This document shows, piece after piece, positions 1 through 64,000 of a stretch of DNA of 64,000 nt; position 1 is the first letter of the stretch, and each line of letters opens with the position of its first letter. Origin of the DNA: Acidobacteriota bacterium (GTDB lineage: Bacteria; Acidobacteriota; Terriglobia; Terriglobales; Acidobacteriaceae); assembly GCA_021780075.1 (NCBI GenBank), contig JAJXZL010000010.1, positions 1 through 64,000 of the forward strand, read 5' to 3'. The notes under the pieces were generated by a model. It made no database searches, was not told the DNA's origin, and saw nothing but the letters and a program-made list of their open reading frames with translations. The position numbers and the translations under genes were made by a program.

Positions 1-1000
1 GCGGCAGCCTGGGGGAGATGCCCCGCCCGAACCAGATCCACCAGACGATGACCCATGTGGCATCCGACAAGGGATCAATGATGCTGTTGAGTAGATTGCC
101 TCCAGGGATGCTCAGAAGCTGGCCCGAATTGGAGAGTATAAGGATCCCTCCATCTGCAGCCGTGAGCAGGAAGAGAAGGCCCATCCACGCGTAGACAGAG
201 TCGGATCGGTCGAAGAAGAGCAAACTGAAGGCCATCAGCGCGAGCAACCCAAAGACGATGGCTACAAAGGCACCAGCAGAGAAGGGTCTGATCAGGTTCA
301 GCCATTTGGCCTGGTAGGCAAGTCGTACTGCGCCGACCTCGCCAATGTCGGGTGCGCCGTGCATGCCACCTGGATCGGGACCGTCCAGTAGAAAGGCGTT
401 CGAGGCCAACCAGAAGCGGAAGGCTAGAACCTGAGTTGATCCGGATGCAGCCCCGGCGTTTGGCAGGATGAACATGGTCGGTTGCGAGTAATAGGCAATA
501 GGCTGCCGCGAATTGAAGTTGCCAAAGCCGCCGAGGAGCGATCCATTGGCGAAGAGCTGAAAGGCGTCATCGAAGATGTCCGGTCCGGCCAATGCTGTCG
601 ATTGCCCGGCCGGTACGTCCACCCGGACGCGGATCCGGTACCAGGCGTAGCCCCAGTCTCCAGCATGGCCGCGTGCCGTCCAGCCGGGCACATAACCGGG
701 CATACCCGCAATAGGATCGGTTGCCCCCTGCTTCGGGGTCAGGTCGACGGTTTCCCAGTTGGAGTCGTCGAAGTCCGGTTCGGCCCACAGCGGCTGGCCA
801 GTCCTGGGGTCGATGGGCGAGTCGCCGATGTGGAACTTCCACGGGCCGTTGAGCGGCACCGCGGCCTGGCCGAGGGTGATTCGCTCTGGGCTCCCGGGCT
901 GCGCAGTGGCGGCCTGTGCATGCTCCGGCTGTGCGGCTGCCCATCGGGCAAGCAAGAGCAACGAAAATATCGGGAGCAGACCGCTGAGTCGTCGCGCCAT
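1..1000 (-). CDS. Membrane signalling protein, N-terminal part (cut by window edge)
   Basis: This gene is absent from the ORF track because it runs off the left edge without a stop. I translated the minus strand from the ATG at 1000 and the frame is open for all 333 codons. It shows a signal peptide (about residues 1-23), then a galactose-binding-like jelly-roll region with 'PLNGPWKFHIGD', 'FDDSNWETVDL' and 'GYAWYRIRVRV' (about 35-190), then hydrophobic segments from about residue 230 to the edge. That layout, an extracellular beta-sandwich followed by a multi-pass membrane sensor, is known in acidobacterial PP2C/SpoIIE-type phosphatases, histidine kinases and cyclases. The output domain lies outside the window, so the enzyme class is unknown. 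It is divergent from dnaX. Confidence 0.75.
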   Translation of the reverse strand, partial: MARRLSGLLPIFSLLLLARWAAAQPEHAQAATAQPGSPERITLGQAAVPLNGPWKFHIGDSPIDPRTGQPLWAEPDFDDSNWETVDLTPKQGATDPIAGMPGYVPGWTARGHAGDWGYAWYRIRVRVDVPAGQSTALAGPDIFDDAFQLFANGSLLGGFGNFNSRQPIAYYSQPTMFILPNAGAASGSTQVLAFRFWLASNAFLLDGPDPGGMHGAPDIGEVGAVRLAYQAKWLNLIRPFSAGAFVAIVFGLLALMAFSLLFFDRSDSVYAWMGLLFLLTAADGGILILSNSGQLLSIPGGNLLNSIIDPLSDATWVIVWWIWFGRGISPRLP

Positions 1001-1217
1001 TTTGGGGACCTCATCGATGGGGAAACACCTGCTCCAAGCACTATAACCAGTCCATCGCCGCGCAGGAACTTTATTTTTCAGGGAGTTACTTCGTTCCGCA
1101 TGCCAATCAGGGAATCGCCTGGCTGTGGTTTTCCACGCGGCGTGGGGTGGGGCTGAGAACGATACAATCCCACCTAGGCAGCCTGCTGTGAAGGCTGGCC
1201 GAGGAGCACGCAGACAG

Positions 1218-3137
1218 ATGGGTTATCAGGTTCTGGCCAGAAAGTATCGCCCGCAGCGCTTTGCCGACGTGGCCGGGCAGGATCACGTGACGCGGACGCT
1301 GCTGAACGCGCTGAGCCAGAACCGCATGGCGCACGGCTACATCTTCAGCGGGCATCGCGGCATTGGCAAGACGACGATTGCGCGGATTCTGGCGATGGCG
1401 CTGAACTGCCGCACGGAAGTGGGCGCGGCGGAGCGGCCGACGCCGGAGCCGTGCGGTGTGTGCGACTCCTGCAACGAAGTGCGGCAAGGCACAGCCGTGG
1501 ACGTGATCGAAATCGATGCGGCCACTAATCGCGGCATTGACGAAATTCGCGAGTTGCGCGATGCGGCGCGCTACTCCCCTGCCCGCGACCGCTACAAAAT
1601 TTACATTCTCGACGAGGCGCACCAGATTACCGATGCGGCCTTCAATGCGCTGCTGAAGACGCTGGAAGAGCCGCCGGCGCATGTCATCTTCATGATGGCG
1701 ACGACGGAGCCGGAGAATATTCCGCAGACGATTCGCTCGCGGTGCCAGCACTTCAGCTTTCACGCGGTGAAGTTTGACGACATTCTGACGCAGTTGAAGA
1801 TGATTGCCGCCGAGGAGCAGGTGGAGGCCGAAGATGCCGCGCTGGCGCTGCTGGCCGAGGCAGGCGACGGCTCAATGCGCGATGCGCTTTCCATTATGGA
1901 CCAGGCGATTGCCTCGGCTCCGGTGGAAAATGGGCGGCCTGTGCTTTCAGCAACACAGATTCGCGAGCTGATGGGCTCGGTGCCGAATGCCGTGTTTGAG
2001 CGGTTGCTGGAGGCGGTGGCTGCGGGGCAGAGTGCCGCGCTAATGGAACAGTTGAATGTGCTGCTGAATGCGGGCAACAGCCCGTCATCGCTGGCGCGGC
2101 ACATGGCGCGCTACCTGCGCAATACGCTGATGGCGAAGCTGGGCGGCGAGCAGACGGAACTGCTGCAGATCTCAGCCGACGAGCGGGCGCGTGCGGCGCG
2201 CACGGCCCTCCTGTTTACCGAAGAAGAGGTGACGCGCAATCTGCAAATTGTACTGCGCACTTTTGATGAGTTGAACTACCGGCAGGAGCAGCGCTTCCAC
2301 CTGGAACTGGGGCTGCTGAAGCTGATTCACGCGCAGCGGCTGCTGCCGCTGGAAGAACTGCTGAGCGGCGTGGCGAGCAGTGCGGGTATGCGCGGCAGCA
2401 CGCCCAGTCCGAGGCCCGCATCGAGCGCTTCGCGCACGGCATCGGTAGGCACACAGACGGCAACACCCGCGCCGACTCTTTCGCCGTTTGGAACGAGCGG
2501 CAGTTTGAGCTCTCCTCCGGCTCCGAAGGAAAGTGCGTCCATGGAGAGGTCGCGGCCTGCGCCGGTTGCGGAAACGGGGACAGCGGTTACGCCGCAGCGG
2601 CTGGCGACGCCGTTCCCGGTAGCGAACGGGCAGACGACAGGCTTTGCTGAAACGCTGACCGAGGGCTCGCTTGCCAAGCAGGCTACTGCCGTTGTGGAGA
2701 TTGCGCCGGAGCGCCTTCCGGCTGCGGTGGCTCCTCCGGCAGCGGGCGCAATTTCAGTGGCTTCAGTGCGAAATGCGGTCGTGCAGGCGCTGGCGGCTGC
2801 CGGGCACAGTTCGGCGTCGCAACTGCTGGGCGCAGGTGTGTGGACGCTGGACGGCGCAAGCCTGCGCATTGAAGTGGCGGCGATGGGCAAAAAGATGTTG
2901 AGCCTGACAGTGAATGCCGCCGCGGAGAAGATTATCCGCCAGCAACTGCAGCAACTGGGCGCGCCCACGCGCTTTCTGGTGGCTCCCGGCACCGGGGAGA
3001 GCGCAGGGCAGGCGCTGGCGGCAGCACCGCTGGCCGGAAGCGTTCAGGAGGCGGCGCTGGCCAATCCCCTGGTACAGCGCGCAAAGGAAATCTTCCAAGC
3101 CGAAGTCCGCAGTGTGGTGGATCTTCGCAAGAAATAG
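1218..3137 (+). CDS. dnaX: DNA polymerase III subunit gamma/tau
   Basis: This is the clamp-loader ATPase, which assembles the sliding clamp on DNA in the replisome. The track start at 1125 adds 31 non-conserved residues; the family start is the ATG at 1218 ('MGYQVLARKYRPQRF'), giving 639 aa. The AAA+ module has Walker A 'GHRGIGKTT' (about 45-52), a zinc-binding set at Cys64, 79, 82 and 85, Walker B 'ILDEAH' and a sensor 'TTEPENIPQTIRSRC'. A Pro/Ala/Ser-rich linker (about 390-530) precedes a tau-like C-terminal domain. I saw no convincing slippery site for a gamma product. It heads a run with ybaB, a hydrolase gene and recR. Confidence 0.96.
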   Translation: MGYQVLARKYRPQRFADVAGQDHVTRTLLNALSQNRMAHGYIFSGHRGIGKTTIARILAMALNCRTEVGAAERPTPEPCGVCDSCNEVRQGTAVDVIEIDAATNRGIDEIRELRDAARYSPARDRYKIYILDEAHQITDAAFNALLKTLEEPPAHVIFMMATTEPENIPQTIRSRCQHFSFHAVKFDDILTQLKMIAAEEQVEAEDAALALLAEAGDGSMRDALSIMDQAIASAPVENGRPVLSATQIRELMGSVPNAVFERLLEAVAAGQSAALMEQLNVLLNAGNSPSSLARHMARYLRNTLMAKLGGEQTELLQISADERARAARTALLFTEEEVTRNLQIVLRTFDELNYRQEQRFHLELGLLKLIHAQRLLPLEELLSGVASSAGMRGSTPSPRPASSASRTASVGTQTATPAPTLSPFGTSGSLSSPPAPKESASMERSRPAPVAETGTAVTPQRLATPFPVANGQTTGFAETLTEGSLAKQATAVVEIAPERLPAAVAPPAAGAISVASVRNAVVQALAAAGHSSASQLLGAGVWTLDGASLRIEVAAMGKKMLSLTVNAAAEKIIRQQLQQLGAPTRFLVAPGTGESAGQALAAAPLAGSVQEAALANPLVQRAKEIFQAEVRSVVDLRKK

Positions 3138-3158
3138 CAGCGTCCACGAGGAGGCGCA

Positions 3159-3485
3159 ATGATCAATCCGCTCAAGCTCACTGAGATGCTGTCTCAGGCC
3201 AGCCAGTTACAGGAGGAGGTCCAGCGCAAGCTGGAGCAGACGGTGGTGGAGGGCTCCAGTGGCGGCGGCGCGGTGACGGCGACGATGAATGGCAAAAAGC
3301 AACTGCTCAAGCTGCACATTGACCCCGCGGCGGTGAGCAGCCTGAGCGGCAACCAGCAGGATGTGGAAATGCTGGAGGACCTGGTGGTGTCGGCTGTGAA
3401 CGAAGCAGGGCGCAAGGCGGACGAGGCAATCCAGTCGAATGTGCAGAGCATGTTGGGCGGGCTGAAGCTGCCGGGACTCGGCTGA
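3159..3485 (+). CDS. ybaB: YbaB/EbfC family nucleoid-associated protein
   Basis: This is a small dimeric DNA-binding protein of 108 aa, the usual family length. It has the family pattern: an N-terminal coiled helix rich in Gln and Glu ('SQLQEEVQRKLEQTVVEG'), a Gly-rich turn, the beta segment 'VTATMNGKKQLLKLHID' and 'DLVVSAVNEAGRKADE'. A strong ribosome binding site (gaggagg) lies just before the ATG, 21 bp after dnaX. The dnaX-ybaB-recR order is widely conserved; here one extra gene sits before recR. The exact cellular role of the family (nucleoid packing, repair) is not settled. Confidence 0.93.
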   Translation: MINPLKLTEMLSQASQLQEEVQRKLEQTVVEGSSGGGAVTATMNGKKQLLKLHIDPAAVSSLSGNQQDVEMLEDLVVSAVNEAGRKADEAIQSNVQSMLGGLKLPGLG

Positions 3486-3519
3486 ATTTGCAATCTGGAT
3501 TTTCCGGGAGGTCGGAACG

Positions 3520-4470
3520 ATGATGGCAGGGATGAATCGCAGAAGTTTTATGCAGATGGGCCTGACAGCGGGCGCGGCGGCAATGGCTCCTCGCTGGATG
3601 ATGGCGCAAGCGGCGAAGGCAGCCGATCCTGTCGGGCAGATGCGGGCGGCAGGCGCGTCCACTCCTATCAAGACGACAAAGCTGTATGACAATCTCTATC
3701 TGCTGCAGGGTGCGGGCGGCAACATGGCCGCGCAGATTGGCCCGGACGGCAAGCTGCTGATTGATTCCAGCTTTGCGACTGCGGTACCGAAGATTCGTGA
3801 AGCTCTGGCCGCGTTGAGCAACGACCCGGCGAGCACGCTGATCAATACGCACTGGCACATCGACCACACCGACGGCAATGAAGGCATGCACGCGGCGGGA
3901 TTCACAATCTACGCGCACCAAATGACCCGCGAACGGCTGGCGACGCCGCAGACGATGAAGATGATGGGCTTCTCACTGCCCGCCGCGCCTGCAGGTGCTT
4001 TGCCCATGCTGACCTTTGACCGGAGCATGCACCTCTGGCACAACGGAGACTCGCTGAACCTGGAACATTTTGACCCCGCGCATACAGATACGGACATCTA
4101 CATTCACTTCCACAAAGCCGACGTGCTGCACGTGGGCGATATCTGGTTCAATGGCATGTATCCCTTCATCGATGAAGGAACGGGCGGCACGATTGGCGGC
4201 ATGATCGAGGCGGACAAAAAGGCTTTGGCCATTGCGGGGCCGGGCACGAAGATCATTCCGGGGCACGGTCCGCTGGGAACAAAAGCCCAGTTGCAGCAGT
4301 TCCACGACATGCTTGCAGCGGTGCACGACAAGGTGGCGGCGCTCAAGAGCGCGGGCGCCAGCGAGCAGGAAGTGGTGGCAAAAAAACCGACGGCTGCCTT
4401 CGATGCCACGTGGGCCAAGGGCATGATGAACGGCGACGCATTCACCGGCATTGTGTACCGGACGATTTAA
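3520..4470 (+). CDS. Secreted metallo-beta-lactamase-fold hydrolase
   Basis: This 316-aa protein has a twin-arginine-like export signal ('NRRSFMQMG' followed by an Ala-rich stretch) and a metallo-beta-lactamase domain from about residue 50. The metal site 'HWHIDHTDGN' (HxHxDH) is intact, with further candidate ligands in 'DVLHVGDIWFNG' and 'IIPGHGPLG'. The family covers many hydrolases, so the substrate cannot be read from sequence. The ATG at 3520 follows 'gggaggtcggaacg'; ATGs at 3523 and 3532 are possible. It lies between ybaB and recR, splitting a common replication/repair operon, and ends 11 bp before the recR start, so it is probably co-transcribed. Confidence 0.9.
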   Translation: MMAGMNRRSFMQMGLTAGAAAMAPRWMMAQAAKAADPVGQMRAAGASTPIKTTKLYDNLYLLQGAGGNMAAQIGPDGKLLIDSSFATAVPKIREALAALSNDPASTLINTHWHIDHTDGNEGMHAAGFTIYAHQMTRERLATPQTMKMMGFSLPAAPAGALPMLTFDRSMHLWHNGDSLNLEHFDPAHTDTDIYIHFHKADVLHVGDIWFNGMYPFIDEGTGGTIGGMIEADKKALAIAGPGTKIIPGHGPLGTKAQLQQFHDMLAAVHDKVAALKSAGASEQEVVAKKPTAAFDATWAKGMMNGDAFTGIVYRTI

Positions 4471-4481
4471 GGGGGCATGCG

Positions 4482-5087
4482 GTGTCACGTTACGCCGAGC
4501 CGATGTCGCGGCTGATTGAAGAACTGAAGAAACTGCCGGGCGTGGGCGCCAAGACGGCGCAGCGTTACGCGTTTCACATTCTGCGCTCCAGTGACGACGA
4601 TGCCGCCGCGCTGGCTGATGCGGTGAGGGGACTTAAAGCAAGCCTGCGCCTTTGTTCTGTGTGCAACAACGTAACCGACGTGGACCCCTGCATCTATTGC
4701 ACAAGTCCGACGCGCAACCAGCGGCAGGTGTGCGTGGTGGAAGAACCCACCAACATTGCCGCCGTGGAGCGCGCACGGGAGTACAAGGGCGTATATCATG
4801 TGCTGCACGGCACGCTTTCTCCGCTGCACGGCGTGGGCCCCGACCAGTTGCGCACGAGTTCGCTGCTGGCTCGCGTGGAGAACGGCGAAGTGGACGAGGT
4901 GATTGTTGCCATCAGCCCCACCCTGGAAGGCGAGGCGACAGCAAACTGGCTGGCCGGCGCGCTGCGCGGTTTTCCCGTGAAGATTACGCGCATAGCCACC
5001 GGCGTGCCCGCGGGCAGCGACATTGAATATGCCGATGAGGTGACGATGGCGCGCGCGCTGGAGGGAAGGCGCGAACTCAAATTCTGA
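4482..5087 (+). CDS. recR: Recombination protein RecR
   Basis: RecR works with RecF and RecO to load RecA at gaps in single-stranded DNA. The track start (4410) lies inside the upstream gene. I prefer the GTG at 4482, 7 nt after 'ggggg', because the protein then begins 'SRYAEPMSRLIEELKKLPGVG', the usual RecR opening. Length is 201 aa, normal for the family. The helix-hairpin-helix region 'LPGVGAKTAQRYAFHIL', a zinc finger at Cys58, 61, 70 and 73 and the Toprim domain ('VCVVEEPTNIAAVE', 'VIVAISPTLEGEATANWLA') are complete. It closes the dnaX run. Confidence 0.95.
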   Translation: MSRYAEPMSRLIEELKKLPGVGAKTAQRYAFHILRSSDDDAAALADAVRGLKASLRLCSVCNNVTDVDPCIYCTSPTRNQRQVCVVEEPTNIAAVERAREYKGVYHVLHGTLSPLHGVGPDQLRTSSLLARVENGEVDEVIVAISPTLEGEATANWLAGALRGFPVKITRIATGVPAGSDIEYADEVTMARALEGRRELKF

Positions 5088-5097
5088 AGAATCGCAG

Positions 5098-5121
5098 AAT
5101 CTTTATAAAATAAGAAAGATT
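5098..5121. terminator. Weak AT-rich hairpin between convergent genes
   Basis: Between the recR stop (5087) and the stop of the minus-strand receiver gene (5196) there is a 7-bp inverted repeat AATCTTT / AAAGATT around an AT-only loop. It is placed where a bidirectional terminator would be, but it has little GC in the stem, so support is weak. Confidence 0.3.
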
Positions 5122-5195
5122 GTGCAGAGAAAGTTGCATCGAGCGGAGCCGCCCAAATGGGCACTCGGGCCGGAAGCGTCTGCGCTGACTCTTCC

Positions 5196-5567
5196 CTACC
5201 CTCGCAATTTGCTCAGCAGATCCCGGGGATGCACTGGTTTGGCGAGGATCTCGAACTCGTAGCCCTGCGCACGCGCCTTTTCAAGCAGGTCAGCGGTGGC
5301 AGCCTGGCCTGAGAAGAGCAGGATTTTGATCTGGGGCAGAAGGGCGCGAATCCGGATGGCCGCGTCAATGCCGTTCAGGTCGGCCATGATGACATCGGTG
5401 ATGAGCATATCCGGCGCAAAGGTCGAGGCCAGTTCCAGGGCTTTTTCGCCTGAATATGCGGCACGGGCATCAAACCCGCTCTGATTCAGAATCATAGCCA
5501 GGGTATCTGCAATGACCTGTTCATCGTCTACGACAAGAACCTTGGGTTGGACGCGGTTTTCGGGCAT
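5196..5567 (-). CDS. Stand-alone response regulator receiver protein
   Basis: This is a CheY-like single receiver domain of 123 aa. The acidic pair is Asp14-Asp15, the phosphoacceptor is Asp58 in 'MLITDVIM', the conserved Ser is in 'LLFSG', and the Lys is in 'EILAKPVHP'. No output domain follows, so it probably acts by protein contact in a phosphorelay. No histidine kinase lies beside it. It is convergent with recR and divergent from the ABC importer; neither neighbour reveals its partner. Confidence 0.9.
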   Translation of the reverse strand: MPENRVQPKVLVVDDEQVIADTLAMILNQSGFDARAAYSGEKALELASTFAPDMLITDVIMADLNGIDAAIRIRALLPQIKILLFSGQAATADLLEKARAQGYEFEILAKPVHPRDLLSKLRG

Positions 5568-5891
5568 ACTCTCCTACACATTAAAACGAGGTGGCGCAAA
5601 TTAGCATCTCAAGAAAAGAGCAACGCCAGGCACGGCTCAAAGCTTCCTGAAACGACGCACTATTCTCGCAGGGCTCTTTTCTAGTCATGATACGCTCTGC
5701 GGGCGCAGGGCTTCCTTTAATCTTATTGACGCGGCCCTGAAGACTTTGTTGCGGGCTAAAGAGAACTCATCAGGGAAATTGCCGTCCAAGACAGCATTGG
5801 TTTCGTCTTCCTGGAGCAATACAGCACTCATAACCTTGCACGGCCACTCGCCGCAGTTTGCGCAAGCGGACCTCGAACCGGAGAACCATGG
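5568..5891. other. Intergenic region between divergent genes
   Basis: These 324 bp separate the receiver gene (minus) from the ABC ATPase (plus), so both promoters should be here. I see no clear operator. A minus-strand ORF at 5685-5900 (71 aa, with 'CANCGEWPC') has a start inside the ATPase gene, no good ribosome binding site and neutral third-position GC; I do not call it a gene. Confidence 0.5.
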
Positions 5892-7274
5892 ATGCAGCAA
5901 GTTGAGCTCAAGAACGGCCCGCAGAGCGCTGATCGCGAGGCGATCATTCGCGCTGCGAAGATTGAGAAATACTACGCCCAGCCCAGTGAGAACCGCATCC
6001 AGGTCATTTCGCCCACTGACCTGAGCATTGTGCCGGGAGAGATCGTTGCGCTGCTGGGGCCGTCAGGTTCGGGCAAGTCCACCATGTTGCGGATGCTGTC
6101 CGGGCTATCACGGCCTTCGGCGGGCGAGGTCTACTGGCACGAGAAGCCCATCGCCAATGCGGAAATCAACGTCTCCATCGTTTTCCAGACTTTTGCTCTC
6201 TTCCCCTGGCTCACGGTGCTTGAGAACGTGGAAGCTCCACTGCGGGCTCGCGGCGTGGGGCCGGCGGAGCGCCATGAGCGCAGCATGAAGATGCTGGACA
6301 CGGTGGGACTGGACGGCTTTGAAGCGGCTTATCCCAAGGAGCTGTCGGGCGGCATGAGGCAGCGGGTGGGCTTTGCGCGGGCTCTTGTAGTGGAGCCGGA
6401 AGTGCTGTTCATGGACGAGCCCTTCTCTGCCCTGGATGTGCTGACGGCTGAGAATCTGCGCAGCGAGCTGCTGGAGCTTTGGGCCAAGAAGACCATGCCC
6501 ACGAAGGCTGTCTTTCTGGTGACGCACAACATTGAAGAAGCGGTTCTGCTGGCCGATCGCATCATCGTGCTGGGACGCAATCCGGGGCACATCCGCACCG
6601 ATTTCAAGGTGCAACTGGCGCAGCCGCGCGATCGCAAGTCAGAGCCGTTTACGCAACTGGTGGACTACATCTACAAGGTGCTGACCCGGCCCGGAGTGGT
6701 TCCCGCGGAAGCACCCGAACAGCAACTGGGGCCGCGCATACGCGACCAGCGGCAGATGCGCTACCAGATGCTGCCGCACGCACGGCCCGGTGGCATGGCC
6801 GGACTGCTTGAACTGCTGCTCGACAAGGGTGGACGCGACGACATCTATCGCCTGGCCGACGACCTGGCCTTCGAAATCGACGACCTGCTGCCGATTGTAG
6901 ATGCGGCGCAATTGCTGGGCTTTCTGAAAATTGAGGAAGGCGACGCTGCCATTACCGAGAGCGGCGCGGAGTTTGCCAACTCCGAAATTCTGCGCCAGAA
7001 GGAACTGTTCCGCGAGGCAGCCCAACAGAATGTCCTGCTGTTGCGCCAGATCCGGCGAGCACTGGAGAGCAAGAGCGACCATACCGTACCGGAGGATTTC
7101 TTCCTCGACATGCTCGACGAGCAGTTCAGCGAGGAAGAGAGCCTGCGCCAGATGGAAACGGCCGTGACCTGGGGCCGCTATGCCGAACTGTTCGACTTTG
7201 ACGCTGGGCGGCGACGCTTTGTAATGCCCGACGCGCTGGAAGAGGAGATTGCCGCGGACGAGGAAGCCGAATGA
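5892..7274 (+). CDS. NitT/TauT-type ABC importer ATPase with AAA-associated C-terminal domain
   Basis: This is the ATP-binding subunit of an importer related to nitrate/sulfonate/taurine systems. At 460 aa it is much longer than the usual 250-270 aa. The ATPase part has Walker A 'GPSGSGKST' (56-64), Q-loop Gln99, signature 'LSGGMRQR' (151-158) and Walker B 'VLFMDEP' (171-177). Residues from about 300 on ('LLDKGGRDDIYRLADDLAFE') match the style of the AAA-associated C-terminal domain (PF09821) found on a subset of these ATPases. Its stop overlaps the permease start (ATGA). No substrate-binding protein is encoded nearby, so the substrate is unknown. Confidence 0.88.
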   Translation: MQQVELKNGPQSADREAIIRAAKIEKYYAQPSENRIQVISPTDLSIVPGEIVALLGPSGSGKSTMLRMLSGLSRPSAGEVYWHEKPIANAEINVSIVFQTFALFPWLTVLENVEAPLRARGVGPAERHERSMKMLDTVGLDGFEAAYPKELSGGMRQRVGFARALVVEPEVLFMDEPFSALDVLTAENLRSELLELWAKKTMPTKAVFLVTHNIEEAVLLADRIIVLGRNPGHIRTDFKVQLAQPRDRKSEPFTQLVDYIYKVLTRPGVVPAEAPEQQLGPRIRDQRQMRYQMLPHARPGGMAGLLELLLDKGGRDDIYRLADDLAFEIDDLLPIVDAAQLLGFLKIEEGDAAITESGAEFANSEILRQKELFREAAQQNVLLLRQIRRALESKSDHTVPEDFFLDMLDEQFSEEESLRQMETAVTWGRYAELFDFDAGRRRFVMPDALEEEIAADEEAE

Positions 7275-9019
7275 GTTTGCAGAACACATTCGGGCGCTCA
7301 CTGGTGGCAGTGCGGAGCTGGCCGTTTTTCACCGACATGGCGGTAGGAGCCTGTGGCCTTACCGTCTTCTTCGGCATGATCCAGCTGGGCAGCTACTGGC
7401 TCACCAGGCCCGTGCCGGCGGTGGAGATCTCTCACTCTGTGCGTGCATTGCCGCTGTATGCGTTTTACTCCATTGCGCGCATCGGCATTGCATACCTGCT
7501 GAGCCTGATCTTTGCCGTGAGCTATGGCTACGTTGCCGCCTACAATCCCCGCGTCGAAGCGTGGATGATTGCGGTGCTGGACATTCTGCAATCCATTCCG
7601 GTACTGAGCTTCTTGCCCGGCGTGATGCTGGCCATGATGGCCCTGGTGCCGGGACATCAACTGGGCATTGAGATGGGTTCCATCCTGCTGATTTTTACCG
7701 GCCAGGTGTGGAACATGGCCTTCAGCTTCTACTCGTCGCTTAAAGGCATTCCGCGCGAGATGATCGAGGCCTCGCGCATCTACCGCTATTCGGCGTGGCA
7801 GCGCTTCTGGCAACTGGAAATGCCCTTTGCCGCGATCGGGCTGATCTGGAACTCCATTGTGTCAGTGGCGGGCGGATGGTTTTTTCTGATCGCCTGCGAG
7901 ATGTTCCCGCTGGGCAATCGCTTCTTCCGGCTGCCTGGGCTGGGCAGCTATCTGCAGACAGCCGCGTCCGCTGATCCGGTGGACATGCATGCGCTGCTGT
8001 GGGGGCTGGGCGTGCTGGTGCTGATCATTGTGGCCACGGACCAGTTGATCTGGCGGCCGCTGATCGCCTGGAGCGACAAGTTCAAGTTTGAGCAGGTGGA
8101 GTCCGCCTCGCGGGTCACGTCGCCGATCCTTGCGCTGATGCAGCGGTCAAGCTTCCTAACGAGGCTGCCTGCACGCGCCTGGGGCGGTCTGGAAGAGCGC
8201 ATCTATCACCGCCTGTCGACAACGCGCGAGTGCCGTGTGGTGCAACCGGTGGAGGACAGCAGCAAGCGCGGCGGCAGAATGCTCCAGACATGGCTTGCGA
8301 TCTTTGCAGGACTCGTGGTGGTGTGGGGCGCGAGAGAGGCTGCCAGGATTTTGCATGGGGTCGCGTGGGCTGACATCCGGCTGCTTTTTCTCGGCGCGGG
8401 AGCGACGTTTCTGCGCGTCAATGCGGCGCTGGCCATTGCTGCCTCGTGGACAATTCCTGTGGGCGTCGCGATCGGCTTCAACCCTAGGCTGGCCCGGATA
8501 TTGCAGCCGGTGACGCAGGTGGTGGCGTCGGTACCGGCCACGGCGCTGTTCCCTGTACTGCTGCTGGGGCTCATACGGATTGGAGGCGGGCTGGGCCTTG
8601 GGTCCATTGCGCTGATGCTTCTGGGCACGCAGTGGTACATCCTGTTCAACGTGATTGCCGGGGCCATGGCGATTCCGTCCGACTTGAAGGAAGCGGCATC
8701 GCTCTACCGCTTCTCACGCTGGCAGCGCTGGACCACCTTGATCCTGCCCGGCATCTTCCCTTACCTGATCACGGGGCTTGTAACGGCTTCAGGAGGCGCG
8801 TGGAATGCCTCCATTGTGGCGGAGTACTTCCACATCGGCAACCGGACGATGCAAACCCTTGGCCTGGGCGCGCAGATCAGCGCGGCCACCGACAGCGGCA
8901 AGTTTTCTACCCTTCTGCTGGCTACCGTGCTGATGGCGCTCATGGTGATCACGGTGAACCGGCTGGTATGGCGGCGGCTCTACAGGCTGGCGGAGACGCG
9001 GTATAAACTCGAAGGTTGA
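7271..9019 (+). CDS. ABC importer permease with two fused membrane domains
   Basis: This 582-aa inner-membrane protein carries two BPD_transp_1-type permease halves in one chain, at about residues 60-265 and 350-570. Both contain an EAA-like cytoplasmic loop: 'EMIEASRIYRYSAWQRFWQLEMPF' in the first, 'DLKEAASLYRFSRWQRWTTLILPG' in the second. The near-identical loops suggest a tandem duplication and fusion. A hydrophilic linker of about 60 residues joins the halves. It starts inside the ATPase stop codon, so the two are translationally coupled and should form the whole membrane complex. The substrate is not identifiable. Confidence 0.88.
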   Translation: MSLQNTFGRSLVAVRSWPFFTDMAVGACGLTVFFGMIQLGSYWLTRPVPAVEISHSVRALPLYAFYSIARIGIAYLLSLIFAVSYGYVAAYNPRVEAWMIAVLDILQSIPVLSFLPGVMLAMMALVPGHQLGIEMGSILLIFTGQVWNMAFSFYSSLKGIPREMIEASRIYRYSAWQRFWQLEMPFAAIGLIWNSIVSVAGGWFFLIACEMFPLGNRFFRLPGLGSYLQTAASADPVDMHALLWGLGVLVLIIVATDQLIWRPLIAWSDKFKFEQVESASRVTSPILALMQRSSFLTRLPARAWGGLEERIYHRLSTTRECRVVQPVEDSSKRGGRMLQTWLAIFAGLVVVWGAREAARILHGVAWADIRLLFLGAGATFLRVNAALAIAASWTIPVGVAIGFNPRLARILQPVTQVVASVPATALFPVLLLGLIRIGGGLGLGSIALMLLGTQWYILFNVIAGAMAIPSDLKEAASLYRFSRWQRWTTLILPGIFPYLITGLVTASGGAWNASIVAEYFHIGNRTMQTLGLGAQISAATDSGKFSTLLLATVLMALMVITVNRLVWRRLYRLAETRYKLEG

Positions 9020-9059
9020 GCGGGCTGGGAGCATGAAGACTGGCCAGCAGGGGAAACAA

Positions 9060-10115
9060 ATGATTCGAGTGGGGTTGGTCGGTTTTGGAATGGCAGGAAG
9101 GGTGTTTCATGCGCCGCTGATTTCGTCGGTGGAAGGGCTGGAACTGGCTGCCGTGGTCGAGCGCAACTCCGACAAGGCGGCGGAGCGCTATCCGGACATC
9201 ATCACCTACCGCTCGCTGGATGCACTGCTGGCCGACAAGTCCATTGGACTGGTGGTAGTGGCAACACCCAACAGTACGCACTATCAGGTGGCGCGACAGA
9301 CACTGCAAGCCGGCAAAAGCGTGCTGGTGGATAAGCCGGTGGCTGTCAGCTCACAGGAAACGGCACAGCTGATCGAACTTGCCCGCGAACGCACACTGCA
9401 CATGATTCCGTTTTATAACCGGCGATGGGACAGCGATTTCCGGACGATTCAAAGAGTACTGCATGAACGATTGATTGGCCGGCTCGTACACGTTGAGTCA
9501 ACCTTTGACCGCTGGCGGCCCGGCCACGCTATCCGCGCATGGAAGGACGACCCGGATCAGGGCGGCATCCTGCTGGACCTGGGAACGCATATCGCAGATC
9601 AGGCACTGGCGCTTTTCGGCAAACCCGAGGCTGTCGGCGCGGAGGTCTTGCGAGAGCGCGATGGCGAGGGTCCAAACGACTCCTTCACAATACGACTCCA
9701 CTATCCGGATTTTCTGGTAACGCTGGGGGCCAACTTTCTGTCTGCGCTGGCACGGCCGCGCTTTCATCTGCGCGGGACCAAGGGAAACTACTGGAAGTGG
9801 GGACTGGACTTGCAGGAAGCGGAGCTCAATAAAGTAACGCGCATCACGGCGTCTGACTGGGGAGAAGAGCCGCCAGCCAACTGGGGCACGCTGAGCGTGG
9901 ATGTGGATGGAAGCATGCTGACCCGGGCCTTCGAGCCGGTTCCCGGTGATTATCGCCTCTACTATGCGGGAGTGCGCGATGCCCTGCTGGGCAAGGCCGC
10001 CGCGCCCGTTCAACCCGTTGCGGCCTGGCGCGTGGCGCGGCTGCTGGAGTGGGCCGTGGCCAGCGCGGAACAGCACCGCAACATAACCTGCGACTGGAGC
10101 GAGGAACCCGCTTGA
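9060..10115 (+). CDS. Gfo/Idh/MocA family oxidoreductase
   Basis: This is an NAD(P)-dependent dehydrogenase of the glucose-fructose oxidoreductase/inositol dehydrogenase family. The Rossmann motif 'VGLVGFGMAGRVFHAP' opens the protein, followed by 'VVVATPNSTHYQVARQTL' and the family motif 'VLVDKPVAV' (EKP in most members). The C-terminal half has the family alpha/beta dimerisation domain. I choose the ATG at 9060, preceded by 'cagcagggg'; the track start at 9033 adds nine residues and is possible. It resembles the scyllo-inositol dehydrogenase/YdgJ-type branch. It lies upstream of the rhamnose genes but 510 bp away, so a role in sugar metabolism is only suggested. Confidence 0.88.
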   Translation: MIRVGLVGFGMAGRVFHAPLISSVEGLELAAVVERNSDKAAERYPDIITYRSLDALLADKSIGLVVVATPNSTHYQVARQTLQAGKSVLVDKPVAVSSQETAQLIELARERTLHMIPFYNRRWDSDFRTIQRVLHERLIGRLVHVESTFDRWRPGHAIRAWKDDPDQGGILLDLGTHIADQALALFGKPEAVGAEVLRERDGEGPNDSFTIRLHYPDFLVTLGANFLSALARPRFHLRGTKGNYWKWGLDLQEAELNKVTRITASDWGEEPPANWGTLSVDVDGSMLTRAFEPVPGDYRLYYAGVRDALLGKAAAPVQPVAAWRVARLLEWAVASAEQHRNITCDWSEEPA

Positions 10116-10625
10116 ACAGGCTGGCGACCGGCCCAGTTCATCAAAGGACATGAGGCAGGAAAAGAACGAACGCGGAGTCCCGCAGCTCGTAGTGCGAATG
10201 TTTCTCCTGTTCTGCTGCAGGATGTATCCGGCAAAAGTGCCCGGCAACGTTAAGGCACCAGATGGCGTCGCACAGGTTCTAGCTCCTGACGGGCTGAGGT
10301 GACGCGGGCCGCGAGCTCTGTTTCTGTCATTGCAATAGACAATTCATCTCCCTATCGAATATTATGACTTTTTCGCAGCGGGTTAGGCACGTGGAGCGCG
10401 ACTTGCAAATCTCTGGTGTAGTGGCCTTCTCTAACGGCATTTGCCGTCTAATCGCCGACTATGCACCGCCTCGTATACGATCCAGTCTGCGTGCCGCAAA
10501 CGGTGCGACCGGCTCGCAGCAGGGGATGAAGCTGCGAAGAAGGCGTACGCGAGTTCTGCTTTCTCCTCATGATTCTGGCAGGCCGCAAGATTAGCTTGGG
10601 GCCGGCGACGGCAAGGCGGGTATGT
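10116..10625 (+). other. Long intergenic leader region upstream of rhaI
   Basis: These 510 bp contain no supported gene. The 76-aa track ORF at 10364-10594 has no family features or ribosome binding site. A promoter-like pair is at 10330-10358 and a small palindrome ACGGC-ATTT-GCCGT at 10434-10447. If that promoter is used, rhaI would have an untranslated leader of about 260 nt, unusually long and possibly regulatory. Confidence 0.5.
10330..10358 (+). promoter_or_regulatory. Candidate sigma-70-type promoter of rhaI
   Basis: A -35-like TTGCAA and a -10-like TATCGA are separated by 17 bp. The same -35 sequence with 17-bp spacing occurs at the tetR promoter in this window. Confidence 0.35.
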
Positions 10626-11819
10626 ATGAAGCAATCGGAATCCGCAGTATTCGATCAGGCAGCACAGGCTCTGGACTCCTTCCAGATCGAGATTCCCTCC
10701 TGGGGATTCGCCAACACCGGCACGCGCTTTGGCAAGTTCACCCAGGCGGCGGCGGCATCCACGCTGGCGGAGAAATTCTCTGACGCGGCCGAGGTGAAAC
10801 GACTGACCGGCGCAACCCCAACACTGGCGCTGCACGTGCTTTGGGATCTGCCCAATGGTGTCCGCGATGTACCGCAGGTGCAGAACCTGGAGGAAAGCTT
10901 TGCAATTCGCGCCGGCTCCATCAATCCCAACCTTTTTCAGGATCAGGCATACAAATATGGCTCTCTATGCAGCCCGGAGGATAAGGTCCGCGAGCATGCG
11001 GTCGGGCACGTGCTGGAGTCGATCGAGATTGCCAAGCGCCTTGGCTCACGCGACCTGTCGCTGTGGCTGCCCGACGGCTCAAATTATCCCGGCACACAGA
11101 GCATCCGCAAGCGCATTGGCTGGCTGGAGGATGCGCTGCGCACCGTCCACGCGCACCTGGGGCCGGACCAGCGGTTGCTGATCGAGTACAAGCCCTTTGA
11201 GCCGGCCTTCTATCACACTGACATCGCCGACTGGGGCATGTCGTCGCATCTGGCGCGCGAGGCCGGCAGCCAGGCCCGCGTCCTGGTGGACACGGGCCAT
11301 CATTATTCGGCGCAGAATATCGAGCAGATTGTGGCATGGCTTCTGCATACCGGGTTACTCGGCGGCTTCCACTTCAACGATCGCCGCTATGCGGATGACG
11401 ACCTGACGCTCGGTTCCATTGATCCGTACCAGATTTTCCGTATCTTCCATGAGATTCATGCAGGAGCGGAAGACGGTCTGGACCCGGGTATCGCCTTCAT
11501 GATCGACCAGAGCCATAACCTGAAAGGCAAGATTGAGGCAACCGTCCAGACTGTGGTGACCGCACAGGAACTGTGGGTGAAGGCCGCGCTCGTCGATCGC
11601 AAGCAACTGGCGCGACTCCAGCAGTCCTGTGACCTGGTCGCCGCGGAAGAGCTTTTCCGCGGCGCATTCTGGCGCGACGTGCGCCCGCTGACGCGCGGCT
11701 GGCGCGAGGCGCGCGGACTGCCGGCCGATCCACTGGAGGCCTTGCGCAACGACGGCTACGTGGAGCGGGTAAGCAGGGAGCGCGCAGGGCGCAATACGAC
11801 AGTCAACAGTTATGCCTGA
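10626..11819 (+). CDS. rhaI: L-rhamnose isomerase (RhaI type)
   Basis: This TIM-barrel isomerase converts L-rhamnose to L-rhamnulose, the first step of catabolism. The ATG at 10626 ('MKQSESAVFDQ') gives 397 aa; the track start at 10569 adds a non-conserved tail. Metal- and substrate-site segments typical of the xylose-isomerase-like fold are visible: 'LLIEYKPFEPAFYHTDI', 'VLVDTGHHYSAQNIE', 'GGFHFNDRRYADDDL' and 'IAFMIDQSHNLKGKIE'. It belongs to the RhaI class of Rhizobium/Pseudomonas/Bacillus-type enzymes rather than the E. coli RhaA class. The aldolase/dehydrogenase and kinase downstream confirm the pathway. Confidence 0.9.
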   Translation: MKQSESAVFDQAAQALDSFQIEIPSWGFANTGTRFGKFTQAAAASTLAEKFSDAAEVKRLTGATPTLALHVLWDLPNGVRDVPQVQNLEESFAIRAGSINPNLFQDQAYKYGSLCSPEDKVREHAVGHVLESIEIAKRLGSRDLSLWLPDGSNYPGTQSIRKRIGWLEDALRTVHAHLGPDQRLLIEYKPFEPAFYHTDIADWGMSSHLAREAGSQARVLVDTGHHYSAQNIEQIVAWLLHTGLLGGFHFNDRRYADDDLTLGSIDPYQIFRIFHEIHAGAEDGLDPGIAFMIDQSHNLKGKIEATVQTVVTAQELWVKAALVDRKQLARLQQSCDLVAAEELFRGAFWRDVRPLTRGWREARGLPADPLEALRNDGYVERVSRERAGRNTTVNSYA

Positions 11820-11841
11820 AACAGGTTATGCTTGTTCGCAG

Positions 11842-11858
11842 CGTTTCGGTAATGAAAC
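11842..11858. promoter_or_regulatory. Palindrome before the regulator gene
   Basis: An inverted repeat GTTTC-N7-GAAAC lies about 22 bp upstream of the TTG start of the IclR-headed regulator. It could be an autoregulatory operator; there is no direct support beyond symmetry and position. Confidence 0.35.
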
Positions 11859-11879
11859 GGCACCCACGGAGACGAACGG

Positions 11880-12992
11880 TTGCGCAAAGCGAAGATCAAG
11901 CGGCTCTACCTGATTCCTATTCTTTCAAAGGCGCTCGACGTGCTCGAATTGCTGGAGCAGAACAACGCTCCCGCCACGCTTGAAGACGTCTTCCAGAAAA
12001 CGCACATTTCCAAAACCAGCGTCTATCGCATTTTGAAGACGCTGGTGCACCGCGGCTATGTGGCCCAGTCGCAGGACGGGCAATACCGCCTTGTCTCGCG
12101 CCCGCGGCGGCTGCGCTTCGGCTTTGCGGTGCAGAGCGGCGAGATGCCCTTCTCCGTAGCCATGGCACAAAGCGTCACCGCGGCTGCCGCGGCGGCAGGC
12201 GTAGAACTGCTGACGCTCGATAATCGCCAGGACCCCGATGTCGCCATTCAGAACGCCCACGAGTTTGTACAGAAGCGCGTGGACCTGGTGCTTGAATTTC
12301 AGGTCGAGGAGCACGTGGCGCCGCACATCGCCAACATCTTCAAAAAGGCCGACATTCCGCTGGTCGCAATCGACGTGCCCCATCCCAACGCAACTTACTT
12401 TGGCGTGGATAACTTTGAGGTGGGCTTTGAAGCCGGCTCCCTGCTGGGCCAGTATGCCCTGCGCAAGTGGAAAGGCCGGGTGGACTGGGTGCTCGGCGTG
12501 GGATTTTCCGAGGCCGGCAACTTCGTCCAGAGCCGCATTTCCGGCGCGTTCGAGGGGATTCGAGAGCGGCTCAAGGACCTGCCCGCGGACCGCTACGTGC
12601 GGCTTGAGGGGCGCGGCATGCGCGAGCCCAGCCGCCTGGCTGTTTCCGACTTTCTCCGCAACCGCCGCAAAGGACAGCACATTCTGGTGGCCGCCGCCAC
12701 TGATTCCAGCGCATTGGGCGTCCTGGATGCCGCGCGCCTTACGGGCCGCGAAGAGGATTTCGCCATCGCCGGGCAGGATTGCATCCCCGAAGTGCTCGAA
12801 GAGATGCGCACCGGAAAAAGCGCAATCGTGGGGTCGATCTCCCATGAGGCGGAGGGCTACGGTCCCCGGCTCATCCAGCTTGGCATTGCCCTGCTGCGCG
12901 GCTACACCGTGCCGCCCTATAACTATGTGCGTCACCGCGTTGTCACGCCAGACAACCTGGATGGCAGTCCTGCGGAAGAACCCGAAGCGTAA
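11880..12992 (+). CDS. Transcriptional regulator: IclR-type HTH fused to sugar-binding domain
   Basis: This 370-aa regulator starts at a TTG preceded by 'ggag'. Residues about 10-75 ('ALDVLELLEQNNAPATLEDVFQ...KTSVYRILKTLVHRGYV') form an IclR-type winged helix. Residues about 90-355 are not the IclR effector domain but a periplasmic-binding-protein-like sugar sensor of the LacI/ribose-binding kind ('NAHEFVQKRVDLVLEFQV', 'PLVAIDVPHPN', 'VAAATDSSALGVLDAARL', 'IAGQDCIPEVLEEM'). There is no signal peptide, so it is cytoplasmic. Its place between rhaI and the aldolase gene implies it senses rhamnose or a derivative and controls this module. Confidence 0.85.
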   Translation: MRKAKIKRLYLIPILSKALDVLELLEQNNAPATLEDVFQKTHISKTSVYRILKTLVHRGYVAQSQDGQYRLVSRPRRLRFGFAVQSGEMPFSVAMAQSVTAAAAAAGVELLTLDNRQDPDVAIQNAHEFVQKRVDLVLEFQVEEHVAPHIANIFKKADIPLVAIDVPHPNATYFGVDNFEVGFEAGSLLGQYALRKWKGRVDWVLGVGFSEAGNFVQSRISGAFEGIRERLKDLPADRYVRLEGRGMREPSRLAVSDFLRNRRKGQHILVAAATDSSALGVLDAARLTGREEDFAIAGQDCIPEVLEEMRTGKSAIVGSISHEAEGYGPRLIQLGIALLRGYTVPPYNYVRHRVVTPDNLDGSPAEEPEA

Positions 12993-13066
12993 CGGCCTAT
13001 CGGGAGCCATAACCAGAGGCCGGAGCGGTGGAGCAGTCGCAATTCTGCGGCCTGATTGTTCAAATA

Positions 13067-13081
13067 AGGAATACTTTTCCT
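13067..13081. promoter_or_regulatory. IclR-like palindrome upstream of the aldolase gene
   Basis: The sequence AGGAATACTTTTCCT has arms AGGAA and TTCCT around 5 bp. It resembles the GGAAA/TTTCC palindromes bound by IclR-family winged helices and sits 59 bp before the chosen start of the aldolase/dehydrogenase gene, right after the IclR-headed regulator. Confidence 0.4.
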
Positions 13082-13140
13082 ATTGATTCTGATGTGGTAT
13101 CGTTCTGTTGACTCTTGAATCTCCCCGCACGGTGGTTTCT

Positions 13141-15360
13141 ATGACTCAGGCAACATTCGCTTCGCCCGCCCTCAAGTTCCTTGAAGACCGCTGGGACCCC
13201 AGCCTGGCCGCGACCCTCGACGAGCCGGAGCTTCTCCGCTATCGCTCCAACCTGCTGGGGTCGGACTTGCGCATCACAAACTTTGCGGGCGGCAACACCA
13301 GTTCCAAGATCATGGAAATTGACCCGCTGACCGGCGAACCCGTCGAGGTGCTTTGGGTGAAGGGCTCCGGCGGCGACCTGGGCAGCATGAAGCGCGCTGG
13401 CTTTGCCACACTCTTCTTCCACAAACTGCTGGCTCTTGAACGCAGCTACAAGGGCGTGGACACCGAAGATGATATGGCGGCAATGTATCCGCTGTGCACC
13501 TTCCGCAACAATCCCGTTGCCGCGTCCATTGACACGCCGCTGCACGGCTTCCTTCCCTTTCCGCACGTCGATCACCTGCATCCCGACTGGGGCATTGCGC
13601 TAGCGGCATCAGCCAACGGCAAAGTCAAGATGGAAGAGTTCAACCGCGAGTTCGGCCACAGGCTGGTGTGGGTGCCGTGGCAGCGCCCCGGCTTTGAACT
13701 GGCCATGATGATGAAGCGCGCGGTCGCCGCAAATCCTGAGTGCCATGGCATTGTGCTGGGCGGCCACGGACTCTTCACCTGGGGCCAGACGCAGCGTGAG
13801 TGCTATGTGAATACGCTCACCGTGATTGACCAGATAGGCCAGTTCATTCAACGGCACGGCATCGCCAAAGGACCGGTGCGCTTCGGCGGCGAGGCTGTTC
13901 CCGCGCGTGCGGATCGCAAAGAGCTAGCCGTGCAGATTGCGCCCTTTCTGCGCGGCAAGGTGAGCACGCAGAATCGCTGGATCTCCAGTTTCACCGACGC
14001 GGCTGATGTGTTGCAGTTTGTAAATTCAGCCCACGCAAAAGAGCTTGCCTTCCTGGGCACAAGCTGCCCCGATCACTTTATCCGCACCAAGATTCGGCCG
14101 CTGTTTGTGCCGTGGGCAGCGGGCGCGAGCCTGGACGATCTTAAGCGGCAAATCGAGAAGTCGCTCGACGAATACCGCGAGCAATACCGCGCCTACTATC
14201 ACTCGTTTGCCACGCCGGACTCGCCTGCACTGCGCGACGCAAGCCCGACGATCGTGCTCATCCCCGGGCTGGGCATGTTCAGCTTTGGAAAGAACAAGAC
14301 TGAAGCGCGCATCACCGGCGAGTTCTACACCAACGCCATTCACGTCATGGAAGGAGCAAGCCTGCTCGGCGATGGTGAGATAAAAGGCACGGTGCCGCAG
14401 TGCGCCGAGGGCGTGGACCCGGCCAGCTTCAAGGTCTTCACCAACTATGTAGCGCTGCCGGCTCTTGAAGCGTTCCGCATTGAATATTGGGCGCTGGAAG
14501 AGGCCAAGCTGCGCCGCCAGCCGCCGGAGAAGGAACTGAGCCGCCGCATCGCTCTCGTGGTCGGCGGAGGCAGCGGCATTGGCCGCGAGGTAGCGCTGCT
14601 GGCTGCGGCGCGCGGCGCGCACGTGATGGTGGCTGACCGCGACGAAGCAGCGGCGGCCCACGTTGCCGATGAATTGAGGACCATCGCGTCCAAAGAGTTT
14701 GTCGCCGTGACGCCTGTCGATATCCGCAACCGCGAAGCCATTGGCAAGGCGCTGCGGGCAACTGTGGCTGCCTTTGGCGGCGTGGACATCCTGATCAACA
14801 CGGCTGCCATGTTTCCGTCTTCTCCTGACGGCGTGATCAGCGACGCGCAGTGGGCCACCACGCTCGATGTAAACGTGACCGCCAACTATCTTCTGGCGGA
14901 TGAGGCAGGCAAGCTGTTCAACGAGCAGGGGCTTGACGGCTCCATCGTCCTCACCAGTTCGGCCAACGCGGTCGTCGCCAAGCGCGGCAGCGAGGCGTAT
15001 GACGTGAGCAAGGCTGCGTTGTCGCACCTGGTCCGCGAACTGGCCGTTGCGCTCTCGCCGCGCGTGCGTGTGAACGGCATCAGCCCGGCGACCGTGGTGA
15101 AAGGCTCAACGATGTTTCCGCGCGATCGCGTGCGCGCCTCGCTCACCAAGTACAGCATTGCTTTTGAAGAGTCCCAGAGCGATGAGGAACTGCGCAGCCT
15201 TCTTGCCGGCTTCTACGCAAAACGTACGCTGACGCATCAACCGATTGACCCGGCGGACTGCGCTGAGGCGATTCTCTTCCTCGCCAGCCCGCGGGCGCGG
15301 TGCACCTCCGGCCACCTGATCCCGGTGGACGGCGGACTCACCGAGGCATTTTTGCGGTGA
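13141..15360 (+). CDS. rhaEW: Bifunctional rhamnulose-1-phosphate aldolase / lactaldehyde dehydrogenase
   Basis: This fusion protein of 739 aa splits L-rhamnulose-1-phosphate to dihydroxyacetone phosphate and L-lactaldehyde, and oxidises the lactaldehyde. The N-terminal class II aldolase part (to about 440) has 'GGNTSSKIME', 'HVDHLHPDW' and 'VLGGHGLFTWG' with the metal-binding His residues. The C-terminal short-chain dehydrogenase (about 470-739) has the nucleotide motif 'VVGGGSGIGRE', 'SSANA' and the catalytic 'YDVSK'. The ATG at 13141 fits the family start; the track start is a TTG 33 bp upstream. Its stop overlaps the kinase start (GTGA), so the two are translationally coupled. Confidence 0.92.
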   Translation: MTQATFASPALKFLEDRWDPSLAATLDEPELLRYRSNLLGSDLRITNFAGGNTSSKIMEIDPLTGEPVEVLWVKGSGGDLGSMKRAGFATLFFHKLLALERSYKGVDTEDDMAAMYPLCTFRNNPVAASIDTPLHGFLPFPHVDHLHPDWGIALAASANGKVKMEEFNREFGHRLVWVPWQRPGFELAMMMKRAVAANPECHGIVLGGHGLFTWGQTQRECYVNTLTVIDQIGQFIQRHGIAKGPVRFGGEAVPARADRKELAVQIAPFLRGKVSTQNRWISSFTDAADVLQFVNSAHAKELAFLGTSCPDHFIRTKIRPLFVPWAAGASLDDLKRQIEKSLDEYREQYRAYYHSFATPDSPALRDASPTIVLIPGLGMFSFGKNKTEARITGEFYTNAIHVMEGASLLGDGEIKGTVPQCAEGVDPASFKVFTNYVALPALEAFRIEYWALEEAKLRRQPPEKELSRRIALVVGGGSGIGREVALLAAARGAHVMVADRDEAAAAHVADELRTIASKEFVAVTPVDIRNREAIGKALRATVAAFGGVDILINTAAMFPSSPDGVISDAQWATTLDVNVTANYLLADEAGKLFNEQGLDGSIVLTSSANAVVAKRGSEAYDVSKAALSHLVRELAVALSPRVRVNGISPATVVKGSTMFPRDRVRASLTKYSIAFEESQSDEELRSLLAGFYAKRTLTHQPIDPADCAEAILFLASPRARCTSGHLIPVDGGLTEAFLR

Positions 15361-16787
15361 TTGCACAAGGGGATCTGCCCGCTGAAAACAAGGCGCGTGT
15401 CGCCATCGACCTGGGTGCGGAAAGCTGCCGAGTCTCCCTGCTCCGCTGGCGCGATGGCGGCCCTTTGATTGAGCTGATTCATCGCATTCCAAACGGCCCG
15501 GTGCACCGGGACAACTCGCTGCACTGGCCACTGGCCGCCATCCTCAGCGGCATCGAGGAAGGCCTGCGAAAAGCAGCGGAACAAGCGCCTGAGGGCATCG
15601 CCTCCATTGCCGTGGACGGCTGGGCGGTGGACTACGTTCGCCTGGGCGCGGATGGCAAGCCTCTGCGCGAACCCTATTGCTACCGCGACGAGCGTACCCT
15701 CGCCAGCAAAGATGCCGTGGATGCGATCGTACCGCCCAAGGAACTCTTTTGCCTCACGGGCGCGCAGCCTTTGCGCATCAACACGCTGTACCAGTTGCTC
15801 GCAGACCCCGCCTGCGGCATCGACGCGCATGCGCCCTGGGTATGTCTGCCGGAGTACGTTCTCTATTGGCTGGGTGGAAAGCGCGTGGCCGAGTACACCA
15901 ACGCCACGCACACGGGCCTGATCGACCTTGAAACCGGTGACTGGTCGCGCGCGCTCTTCGAGCGACTCGGGCTCGTGTTCGACGCTGCACCGCCCATTGT
16001 GCCTGCCGGAACCGTCGTGGGCCGCGTGCAGGGCCCGCTGGCAGCGCTCGATGCCTTCAGCGAAACAGACTTGATTGCGCCAGCATGCCACGACACCGCT
16101 TCCGCCATTGCCGGAATTCCCGTCAGCCTGGAGTCCACCGCCTACATCTGTTCCGGCACATGGTCGCTGGTCGGTACGCTCGTCCATAAGCCCATTACGC
16201 GGACTGAAGCGATGGAAGCCCGCTACACCAACCAGGGCGCTGCGTCCGGCGGATTCTGCTTCCACACAAACGTCAACGGCATGTGGCTGGTGAAGCAGTG
16301 CATGGATGCGTGGAGCACACAGGGCCGCACCTGGACCATCGAAGACCTCGTCCGTGAGGCTGCCGCCCGCAGCGCTCCCGGCATCATCGACGTGGATGCC
16401 GAGCCGCTGCTGCTCGACGGAAACATGCTCGAACGCATCAACCACGAGCTCAGCCTGCGCGGCTTCGCAACAATTCCCGACGTAGCAGGCAATGAGCCGC
16501 TGTTTGCACGCGTCATCTTTGAGAGTCTCGCCAGCCGTTACGCCTCTGCGCTCACTCATCTGGAAGAGATGCTGGGCCGCAAGCTCGATCGCATCCACGT
16601 GCTTGGCGGAGGCAGCCGCAACAGATTGCTGACGCAGTTGACTGCGCAGCGCACCGGCCTGCCCGTTAAAGCGGGCGAGGCCGAAAGCTCAACCATCGGC
16701 AACTTTGCGGTGCAGTTGGCGGCAGGCAGCAGGACGCTCAGCATCGAAGCCGTGCGCGCATGGGCGGCGCGCTTGTGCGCTTCCTAG
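15357..16787 (+). CDS. rhaB: Rhamnulokinase
   Basis: This FGGY-family sugar kinase phosphorylates L-rhamnulose at C1 with ATP. The GTG at 15357 overlaps the previous stop as GTGA and gives 476 aa, close to the usual 480-490; the track start at 15300 lies inside the aldolase gene. Family segments include 'VAIDLGAESCRVSLL' (phosphate loop 1), 'IAVDGWAVDYVRLGADG', 'CHDTASAIAGIP', 'YICSGTWSLVG' and 'VLGGGSRNRLLTQLTAQ'. It completes a cytoplasmic rhamnose route to DHAP and lactate. Its TAG stop shares the palindrome CTAG with the stop of dnaE on the other strand. Confidence 0.93.
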   Translation: MIAQGDLPAENKARVAIDLGAESCRVSLLRWRDGGPLIELIHRIPNGPVHRDNSLHWPLAAILSGIEEGLRKAAEQAPEGIASIAVDGWAVDYVRLGADGKPLREPYCYRDERTLASKDAVDAIVPPKELFCLTGAQPLRINTLYQLLADPACGIDAHAPWVCLPEYVLYWLGGKRVAEYTNATHTGLIDLETGDWSRALFERLGLVFDAAPPIVPAGTVVGRVQGPLAALDAFSETDLIAPACHDTASAIAGIPVSLESTAYICSGTWSLVGTLVHKPITRTEAMEARYTNQGAASGGFCFHTNVNGMWLVKQCMDAWSTQGRTWTIEDLVREAAARSAPGIIDVDAEPLLLDGNMLERINHELSLRGFATIPDVAGNEPLFARVIFESLASRYASALTHLEEMLGRKLDRIHVLGGGSRNRLLTQLTAQRTGLPVKAGEAESSTIGNFAVQLAAGSRTLSIEAVRAWAARLCAS

Positions 16788-19700
16788 CTCACGGGCTGCA
16801 CGGTTCCCTTGCCCACCAGTTCTTCCACGCGCTCTATCCAGCCGCGATCTGCGGCCACGCTCATTTGCTCCGGCTCAAGAATCACGGCATACTCGCCCTT
16901 CATCTCAAGGTGAAGCATCACCTTCCCCGGCCCCGGCGCAGCGTCAGCAGCAATCTTCAATGCGGCAAACATCTCCTCTGTTGCGCGCTCGAGATTGATG
17001 CGAATGCGCACGCTTCCGGGCAGCTTGACCTGCACATCGTCAAGCGACTGAATTGCGCTGATGGAGATCTTCGGCGCAGAATCCTCTTCGCCCATGAGCA
17101 CGCCGCGAATCAGCACAGGCGCCTCCATCTTCAATTGGCCTGAGAGTCGCTCGTAGTCGCGCGAGAAGCAGATCAGGTCAATCTTGCCGCTCGCATCTTC
17201 CAGCGCCGCCTGCGCGTAGAGCTTCTGGTCACGCTTGCTCTTCTGCACGCGCAGACCTTGAATCATGCCAGCCACCTGAATCTCGGCCGCGGGATCGGAC
17301 TGCGAGCCCCAGCGACGCTCAGGCGGCTTGCGCTCCAGCGCTTCAGACACAGGAATGACTCCCGGCAGATTGCGCAGCTTTTCGGCATACTTGTCCAGCG
17401 GGTGACCTGAGACGAAGAAGCCCAGTACCTCTTTCTCATTCGCCAGCCGCTCGCTCTCTTCCCAGTCAGCCACGCGCGGCAGGTCGTCTCCGCCGCGGCC
17501 CGGCACCGGCGCTTCATTGAAGAGCCCGAAAAGGCCAGTCTGCCCCTGTGCTGCATCGCGCTGTGCCTTCTGCGCACGTTCCATTGCCTTGTCCACGACG
17601 TTCATCAGCTGCCCGCGCGTGCCCAGCGTATCCAGCGCACCGGCTTTGATGAGTGACTCAATCACGCGCTTGTTCATCACGCGCAAATCAACCTTCTCGC
17701 AGAACTCCCAGAAGCTGGTGAAGCGGCCGCCCACCTCCTCGCGCGCCTTCATGATGGACTCGATCGCATTGCCGCCCACATTTTTGACTGCGGCAAGGCC
17801 GAAGCGAATGGCTGCGCCATGCGGCGTGAACTGCGCGCCGGACGCCTGCACGTCGGGCGGTTCCACGGCAATGCCCATCTCGCGGCACTCGCCGATGTAC
17901 TTCACCACGTTCTCCGGCTTCGAGGTTTCGCTCGTCAGCAGCGCCGCCATGAACTCCACCGGAAAGTGCGTCTTTAAATAAGCCGTCTGATACGCCACCA
18001 GCGCGTATGCCGCCGAGTGCGATTTGTTGAACCCGTACCCCGAGAACTTCGCCATTTGGTCGAAAATCTCGTCCACCACGTTCTTCGGATGCCCCAGCGC
18101 CGCCGCGCCGCTCATGAAGCGGTCCCGCTGCTCCGCCATTGCCTCGGCATTCTTCTTTCCCATCGCGCGCCGCAGCAGGTCGGCCTCGCCCAGCGAGTAG
18201 TTCGCCAGCACATTGGCGATCCGCATCACCTGCTCCTGGTAGACGATCACGCCCAGCGAGTCCTTCAGAATCCCCTCAAGCTCTGGTAGCAGAAACTCAA
18301 CCTTGCGCCTGCCCCACTTCCGCTCGATGAAGTCGTCGATCATGTCCATCGGCCCCGGGCGATAAAGCGCATTCAGAGCCGTGAGTTCCTCCACCGTATC
18401 TGGCTTGTACCGTCGCAAAATGTCGCGCATCCCGCTCGACTCAAACTGAAACACGCCTGACGTCAGCGCGGTATGAAACACCTTGCGGAACGTCTCCGGA
18501 TCGTCCGGTGGAACCATGTCGATGTCCAGCTTTTCCCCGCGCGTCTGCTCAATCAGCTTCAGGCAATCGGTGATCACCGTCAGCGTCGCGAGGCCCAGGA
18601 AGTCCATCTTCAACAGCCCCATCTTCTCCACCGCCTTCATGTCATAGGCGGTCACGATTTCGTCGTTCTTCGTCTTGTTCAGCGGAACCAGTTCGGTCAA
18701 AGGCCGTGGCGCAATCACCACCGCGGAGGCGTGTACGCCCGATCCGCGTACCAGCCCCTCCAGCTTCTTTGCCGTATCGATCAGTTCTCGAACCTGCTTG
18801 TCGCCGTCGTACGCCTTGCGCAGGTCAGGCGACTCTGCCAGGGCCCGGTCCAGCGTCATGCCCACTGTTGCCGGCACCAGCTTCGCAATGCGGTCCACGT
18901 CCCCGTAAGGCATGTCCATCGCGCGCCCGCAGTCCTTGATGGACGCCTTGGCCGCCATCGTATTGAACGTGATAATCTGCGCCACCTGCTCGCGGCCATA
19001 CTTGCGCGTCACATAGTCGATCACTTCGCCGCGGCGGTTCTGGCAAAAGTCCACGTCAATATCCGGCATCGTCACGCGCTCCGGATTCAGGAAGCGCTCA
19101 AAGAGCAGCACATTCTGCATCGGATCGATGTTCGTGATCTCCATCGCATAAGCAACCAGCGATCCCGTCGCCGAGCCTCTTCCCGGTCCAACCGGAATCT
19201 CATGGTCGCGCGCGTACTTGATAAAGTCCCACACGATCAGGAAGTAGCCCGAGTACTTCATCTGCTTGATGATGCCGATCTCAAAGTTCAACCGGGATTC
19301 GTATTCGTGCACCGGCGTGCGCAGTACCCCGCGCGCCTCCAGGTTGCGCACCGCCGTCTCAAGGCGTTTCTTCAGGCCCTCGCGGCACACCTGCTCAAAG
19401 TAGCTGTCGATGGTGTGGCCCTGCGGCACCGCAAACGCGGGAAATGGATCGTCCACCGCGTGCAGCTTGAACTGGCAGCGCTCCGCAATCTCCATCGTCC
19501 GCTGCATCACGCCCGGCGAGTCAGGGAAAAGCCGCCCCATTTCGTCGGCACTCTTCACAAAAAACTGATCGCTGTCGAACCGGAATCGTTCCGCGTCATG
19601 CACCTTGGAGCCGGTCTGCACGCACAGCATTACATCGTGCGCATTGTGGTCCTCGCCGCACAGGTAGTGCGAGTCATTGGTAAGCACCATCGGGATCTCA

Positions 19701-20287
19701 AGCTCACGCTCCAGGCGGAAGAGGTCGCTCTGAATCTTGCGCTCCTGCTCCAGTCCCTGATCCTGAATCTCCAGATAGAAGTTGCCGCGCCCAAAGATGT
19801 CCTGATACTGCAGCGCCGCTGCCTTGGCCTTGTCATAGTGGCCCGCCATCAGCTCTTCACACAACTCACCGCTCAGGCAGCCGGAAAAGCCGATCAGTCC
19901 CTGAGCATGCTCGGCCAGGTAGCGCTTGCTCACGCGCGGCTTGCGATAGAAGCCGTGCAGCGACGCCTCCGACGTGAGACGGATCAGGTTGCGGTAGCCC
20001 TCTTCGTTCTCCGCCAGCACCAGCAGATGGTTGTACTGGTCGTTGGGCGACTCGGCGCGATGGTCCTCCGCCTTGCACACATAGAGTTCACAGCCGAGGA
20101 TGGGCTTGATGCCCTTTTCCTTGGCAGCGTTAAAAAAGTGCACCGCGCCGTAGATGTTGCCGTGGTCGGTCATGGCGACAGACGTCTGACCCAGTGCGGC
20201 TACGCGGTCCACAAGCTTTTTCACGTCGCAGGCGCCGTCGAGCAGAGAGTACTCAGTGTGCAAGTGGAGATGGGTGAATTCGGCCAT
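16784..20287 (-). CDS. dnaE: DNA polymerase III subunit alpha
   Basis: This is the replicative polymerase catalytic subunit. The ATG at 20287 ('MAEFTHLHLHTEYSLLDGA') gives 1167 aa, the usual DnaE1 length; the track start 101 codons upstream is a GC-rich extension. The PHP domain has an intact 'HLHLHTEYS' metal motif, which in many bacteria goes with proofreading or metal binding. The polymerase active site 'PDIDVDFCQNRRGE' carries the catalytic aspartates, 'GPGRGSATGSLVAYA' is conserved, and helix-hairpin-helix and OB-fold segments follow. It is convergent with rhaB; both stops use one CTAG. Confidence 0.97.
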   Translation of the reverse strand: MAEFTHLHLHTEYSLLDGACDVKKLVDRVAALGQTSVAMTDHGNIYGAVHFFNAAKEKGIKPILGCELYVCKAEDHRAESPNDQYNHLLVLAENEEGYRNLIRLTSEASLHGFYRKPRVSKRYLAEHAQGLIGFSGCLSGELCEELMAGHYDKAKAAALQYQDIFGRGNFYLEIQDQGLEQERKIQSDLFRLERELEIPMVLTNDSHYLCGEDHNAHDVMLCVQTGSKVHDAERFRFDSDQFFVKSADEMGRLFPDSPGVMQRTMEIAERCQFKLHAVDDPFPAFAVPQGHTIDSYFEQVCREGLKKRLETAVRNLEARGVLRTPVHEYESRLNFEIGIIKQMKYSGYFLIVWDFIKYARDHEIPVGPGRGSATGSLVAYAMEITNIDPMQNVLLFERFLNPERVTMPDIDVDFCQNRRGEVIDYVTRKYGREQVAQIITFNTMAAKASIKDCGRAMDMPYGDVDRIAKLVPATVGMTLDRALAESPDLRKAYDGDKQVRELIDTAKKLEGLVRGSGVHASAVVIAPRPLTELVPLNKTKNDEIVTAYDMKAVEKMGLLKMDFLGLATLTVITDCLKLIEQTRGEKLDIDMVPPDDPETFRKVFHTALTSGVFQFESSGMRDILRRYKPDTVEELTALNALYRPGPMDMIDDFIERKWGRRKVEFLLPELEGILKDSLGVIVYQEQVMRIANVLANYSLGEADLLRRAMGKKNAEAMAEQRDRFMSGAAALGHPKNVVDEIFDQMAKFSGYGFNKSHSAAYALVAYQTAYLKTHFPVEFMAALLTSETSKPENVVKYIGECREMGIAVEPPDVQASGAQFTPHGAAIRFGLAAVKNVGGNAIESIMKAREEVGGRFTSFWEFCEKVDLRVMNKRVIESLIKAGALDTLGTRGQLMNVVDKAMERAQKAQRDAAQGQTGLFGLFNEAPVPGRGGDDLPRVADWEESERLANEKEVLGFFVSGHPLDKYAEKLRNLPGVIPVSEALERKPPERRWGSQSDPAAEIQVAGMIQGLRVQKSKRDQKLYAQAALEDASGKIDLICFSRDYERLSGQLKMEAPVLIRGVLMGEEDSAPKISISAIQSLDDVQVKLPGSVRIRINLERATEEMFAALKIAADAAPGPGKVMLHLEMKGEYAVILEPEQMSVAADRGWIERVEELVGKGTVQPVS

Positions 20288-20584
20288 GGCTAGTCTTGAT
20301 TTTAGTCGCCAGGCGAGGACGAGACTCCGACGAATCGGCGGTTGAAATCTGGATTGACTGAGGAAAATAGGTGCCTTAGCGGGGAGTTTGTCCGCGACGC
20401 AATGCCGCAGCGCCGTGCTGTGCGCTGCCCCTTCTGCTCGTCCAGCTATGCACTTCCTGAAGTGTCGAGGGCGACTCGCCATGCGTTCCTGCAGGTGGCT
20501 TTGGATTGCGCGTCTCTGAACAAAAGCATTTGACTCCGAAGCCGCTTGATGCGGTGGAAAAGCCGTGCCTTCCACACCGCAGGC
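20288..20584. other. Intergenic region between dnaE and tetR promoter
   Basis: The 297 bp upstream of both divergent genes hold no supported gene; the 63-aa track ORF (20342-20533) lacks family features. The dnaE promoter must be here but I cannot place it. Confidence 0.5.
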
Positions 20585-20630
20585 TTGCAATAAATGGAAT
20601 TCCCGTGTAATTTACTAACCAGTTAGTTAA
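20585..20630 (+). promoter_or_regulatory. Promoter and TetR-type operator of the efflux operon
   Basis: A -35-like TTGCAA (20585-20590) and a -10-like TAATTT (20608-20613) are 17 bp apart. Overlapping the -10 and ending 4 bp before the ATG is the perfect inverted repeat ACTAAC-CA-GTTAGT (20614-20627), flanked by matching T/A pairs. Position and symmetry are what is expected of an autoregulatory TetR operator. Confidence 0.7.
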
Positions 20631-20634
20631 GAAC

Positions 20635-21384
20635 ATGCCCAAAGCTACAACAATCCGTTCCCAGGCGGAACGCTCCAGCCAAAGCCGCACCCGGATACTG
20701 GAGGCGGCGCTCGACGAGTTCAGCACCCACGGCTTTGCCGGAGCGCGAACAAGCCGCATTGCCGACGTTGCGGGCGTAAATAAGGCGCTGCTCTATTACT
20801 ACTTCGACAGCAAGGAGAAGCTGTACCACGCAGCGCTGGATCTGATCGTCGGCAAGGTGCACGACGAGTCGATGGCGGTGTTCCGGCACAAGGCCACGGC
20901 GGGGGAGCGCCTTTTGCGGACGGCTCTGCATCACTTTGATCGCCTTCTGACCCAGTGGGAGTTCCAGAGCCTGATGCAGCAGGAAATGATGCGCCACCAC
21001 AAAGGCGAGACAGGCGCGTTGCCACTCCTGGCGGAGCGCTTCTTTGCGCCACTTCAAAAAGCCTATGAGGCAGTCATGCGTGAAGGCATCTCGTCCGGCG
21101 AGTTGATTAACGTGGACTGGATGCAGATTCAACTAGCTGCGCTGGGAGCCAATGTCTTTTACTTTCTCAGCGCGCCGGTTCTGCGCATGACGGCACATTT
21201 TGATCCTCTGGTGCCTGAGGCTCTGGCAGCGCGCAGAAAGGCACTCCTTGAGTATCTGGGGCAGGCGGTTTTCACAGACCGGCAACACGGGGCCGAGGTA
21301 GCCGCGTGTGTATTCGCCGACACACCGATGCCCGATGTGAAAGAAAACCGCATGCTCTTTCGGAGGAAGAATGAACGCGCGTAA
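20635..21384 (+). CDS. TetR/AcrR family transcriptional regulator
   Basis: This 249-aa protein has an N-terminal helix-turn-helix ('TRILEAALDEFSTHGFAGARTSRIADVAGVNKALLYYYFDSKEKLY', about 18-62) and an all-helical ligand-binding C-terminal part. It is probably a repressor of the efflux genes behind it and of itself, released by a toxic ligand. The gene order (TetR, HlyD, ABC ATPase, ABC-2 permease) parallels E. coli cecR-ybhGFSR. Its last 14 bp overlap the hlyD-type gene. The inverted repeat just before the ATG is its likely operator. Confidence 0.92.
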   Translation: MPKATTIRSQAERSSQSRTRILEAALDEFSTHGFAGARTSRIADVAGVNKALLYYYFDSKEKLYHAALDLIVGKVHDESMAVFRHKATAGERLLRTALHHFDRLLTQWEFQSLMQQEMMRHHKGETGALPLLAERFFAPLQKAYEAVMREGISSGELINVDWMQIQLAALGANVFYFLSAPVLRMTAHFDPLVPEALAARRKALLEYLGQAVFTDRQHGAEVAACVFADTPMPDVKENRMLFRRKNERA

Positions 21385-22438
21385 CAGGGTATTCCTGATC
21401 CTTGGCCTGCTGCTTGTCGGTTCGTTGATCTGGTATCTGCTCACGGCACGGCCGCCGAGCGAGCTAAAGCTGATTGGCACAGTGGACGCCAATGAAGTGT
21501 TGGTAAGCGCCAAAATCCCCGGTCGCATTGAAACGCTGACGGTGGATGAAGGGCAGACGGTAAAGGCCGGACAACTGGTTGCGGTGATTGAGAGCGAAGA
21601 CCTGAAGGCCGCTCACCAGGCCGCAAAAGCCACCTCCGCAAGCAGTCTCTGGAAATTGGGCGAGACAGTGGAGACCGAGCGCCAGACCCGAGGGGAAACC
21701 AGCAGCGCCACCGTGAATGCGGAGGCGCAGGTGCGCGCGGCAAAAGCCTCGCTGGCACAGGCTCAGGCACAGTTTGAACACCAGAAGGCCGACACCACGC
21801 GGACAGTAGCGTTGGCCGCGCAAGGAATCATGAGCGCACAGGCGCGCGACGAGGCAGTAACCAGTCTGCAAGCGGCTGAAGCAGCCGTGAAAACCGCGCA
21901 TGAGAACGTCGCGGCCGCAGAGGCATCTTTGCGGCAGGCGCGCGCGCATGAGTTGCAGGCCAGCGCCGCAGAGCGCACCGTGGCCTCGACTCGCGAGCAG
22001 ATGCAAAATGCGAAGGCTCTTGCCGATCAGGCTGGCGTGGAACTGGGCTATGCGCAGGTGTTTGCGCCGGTCAGCGGACAGGTCAACGTGCTGGCGGCAC
22101 GACAGGGCGAGGTGCTGCCGGCTGGTGGAACCATTGCCACCATCATGGACCTGACCCAGACATGGGTCTACGCTCCTTTGCCGGAAACCGATGCGGACGC
22201 TGTCCAATTGGGCGACAGCCTGCGCGTGGTCATGCCCAGCGGCGCCGCCGTGCAGGGCAAGGTCATCGCCAAATCCGCCGAGGCCGACTTTGCCACCCAG
22301 CGCGACATCAACGGAGGCCGCAAGCGCGACATTAGAACCGTCCGCCTCAAGCTGCTCATTGACAACCCCGGCGAGCGCTTCGTGCCCGGCATGACGGCTG
22401 AGGTCTATATCCCCAAAAACAAATTGGTCAAGCCATGA
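21371..22438 (+). CDS. HlyD-family membrane fusion protein
   Basis: This 355-aa periplasmic adaptor is anchored by one N-terminal membrane segment ('VFLILGLLLVGSLIWYLL'). It has a biotinyl-lipoyl-like half ('ANEVLVSAKIPGRIETLTVDEGQTVKAGQLVAVIE'), a long Ala/Gln/Glu-rich coiled-coil hairpin (about 75-225), the returning half ('ELGYAQVFAPVSGQVNVLAARQG') and a beta-barrel ending in 'FVPGMTAEVYIP'. It resembles YbhG and should link the ABC-2 exporter to an outer-membrane channel that is not encoded here. The start overlaps tetR and the stop overlaps the ATPase start (ATGA), indicating tight co-translation. Confidence 0.9.
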   Translation: MNARNRVFLILGLLLVGSLIWYLLTARPPSELKLIGTVDANEVLVSAKIPGRIETLTVDEGQTVKAGQLVAVIESEDLKAAHQAAKATSASSLWKLGETVETERQTRGETSSATVNAEAQVRAAKASLAQAQAQFEHQKADTTRTVALAAQGIMSAQARDEAVTSLQAAEAAVKTAHENVAAAEASLRQARAHELQASAAERTVASTREQMQNAKALADQAGVELGYAQVFAPVSGQVNVLAARQGEVLPAGGTIATIMDLTQTWVYAPLPETDADAVQLGDSLRVVMPSGAAVQGKVIAKSAEADFATQRDINGGRKRDIRTVRLKLLIDNPGERFVPGMTAEVYIPKNKLVKP

Positions 22439-23493
22439 CGCGGCCCGCGCAACCTAGCACAGCAATGAATCTCGACAGCAACGGCGCCGCCGCGCCCCAG
22501 GCCGCGATTGCGGTGGAGAACATCGTCAAGCGGTACGGCGATTTCGAAGCCGTGAAAGGAGTGAGCTTCTCCGTAGCGGACGGTGAGATCTTTGGTCTAC
22601 TTGGACCGAACGGCGCGGGCAAAAGCACCCTGATCCGCATGATGACGACGCTGATTCCCGTGACTGCCGGCAAGGCGATTGTCGCTGGCCACGACGTGAC
22701 CAGGGAACCCGACGCCGTGCGCCGCATGATCGGCGTGATTCCGCAGGCCCTCACCAGCGATCAGGATCTTACGGTCGAAGAAAACCTGAGCATCTACGCC
22801 AAGCTCTACAGTGTGCCTCGCGCACAACGCGAGAAAAACATCGCCGAAGTGCTGGAGGCAGTAGACCTCACTAAATGGCGCAGCGCGCAGACCAAGACGC
22901 TCTCCGGCGGAATGCGCCGCCGCCTTGAAATCGCGCGTGGCCTTGTGCATGATCCGAGCATCTTTTTTCTCGACGAACCTACCACGGGCCTTGATCCAGT
23001 TTCGCGCATCGCGGTGTGGGAAATGTTGAACCATCTGAAGAAGACGCGCAACCTCACCATGCTCGTCACAACCCACTACATGGAAGAAGCCGACCGTCTC
23101 TGCGACCGTATCGCCATCGTCGATCACGGCACGCTGGTTGCGCTCGGCACGCCCGTTGAACTCAAGCAGAGCGTACCCGGATCAAACGTAGTCGAAGTCC
23201 AGTTTGCCAACGAGCACGAAGAATGGAAGGCGCGCCTCGAGCGGTTCCCCGATGTAACCGAAGTACAGGCACAGTCAGCGGGCGTGTATCGCATACTCAC
23301 ATCCAACGGCTCCCGCACCACCACCCAGTTGGTCGAGTTGGCTGCATCACTGGGCGAGTTGCTCACATCACTCAGTGTGCAGAACACATCACTCGACGAT
23401 GTTTTCGTTCACTACACCGGTCGCCAGCTTCGCGATGAGCAGGTCAAGACGGTCAACTTTGTGATGCCGCCCAGACCCGGGAGCCGTCCATGA
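22435..23493 (+). CDS. ABC-2 exporter ATP-binding protein
   Basis: This is a 352-aa ATPase of the DrrA/YbhF-like drug-export class. It has Walker A 'GPNGAGKST', the Q-loop in 'VIPQALTSD', signature 'LSGGMRRRLE', Walker B 'IFFLDEPTTGLDP' and the switch His in 'VTTHYMEEAD'. The C-terminal 100 residues are the usual accessory domain of this class. The ATG at 22435 overlaps the stop of the HlyD gene; an internal ATG ten codons on is an alternative. Unlike E. coli YbhF it has a single ATPase domain, so the transporter needs two copies. Confidence 0.93.
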   Translation: MTRPAQPSTAMNLDSNGAAAPQAAIAVENIVKRYGDFEAVKGVSFSVADGEIFGLLGPNGAGKSTLIRMMTTLIPVTAGKAIVAGHDVTREPDAVRRMIGVIPQALTSDQDLTVEENLSIYAKLYSVPRAQREKNIAEVLEAVDLTKWRSAQTKTLSGGMRRRLEIARGLVHDPSIFFLDEPTTGLDPVSRIAVWEMLNHLKKTRNLTMLVTTHYMEEADRLCDRIAIVDHGTLVALGTPVELKQSVPGSNVVEVQFANEHEEWKARLERFPDVTEVQAQSAGVYRILTSNGSRTTTQLVELAASLGELLTSLSVQNTSLDDVFVHYTGRQLRDEQVKTVNFVMPPRPGSRP

Positions 23494-24602
23494 ACAGATT
23501 TTTCGCAATCGTGGAACGCGAAATGCGCAAGTTCTTCCGCTCGCCGGTCCTGATGATCATGTCCATGATGCTACCCCTGGTGCAGCTTGTGATTCTGGGC
23601 AATGCATTCGGCGGCAAGATTCGCGGCGCGCGCGTTGCCGTGGTGGACTACGATCACGGTCCGCAGGCGCTGAGAGTGCGCGAGGCCTTTGACTCGATTG
23701 CCGTCAACATCGCCACCTTCACCACGGTCAACTGTAGCAACGAGAACGAGGCCCGCGACGACGTGCGCACCGGCAAGGTGGATGCCGCTGTCGTCATTCC
23801 CGCGCAATACTCGCGGCGGGTCTACGCACAGGATGCACCCCGCATCGGGCTGATTGTCGATAACTCAGACCAATTCATGAGTGGCAGCATCGAGGCACAG
23901 ATGCAGTCGCTTGTCGATGCACTCAATCAGCCCGTTATCCAGAACCGCGTGGTCAAGCAGATCGCCCTTGAGATTGTTGAGCTCTATCCCTTCGTCGAGT
24001 ACATGAAGTATCTGCTCTCCGGATCCATCGCTCTGGCCATGTATATCTCCGTGATGATCGGCGGCGGCATGTTATACATCGACGACAAGGCGCGCGGCGT
24101 CCATGAGGGCTACCTGGTTACGCCCATCAGTAAGCTCGAACTGGTGATGGGCCTCAACATCGCTGGAGCCATCAAGGCGGTCCTGTCGGGCATTTCGCTC
24201 ACCGTGATCGGTTCGCTCATGGCGGGTCTGGGAACGATCTTCAATCCTGCGGCACTCTTGCAGTTATTCCTGCTCATCCTGGGCACCTCGATCGCCTTCA
24301 ACGGCATGATGTTTCTGATGATGGTGCGCGTGGACGATCCGCTGGTTCCGCGCGCGATCTTCGGCGTCCTCAATACCCTCCTCTTCTTTCCGTCGGGCGC
24401 CATCTATCCCATCGCCGCATTTCCCAAATGGCTGCGTGCCATCGCCGTCGTAGACCCGTTCACCTACGCGATTCACGGCTTCAAAGCGGTGCTGCTCAAG
24501 GATGGCGGCTTCCCTGCCATTCAAGGCGACCTCACATTTCTATTCGTCTTCGGCATCAGCACGCTTCTGATTGCCACACCACTGTTCAAACGCACGCTGT
24601 AG
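23490..24602 (+). CDS. ABC-2 type exporter permease
   Basis: This 370-aa inner-membrane protein has the ABC-2 layout: one N-terminal membrane segment ('VLMIMSMMLPLVQLVILGNAFGG'), a soluble loop of about 130 residues on the outer face, and five segments near the C-terminus, including 'FPSGAIYPIAAFPKWLRAIAVVDPFTYAIHGF', a hallmark of YbhR/YbhS-type permeases. Only one permease is encoded where E. coli has two, so it probably works as a homodimer. It ends the efflux operon, which exports an unknown hydrophobic or toxic compound. Confidence 0.92.
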   Translation: MNRFFAIVEREMRKFFRSPVLMIMSMMLPLVQLVILGNAFGGKIRGARVAVVDYDHGPQALRVREAFDSIAVNIATFTTVNCSNENEARDDVRTGKVDAAVVIPAQYSRRVYAQDAPRIGLIVDNSDQFMSGSIEAQMQSLVDALNQPVIQNRVVKQIALEIVELYPFVEYMKYLLSGSIALAMYISVMIGGGMLYIDDKARGVHEGYLVTPISKLELVMGLNIAGAIKAVLSGISLTVIGSLMAGLGTIFNPAALLQLFLLILGTSIAFNGMMFLMMVRVDDPLVPRAIFGVLNTLLFFPSGAIYPIAAFPKWLRAIAVVDPFTYAIHGFKAVLLKDGGFPAIQGDLTFLFVFGISTLLIATPLFKRTL

Positions 24603-24670
24603 TGAGGGCCTGCGCCACAATATTCGCGGAATTTCCGGCGGGATGCTAAAGAGTCCGGAATGCGCCGAGG

Positions 24671-24699
24671 CGGTCCACTCCTTGTGGGAGGGTGGACCG
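24671..24699 (+). terminator. Hairpin after the efflux operon
   Basis: An 8-bp perfect stem CGGTCCAC / GTGGACCG with further inner pairing lies 69 bp after the permease stop and before the dipeptidase gene. It is followed only by 'tttcg', so it is a terminator-like hairpin without a long T run. Confidence 0.5.
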
Positions 24700-24795
24700 T
24701 TTCGCTGCGTTGGGCCGAATCTGCCAAATCGCGCTATGCTCAAATGACTTCCTGCTTGTTTCCTCGACGCGCCGGTATACACTCATCCCAAGCCT

Positions 24796-26103
24796 ATGCG
24801 GACCTGCACTTTCATCGCTTCCATGCTTCTCGCCTTGCCAGCCTTTGCGTATGCCCAAACCCCGGCCAGGACTTCCCAAAAGATGACTGCCAAACTCACT
24901 CCAGAAGCTGTCCATCGTTCCGCGATAGTCATTGATACGCACGCCGACACGCCGCAGCGCTTTGCGGATGAGAACTTTGACCTGAGCGACCCGCTCGGAG
25001 GCGGCAACTTCAATCTCGCATCCGCGCGCAAGGGCAATCTGGGCGCGGAGTTTTTCTCCATCTGGGTTGAGCCCAATCTCTACAAAGGCCACTACGCACG
25101 GCGCACGCTTGTGCTGATTGATGCGGTCAAGCAACAGGTAGCAAAACATGCTGACCAGATGATGCTTGCCACTTCGCCGGAAGACATCGAACGCGCGCAC
25201 CGTGAGCACAAGATTGCGGCGCTGATGGGCATCGAAGGCGGCCATTCCATTGAGGACTCGCTGGCTCTGCTGCGCCAGTACTATGCGCTGGGCGTGCGCT
25301 ACATGACGCTCACCTGGTCCAACTCCAACGGCTGGGCTGACAGCTCGGGCGATATCAACGACGCGTCCATTCCCCACACCAAGGAGGGACTGAACGAGTT
25401 TGGCAAGGACGTGGTTTATGAGATGAATCGCCTGGGCATGATGGTGGATGTCTCGCACGTTTCGGACCGCACGTTCTTCCGCACGCTCATCATCAGCCGC
25501 GCCCCAGTCATCGCGTCGCATTCCGCAGCAAGGGCGCTGTGTGATGCTCCGCGCAACATGACCGATGACATGCTGCGCGCAATTGCCAACTCTGGCGGGC
25601 CTGAGTCAAAGGGCGGCGTGGTGCAGGTTAACTTCTATTCGGCATTTATCTCTCAGGCCTATCGCGACGCGCAAAAGGCGCAGAAGCCTGAAGTGGAGAA
25701 AGCCGTGCAGGAGTTGAAAGACAAGTACAAGGCCGAGGGCAAGACAGCTCCCCAGGCTGAAATCGACAAGCTTCAGCGCCAGTTTGCCGATCGCATTCCG
25801 CGGCCGCCGCTCAAAGACCTGATCGATCACATCGACCACATCGCCAAAGTGGCAGGCATCGATCACGTCGGGCTGGGCTCGGACTTTGACGGCGTGGACG
25901 GGCAACTGCCTCAGGGCATGGACTCTCCCGCCGACTTCCCGAAGATTACGGCAGCGCTGATGGAGCGCGGCTACTCCGCGGAAGACTGCCGCAAGATTCT
26001 GGGCGGCAACCTGCTGCGGGTCTTTGCGGAAGTAGAACAGGTAAGCAAGCAATTGAAGGTCGAAACCCGGCCACGTCTCTCAGCCAAGCAGCAGGGTGAG
26101 TAG
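24796..26103 (+). CDS. Secreted M19-family dipeptidase
   Basis: This is a zinc dipeptidase of the renal/membrane dipeptidase family, 435 aa, with a clear signal peptide ('FIASMLLALPAFAYAQ'). Metal- and substrate-binding segments are present: 'VIDTHADTPQRF' (HxD), 'ALMGIEGGHSIED' (bridging Glu), 'VDVSHVSDRTF', 'IASHSAARALCDAPRN' and 'VGLGSDFDGVDG'. Compared with short bacterial homologues it has an insertion of about 40 charged residues ('KAVQELKDKYKAEGKTAPQ'), seen in other periplasmic members. It probably trims dipeptides, including D-amino acid containing ones, in the periplasm. It is convergent with the GNAT gene. Confidence 0.93.
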   Translation: MRTCTFIASMLLALPAFAYAQTPARTSQKMTAKLTPEAVHRSAIVIDTHADTPQRFADENFDLSDPLGGGNFNLASARKGNLGAEFFSIWVEPNLYKGHYARRTLVLIDAVKQQVAKHADQMMLATSPEDIERAHREHKIAALMGIEGGHSIEDSLALLRQYYALGVRYMTLTWSNSNGWADSSGDINDASIPHTKEGLNEFGKDVVYEMNRLGMMVDVSHVSDRTFFRTLIISRAPVIASHSAARALCDAPRNMTDDMLRAIANSGGPESKGGVVQVNFYSAFISQAYRDAQKAQKPEVEKAVQELKDKYKAEGKTAPQAEIDKLQRQFADRIPRPPLKDLIDHIDHIAKVAGIDHVGLGSDFDGVDGQLPQGMDSPADFPKITAALMERGYSAEDCRKILGGNLLRVFAEVEQVSKQLKVETRPRLSAKQQGE

Positions 26104-26117
26104 TTGAAAAACAAGCC

Positions 26118-26585
26118 TCAACCAGGCTCAGTTGTGTGCAACACCTTGCGGTAGATCAGCGCAGCGCGACCCGGGGGATAAAAATTCTCTTCCCTGCCCT
26201 CACAGCGGAAGCCGTGCGCCTCATAGAGCCGTATTGCGCCGGCATTTGTCGCATCAACGTGTAAACCGAGCGTAGCTGCATTCGCTACGCGCGCCGAATC
26301 TTCAACACAACGGAGAAGCTCGCTCCCGATTCCGCGATGGCGAAACTCCGGCAAAACCTCGAGCGTAAGAATGTAAGCAGCAGCGCCGATTGACTTTCTG
26401 ATCCCCTCGACAATCGCAAAACCAGCCATCCGGCCATTTTCTTCCGCGATCCAGGTTGCCGTGCCGCGGCTGTGAACGAGACGCCACATATAGTCGCGGT
26501 CAAAGCGGAGGGGCGGCTGAAAGCAGACCTCCTCGATCGCGTAGAGCGTCAGAAAATCATCAGGAGTGTAAGGGCGACTCTGCAT
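26118..26585 (-). CDS. GNAT family N-acetyltransferase
   Basis: This is a 155-aa acetyl-CoA-dependent acyltransferase. The track start at 26825 runs through the terminator and the end of the PFK gene. I choose the ATG at 26585 ('MQSRPYTPDDFLTLYAIEEVCF'), because the next upstream ATG (26621) lies inside the terminator stem. It has the acetyl-CoA loop 'VLPEFRHRGIGSELLR' and 'LHVDATNAGAIRLYEAHGF', as in RimI-like enzymes. The substrate could be a protein N-terminus or a small amine. It stands alone, 14 bp from the convergent dipeptidase gene. Confidence 0.87.
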   Translation of the reverse strand: MQSRPYTPDDFLTLYAIEEVCFQPPLRFDRDYMWRLVHSRGTATWIAEENGRMAGFAIVEGIRKSIGAAAYILTLEVLPEFRHRGIGSELLRCVEDSARVANAATLGLHVDATNAGAIRLYEAHGFRCEGREENFYPPGRAALIYRKVLHTTEPG

Positions 26586-26613
26586 ATCTCTACTCAATGC
26601 ATCGCTCAAGCGC

Positions 26614-26642
26614 AAAGCCATCCTCGTTGCGAGGATGGCTTT
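26614..26642. terminator. Strong terminator after the PFK gene
   Basis: A perfect 13-bp stem AAAGCCATCCTCG / CGAGGATGGCTTT with a 3-nt loop sits between the PFK stop (26668) and the GNAT start (26585). The A/T ends give a U-tract in either direction. It sets the GNAT start downstream and separates the two transcripts. Confidence 0.85.
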
Positions 26643-26667
26643 GTGGAATGCAGGGGATTTGCCGGTA

Positions 26668-27702
26668 CTAGACCTTCGCTTCCAGGTCGCGGATGACGCT
26701 GAAGAAGCGTTCGTCGAGACGGCGGTTGGTGGAGATGGCTTCCTTGATCGTGATGTCGGTGATGTCCGTGCCGTGCAAAACGGCGATGCGGCCCCACTTC
26801 TTCTGGTGAACCATATCGATGGCATGCAGGCCGTAGCGCTGGCCCAGCAGGCGGTCGTACGCCGTGGGAACGCCGCCCCGCTGGGTGTGCCCCAGATTCA
26901 CCGAGCGCGTCTCAAAGCCGGTTTTCTTTTCAATCAGGTCGGCCAGCGCCTCGCCAATGCCCGACAGGCGCACATGGCCGAACGAATCCACTTCCTGGGA
27001 GCCAACCACCTGGCCTACCTCGGGCAAGTGGCAGCCTTCGGCCACCACAACCACGCCGTAATGCTTGCCGTGATCGTAGTTGTATTTGAGCAGCGCGCAG
27101 ACATGATCAATATCAATCTCCTGCTCGGGAACCAGCACCACATGCGCGCCGCCGGCGATGCCCGAGGCATACGCAATCCAGCCCGCGTCGCGGCCCATCA
27201 CCTCAACCACCACAACGCGGTTGTGCGAGTCGGCGGTGGTGTGGATGCGGTCAATAGCCTCTGTTGCGATGGCGACGGCAGTGTCGAAGCCGAACGTGGC
27301 ATCCGTGCCGTTGATGTCGTTGTCGATGGTCTTGGGCACGCCCACGCTGGGCACGCCATTTTCACTCAGGAACAGCGTGACCGATTGCGTGTCGTCGCCG
27401 CCAAGCGCGATGAGCGCATCGATCTTGTTGGTCTTCAGAACCTCCTGAACCTTCTCGATGCCGCCTGGAATCTTTTTCACGTTGGTGCGCGAGGAGTGAA
27501 GGATGGTGCCGCCCTTCAACTGGATTCCGTCGGTGCTTTCCAGGGTGAGCGGGATCCAATTGTTGTCGAGCACGCCACGCCAGCCGTTAAGAAAGCCGAT
27601 GAACTCATCGCCATAAGTCTGGATACCTTTTCTCACGGCAGCATAGATCACCGCATTCAAACCGGGGCAGTCGCCTCCACCGGTCAACAAAGCAACTCGC
27701 AT
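26668..27702 (-). CDS. pfkA: 6-phosphofructokinase, pyrophosphate-dependent type predicted
   Basis: This 344-aa cytoplasmic enzyme phosphorylates fructose-6-phosphate. It has 'GGGDCPGLNAVI' at the start, 'GGDDT' (101-105), 'PKTIDNDI' (123-130), 'EVMGRDAGWIA' and 'LGHTQRGG'. In E. coli ATP-PFK the residues at 104 and 124 are both Gly; Asp and Lys there mark pyrophosphate-using enzymes. Here they are Asp104 and Lys124, so I predict a PPi-dependent, reversible enzyme of the mixed-substrate group. This is a family rule, not proof: some members of the group use ATP. A CRP/FNR-like site lies 134 bp upstream. Confidence 0.9.
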   Translation of the reverse strand: MRVALLTGGGDCPGLNAVIYAAVRKGIQTYGDEFIGFLNGWRGVLDNNWIPLTLESTDGIQLKGGTILHSSRTNVKKIPGGIEKVQEVLKTNKIDALIALGGDDTQSVTLFLSENGVPSVGVPKTIDNDINGTDATFGFDTAVAIATEAIDRIHTTADSHNRVVVVEVMGRDAGWIAYASGIAGGAHVVLVPEQEIDIDHVCALLKYNYDHGKHYGVVVVAEGCHLPEVGQVVGSQEVDSFGHVRLSGIGEALADLIEKKTGFETRSVNLGHTQRGGVPTAYDRLLGQRYGLHAIDMVHQKKWGRIAVLHGTDITDITIKEAISTNRRLDERFFSVIRDLEAKV

Positions 27703-27835
27703 CTCAAAATCTCCTGATCGAATTCGCGCGGCCGCTCAGGCCGGCTGGGAACGACTTCCTAGGCTATGGGTCAAAAGGGCAAAACGCCGGGCTTGACACC
27801 TTAACCAGTGTACTCCGTCGCTGTAAAGTGGCGGC

Positions 27836-27849
27836 GTGACGGTCCTCAC
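27836..27849 (-). promoter_or_regulatory. CRP/FNR-family-like site upstream of pfkA
   Basis: The sequence reads GTGA-CGGTCC-TCAC on the plus strand, an exact match to the GTGA-N6-TCAC pattern also found before hoxE, feoA and the FBP aldolase/phosphatase gene. Reading toward pfkA, a -10-like TACACT follows after 23 nt. It could also serve the divergent membrane-protein gene at 27923. Confidence 0.45.
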
Positions 27850-27922
27850 TTTCAGCAAAGATTCTGCTCATCTTTCATTTCAGTGTTGGGAACCAACGGT
27901 CGGGATGATTCAATAGACAGAT

Positions 27923-28579
27923 ATGCCCGGAACCGGTGCCTTGCTGTTGCTGGCTTTTGCCAGCCTGGTCGTAGTTGTTCTGCTCGTACTGCTCCAGTTG
28001 ACCCGCCTGGGATTTCTGGTGCGCTCCACCATCCCTGACCGCCCCCGGCGCCGCATGTTCATCGCCTCGGTGTCGTTTTTCATCACTTTTCTTGGCGTGC
28101 GACTGCTCGTCAGCCTGGTCATTCACAATCACGGTCCATTTGAGTGGGTAACCGTGCGCGGCCTCCACATCCACCACCTTGTGTGGGGCATCCTGATTCT
28201 GCTGCTGGTGGGCTACGGCTGGCTGCTGGACCTGGGACGGTCCCATTCGCCGCTTTCTATCTTCTTCAGCCGGCTGATGTCCGTAAGCTACGGCGTGGGC
28301 GCCGCGCTGACGCTGGACGAGTTTGCCCTGTGGCTCAACCTGGAGCCGGATGCCTACTGGTCCCGCACCGGGCGCCTCAGCATTGATGCCGTAATCCTAT
28401 TCGGCAGCATCCTGGCCGTGGGGGCATGGGGCGCGCCATTCTTTCGTGGGCTGCAGCGGATGTGGAGCAAGCGCAATCTCCTCCGCCCTGAGCCGGGAAC
28501 CCTCAGTTCCCCTATTCGCCGTGTGCGGTTGCTTCGTCCGCGTAGAGTTCGTCGACCAGGCCCGCATATCGCTCCTTGA
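27923..28579 (+). CDS. Uncharacterised multi-pass membrane protein
   Basis: I do not recognise a named family. The 218-aa protein has about five hydrophobic segments and a polar core with a His-rich motif ('LHIHHLVWGI'), followed by 'GVGAALTLDEFALWLNLEPDAYW' and 'GRLSIDAV'. These motifs look like conserved functional sites, since acidic and His residues are set inside membrane segments. The tail ('PIRRVRLLRPRRVRRPGPHIAP') is basic and is encoded antisense to the last 68 bp of the acyl-CoA synthetase gene. It is divergent from pfkA, with a CRP/FNR-like site between them. Confidence 0.7.
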   Translation: MPGTGALLLLAFASLVVVVLLVLLQLTRLGFLVRSTIPDRPRRRMFIASVSFFITFLGVRLLVSLVIHNHGPFEWVTVRGLHIHHLVWGILILLLVGYGWLLDLGRSHSPLSIFFSRLMSVSYGVGAALTLDEFALWLNLEPDAYWSRTGRLSIDAVILFGSILAVGAWGAPFFRGLQRMWSKRNLLRPEPGTLSSPIRRVRLLRPRRVRRPGPHIAP

Positions 28580-30338
28580 TCACGCGCCGCTTCAGCTTCA
28601 TGGAGGGTGTCAACTCGCCGGATTCCTGCGTCCATTCTTCCGCCACCAGCCGGAACCGCTTGATGGTCTCAAAGTTGGCCAGGCTGCCGTTCACTTCGCG
28701 CACCAGTTCTCCATACTGCGCAACCACACGGCTGTCGGCGATCAGCGCTTCGCGTGAACCTGCCTCAATGTCATTGCGCCGCGCCCACTCCTCAAGCGCG
28801 GCAAAGTTGGGGGAAATCAGCGCAGAGATGAACTTGTGCTTGTCGCCGACCAGCGCTACCTGCCCCACAAGCAGACTGGTTTTCAGCTTGTTCTCAATGG
28901 GCTGAGGCGCCACAAGTTTGCCCCCGGAAGTCTTCAGCAGCTCCTTCTTGCGGTCGGTGATGTAGAGAAAGCCGTCCGCGTCCAGATGCGCAATATCGCC
29001 GGTGCGGAACCAGCCTTCCGCGTCGAAACACTCGGCGTTGGCGGCAGGCTTCTGCCAGTAGCCCACAAACACCGCCGGCCCTCTGACAAGCAGCTCGCCA
29101 TCTTCGGCAAATTTCAACTCCGCATTCGGCAGCGTCCGGCCTACAGAACCCATGCGTTGGCTCACGGGTGAGTTGAGGGCGATTACGGGCGAGGTCTCCG
29201 TCAGTCCGTAGCCCTCCCATACCGCGATTCCCGCCGACGCAAACCATTGCGCCGTTTCGATGCCCAGTGGCGCCCCGCCAGAGACGAAGACCTTGACCTG
29301 TCCCCCAAATGCCTCGCGCACTTTGCCATACACCAGCTTCCAGGCGATCTTCCATGCAAGAGAAGACGGCTGACCGCCGGCGTAGACCTTTTCCTGATGT
29401 CGCGCCCCCACCCGCAGCGCCCATGCCAGTATCCGCTTCTTGATGGGCGACAGCGATGCGCGCCGCTCCACCTCCTGGCGAATCTTCTCGTACACGCGCG
29501 GCACACCTACAAACACCGTAGGCCTGACCTCGCGCATCGCCGGCACCAACTTGTCGAACTGCGAGCAATATGCCACCTGCGCGCCGCATCCATACATCAC
29601 ATAGTCCAACGCGCGGGCTGTAATGTGCGAGAGCGGAAGAAATGAAATGCAGGCGTCCGACGGGCCAAAGGAAAATTCGCGGACGGCGAAGTTCTGGTTC
29701 GAGGCAATGTTGCCATGGGTAAGCATCACGCCCTTGGGCTCGCCGGTCGTCCCTGACGTATAGATGAGCGTGGCCAGATCCTTGGCTTCCGCTGACCGCA
29801 CGAGCGCGTCGAACACCAGATCGCGCTCAGCACCGCGCGCGTCGGCTCCGGACAGCACCTCGCTGAAGGCAATGGCGCCTTCCGGCGGCGCCGCCGAATC
29901 CATAATGAGAATCCGCTCCAGCTGCGTCTGCTCCCGCACGGCATTCAGCTTGTCAAACTGTTGACGCGTGGAAACAATCGCTATCCGGCAGCCTGCATCA
30001 TGCACCAGCACCGCAATTTGCTCGCCCGTAAGCGTTGGATAAATCGGCACATTCGCAGCGCCAATCGCCAGCGTGGCAAAATCGCTGACCGCCCACTCCC
30101 AGCGGTTCTCGCTGATCAGGGCGATGCGATCGCCTTTTTTTGCGCCCCAGCCGAGTAATACCTCGGCCAGCCGGCGCACACGCTGATAAATCTGGTCAGA
30201 GGAAATGGGCTGCCACTGGCCGAACTCATCCTGCCACAAAACGGCACGCGGGTTGGCTACAGCGGTTACGCGACAAAACAGGTCATTGATAGTGGAAAGA
30301 GGCGCGGTTGGTGTCATTTTGTTTGAACTGAACTGCAT
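28512..30338 (-). CDS. Long-chain acyl-CoA synthetase
   Basis: This AMP-forming ligase activates fatty acids with ATP and CoA. It is 608 aa, typical of the FadD15-like class. The AMP-binding signature 'LIYTSGTTGEPKGVMLTHGN' is intact, with 'EGYGLTETSPVIALNSP', 'WFRTGDIAHLDADGFLYITDRKKELLKTSGGKLVAP' and the late catalytic region 'PSMKLKRRVIKERY'. No signal or membrane segment is clear, so it is probably cytoplasmic or membrane-peripheral. The ATG at 30338 or the one at 30317 may be used. It overlaps the 3' end of the convergent membrane-protein gene by 68 bp. Confidence 0.93.
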   Translation of the reverse strand: MQFSSNKMTPTAPLSTINDLFCRVTAVANPRAVLWQDEFGQWQPISSDQIYQRVRRLAEVLLGWGAKKGDRIALISENRWEWAVSDFATLAIGAANVPIYPTLTGEQIAVLVHDAGCRIAIVSTRQQFDKLNAVREQTQLERILIMDSAAPPEGAIAFSEVLSGADARGAERDLVFDALVRSAEAKDLATLIYTSGTTGEPKGVMLTHGNIASNQNFAVREFSFGPSDACISFLPLSHITARALDYVMYGCGAQVAYCSQFDKLVPAMREVRPTVFVGVPRVYEKIRQEVERRASLSPIKKRILAWALRVGARHQEKVYAGGQPSSLAWKIAWKLVYGKVREAFGGQVKVFVSGGAPLGIETAQWFASAGIAVWEGYGLTETSPVIALNSPVSQRMGSVGRTLPNAELKFAEDGELLVRGPAVFVGYWQKPAANAECFDAEGWFRTGDIAHLDADGFLYITDRKKELLKTSGGKLVAPQPIENKLKTSLLVGQVALVGDKHKFISALISPNFAALEEWARRNDIEAGSREALIADSRVVAQYGELVREVNGSLANFETIKRFRLVAEEWTQESGELTPSMKLKRRVIKERYAGLVDELYADEATAHGE

Positions 30339-30547
30339 CCCGATCAGGTTCGAATCACTGCAACGGAGAGTGTATCAGCGCGCAGCGAACATGGCGAACG
30401 CCAAGATCAACGGGTTGTTTTCCGCCCTCAGACGGGCAATTTCCCGCCCCAATCGCCAACCTCCCCATGGAGCGCGAAGAACACGCTGGAGCTCCCGCGC
30501 GTGTAGACCCGCCCGTCTTGCATCTCCGGATGCCCGGGAAACCGCAC

Positions 30548-30583
30548 TTGCATACTTATACACTTCTTTTGTATATTTATGCA
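30548..30583 (+). promoter_or_regulatory. argR promoter covered by two ARG boxes
   Basis: Two imperfect palindromes with the ArgR pattern, TGCATACTTATACA (30549-30562) and TGTATATTTATGCA (30570-30583), are spaced 21 bp centre to centre, the spacing of tandem ARG boxes in E. coli. A -35-like TTGCAT (30548) and a -10-like TATATT (30572) 18 bp apart lie inside the boxes. Bound ArgR would block the promoter. Confidence 0.75.
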
Positions 30584-30633
30584 TACGCTGTTGCCCACCG
30601 GGAGCCGCGCTTTCGATTGAACCACGATAGGTT

Positions 30634-31098
30634 ATGAAATTCCAGAGACACAACGCGATACGGGAACTGGTGGCGCACTCGCTGGTTGCCAATCAGGACG
30701 AACTGCGCCGCAAACTGCGCCGCCGCGGCTTTGAGGTTACCCAGGCCACGCTCTCGCGCGACATCCACGAACTGCGCCTCTCCAAGGGGCCGGGCGGCTA
30801 TTCCCTGCCCAGCAGCAGCGGCAATGGCAACGGCGGAGCCGCCGTGACAGACGACGCACCGCCCTCGGTCGTCGAGATGATTGAAAGCTTTGGCCTTCGC
30901 GTACGGCAGGCTATGAATCAGGTGATTGTCAGCACGGTGATGGGCGGGGCGCAGCCGGTGGCCGCTGCCCTCGACCATGAAGCATGGCCCGAGGTGCTCG
31001 GCACCATTGCCGGCGACGACACAGTATTGGTGATCTGCTCCGACCCGCGCAGAGCAGCGGAAGCGGAAGCCCGGTTGAGGACGATGTTGGAGTCATGA
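30634..31098 (+). CDS. argR: Arginine repressor
   Basis: ArgR is a hexameric, arginine-sensing repressor of arginine synthesis. This 154-aa copy has the N-terminal winged helix ('AIRELVAHSLVANQDELRRKLRRRGFEVTQATLSRDIHELRL'), a Gly/Ser/Asn-rich linker, and the C-terminal domain with the arginine-binding end ('EVLGTIAGDDTVLVICSD'). It is the first gene of the arg cluster, and its stop overlaps the argC start (ATGA). Two ARG boxes over its promoter indicate that the repressor controls itself and the genes behind it. Confidence 0.95.
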   Translation: MKFQRHNAIRELVAHSLVANQDELRRKLRRRGFEVTQATLSRDIHELRLSKGPGGYSLPSSSGNGNGGAAVTDDAPPSVVEMIESFGLRVRQAMNQVIVSTVMGGAQPVAAALDHEAWPEVLGTIAGDDTVLVICSDPRRAAEAEARLRTMLES

Positions 31099-32162
31099 AG
31101 CAAACGGTACAGACCGCAGTTATGGGAGTCACAGGCTACGCAGGCGCGGAACTGGCGCGCCTGCTGCTGCATCATCCCCGCCTCAAAGGGACACCACCGA
31201 TCTTTGCAGGCCGCCTGGACGAGAAGGATGCGGCGCGCGGCGGTGTCCCGCTCACTGAGATTCACCCCCAACTGGCCGGCAACAGCGGCAGCGGCGACCT
31301 GAAGCTTGAACAGTTTTCCTGGGAATTGCTGGCCGAGCGCGGCGTGGACGTACTGTTCCTCGCAACCCCGCACGAACAGTCGCGCGAGTGGGTTCCAGAA
31401 GCCCTCGCCCGCGGTATGCGCGTGATTGACCTGAGCGGCGCATGGCGCCTGACCCAGGCAGCCAACCGCGCAATTTATGCATTCAAAGACGACGGCTCGG
31501 AGCACGCTGCGGCAACGCAGGCCAGGGCTGTCTACGGAATGCCGGAGTTGCATCGGGCTGAAATTGCCTCGGCGCGCCTGGTGGCCAATCCAGGCTGCTA
31601 CTCCACTTCCATCATTCTTCCTCTGCGGCCGCTGGTGGCTTCGGGGATCGTTGACTTGACCTGCGGCATCGTTGCCGACGCCAAGAGCGGAGTGAGCGGC
31701 GCGGGCAAGGCGCCAACCGCAAAGACGCACTACATGTATGCAGCGGACAACCTTTCGGCATACGGCGTCTTCACGCATCGCCACACTGGCGAATTGCTGG
31801 AGCAGATCGGTCTCGATGCCAATCAGATTGTCTTCACGCCCCACCTGCTGCCGATTCCGCGCGGCATTTTGTCCACGATCTACGTGCGCTTCAACGAGCC
31901 GCAAACGCGGGCGAGCATCGGGCGTGTGTACCACGACTTTTTTGCCGGAAGCCCGATGGTGCGCCTCTACGACAGTGCGCTCCCACAGATTCAGTATTCA
32001 GTCAGAACAAATTACTCTGACATTGGCTTCCAGCTTTCCGCCGATGGCCACCGCGCCGTCATCGTCAGTTGCCTCGATAATCTATTAAAGGGCGCGTCCG
32101 GACAGGCCGTGCAAAACCTGAACATCATGCTCGGCTGGGGCGAGGCGGAGGGGCTCGAATGA
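31095..32162 (+). CDS. argC: N-acetyl-gamma-glutamyl-phosphate reductase
   Basis: ArgC reduces N-acetylglutamyl phosphate to the semialdehyde with NADPH, step 3 of arginine synthesis. The ATG at 31095 overlaps the argR stop; the track start 111 bp upstream lies inside argR. Length is 355 aa. The Rossmann start 'VMGVTGYAGAELARLLLHHP', the catalytic Cys in 'LVANPGCYSTSIIL', 'AKSGVSGAGKAP' and 'FTPHLLPIPRGILSTIYV' are all present. The stop overlaps the argB start by 4 bp. Confidence 0.96.
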   Translation: MKQTVQTAVMGVTGYAGAELARLLLHHPRLKGTPPIFAGRLDEKDAARGGVPLTEIHPQLAGNSGSGDLKLEQFSWELLAERGVDVLFLATPHEQSREWVPEALARGMRVIDLSGAWRLTQAANRAIYAFKDDGSEHAAATQARAVYGMPELHRAEIASARLVANPGCYSTSIILPLRPLVASGIVDLTCGIVADAKSGVSGAGKAPTAKTHYMYAADNLSAYGVFTHRHTGELLEQIGLDANQIVFTPHLLPIPRGILSTIYVRFNEPQTRASIGRVYHDFFAGSPMVRLYDSALPQIQYSVRTNYSDIGFQLSADGHRAVIVSCLDNLLKGASGQAVQNLNIMLGWGEAEGLE

Positions 32163-32941
32163 AGTACGTTGTCAAACTGGGTGGAGCGGGCCTCGAGTCT
32201 CCCGCATTGCTTGAAGGCTGCACACGCGCCATCGCCGAGCTTGTGCGCGACGGCAATCAGGTAGCCGTCGTCCACGGCGGCGGAGTGCAGTTAACGCGCA
32301 CACTCAAGGCCCTCGGCAAGCAAAGCGAATTCATCAATGGCCTTAGAATCACCGACGCGGAGACGCGCGACGTAGCTCTCATGGTGCTTGCCGGCAAGGT
32401 GAACAAAGGGCTGGTGGCATCTCTCGGCTCGCTGGGACAGCCCGCCGTCGGGCTTTCCGGCGGTGATGGTCTCCTCTTTCGCGCGCGCAAGAAGCGCACC
32501 GCGCCGGATCTCGGATACGTCGGCGAAATTGCATCCAGCGACCCACGCTGGATTGAAGCCATCTGGCAGTTGAACGGTGTTCCCGTCATCTCCTCGATGG
32601 CCCTGGGCTTTGACGGCCAGTACTACAACGTGAACGCTGACGAAATGGCAGCCGCCTGCGCCATTGCATGCCGCGCCGATGCCCTCGTCTTTCTCACGGA
32701 TGTACCCGGCGTCAAAGGCGCGAATGGCGAGGTACTGCGATGGCTCAGCATCGATCAGATCGCCGAGATGGCGCAAAGCGCCGTCATTACGGGCGGTATG
32801 TTGCCCAAGCTCAACGCATGTCGCGAGGCGCTTTTAAACGGCGTCAAGCGCGTAAGAATTCTGCCCGCCGAGGCTGCCGCTTCTTTGCCAGACCTGTGCA
32901 GCTCTCGCGTAGCCCACGGCACTGAAGTGATGGTGGCCTGA
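32159..32941 (+). CDS. argB: Acetylglutamate kinase
   Basis: ArgB phosphorylates N-acetylglutamate with ATP, step 2. It is 260 aa, a short form without the N-terminal helix linked to arginine feedback in hexameric enzymes, so control may rest mainly on ArgR. Family segments are 'VVKLGGAGLE', 'VAVVHGGGVQLTRTL', 'NADEMAAACAIACRADALVFLTDVPGV' and 'ITGGMLPKLNAC', which carries the catalytic Lys. It sits between argC (4-bp overlap) and argD (12-bp gap). Confidence 0.94.
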   Translation: MKYVVKLGGAGLESPALLEGCTRAIAELVRDGNQVAVVHGGGVQLTRTLKALGKQSEFINGLRITDAETRDVALMVLAGKVNKGLVASLGSLGQPAVGLSGGDGLLFRARKKRTAPDLGYVGEIASSDPRWIEAIWQLNGVPVISSMALGFDGQYYNVNADEMAAACAIACRADALVFLTDVPGVKGANGEVLRWLSIDQIAEMAQSAVITGGMLPKLNACREALLNGVKRVRILPAEAAASLPDLCSSRVAHGTEVMVA

Positions 32942-32953
32942 GGAGAAATTCCA

Positions 32954-34210
32954 GTGACGAAACTCGATCAAATTCGCGCCGTCGAATCACGGCTTCTGCT
33001 TTCCACGTACGAGCGCAACCCCATCCTCTTTGTTGGTGGCAAGGGCGTGCATCTTATTGATGAGCAGGGCGACCAATATCTCGACCTGTTGAGCGGCATT
33101 GGCGTAAACGCCCTCGGATACGGCCATCCCGCGATTGAAGAAGCAATCGCCCGCCAGAGCCGCGCACTGATCCATACATCCAATCTCTACTTTCATGAGG
33201 GGCAGGCGGAGTTAGCCCAGCTCCTCACCGAGCGCACCGGCCTTGACCGCGTCTTCTTTGCGAATACTGGCACCGAGGCTTGGGAGGGCGCGCTGAAACT
33301 GGCGCGTGCGCACGCGGGACTGCTGCGCAGCGAGGGCAAACAGATCGGAACAAAGTTTCTCGCTCTTGAGCAGAGCTTTCACGGTCGCACCTACGGCTCG
33401 ATGTCAACGACCTACAAGGCCAAGTATCGCGAACCGTTCGCGCCGGTTGTTCCCGGCGTCGAGTTCGTCCGCTTCAATGATGTTGCCGACCTGCGCGCGA
33501 AGTTTTCCAACGAAGTCTGCGCAATCCTCGTTGAAGCCATTCAGGGCGAGGGCGGCATTCGTCCCCTCTCGCAGGAGTTTTTCGCCGAAGCGCGTGCGCT
33601 TGCCACTTCCACCGGGGCGCTGCTCATCGTGGATGAAATCCAGGCCGGCATGGGCCGCACGGGCAAGTGGTGCGGCTATCAGCACTACGGCATTCAGCCG
33701 GACGTGACCACGCTTGCCAAGCCTCTGGCCGGCGGAATTCCCCTCGGCGCTATCCTCTGCACCGAGGAAGCGGCGCGCGCAATCCATGCCGGCATGCACG
33801 GAACCACCTTTGGTGGAGGACCGCTGGCATGCGCTGTTGCTCTCGCCGTAATCAACACAATTGAAAAGGACGGCCTGCTCGCCAACGCATCGGAAGTCGG
33901 CGGCTACTTCCTTGCACAACTTCGTTCGCTTGCGGCGCGTCATGACGCGATCATCGACGTTCGCGGCAAGGGGCTGATGGTCGCCGCCGAACTCGACTCG
34001 GCAGATCTGGCAAAACTGGTTGTCGCTGAGATGCTCAAGCGGCGCATTCTTATCAACTGCACCAGCGACACTGTGTTGCGCTTTCTGCCGCCGTTCATCC
34101 TTGAACGCTCACACGTAGACGCAGCGATTGCTGCGCTGGATGAAATTCTTACCGAACATGCTGCCGCCTTTAGCGGCACGCAGATTGCCCGCACTGCAGG
34201 AGGACAATAA
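32954..34210 (+). CDS. argD: Acetylornithine aminotransferase
   Basis: This PLP-dependent class III aminotransferase makes N-acetylornithine from the semialdehyde and glutamate. It is 418 aa. The PLP Lys lies in 'TTLAKPLAGGIPLGA', the cofactor aspartate in 'LLIVDEIQAGMGRTG', and the phosphate loop in 'FANTGTEAWEGALKLAR'. A ribosome binding site (ggag) precedes the ATG. In some bacteria the same enzyme also serves in lysine synthesis. The next gene, argF, starts one base after its stop. Confidence 0.95.
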   Translation: MTKLDQIRAVESRLLLSTYERNPILFVGGKGVHLIDEQGDQYLDLLSGIGVNALGYGHPAIEEAIARQSRALIHTSNLYFHEGQAELAQLLTERTGLDRVFFANTGTEAWEGALKLARAHAGLLRSEGKQIGTKFLALEQSFHGRTYGSMSTTYKAKYREPFAPVVPGVEFVRFNDVADLRAKFSNEVCAILVEAIQGEGGIRPLSQEFFAEARALATSTGALLIVDEIQAGMGRTGKWCGYQHYGIQPDVTTLAKPLAGGIPLGAILCTEEAARAIHAGMHGTTFGGGPLACAVALAVINTIEKDGLLANASEVGGYFLAQLRSLAARHDAIIDVRGKGLMVAAELDSADLAKLVVAEMLKRRILINCTSDTVLRFLPPFILERSHVDAAIAALDEILTEHAAAFSGTQIARTAGGQ

Positions 34211-34211
34211 C

Positions 34212-35258
34212 GTGGCTAGCAGAGCAACCATCGAAAATCGGGAGGCCGCAATTCCCGTGCAGAAAGATCCTGACATTCTCGCCGCAGCGGTTCGTTTGGC
34301 TGGCGAAGACCTGTGTTCCATTGCAGACTTGTCCAGCGCTGAAGTGCGCGCGATACTCAAGCTTGCCCACGACGTAAAGCGCAACCCGCGCGAATATCGT
34401 CATGCGCTCGACGCCAAACAAATGGTGCTGATGTTTGAGAAGGCCAGCCTGCGCACACGTCTCAGCTTTGAGGCGGGCATCAACGCCATGGGCGGCAATG
34501 CGATCTTTGTGGATCAGACCAACTCGCCGCTCGGCGAACGCGAAGCCATTGCCGATGTAGCGCGCAACGTGGAGCGCTGGGTTGACGTAATCGTGCTGCG
34601 CACCTACGCGCATGACACCATCACCGAGATGGCCGCCAACTCGCGCGTTCCGGTCATCAATGCGCTCTCCGACTTTGAGCATCCCTGCCAGGCGCTGGCG
34701 GACTTCATGACGATTGAGGAACGCTTTGGCACCGCGGCTGGAATCAACTTTACCTACGTGGGCGACGGAAACAATGTGTGCCATTCACTGATGCTCACCG
34801 GCGCGCAACTGGGCGCCAACGTCACTGTCGCAACGCCGCGCGGTTACTCGCCCGACATTGAGATCGTAACGCTGGCTCGCGACATTGCGCAGGCCAACGG
34901 CTGCGAGGTGCGCCTGATGCAGGACCCGCAGGCCGCCGTGGAAGGAGCCGATGCCGTCTACACCGATGTATGCGTCAGCATGGGCTTCGAGCATGAATCC
35001 ACCAAGCGCGCGCCCATCTTCAGGCCGTTTCAGGTGAATGAGGCGTTGATGCAGAAAGCCTCTCCACATGCTGTCTTCATGCACTGCCTGCCCGCGCGAC
35101 GCAATGCTGAGGTTACGGATGCCGTGCTTGACGGGCCGCAATCCATCGTCTTCGATCAGGCTGAAAATCGTATGCACGCGCAGAAGGCGTTGTTGCTCTT
35201 GCTGCTCGGCGGGTTGGCGAATACGGCGAGTTTCCGCAACGAGCAGAACCTCGCTTAG
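34212..35258 (+). CDS. argF: Ornithine carbamoyltransferase
   Basis: ArgF makes citrulline from ornithine and carbamoyl phosphate. The GTG at 34212 follows 'aggagga' and gives 348 aa; the track start at 34128 lies inside argD. The carbamoyl-phosphate motif reads 'SLRTR' rather than the usual STRTR. 'HPCQALAD', 'DVCVSMG' and the catalytic 'HCLPARR' are present, which points to ornithine, not acetylornithine, as substrate. An N-terminal extension of about 35 residues precedes the conserved part. The 31-aa sORF follows it. Confidence 0.92.
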   Translation: MASRATIENREAAIPVQKDPDILAAAVRLAGEDLCSIADLSSAEVRAILKLAHDVKRNPREYRHALDAKQMVLMFEKASLRTRLSFEAGINAMGGNAIFVDQTNSPLGEREAIADVARNVERWVDVIVLRTYAHDTITEMAANSRVPVINALSDFEHPCQALADFMTIEERFGTAAGINFTYVGDGNNVCHSLMLTGAQLGANVTVATPRGYSPDIEIVTLARDIAQANGCEVRLMQDPQAAVEGADAVYTDVCVSMGFEHESTKRAPIFRPFQVNEALMQKASPHAVFMHCLPARRNAEVTDAVLDGPQSIVFDQAENRMHAQKALLLLLLGGLANTASFRNEQNLA

Positions 35259-35320
35259 CGCTACACGCACACGCCGCCTTCATCAATGCGATTTTTTCAA
35301 GCCGGAAGGAGGGTCTAGTT

Positions 35321-35416
35321 ATGGCAAAGAAAGTTGTCCAGGCATGTTTGCGAGGCCTCAACACCTTCGCCATTGTTCCCTCGATCATCGCCTGCAAATG
35401 GCAATCTGGAAGCTAA
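35321..35416 (+). CDS. Small ORF between argF and argG (31 aa)
   Basis: This ORF is too short for the track. It begins with ATG at 35321 behind the strongest ribosome binding site in the cluster ('ggaaggaggg', 7 nt before the ATG), and ends with TAA at 35416, 30 bp before argG. The peptide starts 'MAKKVVQACLRGLNTFAIVP' and contains Lys/Arg near the start, a hydrophobic middle and two Cys. I do not recognise it. It may be a small protein, or a leader peptide affecting argG translation. No run of Arg codons is seen, so classical arginine attenuation is unlikely. Confidence 0.5.
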   Translation: MAKKVVQACLRGLNTFAIVPSIIACKWQSGS

Positions 35417-35434
35417 CGGTTCACTACTCTTTGA

Positions 35435-36787
<1,353 letters not shown>

Positions 36788-36939
36788 CATGCGGTACGCT
36801 GAACAGCCATTGGTGAGAACTCGTTTTCTTCAAGCGCGAGATCTTCGTTGCGCCGTAAACATGAAGCGGTCGGCGCAGCTTTCGCCGCTGATAGTTATTT
36901 CTTCGAGAGTCTCAACTTTTGCCACAGGCCAACAAAGCA

Positions 36940-38382
36940 ATGTCTAGCGAACAACAATCCGGGATGATGAAGATGTGGTCCGGCCGCTTTCGCGAGCCGC
37001 TTGATGCGGATTTCGAAGAGTGGCAACGCTCCATCACTTTTGACTGGCGGCTTCTCAACGAGGAGACAGCCGCCAGCAAGGCTCATGCCTCTGCATTGGC
37101 TGCCGCCGGCGTTCTCACTTCGCACGAGCTTGAGGTGCTGCGCTCCGCGCTCGATGCCATCGCAGGCCAACACTCCTCTGATGAGGGCAAGGCCGAGGTG
37201 CGCAATCATTCTGCAGCGGAAGACATTCATCATTTCGTTGAGCTTTCGCTCGTCAAGCTCGTCGGGCCGCTTGGCCTAAAGCTTCACACCGGACGCAGCC
37301 GCAATGAGCAGATTGCTACCGACCTGCGCCTCTATGTGCGCGGGCAAATTGCGCTCGTTATCGAGTCACTCGCCGCATGGGCCGGCGCGCTCGTCAAGCA
37401 GGCGCACGCAGCGGGCGATGCCGTAATGCCCAGCTACACACACCTGCAACGCGCTGAGCCTGTGCTTGTGGCTCACTGGCTGCTGGCCTATGTTGAGATG
37501 GCGCTTCGCGATGCATCTCGCCTGCAAGATTGCGCGGCGCGGCTCAACTACTGCCCGCTTGGCTCCGGAGCCGTCGCGGGCGCGACGCTCGCGCTGGACC
37601 GCACCATCGCCGCGCGCGAACTTGGCTTCACTGCGCCCACAGCCAACTCGATGGACGCCACAAGCGACCGCGACTTCGTTCTCGAATACCTGCAGGCGCT
37701 CACGTTGATCGGTCTTCATCTCAGCCGCTTTGCCGAGGAAATCACTCTCTTCGCAACCGCGGAGTTTGGGTTTGTCGCGCTGCCGGAAGCATTTTCCACC
37801 GGATCAAGCGCCATGCCGCAGAAGAAGAATCCCGACCTGACGGAACTGATTCGCGCAAAAGTGGGCCGCATCAACGGAGCAGCGCAGGCGGTCACGATGC
37901 AGTTGAAGGGCCTGCCACTGGCCTACAATAAAGACATGCAGGAGACGCAGGAGCCAGCATTTCAGGTTGATTTTGTGCCGCGCATGATTGCGCTGGTGGC
38001 ACGATTCACCGCTGCGCTCCAGTTTAATGCGGAGCGCATGAATTCTGCTGCGCAATCCGGCTATCTGAATGCGATGGCAGCGGCCACATATCTGGTTCAC
38101 AAAGGTGTTCCCTTCCGCACTGCTCACGAGAAGATTGGTAACGCCGTGCGCTACGCAATCGAGAAAGGCGTGGAACTCGGCGCTCTGACGCTTGATGAAC
38201 TGCATCAATTCGGAGACGAGTTTGGCGAAGATTTCTTCCCCGCCGTCACGCTCGCCGCCACGCTCGATTGCCACAACGTCATCGGAGGAACTGCTCGCAC
38301 GCGTGTCAGCACGGCCCTTGCTGCCGCAACCGAACGGATCGCTGCGCTCAGCGCCCGGGAGGCCACGCATGCTGGTGCGTAA
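36940..38382 (+). CDS. argH: Argininosuccinate lyase
   Basis: ArgH splits argininosuccinate to arginine and fumarate. I use the ATG at 36940; the track start is a TTG 21 bp earlier, and ATGs at 36964/36967 just before 'MWSGRF' are possible. Length is 480 aa. The fumarase/aspartase superfamily signature 'GSSAMPQKKNPDLTELIRAK' carries the catalytic Ser, and 'LHTGRSRNEQIATDLRLYVR' and 'SYTHLQRAEPV' are intact. The last 14 bp overlap argA, echoing the ArgH-ArgA fusions known in some marine gammaproteobacteria. Confidence 0.96.
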   Translation: MSSEQQSGMMKMWSGRFREPLDADFEEWQRSITFDWRLLNEETAASKAHASALAAAGVLTSHELEVLRSALDAIAGQHSSDEGKAEVRNHSAAEDIHHFVELSLVKLVGPLGLKLHTGRSRNEQIATDLRLYVRGQIALVIESLAAWAGALVKQAHAAGDAVMPSYTHLQRAEPVLVAHWLLAYVEMALRDASRLQDCAARLNYCPLGSGAVAGATLALDRTIAARELGFTAPTANSMDATSDRDFVLEYLQALTLIGLHLSRFAEEITLFATAEFGFVALPEAFSTGSSAMPQKKNPDLTELIRAKVGRINGAAQAVTMQLKGLPLAYNKDMQETQEPAFQVDFVPRMIALVARFTAALQFNAERMNSAAQSGYLNAMAAATYLVHKGVPFRTAHEKIGNAVRYAIEKGVELGALTLDELHQFGDEFGEDFFPAVTLAATLDCHNVIGGTARTRVSTALAAATERIAALSAREATHAGA

Positions 38383-38890
38383 GGCGCGCCTTCAGGACGC
38401 CTCGAACGTTTACGACCTGGTCAACTCGCTCTCAGGCGACGGCACCTTGCTGAAGCGCGCCTTCGCGGAAATCTGCGAGAACATTCGCGATTTCACTATT
38501 GCCGAGTCCGACAGCGGTGTCTTCCTCGGCTGCGGCGCCTTGCATCTGTATGGGCCGCATCTCTCTGAGGTGCGCTCCATCGTTGTAAAACCTGAAGCCA
38601 AGGGGCAGGGCGCAGGCGGCCGTCTTCTCGCCGCCCTCATCGAGGAGGCCGAAGAGCACGGCATTCAGTCCGTATGTCTCTTCACGCGCATCCCCGACTT
38701 CTTTTTCAAATTTGGATTCCGCACAGTAGAAGATAAATCAGAGCTGCCAGACAAGATCTTCAAGGATTGCCAAAGCTGTCCGCGCCTCCACCGCTGTGAT
38801 GAAGTGGCCATGGTGCGTGGCCGCATTCCGCGCATCTCCATCCTCGGCCCGCGCATTGAAGCGCAGCAACTCGTCCGCCTTTCAGGCTAG
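38369..38890 (+). CDS. argA: Short-form N-acetylglutamate synthase (GNAT)
   Basis: This 173-aa GNAT protein starts at an ATG behind 'ggagg', inside the end of argH; the track start lies further upstream in argH. It has 'GVFLGCGALHLYGPHLSEVRSIVVKPEAKGQGAGGRLL' and 'FTRIPDFFFKFGFRTVE', and a Cys-bearing tail ('FKDCQSCPRLHRCDEVAM') typical of short ArgA proteins. Its position makes acetylation of glutamate, the first step of the pathway, the natural role. Its TAG stop shares CTAG with the hypF stop on the other strand. Confidence 0.88.
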   Translation: MLVRKARLQDASNVYDLVNSLSGDGTLLKRAFAEICENIRDFTIAESDSGVFLGCGALHLYGPHLSEVRSIVVKPEAKGQGAGGRLLAALIEEAEEHGIQSVCLFTRIPDFFFKFGFRTVEDKSELPDKIFKDCQSCPRLHRCDEVAMVRGRIPRISILGPRIEAQQLVRLSG

Positions 38891-41304
38891 TCCGATTCCT
38901 GCAACATCGCCGCAGCAACAACAGCCTGGCCATAGCTGAGCCCACCATCGCCTGGACTGACGTGGCGATGCTGGTACACATCGAACCCTTCGTGTTCAAG
39001 CCCAAGGCGCAACAGTCTCGTCAGCCGCCGGTTGTGCAGGCATCCTCCACTCAGCGCAACCTGAGTCAGCCCTGTTGCGGTGCGGGCCAACACTGCCGCC
39101 TTAACAAATCCTGCGGCCACACCGCTATGAAAGCGCGCAGCGATGCGCGCTTTCTGCGCACAAGCGCGGATGTCCTCAATCAATGCGCGCCACAGCGGCG
39201 AGGCGCTCACGCACACAGGCTCGCGGCGCGTCCAGTTGCCGCCAACCAACTCCATTGCATAACCTGGCGCATCCGCCTCATCAACTGCCAACCCTTCCAG
39301 TTCAATTGCCGCCTGCGCCTCGTAGTCCACAACGCGCCGCCCCAACACCACCGCCGCAACAGCATCAAACAATCTTCCGCAGCTTGAGGTCAGAGGCGCG
39401 TTCACGCCGCGCTCCATCATCCGAACAAGCACGCGCGTCTCCTTGCTGCTTGCGCTCAACATCGCATGCATGCCGGCATCCTGCACATCGAAGCCCGCTG
39501 CATGCAGATGGCCCAATGCCATCCGCCATGGCTCGTGAATTGCCGCCTCGCCACCGGGCATGGGCACATATTCGAGATGCGCAAATCGCTCGCACGCCCC
39601 ACGTCCGCAAATCAGCACTTCCCCGCCCCAGACACGCCCATCGATGCCATACCCTGTTCCGTCGAGTGCAAGACCAATCACCGGCCCGGCCACGCCATGC
39701 TCCGCCATGCACCCCGCCACATGCGCATGATGGTGTTGCACTGCAAGCAACCTCAGGCCGCGCTCCCGAGCCCACTCCTTTGCCCACGATGTAGAGAGAT
39801 ACCCCGGATGCATATCATGCACCACCGTCTCCGGCGTAATCTCGAATGTACGCATCATGTGGTCAAGTGACTCCTTGAAAAACTCAAGACCGGTCAGGTC
39901 TTCAAGATCGCCCAGGTGCTGGCTCTGGTAGGCAAACCGGCCACGCGCAAGTGCAAACACGTTCTTCAGGTGGCCGCCGACAGCCAGCAGAGGAGGCGAC
40001 TCCAGCGGCAGCGCCACACCCAGCGGCACAAAGCCCCGTGCCCTCCGGATCAACTGCGGCGCTTCGTCCACGATCGCCGTCACCGAATCATCACAACGCT
40101 GCAAGATCTCTCGATCATGCATCAGAAAGGCATCTGCGATACCGCTGAGTCGCGTGCGAGCCTCCTCATTGTCGATCGCAATCGGCTCCTCGCTTAGGTT
40201 TGCCGAGGTCATCACCAGCGCATGAACACGCCCATCGGCAAAGAACAGATGTTGCAACGGCGCATACGGCAGAAAGACGCCCAGCCATGGAACTCCCGGC
40301 GCAACAGAGGGCGCGATGCGATTGCCGTTGCGTGCCTGCGCCAGCACAATGGGCCGAGCCGGCGTTTGCAGCAACGCCGCTTCCTCATCTGTCAGTGCAC
40401 AAATCTCACGCGCGGCATGTATGTCACGCACCATCACCGCGAGGGGCTTTCCAAACCGGCGCTTGCGCTCTCTCAGCCGCATCACCGCGGCCTCATTGGT
40501 TGCATCCACGCTCAGGTGGAAGCCACCAATCCCCTTGATCGCCATGATCTGGCCTGCAAGCAGCCGCTCTATCGTTTCCGTCACAGCATCTTCAGTGGGA
40601 ATCGCAGAGCCGTCCGGAGCGACCAGCATTACGCGCGGACCGCACTCCCAGCAGGCATTCGGCTGCGCATGGAAGCGTCTGTTCGCCGGATCATCGTATT
40701 CCTGCTGGCAACGCGCGCACATGCGAAACGTAGCCATCGACGTCTGCGGACGGTCATACGGAATGCGCCGCGTAATCGTAAAGCGAGGCCCGCAATTGGT
40801 GCAGTTGAGAAACGGATAGCGAAAGCGGCGGTCGGCGGGATCCAGTAACTCCCGCAGGCAATCGGAACAGGTCGCAGCATCCGCAGGAATGTCAGTGTTT
40901 ACCTTGCCCCTGACCTGGCTGGAAATGATGCGAAACCCTGCTTCGCCTCTGGCCGCCAGCACTTCTACCGCAATCGAATCGATCCGCGCCAGAGGTGGCG
41001 TTTCGGAACGCAATCGCGCAAGAAATGCCTTGACACGCGCGCCGTGCCCCTCGATCTCGATCGTTACGCCGGCCGTGTCGTTGCCAATGTATCCGGACAG
41101 CGACTCCTCCACGGCGAGCCGGTAGACAAACGGTCTGAACCCCACTCCCTGCACAACGCCGCAGACCCGCACTCTGTGCCGCGTTAGCCCCTCGCGCCTT
41201 CCTTCTTTTGCGTGATCTTCTGCCGTCACAATCGCGCCTCGCGTCGCAGACAAGAATAGCGCATGGAATTGCCCTTGCCCCTGCATTCCGAGAGCGGCCA
41301 TCAC
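38887..41304 (-). CDS. hypF: [NiFe] hydrogenase maturation carbamoyltransferase HypF
   Basis: HypF makes the thiocarbamate on HypE from carbamoyl phosphate, the source of the CN ligands of [NiFe] hydrogenases. This 805-aa protein shows the four parts in order: acylphosphatase ('VCGVVQGVGFRPFVYRLA'), two zinc fingers ('CSDC...CTNC' and 'CARC...CWEC'), a YrdC-like domain ('IKGIGGFHLSVDATN'), and a Kae1-like domain ('HHHAHVAGCMAEHG', 'LSGGCLHN'). A GTG at 41229 with 'gagg' before it may be the true start, since the first 25 residues are not conserved-looking. No hypABCDE genes are in the window. Confidence 0.94.
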   Translation of the reverse strand: MMAALGMQGQGQFHALFLSATRGAIVTAEDHAKEGRREGLTRHRVRVCGVVQGVGFRPFVYRLAVEESLSGYIGNDTAGVTIEIEGHGARVKAFLARLRSETPPLARIDSIAVEVLAARGEAGFRIISSQVRGKVNTDIPADAATCSDCLRELLDPADRRFRYPFLNCTNCGPRFTITRRIPYDRPQTSMATFRMCARCQQEYDDPANRRFHAQPNACWECGPRVMLVAPDGSAIPTEDAVTETIERLLAGQIMAIKGIGGFHLSVDATNEAAVMRLRERKRRFGKPLAVMVRDIHAAREICALTDEEAALLQTPARPIVLAQARNGNRIAPSVAPGVPWLGVFLPYAPLQHLFFADGRVHALVMTSANLSEEPIAIDNEEARTRLSGIADAFLMHDREILQRCDDSVTAIVDEAPQLIRRARGFVPLGVALPLESPPLLAVGGHLKNVFALARGRFAYQSQHLGDLEDLTGLEFFKESLDHMMRTFEITPETVVHDMHPGYLSTSWAKEWARERGLRLLAVQHHHAHVAGCMAEHGVAGPVIGLALDGTGYGIDGRVWGGEVLICGRGACERFAHLEYVPMPGGEAAIHEPWRMALGHLHAAGFDVQDAGMHAMLSASSKETRVLVRMMERGVNAPLTSSCGRLFDAVAAVVLGRRVVDYEAQAAIELEGLAVDEADAPGYAMELVGGNWTRREPVCVSASPLWRALIEDIRACAQKARIAARFHSGVAAGFVKAAVLARTATGLTQVALSGGCLHNRRLTRLLRLGLEHEGFDVYQHRHVSPGDGGLSYGQAVVAAAMLQESD

Positions 41305-41351
41305 GCATCCGTGACTCTGTTAGTCGGCACACACCAGCGCGGGAAAGCATA

Positions 41352-42113
41352 ATGAATGAAGAACGGGACGCGGGGAGATTGAGCATCATGTCTTTCAACC
41401 GATTGAGCGCAGTGTGGGCAGTTGGCTCCATTCTTCTCCTGGCATCGCTCGACATTGCACCCTCTGCGGCTCAGCAACTCGATGCTTCTTCTGTAATCCG
41501 CCACATCGACGCCGCGGTCGAATCCAGGGTTGAAAGCGTTGTGAGCTTCACTGTGAGCGAACACTATGCTGTCTACAGGGGTACTAACGAAATCCACCCA
41601 GCGGCTGAGATGACCGTCAAGACAACCTACGATAAGGGAACCGGCAAGAGCTACACAATCGTTTCCCAGAGCGGTTCCGCGATCATACGAAAGTTCGGAT
41701 TACTCCCGCTTCTTGAGAATGAGAAGAGTATCAACCAACCGGGCAACGTCGAACGGTCGTGGTTCACGTCAGCGAATTATGACATGAAGCTGAAAGCCGG
41801 CGTAATCCAGCGGCAGGACGGACGCGACTGCATCGCGCTGTCAATTAAGCCACAGCGCAAGGCTCCGAACCTGATCGACGGAACCCTGTGGGTGGATGCG
41901 AAGGATTACCAGATCGCGCGCATTGAGGGGGTCGCATCAAAAAATCCCTCGATCCTCGCAGGAACTACCCAGATGATGCGCCAGTACCAGAACGTGGACG
42001 GCTTCGCAATGGCCACCCATGCCAGAGCGGAGTCCAACAGCTTTCTCTTCGGCCGTATTGTCGTAGTCATTGACTACAGTGACTATCAGATCCGGTTACA
42101 TCCAAAGAATTGA
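41352..42113 (+). CDS. Secreted protein, outer-membrane-lipoprotein-sorting-like
   Basis: This protein has a signal peptide ('WAVGSILLLASLDIAPSAAQ') and a mature part of about 210 aa rich in beta strands. Segments such as 'DGRDCIALSIKPQRKAPNLIDGTLWVDAKDYQIARIEG' and 'GFAMATHARAESNSFLFGRIVVVIDYSDYQI' recall the LolA/LppX-like folds often labelled outer membrane lipoprotein-sorting protein in acidobacteria. No lipobox Cys is seen. The ATG at 41352 or, more typical for a signal peptide, the one at 41388 may start it. Its function is unknown; it may share a transcript with the nickel permease-like gene. Confidence 0.75.
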   Translation: MNEERDAGRLSIMSFNRLSAVWAVGSILLLASLDIAPSAAQQLDASSVIRHIDAAVESRVESVVSFTVSEHYAVYRGTNEIHPAAEMTVKTTYDKGTGKSYTIVSQSGSAIIRKFGLLPLLENEKSINQPGNVERSWFTSANYDMKLKAGVIQRQDGRDCIALSIKPQRKAPNLIDGTLWVDAKDYQIARIEGVASKNPSILAGTTQMMRQYQNVDGFAMATHARAESNSFLFGRIVVVIDYSDYQIRLHPKN

Positions 42114-42244
42114 GCCTCGCAAACGATAGGCCCGATTCTGCCTACCCAGTTTCTCGCGCTAGACACGGTGTTGCTTCGCCAATCGCCTTGCGCTGGGTAA
42201 TAGACGGCACGCGCAATACGATTCAACTGCTTTATACTGAGCCC

Positions 42245-43012
42245 GTGACACCAATTTTCGGCGACTGGAAACTCGATGCCGCACTCGGCTCCTGCCTGCT
42301 GCTTGGGCTGCGCCATGGCTTTGACTACGACCATCTCGCCGCCATTTCTGACATCACGGCCGTGCAACGAAACTTGCGGAGCGGATTACGGTTAGGCATG
42401 ACCTATGCTCTGGGCCACGCCTTCACCGTGGCTGCGCTCGGCGTGGCTGTTTTGCAGTTGCACATGGGTCTGCCCGAGGGAATCGACCACTGGACGGAGC
42501 GGCTCATCGGGCTCACTCTCATCGTGCTCGGCCTCGGGGTTGTGGCTGGCATCCTGCGCAATGACGCGCATGGCCACAGCCATGGCCGCATCGAAAGTCG
42601 TCTGGCGATCGCAATCAACGGTGTGCTCTGGCTGGCGTGGAAGGCGCGCCGCGTGTGGAACCGCGAAGCCCCGAAGCCAGAGCGCTTCCAATGGATGTAC
42701 AACGGCAAATCTGTGTTTCTTATCGGAGTTCTGCACGGCGTAGGCGCCGAAACACCAAGCCAGTTGGCGCTGTTTTTCCTCACAGCCAACCTTGGTGGAA
42801 CGTCGCGCGGACTGATGGGCCTGGCCGCATTTGCCGTGGGCCTTGTGGCGATGAACGCGCTCATGACCGCATCCATGGGAGGAGCGTTCAAGGCTACAGG
42901 TCACCATCCACGCTACTACCGCGCAATTGCATGGACAGGCGCCATCTACAGTTGCGGAATCGGGTTCATTTTCCTGCTGGGCATCTCTGATCGCCTGCCT
43001 TCATTAGGCTAG
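42245..43012 (+). CDS. Nickel/cobalt permease-like membrane protein
   Basis: This is an inner-membrane protein with about six to seven hydrophobic segments. The segment 'GLRHGFDYDHLAAISDIT' matches the HX4DH signature of NiCoT nickel/cobalt permeases in its first helices, and a His-rich loop ('NDAHGHSHGR') follows. The track start (42110) is a TTG overlapping the previous stop; I prefer the GTG at 42245, which puts about 17 residues before the signature. No good ribosome binding site is present, but a TATACT hexamer ends 5 bp before the GTG. Its place between hypF and the hydrogenase genes supports nickel supply as its job. Confidence 0.78.
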   Translation: MTPIFGDWKLDAALGSCLLLGLRHGFDYDHLAAISDITAVQRNLRSGLRLGMTYALGHAFTVAALGVAVLQLHMGLPEGIDHWTERLIGLTLIVLGLGVVAGILRNDAHGHSHGRIESRLAIAINGVLWLAWKARRVWNREAPKPERFQWMYNGKSVFLIGVLHGVGAETPSQLALFFLTANLGGTSRGLMGLAAFAVGLVAMNALMTASMGGAFKATGHHPRYYRAIAWTGAIYSCGIGFIFLLGISDRLPSLG

Positions 43013-43197
43013 CGCGGGCGCTCGCGCTGCTCGGCGCCGCCATAAAGGCCGCCTCAAATCCCCTCATTCCTGCCCCATCCACATCGACTCTTCGTATCTG
43101 CCAGAAAATAAATTTTCCGTGAAACGAGAGTCCCGCTTGCCCATGCCGCAAAGAGTGGCGAGCATCACTCGGCAGGATGATGCAGCTTACGATTCAT
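43013..43197. other. Intergenic region after the nickel permease gene
   Basis: No gene is supported here. A perfect small palindrome GAAAAT-AA-ATTTTC is at 43104-43117, of unknown role. The hox control region begins at 43198. Confidence 0.5.
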
Positions 43198-43240
43198 CGT
43201 GACAGTTGTCACGGATAATAAAAGACTTTCCACGTACAAC
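43198..43240 (+). promoter_or_regulatory. CRP/FNR-like operator and -10 box of the hox operon
   Basis: The perfect palindrome CGTGACA-GT-TGTCACG contains GTGA-N6-TCAC (43199-43212). A -10-like TACAAC lies at 43235-43240, 22 nt after the site, which would put the site at -41.5 from a start near 43247. The hoxE GTG is 63 nt further on. Identical spacing and the same TACAAC occur before feoA. Confidence 0.6.
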
Positions 43241-43309
43241 GTATCTAGACACGGACCACAAAAGACTGCACAATCACTGTGCGACGAGCGCAGGCAAGAG
43301 GGAGGCATT

Positions 43310-43807
43310 GTGACTACATTCACCCCCCCGCCGCTACCAAGCGACGACAAACGTTGGAAGATCGTGAACGGAACGATGCGCAAAAACGGCTTTGCACGTC
43401 ATGCGCTGATCGAAACACTTCACACCGTGCAGTCCTCGTTCGGATATTTAGACGATGACTCCATCCGCTTCGTGGCTCGCTCCCTCCGCGTGCCTCTCAG
43501 CCAGGCTTATGGCGTGGCGACCTTCTACCACTATTTCAGCCTGAAGCCGCCCGGCGAGCACACCATGACCATCTGCACCGGCACGGCCTGCTACATCAAA
43601 GGCGCAGACAAGTTACTGGCCGAGTCGGAAATGAAGCTCGGTGTCGCACTCGGCCAAACGACCGCCGACGGCAAGGTCAGCCTCATGACCGCTCGTTGCG
43701 TAGGCGCATGCAGTCGCGCCCCGGTTGTACTCTGCGATGGAAAAGTCTCGGGCGAAATGTCCCGCGAGCAACTGATTGAGCAGCTTGAAAGGTGGACGGT
43801 GGAATGA
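43310..43807 (+). CDS. hoxE: NAD-linked hydrogenase diaphorase subunit HoxE
   Basis: HoxE is a thioredoxin-like [2Fe-2S] protein homologous to NuoE of complex I. The GTG at 43310 follows 'gggagg' and gives 165 aa; the track start at 43199 lies in the operator. The cluster ligands are in '[11 protein letters not shown]' and '[11 protein letters not shown]' (CX4C...CX3C). '[35 protein letters not shown]' is the family helical part. It starts the five-subunit hox operon, and its stop overlaps hoxF. Confidence 0.93.
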
Positions 43808-45444
43808 ACCTCGACGAGCTTGAACTAATTGCGAGAAGCGTTCGCCAGGAAAACGCGGCGTATGACTATGAGTTGAATGTCTGCATGGATCTCGCCTGCG
43901 CCAGCCAGGGTGCGGAAATGCTGCGCGAAGCGCTCATCGCCACCGGCGACACATCTGGCAAAAAGGTACTGGTTCGCCGTACGGGCTGCATGGGACCCTG
44001 TTCCTCTGGCCCGATGGTCAGGGTTGACCCCGATGACACGCTCTACGGCCATGTCCATGCCGATCACGCGGAAAAGATTCTCTCCAGCCTTGGTAACGAG
44101 CCCGTCGCCGTGCTGCAATGCGATCTGAACGAGCACTTCGACAAGCAGGTGCGCGTGGTGCTGGAAAACGCAGGCCACATCGACCCTGAGAAAATCGACG
44201 ACTACATTGCGCGCGATGGCTACAAAGCCTTGCTGACCGCGCTCACTGAAATGACGCCCAACGGCGTGGTCCATCGCATCACGGAGAGCGGGCTGCGCGG
44301 GCGCGGTGGCGGAGGCTATCCTACGGGCCTCAAATGGGGAACGGTAGCCAAGGCCGGCGGCGACGTGAAGTATATCGTCTGCAACGGCGACGAGGGCGAT
44401 CCCGGCGCGTTCATGGATCGTAGCGTGATGGAAGGCGACCCGCATCGCATCATCGAAGGCATGGCCATCGCGGGTTACGCAGTCGGTGCCAGCAAGGGCT
44501 TCATGTATGTGCGCGCGGAGTATCCCGTGGCCGTCGCCCGGCTCACAACTGCGCTGCGCGAGGCGCGTCGCCGCGGACTGCTGGGCAGCAACCTCTGCGG
44601 AACCACATTCAACTTCGATGTCGAAATCCGCTTGGGCGCAGGCGCTTTTGTCTGCGGAGAAGAGACAGCGCTCATCGCCTCGATTGAAGGCAAGCGCGGC
44701 ACTCCCAAGCCGCGTCCGCCGTATCCCGCGGTGAGCGGACTGTGGGGCAAGCCCACGCTCATCAACAACGTGGAAACCTTCGCCAACATCGCGCCCATTG
44801 TGCGCAACGGAGGCAAGTGGTTTGCCAACATGGGCTCGGAGAGAAGCAAAGGCACCAAAGTCTTCGCGCTCACCGGCAAGATCGCCAACACCGGCCTGGT
44901 GGAAGTGCCCATGGGGATCAAACTGCGCGAGATCATTGAGGTCATCGGCGGCGGTGTACCCAACGGGCACACCTTCAAGGCAGTGCAGACAGGAGGCCCT
45001 TCAGGCGGCTGCATCCCCGCGGAAATGCTGGACCTCGGCGTCAGTTACGATGCCCTGCTCAAAGTAGGTTCGATCATGGGATCGGGCGGCATGATCGTCA
45101 TGGACGATACCTCCTGCATGGTCAACGTGGCGCGCTTCTTTGTGGAGTTCTGCATGACCGAGTCCTGCGGCAAGTGCATTCCCTGCCGCGCCGGCACGGC
45201 ACAGATGTACAAGCTGCTGACGCGCATCTGCGACGGCTCCGGCACCATGGACGACCTGAGTCTGCTTGAGGAACTCTGCGTCACCGTCAAGGAAACCAGC
45301 CTCTGCGGACTGGGCATGACCGCGCCTAATCCCGTCTTGAGCACGCTCAAATACTTCCGGAATGAGTACGTCGATCACATCGTGCACAAGCGCTGCACGG
45401 CCGGCGTGTGCAACATCAAAGCGCCCGCGGAGGTGCTGGCATGA
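43804..45444 (+). CDS. hoxF: NAD-linked hydrogenase diaphorase subunit HoxF
   Basis: HoxF carries FMN, the NAD(H) site and iron-sulfur clusters, and passes electrons between NAD(H) and HoxU. The ATG at 43804 overlaps the hoxE stop (ATGA) and gives 546 aa; a GTG at 43792 is possible. It has an N-terminal [2Fe-2S] domain ('[10 protein letters not shown]', '[12 protein letters not shown]'), the FMN loop '[17 protein letters not shown]', the NAD motif '[13 protein letters not shown]' and the [4Fe-4S] motif '[13 protein letters not shown]'. The stop overlaps the hoxU start. Confidence 0.95.
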
Positions 45445-46154
45445 GCGAAAATGTTGAAGTCAAAACACTGGTCATCGATGGTCAGGAAGCAAGTGCACGC
45501 CGCGGCCAGACCATTCTTGAAGTGGCGCGGGAAAACAACATCAACATCCCCACCCTCTGTCATCTTGAAGGGTTAAGCGACGTGGGCGCCTGCCGCTTGT
45601 GCCTGGTGGAGATCGCAGGCAGCAACAAGCTGTTGCCTGCCTGTGTCGCCACGGTGTCAGAAGGCATGGAGGTAAGCACCAACACAGAGCGGCTGGCGAA
45701 GCATCGCCGCACCATCCTCGAACTGCTCTTCGCCGAGCGCAATCACATCTGCTCAGTCTGCGTGGCCAATGGCCACTGCGAACTGCAGTCGCTCGGGCAA
45801 TCGCAGGGATTAACGCATGTGCGGCTGCCTTATCGCAACCCCGAACTGACCGTGGATGCTTCGCATGAGCGCTTCACCCTCGATCACAATCGCTGTATCC
45901 TCTGCACGCGTTGCGTGCGTGTTTGCGCTGAGATTGAAGGTGCTCACGTGTGGGATGTGATGGGACGCGGCATCAACTCCATGGTCATCACCGACTTGAA
46001 CGATGACTGGGGAAACTCCAGTTGCACGCGCTGCGGTAAATGCGTCCAGGTATGCCCCACCGGTGCGCTCTTCGACAAGAGCCAGATTGGCTCCGAGCAC
46101 CCCAAGCATCCTGATTTTCTGCCATACCTGAACCTCATGAGGGAAGCGCAATGA
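45441..46154 (+). CDS. hoxU: NAD-linked hydrogenase diaphorase subunit HoxU
   Basis: HoxU, related to the N-terminal part of NuoG, holds a chain of iron-sulfur clusters between HoxF and HoxY. The ATG at 45441 overlaps the hoxF stop and gives 237 aa. It has a [2Fe-2S] plant-ferredoxin-like part ('[20 protein letters not shown]'), the His/Cys [4Fe-4S] motif ('[15 protein letters not shown]') and two ferredoxin motifs ('[11 protein letters not shown]', '[12 protein letters not shown]'). The stop overlaps hoxY. Confidence 0.95.
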
Positions 46155-46684
46155 GCAAATTGAAACTGGCAACTGTCTGGCTGGACGGATGTTCTGGCTG
46201 CCACATGTCGTTCCTCGACATGGATGAACGGCTACTTGCGTTGGCGGAACTTGTCGATGTGGTCTATAGCCCGCTCGTGGACACCAAGAGGTTTCCTGAC
46301 GAGGTGGATATCGCACTGGTCGAGGGAGCCGTGGCCTCCGTGGACGATGAGAAGAAAATCAAAAAAATTCGCGCGCACACAAAGACTCTGGTCGCGATAG
46401 GCGATTGCGCCGTGGCCGGCAATGTGCCATCCATGCGCAACCCCATCGGCCCTGAAGCGATTCTCAATCGCGCATATATTGAGAATGCCAGCGCACAGCA
46501 GCAAATTCCCTGCGTGGTTGTGCCCCGACTGCTTCAGGTCGTGCGCCCCATTCACGAGTTTGTGAAAGTCGACGTCTTTCTGCCCGGCTGCCCACCCTCT
46601 GCCGACACATTCCATACAGCGCTCACAGCGCTGGCAACCGGTGTACCGCTGGATATTTCAGCCCTCACACGATTTGGAGCCTAG
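46151..46684 (+). CDS. hoxY: [NiFe] hydrogenase small subunit HoxY
   Basis: HoxY is the small subunit carrying the proximal [4Fe-4S] cluster. It is 177 aa, the short form typical of group 3d enzymes, without a signal peptide, so the hydrogenase is cytoplasmic. The four candidate ligands are Cys14 and Cys17 ('[11 protein letters not shown]'), the Cys in '[12 protein letters not shown]' and the Cys in '[11 protein letters not shown]'. The start overlaps the hoxU stop (ATGA), and hoxH follows after 18 bp. Confidence 0.95.
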
Positions 46685-46702
46685 AGCTTCGGAGCCTGCC
46701 CC

Positions 46703-48124
46703 ATGAGCCAGACCATCACCATCGATCCCGTTACTCGCCTCGAAGGCCACGGCAAGATCACCATCCAACTCAACGGTCAGGGCGGAGTGGAAGACGCGCA
46801 CTTTCACGTCACACAGGTGCGCGGCTTTGAGCGCTTCGCCCAGGGCCGGCCTTTCTATGAGATGCCCAGCCTCATGGCGCGCATCTGCGGCATCTGTCCG
46901 GTCTCGCATCTCATCGCCTCGGCAAAAGCCTGCGAAGCCATCATGTCTGTCAGGATTCCGCACACCGCCGCGCAACTGCGCCGCATGTTGAACCTGGCGC
47001 AAATGGTACAGTCGCACGCGCTCAGCTTTTTCTATCTCGCCTCGCCAGACCTGCTGCTGGGCATGGAGTCAGACCCCGCGTCGCGCCACATCTTTGGCGT
47101 GGTCAGCGCCAAGCCTGAGCTGGGACGCGCCGGTATCGCTCTGCGCCGCTTTGGCCAGCACATCATCGAGTTGCTCGGCGACAAGCGCATTCATCCCGGA
47201 TGGGTTGTGCCCGGCGGCGTGACCGAACCGCTGTCCCCGGCCAAACGCGATGAAATTCTCGCCATGATTCCCGAGGCCTATGCCAACGTCAAGCTCGCGC
47301 TGGCCGCCTACAAGCAGATCGCTGACAGTTTCAAACCGGAGATCGAGGTCTTCGCTAACTTCCCGTCACTCTTCATGGGCCTCATCAATGAAGACGAGTC
47401 GGTGGAGTTCACCGACGGCACGCTGCGGCTCATCGACGCCAAGGGCAACATCGTTGACGACGGCATCACGGCAAGCAGATTCACTGAGGTCATCGGCGAA
47501 GCCGTCGAGGCCTACAGCTACACCAAGTTTGCCTACTACAAGCCGCTCGGCTACCCTGAGGGAAGCTACCGCGTGGGTCCGCTGGCGCGGCTCAACATTG
47601 CTAAAACCATGGGTACTCCGCTCGCGGACAAGGAACTCGCCGAGTTCAAGCAGTTGGCCGAAGGGCCTGTCCAGGGATCGTTCTACTATCACCATGCGCG
47701 GCTCGTTGACATGCTCTATGGCATCGAGAAGATTGAACAGATCCTGTCCGATCCGTTGATCCTCGACACGCACGTACGCGCCACAGCAGGAGTCAATCGC
47801 CTTGAGGGCGCAGGCCAGGCTGAAGCACCGCGCGGCACACTGATGCACAACTACAAAGTGGACGAAAACGGCCTCATCACCTGGGCCAACCTCGTCATCG
47901 CCACCGGCCAGAACAACAACGCCATGAATAAGGGCGTGCTGCAGGCCGCCCGGCATTACATCAAGGATGGCAAATTTAGTGAAGGCATTCTCAATCGCAT
48001 CGAGGCCGTCGTCCGCACCTTTGACCCCTGCCTCAGTTGCTCCACGCATGCCTTTGGACAAATGCCGCTGGACGTCACGCTCATCTCGGCCGATGGAGAA
48101 ATCGTCGATCGTGTTATGCGCTAG
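46703..48124 (+). CDS. hoxH: [NiFe] hydrogenase large subunit HoxH
   Basis: HoxH holds the Ni-Fe active site, where H2 is split or made. It is 473 aa. The first ligand motif is '[10 protein letters not shown]' (Cys62, Cys65) and the second 'DPCLSCSTH' (Cys443, Cys446, His449). A 24-residue tail beginning 'AFGQMPLDV' follows His449 and should be cut off by the protease encoded next. Together with HoxE, F, U and Y this is a bidirectional NAD-linked enzyme (group 3d by architecture). Such enzymes can oxidise H2 or release excess reductant as H2. Confidence 0.96.
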
Positions 48125-48148
48125 TCCACCGAACCCAATGGTGCAGCC

Positions 48149-48619
48149 ATGAGCTTCAGCCCGGCCCGCTGTGTCATCCTCGCCTGTGGCAACACGCTGC
48201 GCGAGGATGATGGCGTGGGGCCGTGGCTTGCTCAATGGGCTGCAGCCAGATTCCATGCAGCACCTGACCTCCGCATCCTCTCGCGGCAACAGTGGACGCC
48301 CGAGTTGGCCGAAGATGCAGTCCGGGCGGAGTCGGTCATCTTTATCGACTGTTCAGCAGAATCTGCTCCCGGCGAGCTCACGCTTGCCCCCGTCGCGCCC
48401 GCGGATGGGTCCCCTGGACTGGCAACGCACCATCTGGACGCGGCGCAGCTGCTCTCTCTAGGCTCGCAACTCTACAACTCCCTACCCCGCACCGCACTGT
48501 TGTTTACCGTCGGCGCCGGCTCGATGGAGCTGCGTGAGGGGTTCAGCGACGCAGTGCAGGCTGCCCTGCCTGACGCCTGCCGCCTGCTTGAACAAACGGT
48601 CCTGCAGATGCTTGGCTGA
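48149..48619 (+). CDS. hoxW: Hydrogenase maturation protease (HoxW-like)
   Basis: This endopeptidase of the HycI/HyaD/HoxW family removes the C-terminal tail of the large subunit after nickel insertion. It is 156 aa, normal for the family. The nickel-binding acid is in 'CGNTLREDDGVGPWL', a second acidic ligand is in 'VIFIDCSAE', and the usual His is in 'LATHHLDAAQLL'. It follows hoxH by 24 bp and ends the operon. Confidence 0.93.
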   Translation: MSFSPARCVILACGNTLREDDGVGPWLAQWAAARFHAAPDLRILSRQQWTPELAEDAVRAESVIFIDCSAESAPGELTLAPVAPADGSPGLATHHLDAAQLLSLGSQLYNSLPRTALLFTVGAGSMELREGFSDAVQAALPDACRLLEQTVLQMLG

Positions 48620-48678
48620 ACGCAGCGCAAGGCTCACGTACTCCCGGCATTCTTCAGCTCCGCGCCAGCACACAAAAG

Positions 48679-48716
48679 CCTGTGGCGGCGTACGCTTTCA
48701 CGCACACCGCCACAGG
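48679..48716. terminator. Terminator between the hox operon and the PFOR pair
   Basis: Between two convergent genes lies a hairpin with a perfect 10-bp stem CCTGTGGCGG / CCGCCACAGG and an 18-nt loop with inner pairing. It is flanked by 'aaaa' on the left and 'acaaaaa' on the right, suiting termination from either side. Confidence 0.7.
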
Positions 48717-48747
48717 ACTACAAAAACTCTGTGGATTGCTGTTCGGC

Positions 48748-49764
48748 CTAAAACGCTGCCATCGTATGACGCAGGCTGTAGGAACTCAGCGTCTTGATAT
48801 AGTTGCCGCGATCAAAAGGAGACGTATCCGGCACAGACCGCCTGCTCAGGCAGCCGCGCGTCTCCCACAGCGATGTATATTCGTGCTTTTCCAGCCAGTA
48901 ACGCATGTCGGCCAGCACTCTGGCGATGTGCTCAATGCCGTGAATGTGCAGTGCAGAAGCCATCATCGTCATGTTCGCTCCGGCCATGATGCTCTTCAGA
49001 ACGTCTTCAGCAGAGTGAACACCGCCGGTAATCGCCATGTCGATATTAAGATTCCCATAAAGAATTGCAGCCCAATGCAATCGGGGCAGCAGCTCTGATG
49101 GAGTTGAGAAATGCAGCGTGGGCCGCACCTCCAGCGTCTCGATGTCGAAGTCAGCCTGATAGAAACGATTGAACAGAGCCACGCCGCGAGCGCCCTTCTC
49201 CTCCAACCTGCACACCAGATGCGGAAGGCTGGTGAAGCTCTGCGAAAGCTTGACAGAGACGGGAATCTTGACCGCCTTGCAAACGCTTTCGACCAGTTCG
49301 AACAGTTGCGATTCAACGTCTGTCGAAGTCCGGCTGCAGTCCGTCGCCAGTGCGTAGGTGTTCAATTCAATCGCGTCTGCTCCAGCCAGCTCCATGTCCT
49401 TCGCAAACCGCACCCAGCCGCCCGTCGTGGTTCCATTCAGGCTGGCCAGAATCGGAATACCAACCGCTGCCTTGGCCTGTCGCAAATGGTCAAGATAGAC
49501 TTCGTGCGTCATGCGATAGTCACTCTGCGCCGGCAGGTAATCCAGCGACTCGGCAAACGACTCCGTGCCCCGCGAGAGATCCTCGTCAAGAGCGCGCGAC
49601 TCCAGGGCCAGCTGCTCCTCAAAAAGCGAGGTCAGCACGACCGCGGAAGCGCCCGCGTCCTCCATGCGGCGAATGTTATCCAGTGACTCGGAAAGAGGCG
49701 TGGATGAAACCACGATGGGGCCGTTCAACTTGAGACCGAGATAGTGCGTGGAAAAATCTATCAT
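48748..49764 (-). CDS. Dihydroorotate-dehydrogenase-like flavoprotein
   Basis: This 338-aa TIM-barrel protein resembles class 1 dihydroorotate dehydrogenases ('LKLNGPIVVSSTPLSESLDNIRRMEDAGASAVVLTSLFEEQ', 'SVKLSQSF', 'DMAITGGVHSAEDVLKSIMAGA'). The class 1 catalytic-Cys region is not evident, so it is probably not the pyrimidine enzyme. Proteins of this type are often encoded beside pyruvate:ferredoxin oxidoreductase, as here, where its ATG overlaps the PFOR stop. A flavin-dependent redox role linked to ferredoxin is a reasonable guess; the substrate is unknown. Confidence 0.85.
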   Translation of the reverse strand: MIDFSTHYLGLKLNGPIVVSSTPLSESLDNIRRMEDAGASAVVLTSLFEEQLALESRALDEDLSRGTESFAESLDYLPAQSDYRMTHEVYLDHLRQAKAAVGIPILASLNGTTTGGWVRFAKDMELAGADAIELNTYALATDCSRTSTDVESQLFELVESVCKAVKIPVSVKLSQSFTSLPHLVCRLEEKGARGVALFNRFYQADFDIETLEVRPTLHFSTPSELLPRLHWAAILYGNLNIDMAITGGVHSAEDVLKSIMAGANMTMMASALHIHGIEHIARVLADMRYWLEKHEYTSLWETRGCLSRRSVPDTSPFDRGNYIKTLSSYSLRHTMAAF

Positions 49765-52700
49765 TCCGTTCCTCCGGCAGTTGCTGTCACCAGTTTCTCC
49801 TCAGGCTTTTCTTCAGGAGCAATATTCGGAGTCTCGCCCCGGCCCGGCATTGCGGCCCGCGCAGAGTACACGCGCCATTGCCGCTCGACGTCGTCCTGCG
49901 CGTCCTTCAGCAGTTCAGCGGCCAGTTCCGGATTACCGCGTGCAAGCATCGTGTAGCGCGCCTCGCGATACGCATACTCCTTGAGCCGAATCGACGGCGC
50001 TTTCGAGTCGAGCTGGAATGGGTTCATTCCCTTCTCGCGCAGCGCCGGGTTATAGCGCATCAGCGGCCAGTAGCCGGACTGCACTGCGAGCTTCTGCTGC
50101 TCCAGGCCATGTACAAGGTCATAGCCATGCGCAATGCAGCTTGCATAAGCAATGATGATCGACGGACCATCGTGCGCTTCCGCTTCCTGGAACGCCTTCA
50201 CGACGTGAGAATCATTTCCGCCCAGCGCCACCTGCGCTACGTAGACAGAGCCATAGCTGACGGCTTCCATGGCCAGGTCCTTCCTGCTGTTCTTCTTGCC
50301 GCTGGCCGCAAACTTGGCCACCGCGCCGCGCGGCGTTGCTTTGGATGCCTGACCACCCGTGTTCGAATACACCTCGGTATCCAGCACCAGCACGTTCACG
50401 TTCTTGCCTGAACCCAGCACATGATCCAGCCCGCCAAACCCGATGTCAAAGGCCCATCCGTCACCGCCCAGGATCCACACGCTTTTGCGCACCAGTGAGT
50501 CCGCAATCGCCAGCAGGTTGCGTGCATCGGAAGACTCGTTGCCTGCAAGCTTTTCGCGAAGCGTCTTCACGCGCTCGCGCTGCGCTTCGATTTGGGACTC
50601 AGTCGTCTGCGCTGCGTCCAGCAGCGCACTCACCAGTTCGCTGCCAACCGCAGGTGCCAGGCGCATCAAGAGCATTTCAGCAAAGGTCTTCTGCTGATCA
50701 AGCGCCGTCCGCATGCCAAAGCCGAACTCCGCGTTGTCCTCAAAAAGCGAGTTGGCCCATGTCGGCCCGCGGCCCTGCGCATTGGCGCTGTACGGTGTGG
50801 TGGGCAGGTTGCCGCCGTAGATGGACGAGCAACCCGTCGCATTCGCAATGTAGAGCCGGTCGCCGAACAGTTGTGTCAGCAGCTTGATGTACGGTGTCTC
50901 ACCGCAACCCGAGCACGCGCCTGAAAATTCAAAAAGCGGCTGCAGCAGTTGCAGATCCTTTACCTGGCCGTGGGACAGCTTGTTGCGGTCAGCCTCCGGC
51001 AGCCCAAGGAAAAACTCCCAGTTCTCGCGCTCGGGCTCGCGCAGCGGCTGCTGCGGCGCCATATTGATCGCTTTATGGCCCGCGTCACTCTTGCTCTTCG
51101 CCGGGCAAACCTCCACGCACACACCGCATCCCGTACAATCCTCAGGCGAAACCTGTAGCGTGTAGCGGTCCTGTTCCATGCCGCGCCACTTCGGCTTGGC
51201 CCACTGGAACGTCGCCGGAGCCTTCTCGCTCAGCTCCGGGCTGTACACCTTGGAACGAATGACTGCGTGCGGGCATACCATCACGCACTTTCCGCATTGA
51301 ATGCACAGATCCTTGTCCCAGACCGGAATGAACTGCGCAATGTTGCGCTTCTCCCATTGCGAGGTGCCCGTGGGGAACGCGCCGCCTGCGGGAATCGCGC
51401 TGACTGGCAGCAGGTCGCCCCGCCCCGCGGCAATCTCGCCCAGCACGTCATGAACGAACTTTGGAGCCTTGCTTGAGATCGAAGGAATCAGGTCGAACTC
51501 AGATGTAACAGAAGACGGCAGCTCCACCTTCTCCAGATGAGCCAGCGCCGCATCAACGGCGGCAAAGTTTTTCTGCACCACCGCCTCGCCGCGCTTGCCA
51601 TAGGTCTTCTGAATTGCTTTCTTGATCTGTGCAATCGCTTCTTCGCGCGGCAGAACGCCGCTGATGGCAAAGAAACAAGTCTGCATGATCGTGTTGATGC
51701 GCGTGCCCATGCCGGCATCGCGCGCCACCGCGTAGCCATCGATCACATAGAACTCAATCTTCTTGCACAGGAGTTCCTGCTGCATCGTCGTGGGTAGTTT
51801 GCTCCACACCTCTGCTGCCGGGTAAGGCGAGTTCAGCAGAAACACTGCCCCAGGCATGGCCGCTTCAAGCACGTTCATCTTCTCAAGAAAGTTGAAGTTG
51901 TGGCAGGCCACGAAGCTTGCGCGCGTAATCAGATATGTAGAGTGAATCGGATTCGGCCCGAAGCGCAGGTGCGACGTTGTCATGGACCCGGACTTCTTTG
52001 AGTCATATACAAAGTAGCCTTGCGCATAGTTCGGCGTCTCGCTTCCGATAATCTTGATCGAGTTCTTGTTCGCGCCCACTGTGCCGTCGGAGCCAAGGCC
52101 ATAAAACAGCGCGCGCACAGTCCGCGGGTCTTCCGTGGAGAAGCTAGGATCATAGCTCAGGCTGGTGTGTGAAACATCGTCGTCAATGCCGACAGTGAAG
52201 TGATTCTTCGGCGTCGCCTTGGCCAGTTCGTCGAACACGCCCTTGACCATGGCTGGCGTGAACTCCTTCGACGAAAGACCGTAGCGGCCGCCAATCACTT
52301 TTGGCATTGCGGCAAACGGCAGGCTCGCGGCGTTTTCGGCCAATGCCGTCACAATGTCCTGATACAGCGGCTCGCCCATCGCTCCCGGCTCCTTGGTGCG
52401 GTCGAGGACGGCCATGGACTTGACTGTGGAGGGCAGTGCAGCCAGAAACGCTTCCGCAGAGAACGGCCGATAGAGGCGCACCTTCAGCACGCCCAGCTTC
52501 TCGCCTTGCTTGTTGAGTGCATTCACGGCTTCCTCGGCTGCCTCTGCACCGGAACCCATGATCACAATCACGCGCTCTGCGTCGGGCGCACCGCTGTAAT
52601 CGAACAGGCGATATGCACGCCCCGTCAACGCGGCAAAGCGATCCATCACCGACTGCACAATCTCCGGCACTGCCGCATGGAAGGGTGTACATGCCTCGCG

Positions 52701-53387
52701 CGCCTGGAAAAATACATCGGGATTCTGCGCCGTTCCGCGAATGATGGGCCGCTCGGGATTCAACGCGTTCTGCCGGTACTGAATGATGTACTTGTCGTCC
52801 AGCAGCGCGCGAATGGTCTCGTCGGAGATCGGCAGAATCTTGCCCACTTCGTGCGAAGTGCGGAAGCCATCAAAGAAATGAATGAACGGAATGCGCGATT
52901 CAAGCGTGGCGATCTGCGCCACCAGCGCAAGATCGGCCACCTCCTGCACTGCGTTTGAAGCCAGCATCGCCCAGCCTGTCCCGCGGCACGCCATTACATC
53001 GGAGTGGTCACCGAAGATCGACAGCGCGTGCGTCGCAATCGTGCGCGCCGTTACATGCATGGTGGCCGGGGTCAGCTCGCCTGCAATCTTGAACATGTTG
53101 GGAATCATCAGCAGCAGGCCCTGCGATGCCGTGAATGTGGTCCCGAAGGCACCGGCCTGCAGCGCGCCGTGCAGCGCACCCGCCGCACCGCCCTCACTCT
53201 GCAGCTCTTCCACGATGGGCAGCGCGCCCCAGATATTCTTTTTCTCTTCCGAGCGCCACTGATCAGCCCACTCGGCCATGGGAGACGAGGGGGTGATGGG
53301 GTAGATGGCGACAACCTCGGCGAGACGATAGGCTACCGAAGCCGCAGCCTCGTTCCCATCCATAATGACCATTTTCTGCTCACTCAT
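49761..53387 (-). CDS. nifJ: Pyruvate:ferredoxin (flavodoxin) oxidoreductase
   Basis: This single-chain enzyme oxidises pyruvate with CoA to acetyl-CoA and CO2, reducing ferredoxin. The ATG at 53387 ('MSEQKMVIMDGNEAAASVAYRLAEV') gives 1208 aa, the normal length; the track start adds 49 unrelated residues. It has the N-terminal pyrimidine-binding region ('AIYPITPSSPMAEWADQW'), the gamma domain, two ferredoxin motifs ('CIQCGKCVMVCPHAV', 'CTGCGVCVEVCPAKS') and the TPP domain ('CSGCGETPYIKLL', 'GGDGWAFDIGFGGLDHV'). It is oxygen-sensitive in most organisms and hints at anaerobic or fermentative capacity, with the hydrogenase as a possible electron sink. Confidence 0.96.
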   Translation of the reverse strand: MSEQKMVIMDGNEAAASVAYRLAEVVAIYPITPSSPMAEWADQWRSEEKKNIWGALPIVEELQSEGGAAGALHGALQAGAFGTTFTASQGLLLMIPNMFKIAGELTPATMHVTARTIATHALSIFGDHSDVMACRGTGWAMLASNAVQEVADLALVAQIATLESRIPFIHFFDGFRTSHEVGKILPISDETIRALLDDKYIIQYRQNALNPERPIIRGTAQNPDVFFQAREACTPFHAAVPEIVQSVMDRFAALTGRAYRLFDYSGAPDAERVIVIMGSGAEAAEEAVNALNKQGEKLGVLKVRLYRPFSAEAFLAALPSTVKSMAVLDRTKEPGAMGEPLYQDIVTALAENAASLPFAAMPKVIGGRYGLSSKEFTPAMVKGVFDELAKATPKNHFTVGIDDDVSHTSLSYDPSFSTEDPRTVRALFYGLGSDGTVGANKNSIKIIGSETPNYAQGYFVYDSKKSGSMTTSHLRFGPNPIHSTYLITRASFVACHNFNFLEKMNVLEAAMPGAVFLLNSPYPAAEVWSKLPTTMQQELLCKKIEFYVIDGYAVARDAGMGTRINTIMQTCFFAISGVLPREEAIAQIKKAIQKTYGKRGEAVVQKNFAAVDAALAHLEKVELPSSVTSEFDLIPSISSKAPKFVHDVLGEIAAGRGDLLPVSAIPAGGAFPTGTSQWEKRNIAQFIPVWDKDLCIQCGKCVMVCPHAVIRSKVYSPELSEKAPATFQWAKPKWRGMEQDRYTLQVSPEDCTGCGVCVEVCPAKSKSDAGHKAINMAPQQPLREPERENWEFFLGLPEADRNKLSHGQVKDLQLLQPLFEFSGACSGCGETPYIKLLTQLFGDRLYIANATGCSSIYGGNLPTTPYSANAQGRGPTWANSLFEDNAEFGFGMRTALDQQKTFAEMLLMRLAPAVGSELVSALLDAAQTTESQIEAQRERVKTLREKLAGNESSDARNLLAIADSLVRKSVWILGGDGWAFDIGFGGLDHVLGSGKNVNVLVLDTEVYSNTGGQASKATPRGAVAKFAASGKKNSRKDLAMEAVSYGSVYVAQVALGGNDSHVVKAFQEAEAHDGPSIIIAYASCIAHGYDLVHGLEQQKLAVQSGYWPLMRYNPALREKGMNPFQLDSKAPSIRLKEYAYREARYTMLARGNPELAAELLKDAQDDVERQWRVYSARAAMPGRGETPNIAPEEKPEEKLVTATAGGTE

Positions 53388-53463
53388 TCGCTTTGCCTCA
53401 TAGCGCGGCTGCAGGAGAAAAAAACCGCTAGGAGGAGTCTCATCTTTGAGTGAGATACCCGCA

Positions 53464-53477
53464 GTGATGCGAGACAC
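53464..53477 (-). promoter_or_regulatory. Imperfect CRP/FNR-like site upstream of nifJ
   Basis: The sequence GTGATGCGAGACAC differs at one position from GTGA-N6-TCAC. It lies 76 bp before the PFOR start. The hexamer 22 nt downstream (GAGACT) is a poor -10 box, so this site is weaker evidence than the other four. Confidence 0.25.
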
Positions 53478-53580
53478 AGGCGGGTGCTTAAATATCACAA
53501 TGCGGCACGCTTCCCGTATGATGGGCCCGTGCACACACTTTCACCATCTCTTCCTGAATCCGCGCGCTTCCACAATGCAA

Positions 53581-55746
53581 TCAATGAGTTCGCGTAGCGG
53601 CCGCAAGCCTCTCCAGCAGCGGTTGAACTTCAGGATTCGCCATAAAGTTGCGCCAGATGAGACCCGTGCGATGGTTCTCAATCATCACCGTCATCGGAGC
53701 CTGGTTCAGGCCCATCGTGATGCCCGAATTCCAGTTCCGCTGCTGGTTGAAGGCATCGCGAAATCCGTAGATGTCCCACACCTGCGCGCCAAGGTCGCGA
53801 TAGAAATGGCGCAGCGCCGTCATCGACTGCTCAGGCGTGTACACAATGGCGCTGATCGCTCCTGTTGGCGCAATGGTTCCGTCATCCAGGCCCTTCGTTG
53901 GCTCGTAGGGCACATAGCCCCCCGGACCATCGACCGCCGTCAGTCCCCACGTGTCCGCGCCATAGCCCTTCCACTTGCCCGGATCCTGTGTGCAATAGGC
54001 AAGATTGATCAGCGCCTGATTACGGTTTCGATCAAAGTAATTCGTGAAGCGGTCGCTGAACTTGTGCGGATCGAATCCCATGAACGAGTAGTCGGTAAAG
54101 AACAGCGGGCCGCCTGTGCCGTCGCCCACATCCAGCTTGATGCCGTAGTAGCTCTTGCCATTGGCGTATTTGTTTTTGACGCCTTCGCCAACCCATCCGC
54201 TGTAGTAGTTGCTGGCAGGAATCCCATGCGTCGGCGAGGCAATGGCCTCAAGATAGGTGATCATCACCTCGTTCCACCCTGTCAGCCGATTGGCAATGAA
54301 GAAGGAGTATTCCGGAGACCAGTGCCAATAGAGTGCGTCGTGCGTCGGCATGCCTCGAAACCAGGCCCAGTCCACGCCCTCCCACAGCTTCGTGATGCGC
54401 TTGTACAGCTCCTGCCCCTGCGGTCCGTCGTTCTTGAAATACTGCCGCGCCGTCAGCAGCCCCTCCATCAGGAACGAAGTCTCCACCAGGTCCGCGCCAT
54501 TGTCATACTGGTCAAAGACAGGTAGCGTGTGGCCCGTGCTGCCGCTCAGAAAGTGCGGCCAGGCTCCGTGATAATGGTCGGCCTTCTCAAGAAACGCTGT
54601 AATCTTCAGCAATCTCTCCAACGCCTGCTCGTGCGTCACAAAGCCGCGGTCCGCGCCCACCACAATAGCCATCACGCCAAAACCGCTCGCGCCCAGCGCA
54701 ATAATGTCGTCGTTCCCCGGCGTGTTTTCCCGCGCCATTCCGGAGTGTGGCTCCGCCGCTTCCCAGTAATAGCGGAAGCCTGCCTCCTCAACCATCGTCA
54801 TCAGCTCATCATCCGTCATGGCATGCGTCGAGGCGCTTGCTTCCACGGACGGCTTAGACTCAACAAGAGCCGAGGTGCGCGCCGTCACGCGATACGAGGC
54901 CGTCATGTGCGGATTTCCCGTGTAGTCGCAAAAGCGGTTCACGCCCGGCCGCTGCACGCCGACGGGCTTAAAGGCCGCTCCGTTGACCGACCGATAGATG
55001 ACATACTGCGCAAGGTCCGCATCATCGACGGGCTTCCAGGTGATGTCGATGTGCCGCTCATATCCCTTCGCCTGTACGCCCTGCGGCGTCGGCGGAGCAG
55101 CCTGCTGCGCTGCGGGCTCATCTTCAATGCGAATGTCGTCCAGCAAAAGCGTACGCTGCGTGGAGTCCGCCGCGCCCTGCACAAAAACCAGCGTGTTCAG
55201 GCGATGCGGTTCAAACGCATGCACTGAGGCGGAGCGGAACGCTGTCAGCGGAATGCGCACGCGCGTCCATTTGCCGGGCGCCAGATCGGCAGTGAACTTC
55301 CCCATATCAAGCGGCTCAGTAAAATTCCGGCCAACGTCGCGCAGCGCGAGCCTGGGCAGCGCCTTCGCCTGCATCCCTTGCGGCGCGCAGACCCATATCC
55401 ACAGATCAGTCCCCGGAAAATCCACCGTGCGATTGCGCCACTCATAGAGGCGAAGCTCCGCGGACCAGCCGCCATTCGGCATCGATTTCCAGTCCAGTTC
55501 CAGTGCATTCGGCGCGCTGACAAACGTGGAGGTCTCAATGGGCAATTTGCCATTCATCAGCCGCAGTGTGCTGGGAGCGCTCGCGCGTCCACTGCTGTAG
55601 AAATACGTCGCAGGAGAAAGGCTGTTCTCAAAAAAGACCTGCTGCGAATAGTTCTGATCCGCCCATGCGAACGTCCAGCCCGCAGCGCATCCCATCGCGA
55701 TCAACACGATGACGACGATTTGCATTGTCCAAGTCTTGTTGTGCAA
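53581..55746 (-). CDS. Secreted glucanase with glycoamylase (GH144-type) domain
   Basis: I choose the TTG at 55746, 8 nt after 'ggagg', because it places a membrane/signal segment ('IVVIVLIAMGCAAGWTFAWA') near the N-terminus; the protein is then about 721 aa. A carbohydrate-binding-like beta-sandwich (about 40-220) and a fibronectin-III-like part ('PQGVQAKGYERHIDITWKPVDDADLAQYVIYRSVNG') come first. The C-terminal 420 residues ('MVEEAGFRYYWEAAEPHSGMARE', 'ASGFGVMAIVVGADRGF', 'YDNGADLVETSFLMEGLL') match the glycoamylase family PF10091, whose studied members are GH144 endo-beta-1,2-glucanases. Periplasmic beta-glucan breakdown is likely; the exact linkage is not proven. Confidence 0.85.
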   Translation of the reverse strand: MHNKTWTMQIVVIVLIAMGCAAGWTFAWADQNYSQQVFFENSLSPATYFYSSGRASAPSTLRLMNGKLPIETSTFVSAPNALELDWKSMPNGGWSAELRLYEWRNRTVDFPGTDLWIWVCAPQGMQAKALPRLALRDVGRNFTEPLDMGKFTADLAPGKWTRVRIPLTAFRSASVHAFEPHRLNTLVFVQGAADSTQRTLLLDDIRIEDEPAAQQAAPPTPQGVQAKGYERHIDITWKPVDDADLAQYVIYRSVNGAAFKPVGVQRPGVNRFCDYTGNPHMTASYRVTARTSALVESKPSVEASASTHAMTDDELMTMVEEAGFRYYWEAAEPHSGMARENTPGNDDIIALGASGFGVMAIVVGADRGFVTHEQALERLLKITAFLEKADHYHGAWPHFLSGSTGHTLPVFDQYDNGADLVETSFLMEGLLTARQYFKNDGPQGQELYKRITKLWEGVDWAWFRGMPTHDALYWHWSPEYSFFIANRLTGWNEVMITYLEAIASPTHGIPASNYYSGWVGEGVKNKYANGKSYYGIKLDVGDGTGGPLFFTDYSFMGFDPHKFSDRFTNYFDRNRNQALINLAYCTQDPGKWKGYGADTWGLTAVDGPGGYVPYEPTKGLDDGTIAPTGAISAIVYTPEQSMTALRHFYRDLGAQVWDIYGFRDAFNQQRNWNSGITMGLNQAPMTVMIENHRTGLIWRNFMANPEVQPLLERLAAATRTH

Positions 55747-55889
55747 GTGGCGTTCCTCCGTGGCAGTTATCGAGGTCGTAACGAGCACTGTCTCCGCACG
55801 GCAATGCCATTGAAAGCCTTGCGATCCTGGATGTTTCGGAGATTGAGCCCGGAAAACCGGATCATTGGCCGAAGTCAATCCTAAGGGGC

Positions 55890-55905
55890 GCGCAACCGTT
55901 TGCGC
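55890..55905. promoter_or_regulatory. LacI-type palindrome upstream of the glucanase gene
   Basis: The perfect inverted repeat GCGCAA-CCGT-TTGCGC has the look of LacI/GalR operators. The core TGCGCAAACGG is repeated in the opposite orientation at 55956-55966. No LacI-family gene is adjacent. Confidence 0.45.
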
Positions 55906-56001
55906 AACAGGCGCTAGCCTCTCCTGCTCAAGGCAGCGACAGGCGGTTTCCCCTCTGCGCAAACGGCCCCGCTGGACTGGCGTAAAGATCCGGCACTCTC
56001 C

Positions 56002-57126
56002 TTACGCCTTGGCAAACGCCGGCTTCTCTTCGCGGATATGGAACCGCTTTTCCAGAACCGCCATCTTCTCCGCGATGCCCGTATACTCAAGCTCGAACAT
56101 GGGCAGCATCGCCGTGCCGACAAATCCCTGCCGCCGGATATCCATGGTCTTCTTCGCCACCCGATTGCGCACCGTATCCCAGAACGGATGATCGAAATTA
56201 TCCATCGGCTCGGTCAGCCTGCCGTTGTGGACGCAGAATCCGGCACAACTCACAATGGGCGGCCCATCGAAGTAGCTGATGCCCGTGCTCAGCCGCACCG
56301 GCATCAGAGGAACCTGGTGCGAACCGCGCATGCCTCCGCCAACAAAGTGGCCAATCGCGTACGGCGCAAGAATTTCGCCCGTGGCCGGAAAGTTCATCTG
56401 CACGCGCACAAGCATCACCGGATCGTCTTTGCCCGTGTATTTCCCGGCAATGTTGTGCAGCCGCGAAGTGGCCACCGCTACCGCCTGCTCGCCCGTGGCG
56501 CGCGACCATATCGACTCCACCACAAAGCGCTCCGGATCGCGCAGCAGAGCCGCAACGTCGTAGATCTCCTCCGGAGTAGTCAGTTCGATAACCCGGTCGC
56601 CGGTCGTATTGTTCACATCCATGATGACGAACTTGTAGCCGCGCGAAATATTGGGCGACAGAATCAGCCCGGGCGTGTTCATCACATCCGCAAAAGCCAG
56701 ATACAGCGGCAGGTTGTATGCACCCGGATCGGTCTTGTCCGCCGCGAAAAAGAGAAACGGCTCGCTGGTGCGCTCGTCAATCTCCATCTCCGCCACGGCC
56801 GGGCCCATGCCCTTCACGTTGCCAGAGAAGGAGTCCTTCAGCAGGTCCTGCCCTGCTCCGTACAGTCCCTCTTGCCGCGCGGCATTCGTGCCCGTGCGAA
56901 ACGCATCCCAGGCCAGCTGATGAACTTGCTCATCGTTCGGCCCGTGCGTGTGCGTCATCAGAATCGCAATGTCGTCCCCGGTATAGCTGATGTAGTGGTC
57001 AAGCAACAGTCCGGGTGCTCGCTTCCCGACGTAGTCCCTGACGGTTGCAAGAAGCTGTTGCGATGGAGCGACGTGTCCGCCGATGGAGCCGATATCTGCC
57101 TTGATCACGCTTAAGGTCAATTTCAT
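56002..57126 (-). CDS. fbp: Bifunctional fructose-1,6-bisphosphate aldolase/phosphatase
   Basis: This is the archaeal-type FBPA/P, which condenses triose phosphates and dephosphorylates the product in one active site, making gluconeogenesis one-way. It is 374 aa. Family segments are 'LSVIKADIGSIGGHVAPS', 'DHYISYTGDDIAILMTHTHG', 'AWDAFRTGTNAARQEGLYGAGQDLLKDSFSGNVKGMGPAVAEME' and 'STGISYFDGPPIVSC'. It is known in archaea and deep-branching bacteria. A GTGA-N6-TCAC site with a well-spaced GATAAT -10 box lies just upstream, predicting a leader of about 11 nt starting with a GGGGGTGAG ribosome binding site. Confidence 0.93.
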   Translation of the reverse strand: MKLTLSVIKADIGSIGGHVAPSQQLLATVRDYVGKRAPGLLLDHYISYTGDDIAILMTHTHGPNDEQVHQLAWDAFRTGTNAARQEGLYGAGQDLLKDSFSGNVKGMGPAVAEMEIDERTSEPFLFFAADKTDPGAYNLPLYLAFADVMNTPGLILSPNISRGYKFVIMDVNNTTGDRVIELTTPEEIYDVAALLRDPERFVVESIWSRATGEQAVAVATSRLHNIAGKYTGKDDPVMLVRVQMNFPATGEILAPYAIGHFVGGGMRGSHQVPLMPVRLSTGISYFDGPPIVSCAGFCVHNGRLTEPMDNFDHPFWDTVRNRVAKKTMDIRRQGFVGTAMLPMFELEYTGIAEKMAVLEKRFHIREEKPAFAKA

Positions 57127-57143
57127 GGCTCACCCCCGGCATG

Positions 57144-57185
57144 ATTATCCCCCCATTTCATTCCGCATGGGGTGACTCGAGTCAC
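57144..57185 (-). promoter_or_regulatory. CRP/FNR-like operator and -10 box of the FBP aldolase/phosphatase gene
   Basis: The perfect 14-bp palindrome GTGACTCGAGTCAC (57172-57185) is followed, reading leftward, by exactly 22 nt and then GATAAT (57149-57144), five of six matches to the -10 consensus. A site centred at -41.5 predicts transcription from about 57137. Confidence 0.6.
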
Positions 57186-57307
57186 GCCCATCCGCTGATT
57201 TCAGGCCCTTTCATGAAGGCAAATTCATCTTCATCCACCCACCCTCTGCTCACAGTCGCCGCGGCGAATGTTTTTGATCCTTGCCGCCTCAATTTTTCTC
57301 GTGCCAG
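57186..57307. other. Spacer between the two divergent control sites
   Basis: No gene or clear motif is seen in this 122-bp spacer between the FBP aldolase/phosphatase promoter and the feo control site. Confidence 0.5.
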
Positions 57308-57349
57308 GTGATTTAGGTCACATCCTTCACCTTCCGCCCTTGGTACAAC
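57308..57349 (+). promoter_or_regulatory. CRP/FNR-like operator and -10 box upstream of feoAB
   Basis: GTGATTTAGGTCAC (57308-57321) fits GTGA-N6-TCAC, and TACAAC (57344-57349) follows after 22 nt, the same hexamer and spacing as in the hox promoter. The predicted transcript would have a leader of about 215 nt before feoA. Confidence 0.5.
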
Positions 57350-57505
57350 ATGGATGGCGTTCTGATGAGCCATCCTCGCACTCCATCTGAAAGCCAGGAG
57401 ATGAACAGGCGGGCACGATGCCAACCGTCGCTCCGGTCCCGGGAGGTCACGGCATGGGTAGGGTTGATGATGTTTTGCCAACCAGCGTTTGCGACTCAGA
57501 CCAAA

Positions 57506-57544
57506 TTGGTCGTATACTTAAATCCGACTATTCTGGTCGTACAT
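57506..57544 (+). promoter_or_regulatory. Second feo promoter with Rrf2/IscR-like operator
   Basis: A -35-like TTGGTC (57506) and a -10-like TATTCT (57529) are 17 bp apart. Over the -10 lies CCGACTATTCTGGTC within 57520-57544, matching most of the IscR type 1 core YYGACTRWWWYAGTC. Iron-sulfur-based control of iron uptake by an Rrf2-family regulator would make sense here. Confidence 0.45.
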
Positions 57545-57570
57545 TTTGGGCGTGGCCCTTTCGGCAGCCC

Positions 57571-57909
57571 ATGGGAGTCCAACGTTTGAGCGTGCTGAGT
57601 GAATTGAACATCGGCGATAGTGGCGTACTGGTAGCTCTGGATCTGCCTGAGTCGGTTCAGAACCACCTTATGCACATGGGGTTTGTCCCCGACGCGCGCG
57701 TGACCGCCCTGCGTCGCGCTCCGGCTGGCGACCCCACCGTCTATGCCATTGATGGAATGGAAATTGCCTTGCGGCATGAGACGGCTGAGGCGATCCGGGT
57801 GCGGCCCTGCCGGGCGGATTCTGCCGGCAGAGGACAAAACCGCCGCGGCCGACATCACAGGAAAAATTCTCCTGTTTCTAATCCGGCTTCCGTTGAGGCC
57901 ACCCAATGA
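57571..57909 (+). CDS. feoA: Ferrous iron transport protein A
   Basis: FeoA is a small SH3-like cytoplasmic partner of FeoB. The conserved part 'LSELNIGDSGVLVALDLPESVQNHLMHMGFVPDARVTALRRAPAGDPTVYAIDGMEIALRHETAEAIRV' covers about 75 residues; a basic tail of about 30 residues follows. The start is uncertain: the ATG at 57571 lacks a ribosome binding site, whereas a TTG at 57586 has 'gggag' 8 nt before it, and an in-frame ATG at 57454 has 'gggagg' but would add an unlikely extension across the promoter motif. Its stop overlaps the feoB start (ATGA). Confidence 0.88.
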   Translation: MGVQRLSVLSELNIGDSGVLVALDLPESVQNHLMHMGFVPDARVTALRRAPAGDPTVYAIDGMEIALRHETAEAIRVRPCRADSAGRGQNRRGRHHRKNSPVSNPASVEATQ

Positions 57910-59819
57910 GTTCCTGCTGCTCCACCCCGGCCTTTGAGCCCCCTGCCGCTCCGCCGCCTGAAGGCGCTCTGCGCACCGTAGCCCTCATCGGACCGCCCAA
58001 TTCCGGCAAGTCCACGCTTTTCAATCGCTTGACGGGCCTGCGCCAGAAGGTGGCCAACTATCCCGGCGTCACGGTTGAACAGCGCATGGGCCTCATGGCC
58101 GGCGTCGGCCGCGATGACCTCACACTCATTGACCTGCCCGGCGTCTACTCGCTTTCGCCTTACTCTGAGGATGCGCGCGTCTCTGTCGATGTGCTGAAGG
58201 GCAAAATGCCCGGCACGCCCAAGCCAGATGCGGTCCTGCTGGTGCTTGATTCGCAGCACCTTACCCGCCAGCTCATGCTGGCCGCTCCGGTTCTCGCCCT
58301 GGGCATACCCACCCTTGTTCTGCTCAACATGACGGATCTGATGGAAGCCCGCGGCGGTCAGATCGACCCCCTCCGGCTGGCCCGCGAGCTCGGCGCGCCC
58401 GTAGCTCAAATCAGCGCTGTCCAAGGCACAGGGCTCGAGGCTGTTTCGCTCTTCCTCAATCAGCAATCCCAGCCGACCACCTCGGCACCGCTCTCGCTGC
58501 CCGTGCTTGGCAATGCAGCCAGCACGCACACGTGGGCCGCGCAGGTCAGCCGCCGCACCGGCTACCGTGCGCCGCTCTCAGCAAAAACCAGCCGCAAAAT
58601 CGACGACATCCTGCTGCACCGCATCTGGGGACCGCTCCTGTTCCTCGTGGTCGTGGTCGGCGTATTTGAGGTGGTGTTTTCCATCGGCCAGCCGCTCTCT
58701 GACGGTTTTGGTGACGTCCTGGCCCAGATCGGCCAACTGGCTCGTCCGCTGCTGCCCGCGGGCTGGCTGCAATCGCTGCTGCTTGACGGCGCGTGGAAGG
58801 GCATCTCGTCCGTACTCGTCTTCCTGCCGCAGATTCTGCTGCTGTTTCTCTTCATCGGCATTCTTGAGGACTCAGGCTATCTGGCCCGCGCCGCCCTCAT
58901 CGCCGACCGCGTCATGCGCACCACCGGACTCAACGGCAAAGCATTCATCCCGCTGCTCTCGGCCTACGCCTGCGCCGTCCCGGCCATCATGGCCACGCGC
59001 ACCATCGAGAACAAACGCGACCGCTTCGCCACCATCCTCGTCACGCCGTTCATGACCTGCTCCGCGCGCCTGCCCGTCTACATGCTGCTCATCGCGGCCT
59101 TCATTCCCCACCGCGTATATCTGCACGGCTTCATCGACCTGCAGACGCTCACCATGCTGGGCCTCTACGTCGCCGGATTTGTCGCTGCCATGACCACTGC
59201 CTGGCTGCTCAAAAGCTCCGTCCTCAAGTCCAGCGAAACGCCCTTCATTCTCGAACTGCCCCAGTACCGCATGCCCACGCTGCATTCGCTGGGCATCCGG
59301 CTCGTGGACCGCGCGCGCGTCTTCCTGCGCCAGGCAGGCACCATCATTCTTATGGTGACGCTGGCCCTGTGGGTGCTCGCGCACATCCCGCCGGTCCCCA
59401 TGGCGGGCGGCTCCTACGCGGCTCCCAAACTGGCTGAAAGCATGATCGGCCGCCTCGGCCACTTCATCGAACCGGCCATCGCGCCCCTCGGCTTCAACTG
59501 GGAAATCGGCATCGGCCTGCTATCGAGCGTACTGGCGCGCGAAGTCATGGTCAGCACCATGGGCACGCTCTACGGCGCCGACCCCAGCACCGAAGCCCTG
59601 AATCTGCAAACCGCCCTGCACCACAACATGACGCTCGGCGGCGCGCTGGCCCTCATGATCTTCTTCGCATTCGCCATGCAGTGCACCTCCACCATGGCCG
59701 TGGTGCGCCGCGAGACCAACAGTTGGAAGTGGCCTGCCTTGCAGTTCCTCTACATGCTCGTGCTCGCCTGGGTCGCCGCCTTCGTCGTGAACCATGTCAC
59801 CATGGCATTCCTCAGCTAG
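57906..59819 (+). CDS. feoB: Ferrous iron transporter B
   Basis: FeoB is the inner-membrane Fe(II) transporter with an N-terminal G domain. At 637 aa it is shorter than the 773-aa E. coli protein. G-motifs are 'GPPNSGKSTLFNRLTG' (G1), 'YPGVTVEQRMG' (G2), 'DLPGVYSL' (G3) and 'NMTD' (G4). The membrane part has the two Gate-type halves ('GILEDSGYLARAALIADRVM', 'AYACAVPAIMATRTIENKRDR', 'LSSVLAREVMVSTMGTLYG'). A short Cys pair near the start ('SSCCS') may bind metal. It follows feoA by overlap and is followed by palindromic repeats. Confidence 0.95.
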   Translation: MSSCCSTPAFEPPAAPPPEGALRTVALIGPPNSGKSTLFNRLTGLRQKVANYPGVTVEQRMGLMAGVGRDDLTLIDLPGVYSLSPYSEDARVSVDVLKGKMPGTPKPDAVLLVLDSQHLTRQLMLAAPVLALGIPTLVLLNMTDLMEARGGQIDPLRLARELGAPVAQISAVQGTGLEAVSLFLNQQSQPTTSAPLSLPVLGNAASTHTWAAQVSRRTGYRAPLSAKTSRKIDDILLHRIWGPLLFLVVVVGVFEVVFSIGQPLSDGFGDVLAQIGQLARPLLPAGWLQSLLLDGAWKGISSVLVFLPQILLLFLFIGILEDSGYLARAALIADRVMRTTGLNGKAFIPLLSAYACAVPAIMATRTIENKRDRFATILVTPFMTCSARLPVYMLLIAAFIPHRVYLHGFIDLQTLTMLGLYVAGFVAAMTTAWLLKSSVLKSSETPFILELPQYRMPTLHSLGIRLVDRARVFLRQAGTIILMVTLALWVLAHIPPVPMAGGSYAAPKLAESMIGRLGHFIEPAIAPLGFNWEIGIGLLSSVLAREVMVSTMGTLYGADPSTEALNLQTALHHNMTLGGALALMIFFAFAMQCTSTMAVVRRETNSWKWPALQFLYMLVLAWVAAFVVNHVTMAFLS

Positions 59820-59860
59820 TGGTGTCCGCCACACAGATGGTCGTTTATGTTTTGTGAAAG

Positions 59861-59914
59861 GGCACGACTTTAGTCGTGCCGAAAACGGCCAGAAATGACC
59901 GGGGCTTTAGCCCC
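59861..59914. repeat. Pair of palindromic repeat units
   Basis: Two short hairpins stand 20 bp apart: GGCACGACT-TT-AGTCGTGCC (59861-59880) and GGGGCT-TT-AGCCCC (59901-59914). Units of this kind, in pairs and scattered between genes, are familiar in acidobacterial genomes, from memory. They may also act as the feoB terminator. Confidence 0.65.
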
Positions 59915-60151
59915 TGGGTGCGATTTTTGACCAATTGGCTCGTCTTGGTGCCATTCAAACACGACCCGATCTTCGGCGGACCACACTAGCTTCAGCTCAA
60001 TCAGCAGCTTCCAGGTGCACCCCCCTTTTCCGCTTTCCCGCTCGCGCCCTGCCTCAAAAGTCAGTTGATAAAGTGGTAACTGCCGAGTAGCCGACAAACC
60101 GACCACAACGGCACGTGCGCTGGTCCGCAACGTGTGATACTGAGGATCGAC
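59915..60151. other. Intergenic region after the repeats, possible gene remnant
   Basis: The minus-strand frame here (track ORF 59870-60346) has a protein-like stretch 'GGCTWKLLIELKLVWSAEDRVVFEWHQDEP' but no convincing start, and it ends inside the palindromic repeats. I treat it as a possible remnant rather than a gene. Confidence 0.3.
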
Positions 60152-60421
60152 ATGGGCCAACGCAGCCGTGCAAAGCACAACCGGACTCCCGCGCCAATGC
60201 CGCGCTTTTCGATGAATTGGTTCGCTCTGGGCAGATCGACGTGGGTGTTTGTCGTCGGGGTGCTCACGCTGGTGTATGGAACAGCGGGGATGCAGTACAG
60301 CCGCTGGAATCACGCAGAGAACGCGCTCGTTCATCCAGTTTTCCACCCTTGGGCCATTGTCATCGGAATGGCGTTGATCGTGCTCTCATACAAAATGCCG
60401 AGACCCGGCACCCGCCGCTGA
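60152..60421 (+). CDS. Small membrane protein, unknown
   Basis: The ATG at 60152 follows 'tgagg' by 6 nt and gives 89 aa. The protein has a basic N-terminus and two hydrophobic segments ('WVFVVGVLTLVYGTAGMQY', 'WAIVIGMALIVLSYKM') around a short polar loop. I recognise no family. It stands alone in a repeat-bearing region and has no obvious partner. Confidence 0.55.
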   Translation: MGQRSRAKHNRTPAPMPRFSMNWFALGRSTWVFVVGVLTLVYGTAGMQYSRWNHAENALVHPVFHPWAIVIGMALIVLSYKMPRPGTRR

Positions 60422-60585
60422 TCCAGTTCAGACGGGTTGAAGGGCTTGGCCGGGTCCGGCGAAGGGACGACAGAGGGAAGAGTAGCCGACCAACCGACCG
60501 CGAATCCAAAAATGGGTATCTTAGCTGTTCTTGTCGCGATTCGATCTTGACTCCCATCAACTAACGGCCCGTAGAATTGACGGCA

Positions 60586-60855
60586 ATGCCGGCAGCAATC
60601 TATGTCTCGTTAGTCGCGATCTGGTGCTGCGTTGTTATTGTTCATGGTGCTCTTCAATGCTTTGCTCCAGCTAGGCTGAAGCGCATCGAGGATAGGCTAT
60701 TCCGTGTCAATAAGGACAGTGCAGGTGGTGCTTTCATTAGGAAGGCTCGGATTAAGCACGCCCGTAACCCTTCATTACTTTATCGACTCAGCGGCTTAGT
60801 GCTGATGGGAGTTGGCTTCTGGATGTTGATTTCTGCGCTCAAATTCATTCGTTAG
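60586..60855 (+). CDS. Small membrane protein, unknown
   Basis: The ATG at 60586 (track start is a TTG at 60577) gives 89 aa with two hydrophobic segments ('AIYVSLVAIWCCVVIVHGAL', 'LSGLVLMGVGFWMLISALKF') around a basic loop. Codon use is clearly less GC-biased than in neighbouring genes, which suggests foreign or recent origin. No family is recognised. Confidence 0.55.
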   Translation: MPAAIYVSLVAIWCCVVIVHGALQCFAPARLKRIEDRLFRVNKDSAGGAFIRKARIKHARNPSLLYRLSGLVLMGVGFWMLISALKFIR

Positions 60856-60956
60856 CGAAATCGCCAAAGAGCAGCCCCGTCAAATTGAGGCATTGCGGGT
60901 GTATTAACGGCGGGTGGCCACGGTCCCAAGACTCTTCCAGATCAAACTGAGGGTGC

Positions 60957-60985
60957 CACCGGTCCCTCGCATTTGGGGACCGGTG
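60957..60985. repeat. Palindromic repeat with 10-bp stem
   Basis: CACCGGTCCC and GGGACCGGTG form a perfect stem with a 9-nt loop. A related half ('gggtggccacggtccc') lies just upstream at about 60911, so this may be a degenerate two-unit element. Confidence 0.6.
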
Positions 60986-61235
60986 CTGAACGCGATTCAA
61001 AATCTCAGTTCATGCCAAATCGCTGAGACACTCAGCGAGCCAAAACTGCGTCAGAGCGGTTGACCTGCAACCCGGACAGAACTACACAATCACCCGCCCC
61101 AACACGTCTCCGCTCCGAACCCCACCCCTCAAAAATCAGTTTGCAGAGAATTACCAGCCCCCGTGGCACAATTTCAGTAGGGTAAAGAGCGGCGGGACTC
61201 GCCATCCGCCAGGTGTTCCGGCTTGAAGGTTCGTA

Positions 61236-61258
61236 CCCCCCTACCCCCCTACCCCCCC
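61236..61258. repeat. C-rich tandem tract
   Basis: Three C runs of 6, 6 and 7 bases are joined by TA. On the minus strand this is a G-rich tract that might fold as a G-quadruplex if the long run is split. It lies about 160 bp downstream of the dsbD-type stop. Confidence 0.6.
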
Positions 61259-61415
61259 TTTTTGAGCGTTTTTGTTTTTTCCACAAAAAGCTTGCAGAAG
61301 CTGGGCATTGACTCGGCTCCCGCAGCCGGTAAATGTTGGGGTGGTAGCCAAATGCCGGTACCCCCTGTCGTCCAGGGCACGACGCAGTGGATGAAGCAGC
61401 GCCAAGCCGTCTTCT

Positions 61416-63611
61416 TTACTTCAGCGCAGAAGCCCTTGCGCTGCTTTGGTTTGCGTGGCGCGGCAGCGCAACCAGTGCATTGGTTACAATGCCCGGCGTC
61501 AGTACTTCAGGCAGCATTTGCGGAGTGCTGTTGCCCGGCACATACAGCGCATATGCCGGCACACCGTCACGCCCCAGAGCCGTCAGCGCCTGCGTAATTG
61601 CGTCGTCGTGCCGCGTCCAGTCCGCCCGCAACAAGGCGACGTTGGCGTCAGCAAAGGCCTGCTGCACCTGCGTCTGGCTCAGGGCCACACGCTCATTCAC
61701 CTGGCAGCTCAGGCACCAGCTCGCCGTAAAGTCCACAAACACTGGCCGCCCCTGTGCCTGATAGCGAGCAACCGTCTCCGCCGACCATGGCTCCCAGCCC
61801 TGCTTCTCCGTCACGGAACTCGCCTCAGACGCCGTGCTCAGCCGGCGCGGCGCAAGTGCGCTCACCGCAATCACCACCAAAACAATCCCAATAGCCACCG
61901 CCGTAGACCAGCGCCGCGCCGGCCAGCGACCCAGGAACCACCCCGCAATGGCCAGCAGCAGGAAGCTGCCCAGCAGCGCCGCCAGTACTGAGGCTCCGTA
62001 GGCCTGCGCCACCACCCACGCCAGCCAGATCACCGTCGCAAAAATCGGCACGGAGATCGCCTGCTTCAGCACGTCCATCCACGCGCCGGGCCGTGGCAGC
62101 AGGCGCGTCCAGGCAGGCTGCAGCGTCAGCGCCACATACGGCGCGGCCAGTCCAAGAGCGAGCGCGGTAAACACGGCAAAGGTCACCGCCGCAGGCTGCG
62201 CCAGCGCGTAGCCGACCGCCGCGCCCATCAGCGGAGCCGTGCACGGCGTGGCCACAATCACCGCAAGCACACCCGTGAAAAAGCTGCCCGTATAGCCCTG
62301 CCTGGTTGCCAGCGAACCACCCGTACTGGTCAGCGTCAGTCCAATCTCAAACTGCCCCGCCAGCGAAAGCCCCAGAAAGAACAGCAACCCTGCCATCAAC
62401 GACAAAAACACCGGCGACTGGAACTGGAATCCCCAGCCAAGGCCTGTGCCCGCCGCGCGCAACCCCAGCAGCACTCCGACCAGAATCCAGAAGGAGACAA
62501 CAATGCCAAGGGTATACACAAAACCATGCGCCCGCAGTTTACGCCGTTCCTCGCTGCCCGACTGCACCAGCGCCAGTCCTTTGAGGAAAAGCACCGGAAA
62601 CACGCACGGCATCAGGTTCAGCAGCAGCCCGCCAAGAAACGCCAATCCCGCCGCACTGAACAGCCCCATGGACGACGAAGAGGAAACCCGGCCTGCAGCA
62701 GGCGCCGGACTCATTGCTGCACCGGATGCGGGACTGGCCGCGGCAGGCTCATCGGCCACCGCTGGAACGCCCTTCACCATGCCCGGCAACGCCGCAATCT
62801 CATATGCCCGCCCGCCCGCAAGCTCCAGAACACCTTTCAGTTCAGCAGGGTTTGCAGTCAGGCCCGCATCCTTCCTGAGGTCCAGCACAAAACCCCTGGG
62901 CGTGGGCGTTAATCTCTGCGCAGCCGGATTGTCCAGAATGCCCTGGTCCGCCGGGAAAAACACGGCGCTGTCTTCCTTCTGGCCTGTCACCACAGCCAGG
63001 CGAAAATCAGACTTTTCCGGCTGGAAAACCGCCTTGAATAGATGCGGCTGCGGTTTTGGCAACCTGGCAGCAAACCGGTCGTAGAGCGCCTGGTCGGAGA
63101 CCAGCACCGTCGATTTGCCCTGATGCCCGGCAATCTCCCGGTCTACTTCCAGATCCGCCTTGCCCGGAATGCATGTCGCCTGGCAGACCAGCCAGCTTAC
63201 TTTGGCCTGCAACGGCGCCGGACCCGGCTTGGCCGTCTGCGCCACCTGCAGCGCAAGCGGGAACAGAACCTCATTCTCGTAGCCGAAATCCATCAGCGGC
63301 CCCAGAGGCAAACGCTGCGGTGCAGGAAACTCAAGGTCGCTCGCCGTCACGCCCTGCGGCAGGGTCCAGTGGATGCGCGGCGGCTGGCCTGCATCGCCCG
63401 CATTCTTCCAGTAAACATGCCAGCCCGGTTCCAGCTTGAAGTAAAGCCCTGCATGCGCAGTCCCACCCCGGCTCAGTTCCTGCGGAAGAACCACAAGCTG
63501 TACATGCACATGCGGCCCATCGGCTGAACTGGAAGCGGCCAGCGCAGGGAGACATGCAGCCAGCGGAACGAGAAACGCGAGGGCGAGTCGGAAAAAGCGC
63601 ATTGCAGACAA
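61416..63611 (-). CDS. DsbD/ScsB-type thiol:disulfide reductase
   Basis: This protein moves reducing power from cytoplasmic thioredoxin to periplasmic thiols. The TTG at 63611 fits the ribosome binding site 'gaggag'; the ATG at 63602 is too far from it. The 731-aa chain has a signal peptide, a periplasmic domain with a CX3C pair ('WLVCQATCIPG'), a membrane domain of about eight segments with the two key Cys ('LMPCVFPVLFLKG', 'VATPCTAPLMGAA') and a C-terminal thioredoxin domain with 'SWCLSCQ'. The extended N-terminal domain matches the ScsB-like subclass rather than E. coli DsbD. No partner is in the window. Confidence 0.92.
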   Translation of the reverse strand: MSAMRFFRLALAFLVPLAACLPALAASSSADGPHVHVQLVVLPQELSRGGTAHAGLYFKLEPGWHVYWKNAGDAGQPPRIHWTLPQGVTASDLEFPAPQRLPLGPLMDFGYENEVLFPLALQVAQTAKPGPAPLQAKVSWLVCQATCIPGKADLEVDREIAGHQGKSTVLVSDQALYDRFAARLPKPQPHLFKAVFQPEKSDFRLAVVTGQKEDSAVFFPADQGILDNPAAQRLTPTPRGFVLDLRKDAGLTANPAELKGVLELAGGRAYEIAALPGMVKGVPAVADEPAAASPASGAAMSPAPAAGRVSSSSSMGLFSAAGLAFLGGLLLNLMPCVFPVLFLKGLALVQSGSEERRKLRAHGFVYTLGIVVSFWILVGVLLGLRAAGTGLGWGFQFQSPVFLSLMAGLLFFLGLSLAGQFEIGLTLTSTGGSLATRQGYTGSFFTGVLAVIVATPCTAPLMGAAVGYALAQPAAVTFAVFTALALGLAAPYVALTLQPAWTRLLPRPGAWMDVLKQAISVPIFATVIWLAWVVAQAYGASVLAALLGSFLLLAIAGWFLGRWPARRWSTAVAIGIVLVVIAVSALAPRRLSTASEASSVTEKQGWEPWSAETVARYQAQGRPVFVDFTASWCLSCQVNERVALSQTQVQQAFADANVALLRADWTRHDDAITQALTALGRDGVPAYALYVPGNSTPQMLPEVLTPGIVTNALVALPRHANQSSARASALK

Positions 63612-63707
63612 AAGTTCTCCTCTGTTGGACGCTCCCGGAGCCGGGTTGGTCGCCGGAAATTCAGCTTCCCGCGCCGGTACCAGCGCCCATTGTCCCCGCG
63701 CGGCGGC

Positions 63708-64000
63708 TCAGAGATGCTCGGCCAGCCGGGCGTGCTGGCGGAAAATGCAATCATTCTGGATGCACTTCACTCCGGCAGCACGCGCGCGCGCCACCGCCTC
63801 ATCATGCATCACTTCTTCCTGCAGCCACAGGTACGGGATGCCCAGACGAATGACATCATCCACAATGGCCGGCACATGCTCGCTGGCGCGGAAAACGTCC
63901 ACCAGGTCGATTCCCTTTCCTGTCTCGCGCTGCGCGGCAGCCTGCGCGGCATCCAGGTCTGGATAGGACTTCTTACCTGCCACCTCGCTCAAGGCAGGAT
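63708..64000 (-). CDS. CoA-binding domain protein (YccU-like), 5' end cut by window edge
   Basis: The frame stays open to the right edge, so the track start (a TTG at 63992) is not the real one; upstream codons read 'PAL' before 'SEVAGKKSYPDL', the usual middle of this family. The visible 97 residues contain 'IDLVDVFRASEHVPAIVDDVI', 'IPYLWLQEEV' and 'AGVKCIQNDCIFRQHARL', typical of the C-terminal half of small CoA_binding_2 proteins. The Rossmann start lies outside the window. The function of the family is poorly known. Confidence 0.85.
   Translation of the reverse strand, partial: PALSEVAGKKSYPDLDAAQAAAQRETGKGIDLVDVFRASEHVPAIVDDVIRLGIPYLWLQEEVMHDEAVARARAAGVKCIQNDCIFRQHARLAEHL

Follow-up and report, generated by a model that had tools for sequence, protein, structure and literature searches.

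A conserved Crp/Fnr-type operator in the hox hydrogenase promoters of an acidobacterial clade, and a candidate regulator

The FNR half-site is TTGAT, which differs from the GTGAY of the hox promoter described here, and the cysteine ligands of Escherichia coli FNR are Cys20, Cys23, Cys29 and Cys122. Rex operators have the same GTGA-N6-TCAC core as the hox operator and serve a redox-type regulon. For Acidobacteria, which rank with the most abundant bacteria in soil, work on hydrogenases has for the most part recorded whether the genes are present or absent (for example PMC5900883, PMC9599518), and no report of Crp/Fnr control of hox in Acidobacteria was found in the open-licence papers searched. 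The bidirectional hydrogenase genes of Synechocystis, hoxEFUYH, have the gene order found here, but the operon is described as controlled by regulators of different families, LexA, AbrB1 and AbrB2 (PMC4264147). Class II promoters of the FNR/FnrP type (E. coli FNR; Paracoccus FnrP, PMC4771820) resemble the acidobacterial hox promoter in an operator at -41.5 and a -10 element without a -35 element; their regulons are alike in cytochrome bd, ferrous iron uptake, Usp and hydrogenases. CRP-type operators read by proteins with Arg180 and Glu181 (E. coli CRP; Desulfovibrio HcpR) share the GTGA-N6-TCAC core and the RET recognition helix; the HcpR consensus is wTGTGAnnnnnnTCACAw, and Arg180 and Glu181 were tied to the G and A of GTGA (PMC1274295). 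In the hox operator, however, C/G prevail at the fifth base (57/63 and 50/63), the outer T/A are not kept, and the gene set behind the sites is not hcp/frdX. Crp/Fnr class II control is a known mechanism; the acidobacterial hox promoter would be a further instance of it, possibly with a variant sensor.

The hox operon and its conserved operator

The window, i.e. the whole analysed stretch of 64,000 nucleotides, contains a complete hoxEFUYH set followed in order by a maturation protease gene (Table 1), as expected of a Hox-type [NiFe] hydrogenase that is bidirectional and NAD(P)-linked, putatively of group 3d. The DNA is acidobacterial: the nearest hoxE loci were all labelled Acidobacteriota or Acidobacteriaceae, with a top identity of 96 %. 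The likeliest hoxE start is the GTG behind GGGAGG; the open reading frame that begins within the palindrome, at 43199, is a purely mechanical call.

Table 1. Coordinates of the hox operon, of operators and of promoter elements in the window
Feature	Position	Strand	Remarks
hox operator CGTGACAGTTGTCACG, Crp/Fnr type (predicted)	43198-43213	+	core GTGAC-N4-GTCAC 43199-43212, centre 43205.5; core GTGAY-N4-RTCAC in 63/63 orthologous promoters
hox promoter -10 hexamer TACAAC	43235-43240	+	TAnAA 29 or 30 nt from operator centre in 55/63
hox transcription start (inferred)	43247	+	geometry: 7 nt after -10, puts operator at -41.5; in relatives TAG common at +40 to +43, 44/63
hoxE, GTG start behind GGGAGG	43310-43807	+	NF005747 HoxE, 222.9 bits (cut-off 224), 1 bit under
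hoxF	43792-45444	+	NuoF-like diaphorase subunit, operon position
hoxU	45408-46154	+	NF005745 HoxU, 376 bits, above cut-off
hoxY, [NiFe] hydrogenase small subunit	46151-46684	+	
hoxH, [NiFe] hydrogenase large subunit	46703-48124	+	
hydrogenase maturation protease	48149-48619	+	TIGR00072, above cut-off
asymmetric element of related type, GTGTCTCGCATCAC, ahead of PFOR (minus strand, start ~53387)	53464-53477	-	GAGACT 53441-53436 starts 29.5 nt from centre
same-type operator GTGACTCGAGTCAC, upstream of fructose-1,6-bisphosphate aldolase/phosphatase gene (56002-57108, minus)	57172-57185	-	
same-type operator GTGATTTAGGTCAC, upstream of feoA	57308-57321	+	TACAAC 57344-57349, same spacing (29.5 nt from centre)

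The operator lies 97 nt upstream of the hoxE GTG (43310). Its two 7-bp arms are perfectly complementary on either side of the central bases GT, in agreement with a preliminary description of this DNA, which had claimed a 16-bp palindrome save for two central bases. The further claims of that description on the promoter proved right as well: the gap of 22 nt to TACAAC holds when counted from the 14-bp core (21 nt from the 16-mer), the same hexamer recurs at feoA, and the operator is centred at -41.5 if transcription starts at 43247. The hox copy was the sole exact motif copy in the window. With up to 3 mismatches, the 64-kb window yielded 3 matches against 2.98 expected, thus chance level, so conservation had to decide.

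Eighty loci encoding HoxE relatives were compared, reading 250-400 nt upstream. GTGAY-N4-RTCAC was present in all 63 closest acidobacterial hox promoters (the window and L001-L062), a mirror-image control pattern in none of them, so the conservation upstream of hoxE that the preliminary description had proposed to check was found. One of these promoters, L037, belongs to a cultivated relative, Occallatibacter savannae AB23. An exhaustive scan of all 1024 five-base half-sites with an N4 spacer gave GTGAC in 46/63, GTGAT in 2 and any other in at most 1. Among all four-base inverted repeats with gaps of 0-12, GTGA-N6-TCAC ranked first (63/63); TGAC-N4-GTCA (46) and CGTG-N8-CACG (21) overlap the hox palindrome, and the next-best repeat reached 13. 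Eight outer bases of the operator were invariant, the central four and both flanks variable. Since the distance from operator to hoxE start varied from 74 to 216 nt, the conservation is not plain sequence similarity. By their common ancestry the relatives are not independent evidence, a point against our preferred explanation. In more distant hox loci the palindrome occurred within 250 nt in only 4 of 18. The conservation is limited to one clade, within which the claim of a Crp/Fnr-type operator near -41.5 is supported.

The spacing of the promoter was conserved together with the operator. In 55/63 promoters the distance between the operator centre and the first base of TAnAA was 29 or 30 nt, against an expectation of 0.29 per position, and a TAG lay near the inferred start in 44. 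No consistent -35 element was present among the 63 promoters, the best TTGACA match having at most 4/6 and mostly 2-3 identical bases. The predicted layout is that of a class II (-41.5) activator promoter, with the start placed by geometry. Two other promoter elements were considered and rejected: TAGACA-N17-CACAAT, located downstream and the sole consensus promoter in a simple scan, occurs in only 13/63 relatives, and GATAAT (43214-43219), which adjoins the palindrome and could act as -10, in only 1/63.

Two further features accompany the promoters. About 29 of the 63 hox promoters (L001-L062 with the window) have a TGGGAT or GGGAT whose first base precedes the operator core by 17-21 nt, and the same element stands at a similar place ahead of the PFOR element; TGGGAT itself occurs in 14/63, against a maximum of 7 for any 6-mer in shuffles. 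The leader, 43247-43300, has a possible stem-loop GCACA-N5-TGTGC in the window and in near relatives, with other pairings elsewhere. Its folding was only mildly better than that of shuffles (mean z -0.9, 61 leaders), and no known RNA element of Rfam was present in the hox leader.

Like sites in the genome and the PFOR promoter

The own genome contains 54 GTGAYNNNNRTCAC sites compared with 14 for the control. Of the 51 sites that were read, 46 are intergenic, though 83-87 % of positions were called coding by the crude codon model used for gene calls around these sites. TAnnnT peaks at exactly +29/+30 of the own-genome sites. Searches with CGTGACNNNNGTCACGG and 2 mismatches were discarded as a genome-wide approach (87 and 83 matches against 111 and 128 in the control), and the -10-coupled pattern gave few matches per genome in 30 genomes.

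The genes behind the sites include those for CydA, a group-1-like hydrogenase small subunit, phosphoketolase, citrate synthase, 6-phosphofructokinase, the fructose-1,6-bisphosphate aldolase/phosphatase, a NapH-like ferredoxin protein, CcmE- and CcsB-like proteins and a multihaem cytochrome. Also behind sites are Usp genes, named by eye, and feoA, named by eye and by the preliminary description. The cydA operator is retained in 10 of the 17 close genomes having cydA. By gene content, the set looks more like a low-oxygen regulon of the FNR type than like a catabolite regulon. The preliminary description had left the sensor open between a redox and a cAMP type; cydA, feoA, Usp, hydrogenases and PFOR behind the sites favour a redox/oxygen-type sensor over a sugar-type cAMP-CRP. 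The set is not confined to genes specific for low oxygen, however: citrate synthase, DAHP synthase and an ATP synthase subunit b-like gene are also included and count against a low-oxygen reading.

A second, group-1-like [NiFe] hydrogenase (L119:1737-2801, contig C32 of the own genome) is preceded by the like operator GTGACGCTCATCAC at L119:1579-1592, which is only partly kept in close relatives. A short cNMP-binding-like protein (PF00027) with no evident HTH is encoded at L112:972-1385 behind the operator GTGACGCGTGTCAC.

On the minus strand, the PFOR gene converges on the hox operon. In the PFOR promoters of the window and of L220-L244, the element TGTG[TC]-N5-ATCAC occurs in 17/17 close genomes, with T or C and never A as fourth base; a TAG region near +41 is conserved as well. 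The full palindrome stands within 350 nt of PFOR in 7 of the 9 acidobacteria that are more distant. The hox-like geometry and these full palindromes make a joint control of PFOR and Hox likely and suggest that pyruvate oxidation and hydrogenase may be under common low-oxygen control, which would favour electron disposal at low oxygen. Against shared control counts the asymmetry of the PFOR element, which may be a weakened site or the site of another regulator.

Candidate regulators

Four clear Crp/Fnr HTH proteins (R1-R4) are encoded in the own genome. R1, on contig C18, has the Crp/Fnr fold (cNMP-like domain and HTH_Crp_2; PF13545, 77.2 bits), and its residues 13-234 match solved Crp/Fnr proteins including an FNR. 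R1, R2 and R4 share the recognition helix [ST]RETVTR, in R1 SRETVTR, whose Arg and Glu fit the rule that ties Arg180 and Glu181 to GTGA (PMC1274295). R1 was found with 83-99 % identity in 19/19 operator-bearing main-clade genomes tested, R2 with at least 80 % in 17/19 and 60 % in another, and R4 with 49-56 % in 12/19. The best R1 match in the other 11 genomes was at most 57 %, and four of these (L060, L061, L066, L080) still have the palindrome before hoxE, so that co-occurrence of R1 and operator is good but not exclusive. R1 is the best candidate for the regulator that binds the hox operator. A short cNMP-binding-like protein without evident HTH, read by eye, is encoded just upstream of R1 (L081:242-907).

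CX2CX8C is common to R1 and R2, as is an invariant Cys64 (R1 numbering). In R1, Cys13, Cys16, Cys25 and Cys64 are invariant, while Cys112 occurs in 19 of 20 close R1 proteins; R2 has no Cys at the latter place. R1 differs from E. coli FNR in the helix (SRETVTR vs TVETISR), the CX2CX8C spacing and the extra Cys64, as compared in an alignment with E. coli FNR and CRP; this spacing counts against reading R1 as an FNR sensor. R1 also differs from HcpR, which is said to lack the cysteines. Paracoccus FnrP uses Cys14, Cys17, Cys25 and Cys113 (PMC4771820), close to Cys13, Cys16, Cys25 and Cys112 of R1. By this analogy an Fe-S cluster in R1 is plausible, with Cys64 or Cys112 as possible fourth ligand. 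A plain equivalence of Cys112 to FNR Cys122 was set aside, as the residue is three columns off in the alignment and some homologues have Val, Ser, Thr or Gly instead; the FnrP numbering leaves room for it.

Proposed mechanism and alternatives

The observed site, its conservation, the promoter geometry and the genome-wide set of like sites can be explained with fair confidence by an activator of the R1 type that would induce hox at low oxygen from a class II site. A dimeric Crp/Fnr-superfamily protein would bind the palindrome at about -41.5 and replace the -35 element beside a weak -10, TACAAC, which RNA polymerase alone would use poorly. R1, FNR-like with its CX2CX8C motif, would probably bind when oxygen is scarce and co-activate a regulon made up of energy and low-oxygen genes. 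Induction of hox would then go along with that of its neighbour PFOR, so that under low oxygen the hydrogenase would most likely serve to discharge electrons that come from NAD(P)H and from the oxidation of pyruvate. The parts of this reading differ in strength: R1 is somewhat more likely than not to be the protein, the promoter layout makes activation rather than repression very likely, the gene content somewhat favours oxygen as the signal, and H2 evolution as the direction of the enzyme is an evenly balanced call.

The same class II operator might instead be bound by the paralogue R2 or R4, the signal being cAMP, NO or another redox cue. This is rather unlikely. The recognition helix is common to all three proteins, and R2, nearly as widespread as R1 and with the same cysteine cluster, counts against the choice of R1; yet R4 has no close relative in 7/19 operator-bearing genomes and R2 none in G017, a genome that keeps the operator (incompleteness of the MAG is possible), whereas R1 is present in all 19. 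R4 is CRP-like, without a Cys cluster, and adjoins a histidine kinase. A repressor, e.g. a Rex-like NADH sensor, that blocks transcription from a promoter overlapped by the palindrome or from one farther downstream is very improbable. The GTGA-N6-TCAC core would suit Rex, GATAAT adjoins the palindrome and TAGACA/CACAAT is the sole consensus promoter, but neither promoter is conserved to the extent of TAnAA at +29/+30, and the conserved -10 on the far side of the operator suggests activation. A Rex operator was also rejected because the own genome gave 0 matches to the Rex family PF06971, which was hit in 7 of the 14 control genomes. A functionless palindrome that arose by chance, compatible with the motif count in the window, has a negligible probability in view of its presence in 63/63 promoters at a fixed -10 spacing and the intergenic like sites across the genome.

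Tentatively, R1 and its relatives may represent an acidobacterial kind of oxygen/redox sensor that joins a CRP-type, GTGA-reading helix to non-canonical cysteines (CX2CX8C, Cys64 in the beta-roll) and may, in these abundant soil bacteria, govern a global low-oxygen regulon that spans Hox, PFOR, cytochrome bd, ferrous-iron uptake and genes of central carbon metabolism. Control in common with PFOR and cytochrome bd points to electron disposal when oxygen is low. With a conserved operator, a named candidate regulator and a defined target set, the timing of Hox use becomes directly testable, and the motif, GTGAY-N4-RTCAC with a -10 element 29-30 nt from its centre, is portable and may point to likely oxygen responses in uncultured acidobacterial genomes.

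The remaining Crp/Fnr protein, R3, has the helix VRELISR, is unlikely to read GTGA and adjoins a nitric-oxide-reductase-like gene. Two identical CGCGACTTTAGTCACTG sites flank the R3 region (C20:14836-14852 and C20:19518-19534, near L083/L133) and possibly belong to a separate NO-type regulon.

Follow-up and report, generated by a model that had tools for sequence, protein, structure and literature searches.

CRP-type operators facing fbp and feoAB in an acidobacterium point to an FNR-like regulon, with a second, putatively IscR-controlled promoter proximal to feoA

Acidobacteria are abundant soil bacteria living across oxygen gradients. In a 64,000-nucleotide stretch of an acidobacterial genome (contig JAJXZL010000010.1, positions 1 to 64,000; hereafter the window), the gene for a fructose-1,6-bisphosphate aldolase/phosphatase and the ferrous iron uptake genes feoAB run in opposite directions from a region that contains two copies of one palindrome. 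The question raised by this arrangement is what the two sites do, which regulator would bind them and to what signal it would respond. The genome containing the window is 3.88 Mb in size and 99.5% complete, and its nearest named relatives, judged by fbp, are acidobacterial metagenome bins. The features of the region are as follows.

56002..57126, minus strand: fbp, fructose-1,6-bisphosphate aldolase/phosphatase of the FBPase_3 family (Pfam PF01950, E 1.1e-156)
57144..57149, minus strand: fbp promoter, −10-like GATAAT at 22 nt from its operator; predicted start near 57137
57172..57185, minus strand: fbp operator GTGACTCGAGTCAC, CRP-type GTGA-N6-TCAC, an exact palindrome
57308..57321, plus strand: distal feoA promoter (P1), operator GTGATTTAGGTCAC, CRP-type GTGA-N6-TCAC
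57341..57349, plus strand: P1 −10 element of the extended TGn type, TGG-TACAAC, with its hexamer 22 nt past the operator
57344..57349, plus strand: P1 hexamer TACAAC, start expected near 57356
57586..57909, plus strand: feoA, start TTG 57586 or GTG 57592 (Pfam FeoA, E 1.8e-17; GGAG at 57574-57577)
57906..59819, plus strand: feoB, ferrous iron transporter (Pfam FeoB_N, E 3.4e-46)

The gap between operator and hexamer was 22 nt at fbp and P1 alike, which is the class II spacing with a site at about −41.5; for both promoters the sites, hexamers and gaps given in a preliminary description of this DNA were exact in sequence and coordinates. Judged by sequence, the two promoters have the form that defines class II CRP/FNR promoters, and both would be expected to be activated from their sites. 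On the other hand, neither site fits the FNR half-site pattern (TTGAT-N4-ATCAA), since position 2 of the half-site is G in these sites (GTGA).

The motif was more frequent in the window than previously stated. Exact GTGA-N6-TCAC occurs seven times, not four, against 0.76 expected from dinucleotide shuffles (maximum 4 in 100 shuffles), and the earlier chance calculation was built on the incomplete count. The statement that all sites are intergenic is likewise false for the whole window, in which the sites at 13807 and 59787 are coding and that at 43310 is the hoxE start. The hox promoter with TACAAC at 22 nt, on the other hand, was borne out. The sites away from the fbp–feoA region, with the gene downstream of one of them, are these.

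43199..43240, plus strand: hox promoter GTGACAGTTGTCAC, 22 nt, TACAAC (site 43199-43212, hexamer 43235-43240)
43310: exact site at the hoxE start (GTG), which a GGGAGG ribosome-binding site precedes
27836..27849, minus strand: intergenic site upstream of the phosphofructokinase gene, TACACT 23 nt away
26668-27702, minus strand: phosphofructokinase gene, downstream of the site at 27836
13807-13820 and 59787-59800: exact coding sites, the latter at the 3' end of feoB

No flanking consensus accompanied the two coding sites, which are probably chance occurrences. The large subunit of the hox-like cluster (46703-48124) scored best with VhuA and ShyA (F420-non-reducing, sulfhydrogenase-type), all below cut-off and above any named HoxH model, and the cluster may encode a different subtype of group 3 hydrogenase.

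Across the genome, GTGA-N6-TCAC had 101 sites and the reversed control pattern 34, and the search for GTGAT-N4-RTCAC returned 57 rows against 6 for the control. About 73 of the 101 sites were intergenic, though the window region is 88% coding; the site list was assembled via pattern searches and divided by a simple codon-usage gene caller, and the count of 73 is approximate because the caller mis-set the hoxE start and missed feoA. The preliminary description had named, as a result that would speak against it, intergenic sites no commoner than genic ones, and by this count it was not refuted. In 14 intergenic cases TANNNT began 22–23 nt from a site, where other distances predict 2.17 (Poisson P 7.8e-8), and no coding site had it at that distance, showing that the spacing is a property of the genome and not of three hand-picked promoters. 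In addition, the intergenic sites favoured T before GTGA and Y after, as in the CRP consensus, whereas the coding sites showed neither preference.

Regarding relatives, 8 of the 9 acidobacterial sequences aligned had the exact fbp site about 58–65 nt ahead of the start codon, its middle six bases varying among them and the 22-nt spacing to the hexamer being kept in close relatives; constant arms around a diverged middle are the mark expected of a conserved binding site. Upstream of feoA, the exact site was found in 29 of 30 genus loci, mostly 266–300 nt before feoA, and in a comparable place in 16 of 20 further loci (45/50 combined), with a TG-n-TA-n-AA-like sequence 22–23 nt past it in most loci. 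For cydA, 22 of 30 loci had it within 350 nt, against an expectation of about 0.3; the counts for feoA, fbp and cydA are drawn from related genomes and are not independent events, and the surrounding DNA has widely diverged. This cross-species conservation is the decisive evidence that both predicted switches are real. The class II-type layout, with the site at about −41.5, that had been proposed for feoAB, fbp and hox is therefore supported: it recurs genome-wide and is kept at feoA, fbp and cydA.

Since fbp adjoins feo in only 3 of the first 30 feoA loci, each promoter belongs to its own gene, the two having come to lie face to face, and the divergent layout is not part of the mechanism. The feoA-side site persists in genomes without fbp as a neighbour, and the idea that it is confined to the fbp–feo junction was rejected, as it is present in genomes lacking fbp. 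The aldolase/phosphatase gene (56002-57126 in the window) is itself patchy, occurring in 6 of 59 genus genomes, which suggests loss or horizontal gain.

The feoA promoter of the preliminary description, P1, is conserved, but it is the distal of two, and a proximal promoter, P2, had been overlooked.

57489..57518, plus strand: P2, TTGCGA, 18 nt, TATACT; conservation here is among the highest ahead of feoA; predicted start at about 57525
57499..57511, plus strand: box 1 GACCAAATTGGTC, GACC-N5-GGTC, in the P2 spacer; putative IscR/Rrf2-like operator
57526..57538, plus strand: box 2 GACTATTCTGGTC, GACT-N5-GGTC, spaced 27 bp from box 1 and overlying the predicted P2 start

The two boxes lie at −93 and −66 from the GTG codon of feoA and have the form GACY-N5-RGTC, with no recognisable Fur box. 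The longest conserved stretch before feoA was not the CRP-type site but TTTGCGA...TATACT (57488-57518). The P2 stretch is readable in the feoA frame, and in that frame the codons over the P2 −10 and the palindrome arms were near-frozen (CGT 24/24, ATA 25/25, GAC 26/26) in comparison with a mean top-codon share of 0.54 within FeoA; synonymous change is thus so scarce that the DNA, and not only the protein, must be conserved there. A strict form of the palindrome gave 3 genome matches against 3 and 10 for the reversed control, falling at feoA and one other place only. Being no commoner than the control, these matches leave the P2 boxes resting on conservation instead of genome-wide enrichment, and no IscR regulon list could be derived from the strict search.

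Two clear Rrf2 regulators were found in the genome. An IscR-like gene (L296; Rrf2 domain E 3.9e-35, three Cys) is followed by a NifS/IscS-type gene, and GACCGAAGAAGTC, a palindrome of the same type as the P2 boxes, lies 22 nt before its start, a single instance for which we estimate the chance of a palindrome within 200 nt at about 1%. We infer that the protein encoded by L296 would control P2.

Genes were taken as targets of the CRP-type sites if they followed or flanked a site placed in class II-like fashion, and about 20 flanking genes were annotated. The products were bd oxidase, the NiFe hydrogenase small subunit, NuoA, a NuoB-like subunit, rubrerythrin, multihaem cytochromes, cytochrome c assembly proteins, phosphoketolase, Pfk, Usp and ArsR-like proteins. 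The genes looked for in a low-oxygen regulon, namely bd oxidase, hydrogenase, feo, Usp and cytochromes, were all among them. A target set of this kind, including hox, fbp and feoAB, resembles FNR or ANR control elsewhere. The operator is CRP-type, while the regulon behaves like an FNR regulon; it is a respiratory regulon of about 70 sites, probably controlled by an FNR-like protein that senses oxygen or redox state. In Acidobacterium capsulatum transcriptomes, cydA goes up as oxygen falls (PMC8407424). The oxygen-response literature on A. capsulatum that we examined, this paper included, names no CRP or FNR regulator, and a search of a limited collection of papers for acidobacterial FNR/CRP regulons returned nothing relevant; the circuit is of a known kind and, as far as we found, its acidobacterial case is apparently undescribed. 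Two near-identical genes for ArsR-like regulators about 21 kb apart (L148:1598-1966 and L150:1050-1418) each carry a GTGACAGCNNTCAC site with TACACT at 22 nt and are apparently duplicated secondary regulators in the regulon.

We consider it probable that both sites at the fbp–feoA locus are operators of a CRP/FNR-family activator, FNR-like in responding to low oxygen or redox state, and that feoAB is also under an IscR-type-repressed P2. Activation is favoured because a site at −41.5 takes the place of the −35 element. When oxygen is low, a dimer at about −41.5 would contact RNA polymerase and activate fbp in one direction and P1 in the other. Two palindromes cover P2, and an IscR-type Rrf2 repressor sensing iron-sulphur or iron status probably binds them; P2 would be relieved when this status is low, low oxygen adding P1 transcription to that from P2. 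Ferrous uptake would then go up when oxygen falls or when iron-sulphur clusters run short. The layout of feoAB also suggests how oxygen-type and Fe-S-type signals could govern iron uptake where no Fur box is evident. With a defined operator, a target list and a leading candidate regulator, control of the low-oxygen response becomes directly testable.

Eight proteins of the genome have a cNMP-binding domain, and four of these have a Crp-type HTH. The recognition helix RETVTR is shared by three paralogues (the C18, C31 and C33 proteins) and is compatible with GTGA because of the residue–base rule that relates the CRP/FNR recognition helix to its operator (PMC1274295). The R-E-x-x-x-R pattern of this helix in three regulators, together with the tGTGA-N6-TCACa logo of the intergenic sites, marks the operators as CRP-type. 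The proposal of one CRP/FNR regulator for feoAB, fbp and hox therefore survives as regards a CRP/FNR-family system, but not as regards "one", as three paralogues carry the helix; C18, C31 and C33 are each candidates for acting at one site or another.

The likeliest activator of the sites is the C18 protein (G000:C18:60408-61118), which would bind them. It is the most conserved candidate, with 84–99% identity in most of 59 genomes, and contains CX2CX8C (Cys13, Cys16 and Cys25) plus C64 and C112, five Cys that are invariant in 30 sequences. The corresponding FNR motif is CX2CX5C with a fourth Cys, the ligands of an oxygen-labile [4Fe-4S] cluster, and in a register read from alignment ends the first two Cys align with the cluster ligands of FNR while the third and fourth are displaced by about 3 residues. 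The protein scored 58 bits against a cut-off of 228 for the curated Fnr model and 44.5 against 300 for NCBIfam FnrL; with scores so far under the cut-offs and a different Cys spacing, it is therefore not classifiable as FNR at present. Its nearest solved structures are GlxR/Cmr of Actinobacteria. Universal stress protein genes stand to either side of the gene, and GTGA sites likewise flank it. The surrounding locus (L117; G000:C18:56908-63779) contains universal stress protein genes, a stand-alone cNMP-binding protein, the candidate regulator and four GTGA-N6-TCAC sites.

Where completeness was at least 90% and regulator and P1 site could both be scored, 28 genomes had the two together, 1 had the regulator only (G004) and 3 had neither (Fisher P 0.0008), a co-occurrence that is no more than suggestive, the three double-negative genomes possibly being one clade. 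The P1 site occurred without a detected close C18 homologue in G016, G017, G039, G041 and G048, all at most 88% complete, and the C18 regulator without the P1 site in G004 (99% complete) and the less complete G029.

These distributions bear on another reading, in which the paralogues divide the regulon between them and the feoA-side site is bound by the C31 or C33 protein, which might sense NO or haem as HcpR does. RETVTR is found in all three proteins, the C31 regulator gene has a site identical to that of feoA about 1.4 kb downstream, two sites stand just upstream of the C33 regulator gene, and C33-type proteins occur in nearly all genus genomes; moreover, Desulfovibrio HcpR uses wTGTGAn6TCACAw (PMC1274295). 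We nevertheless regard this reading as unlikely: near-complete genomes that have no C18 protein have no P1 site either, yet retain more distant family members, where the joint absence of protein and site is possibly one evolutionary event.

A classical cAMP–CRP catabolite system, with sites that follow carbon supply via cAMP, would account for Pfk, Fbp and phosphoketolase, and it agrees with the CRP-type operator and recognition helix and with the carbon-flow genes among the targets. It seems to us quite improbable, as the annotated targets are mostly respiratory and class III adenylate cyclase was not found in the 99.5% complete genome by a search that was positive in 5 control genomes. In E. 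coli CRP, Arg82 and Ser83 contact cAMP, and at these positions the candidates read E-V-T, E-T-T or E-V-S. Finally, that the sites are repressor operators or stand at promoter distance by chance is hardly credible: TACAAC is a weak −10, and the earlier hexamers were picked by eye with sites overlooked, but enrichment, intergenic bias, the spacing peak and the cross-species conservation of site and spacing all speak against it, and a chance origin was rejected on the site being kept in 29/30 feoA loci.

The FNR-like activator with an IscR-type-repressed P2 can be set beside several known systems. In E. coli, FNR activates feoABC and Fur represses it. Y. pestis feoABC has promoters P1 and P2, the distal P1 spanning a putative Fnr site and the proximal P2 being Fur-regulated, with no effect of fnr deletion on feoB (PMC5519574). 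The present locus would share with both the FNR-family input and an iron-linked repressor, and with Y. pestis a similar two-promoter layout; it differs in its CRP-type operator and in a proximal GACY-N5-RGTC palindrome instead of a recognisable Fur box. R. sphaeroides FnrL binds an FNR-type half-site, unlike the CRP-type sites here; it resembles the C18 protein in its N-terminal Cys motif, and the NCBIfam FnrL model matches that protein weakly, far below cut-off. In the same organism, whose FnrL and IscR regulons are described in PMC4263372 and PMC4618611, IscR represses iron-uptake genes including feoAB from sites overlapping or near −35/−10 (PMC4618611). The element there is the Iron-Rhodo-box, whereas here it is the GACY-N5-RGTC palindrome.

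B. subtilis Fnr is an oxygen-sensing Fe-S regulator with a CRP-like TGTGA-N6-TCACA site, as here; its cluster Cys, however, are near the C terminus, not N-terminal like those of the C18 protein, and the phyla are unrelated. A CRP-like motif is noted for an orthologue of B. subtilis Fnr (PMC1274295). Desulfovibrio HcpR has the motif wTGTGAnnnnnnTCACAw and R180-E181 in the recognition helix (PMC1274295). The CRP-type motif and the R-E of the helix are thus common to HcpR and our candidate, but HcpR proteins are without an FNR-type Cys motif, and their main targets are hcp and frdX. With E. coli CRP class II promoters, the locus shares the operator sequence, the −41.5 placement and the SRETV recognition helix; the effector of E. 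coli CRP, GlxR and Cmr is cAMP, whereas here class III cyclase was not found and the targets are FNR-type.

Regarding the reading frame of feoA, GGA was present at −18 in 28/28 loci, and a further candidate start was seen upstream.

57442..57456, plus strand: candidate upstream FeoA start, GGAGG then ATG at 57454, in the feoA frame

In many loci, an ATG or GTG in the same frame precedes feoA by about 141 nt, behind a GGAGG-like ribosome-binding site; both look conserved, and FeoA may thus have an N-terminally extended form in which a Cys is frequent. The frame over 57454-57591 is open and continuous with feoA in nearly all genus loci, and indels in it are mostly multiples of three. As a tentative and rather doubtful extension of the preferred reading, there could be a genus-wide master regulator of low-oxygen life, a new CRP/FNR subfamily that combines CRP-type recognition with a CX2CX8C metal-cluster sensor and governs respiration, hydrogen use, ferrous uptake and glycolytic flux, feoAB having its IscR-type operator inside an extended feoA frame and two promoters giving two FeoA forms.

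A small ORF from 57350 was rejected, as indels disrupt its frame in L178, and so was a known riboswitch in the feoA leader, for which an Rfam match was absent. No consensus fold was found in 23 aligned feoA leaders, where shuffles gave the same zero energy, so that the result is merely an absence of support. The P1 leader (57356-57440; equivalents in L184-L212) does contain a recurrent sequence around ATCGTTCCGATGAA, and GGGTCCGCCAGGGGG is found in many relatives.
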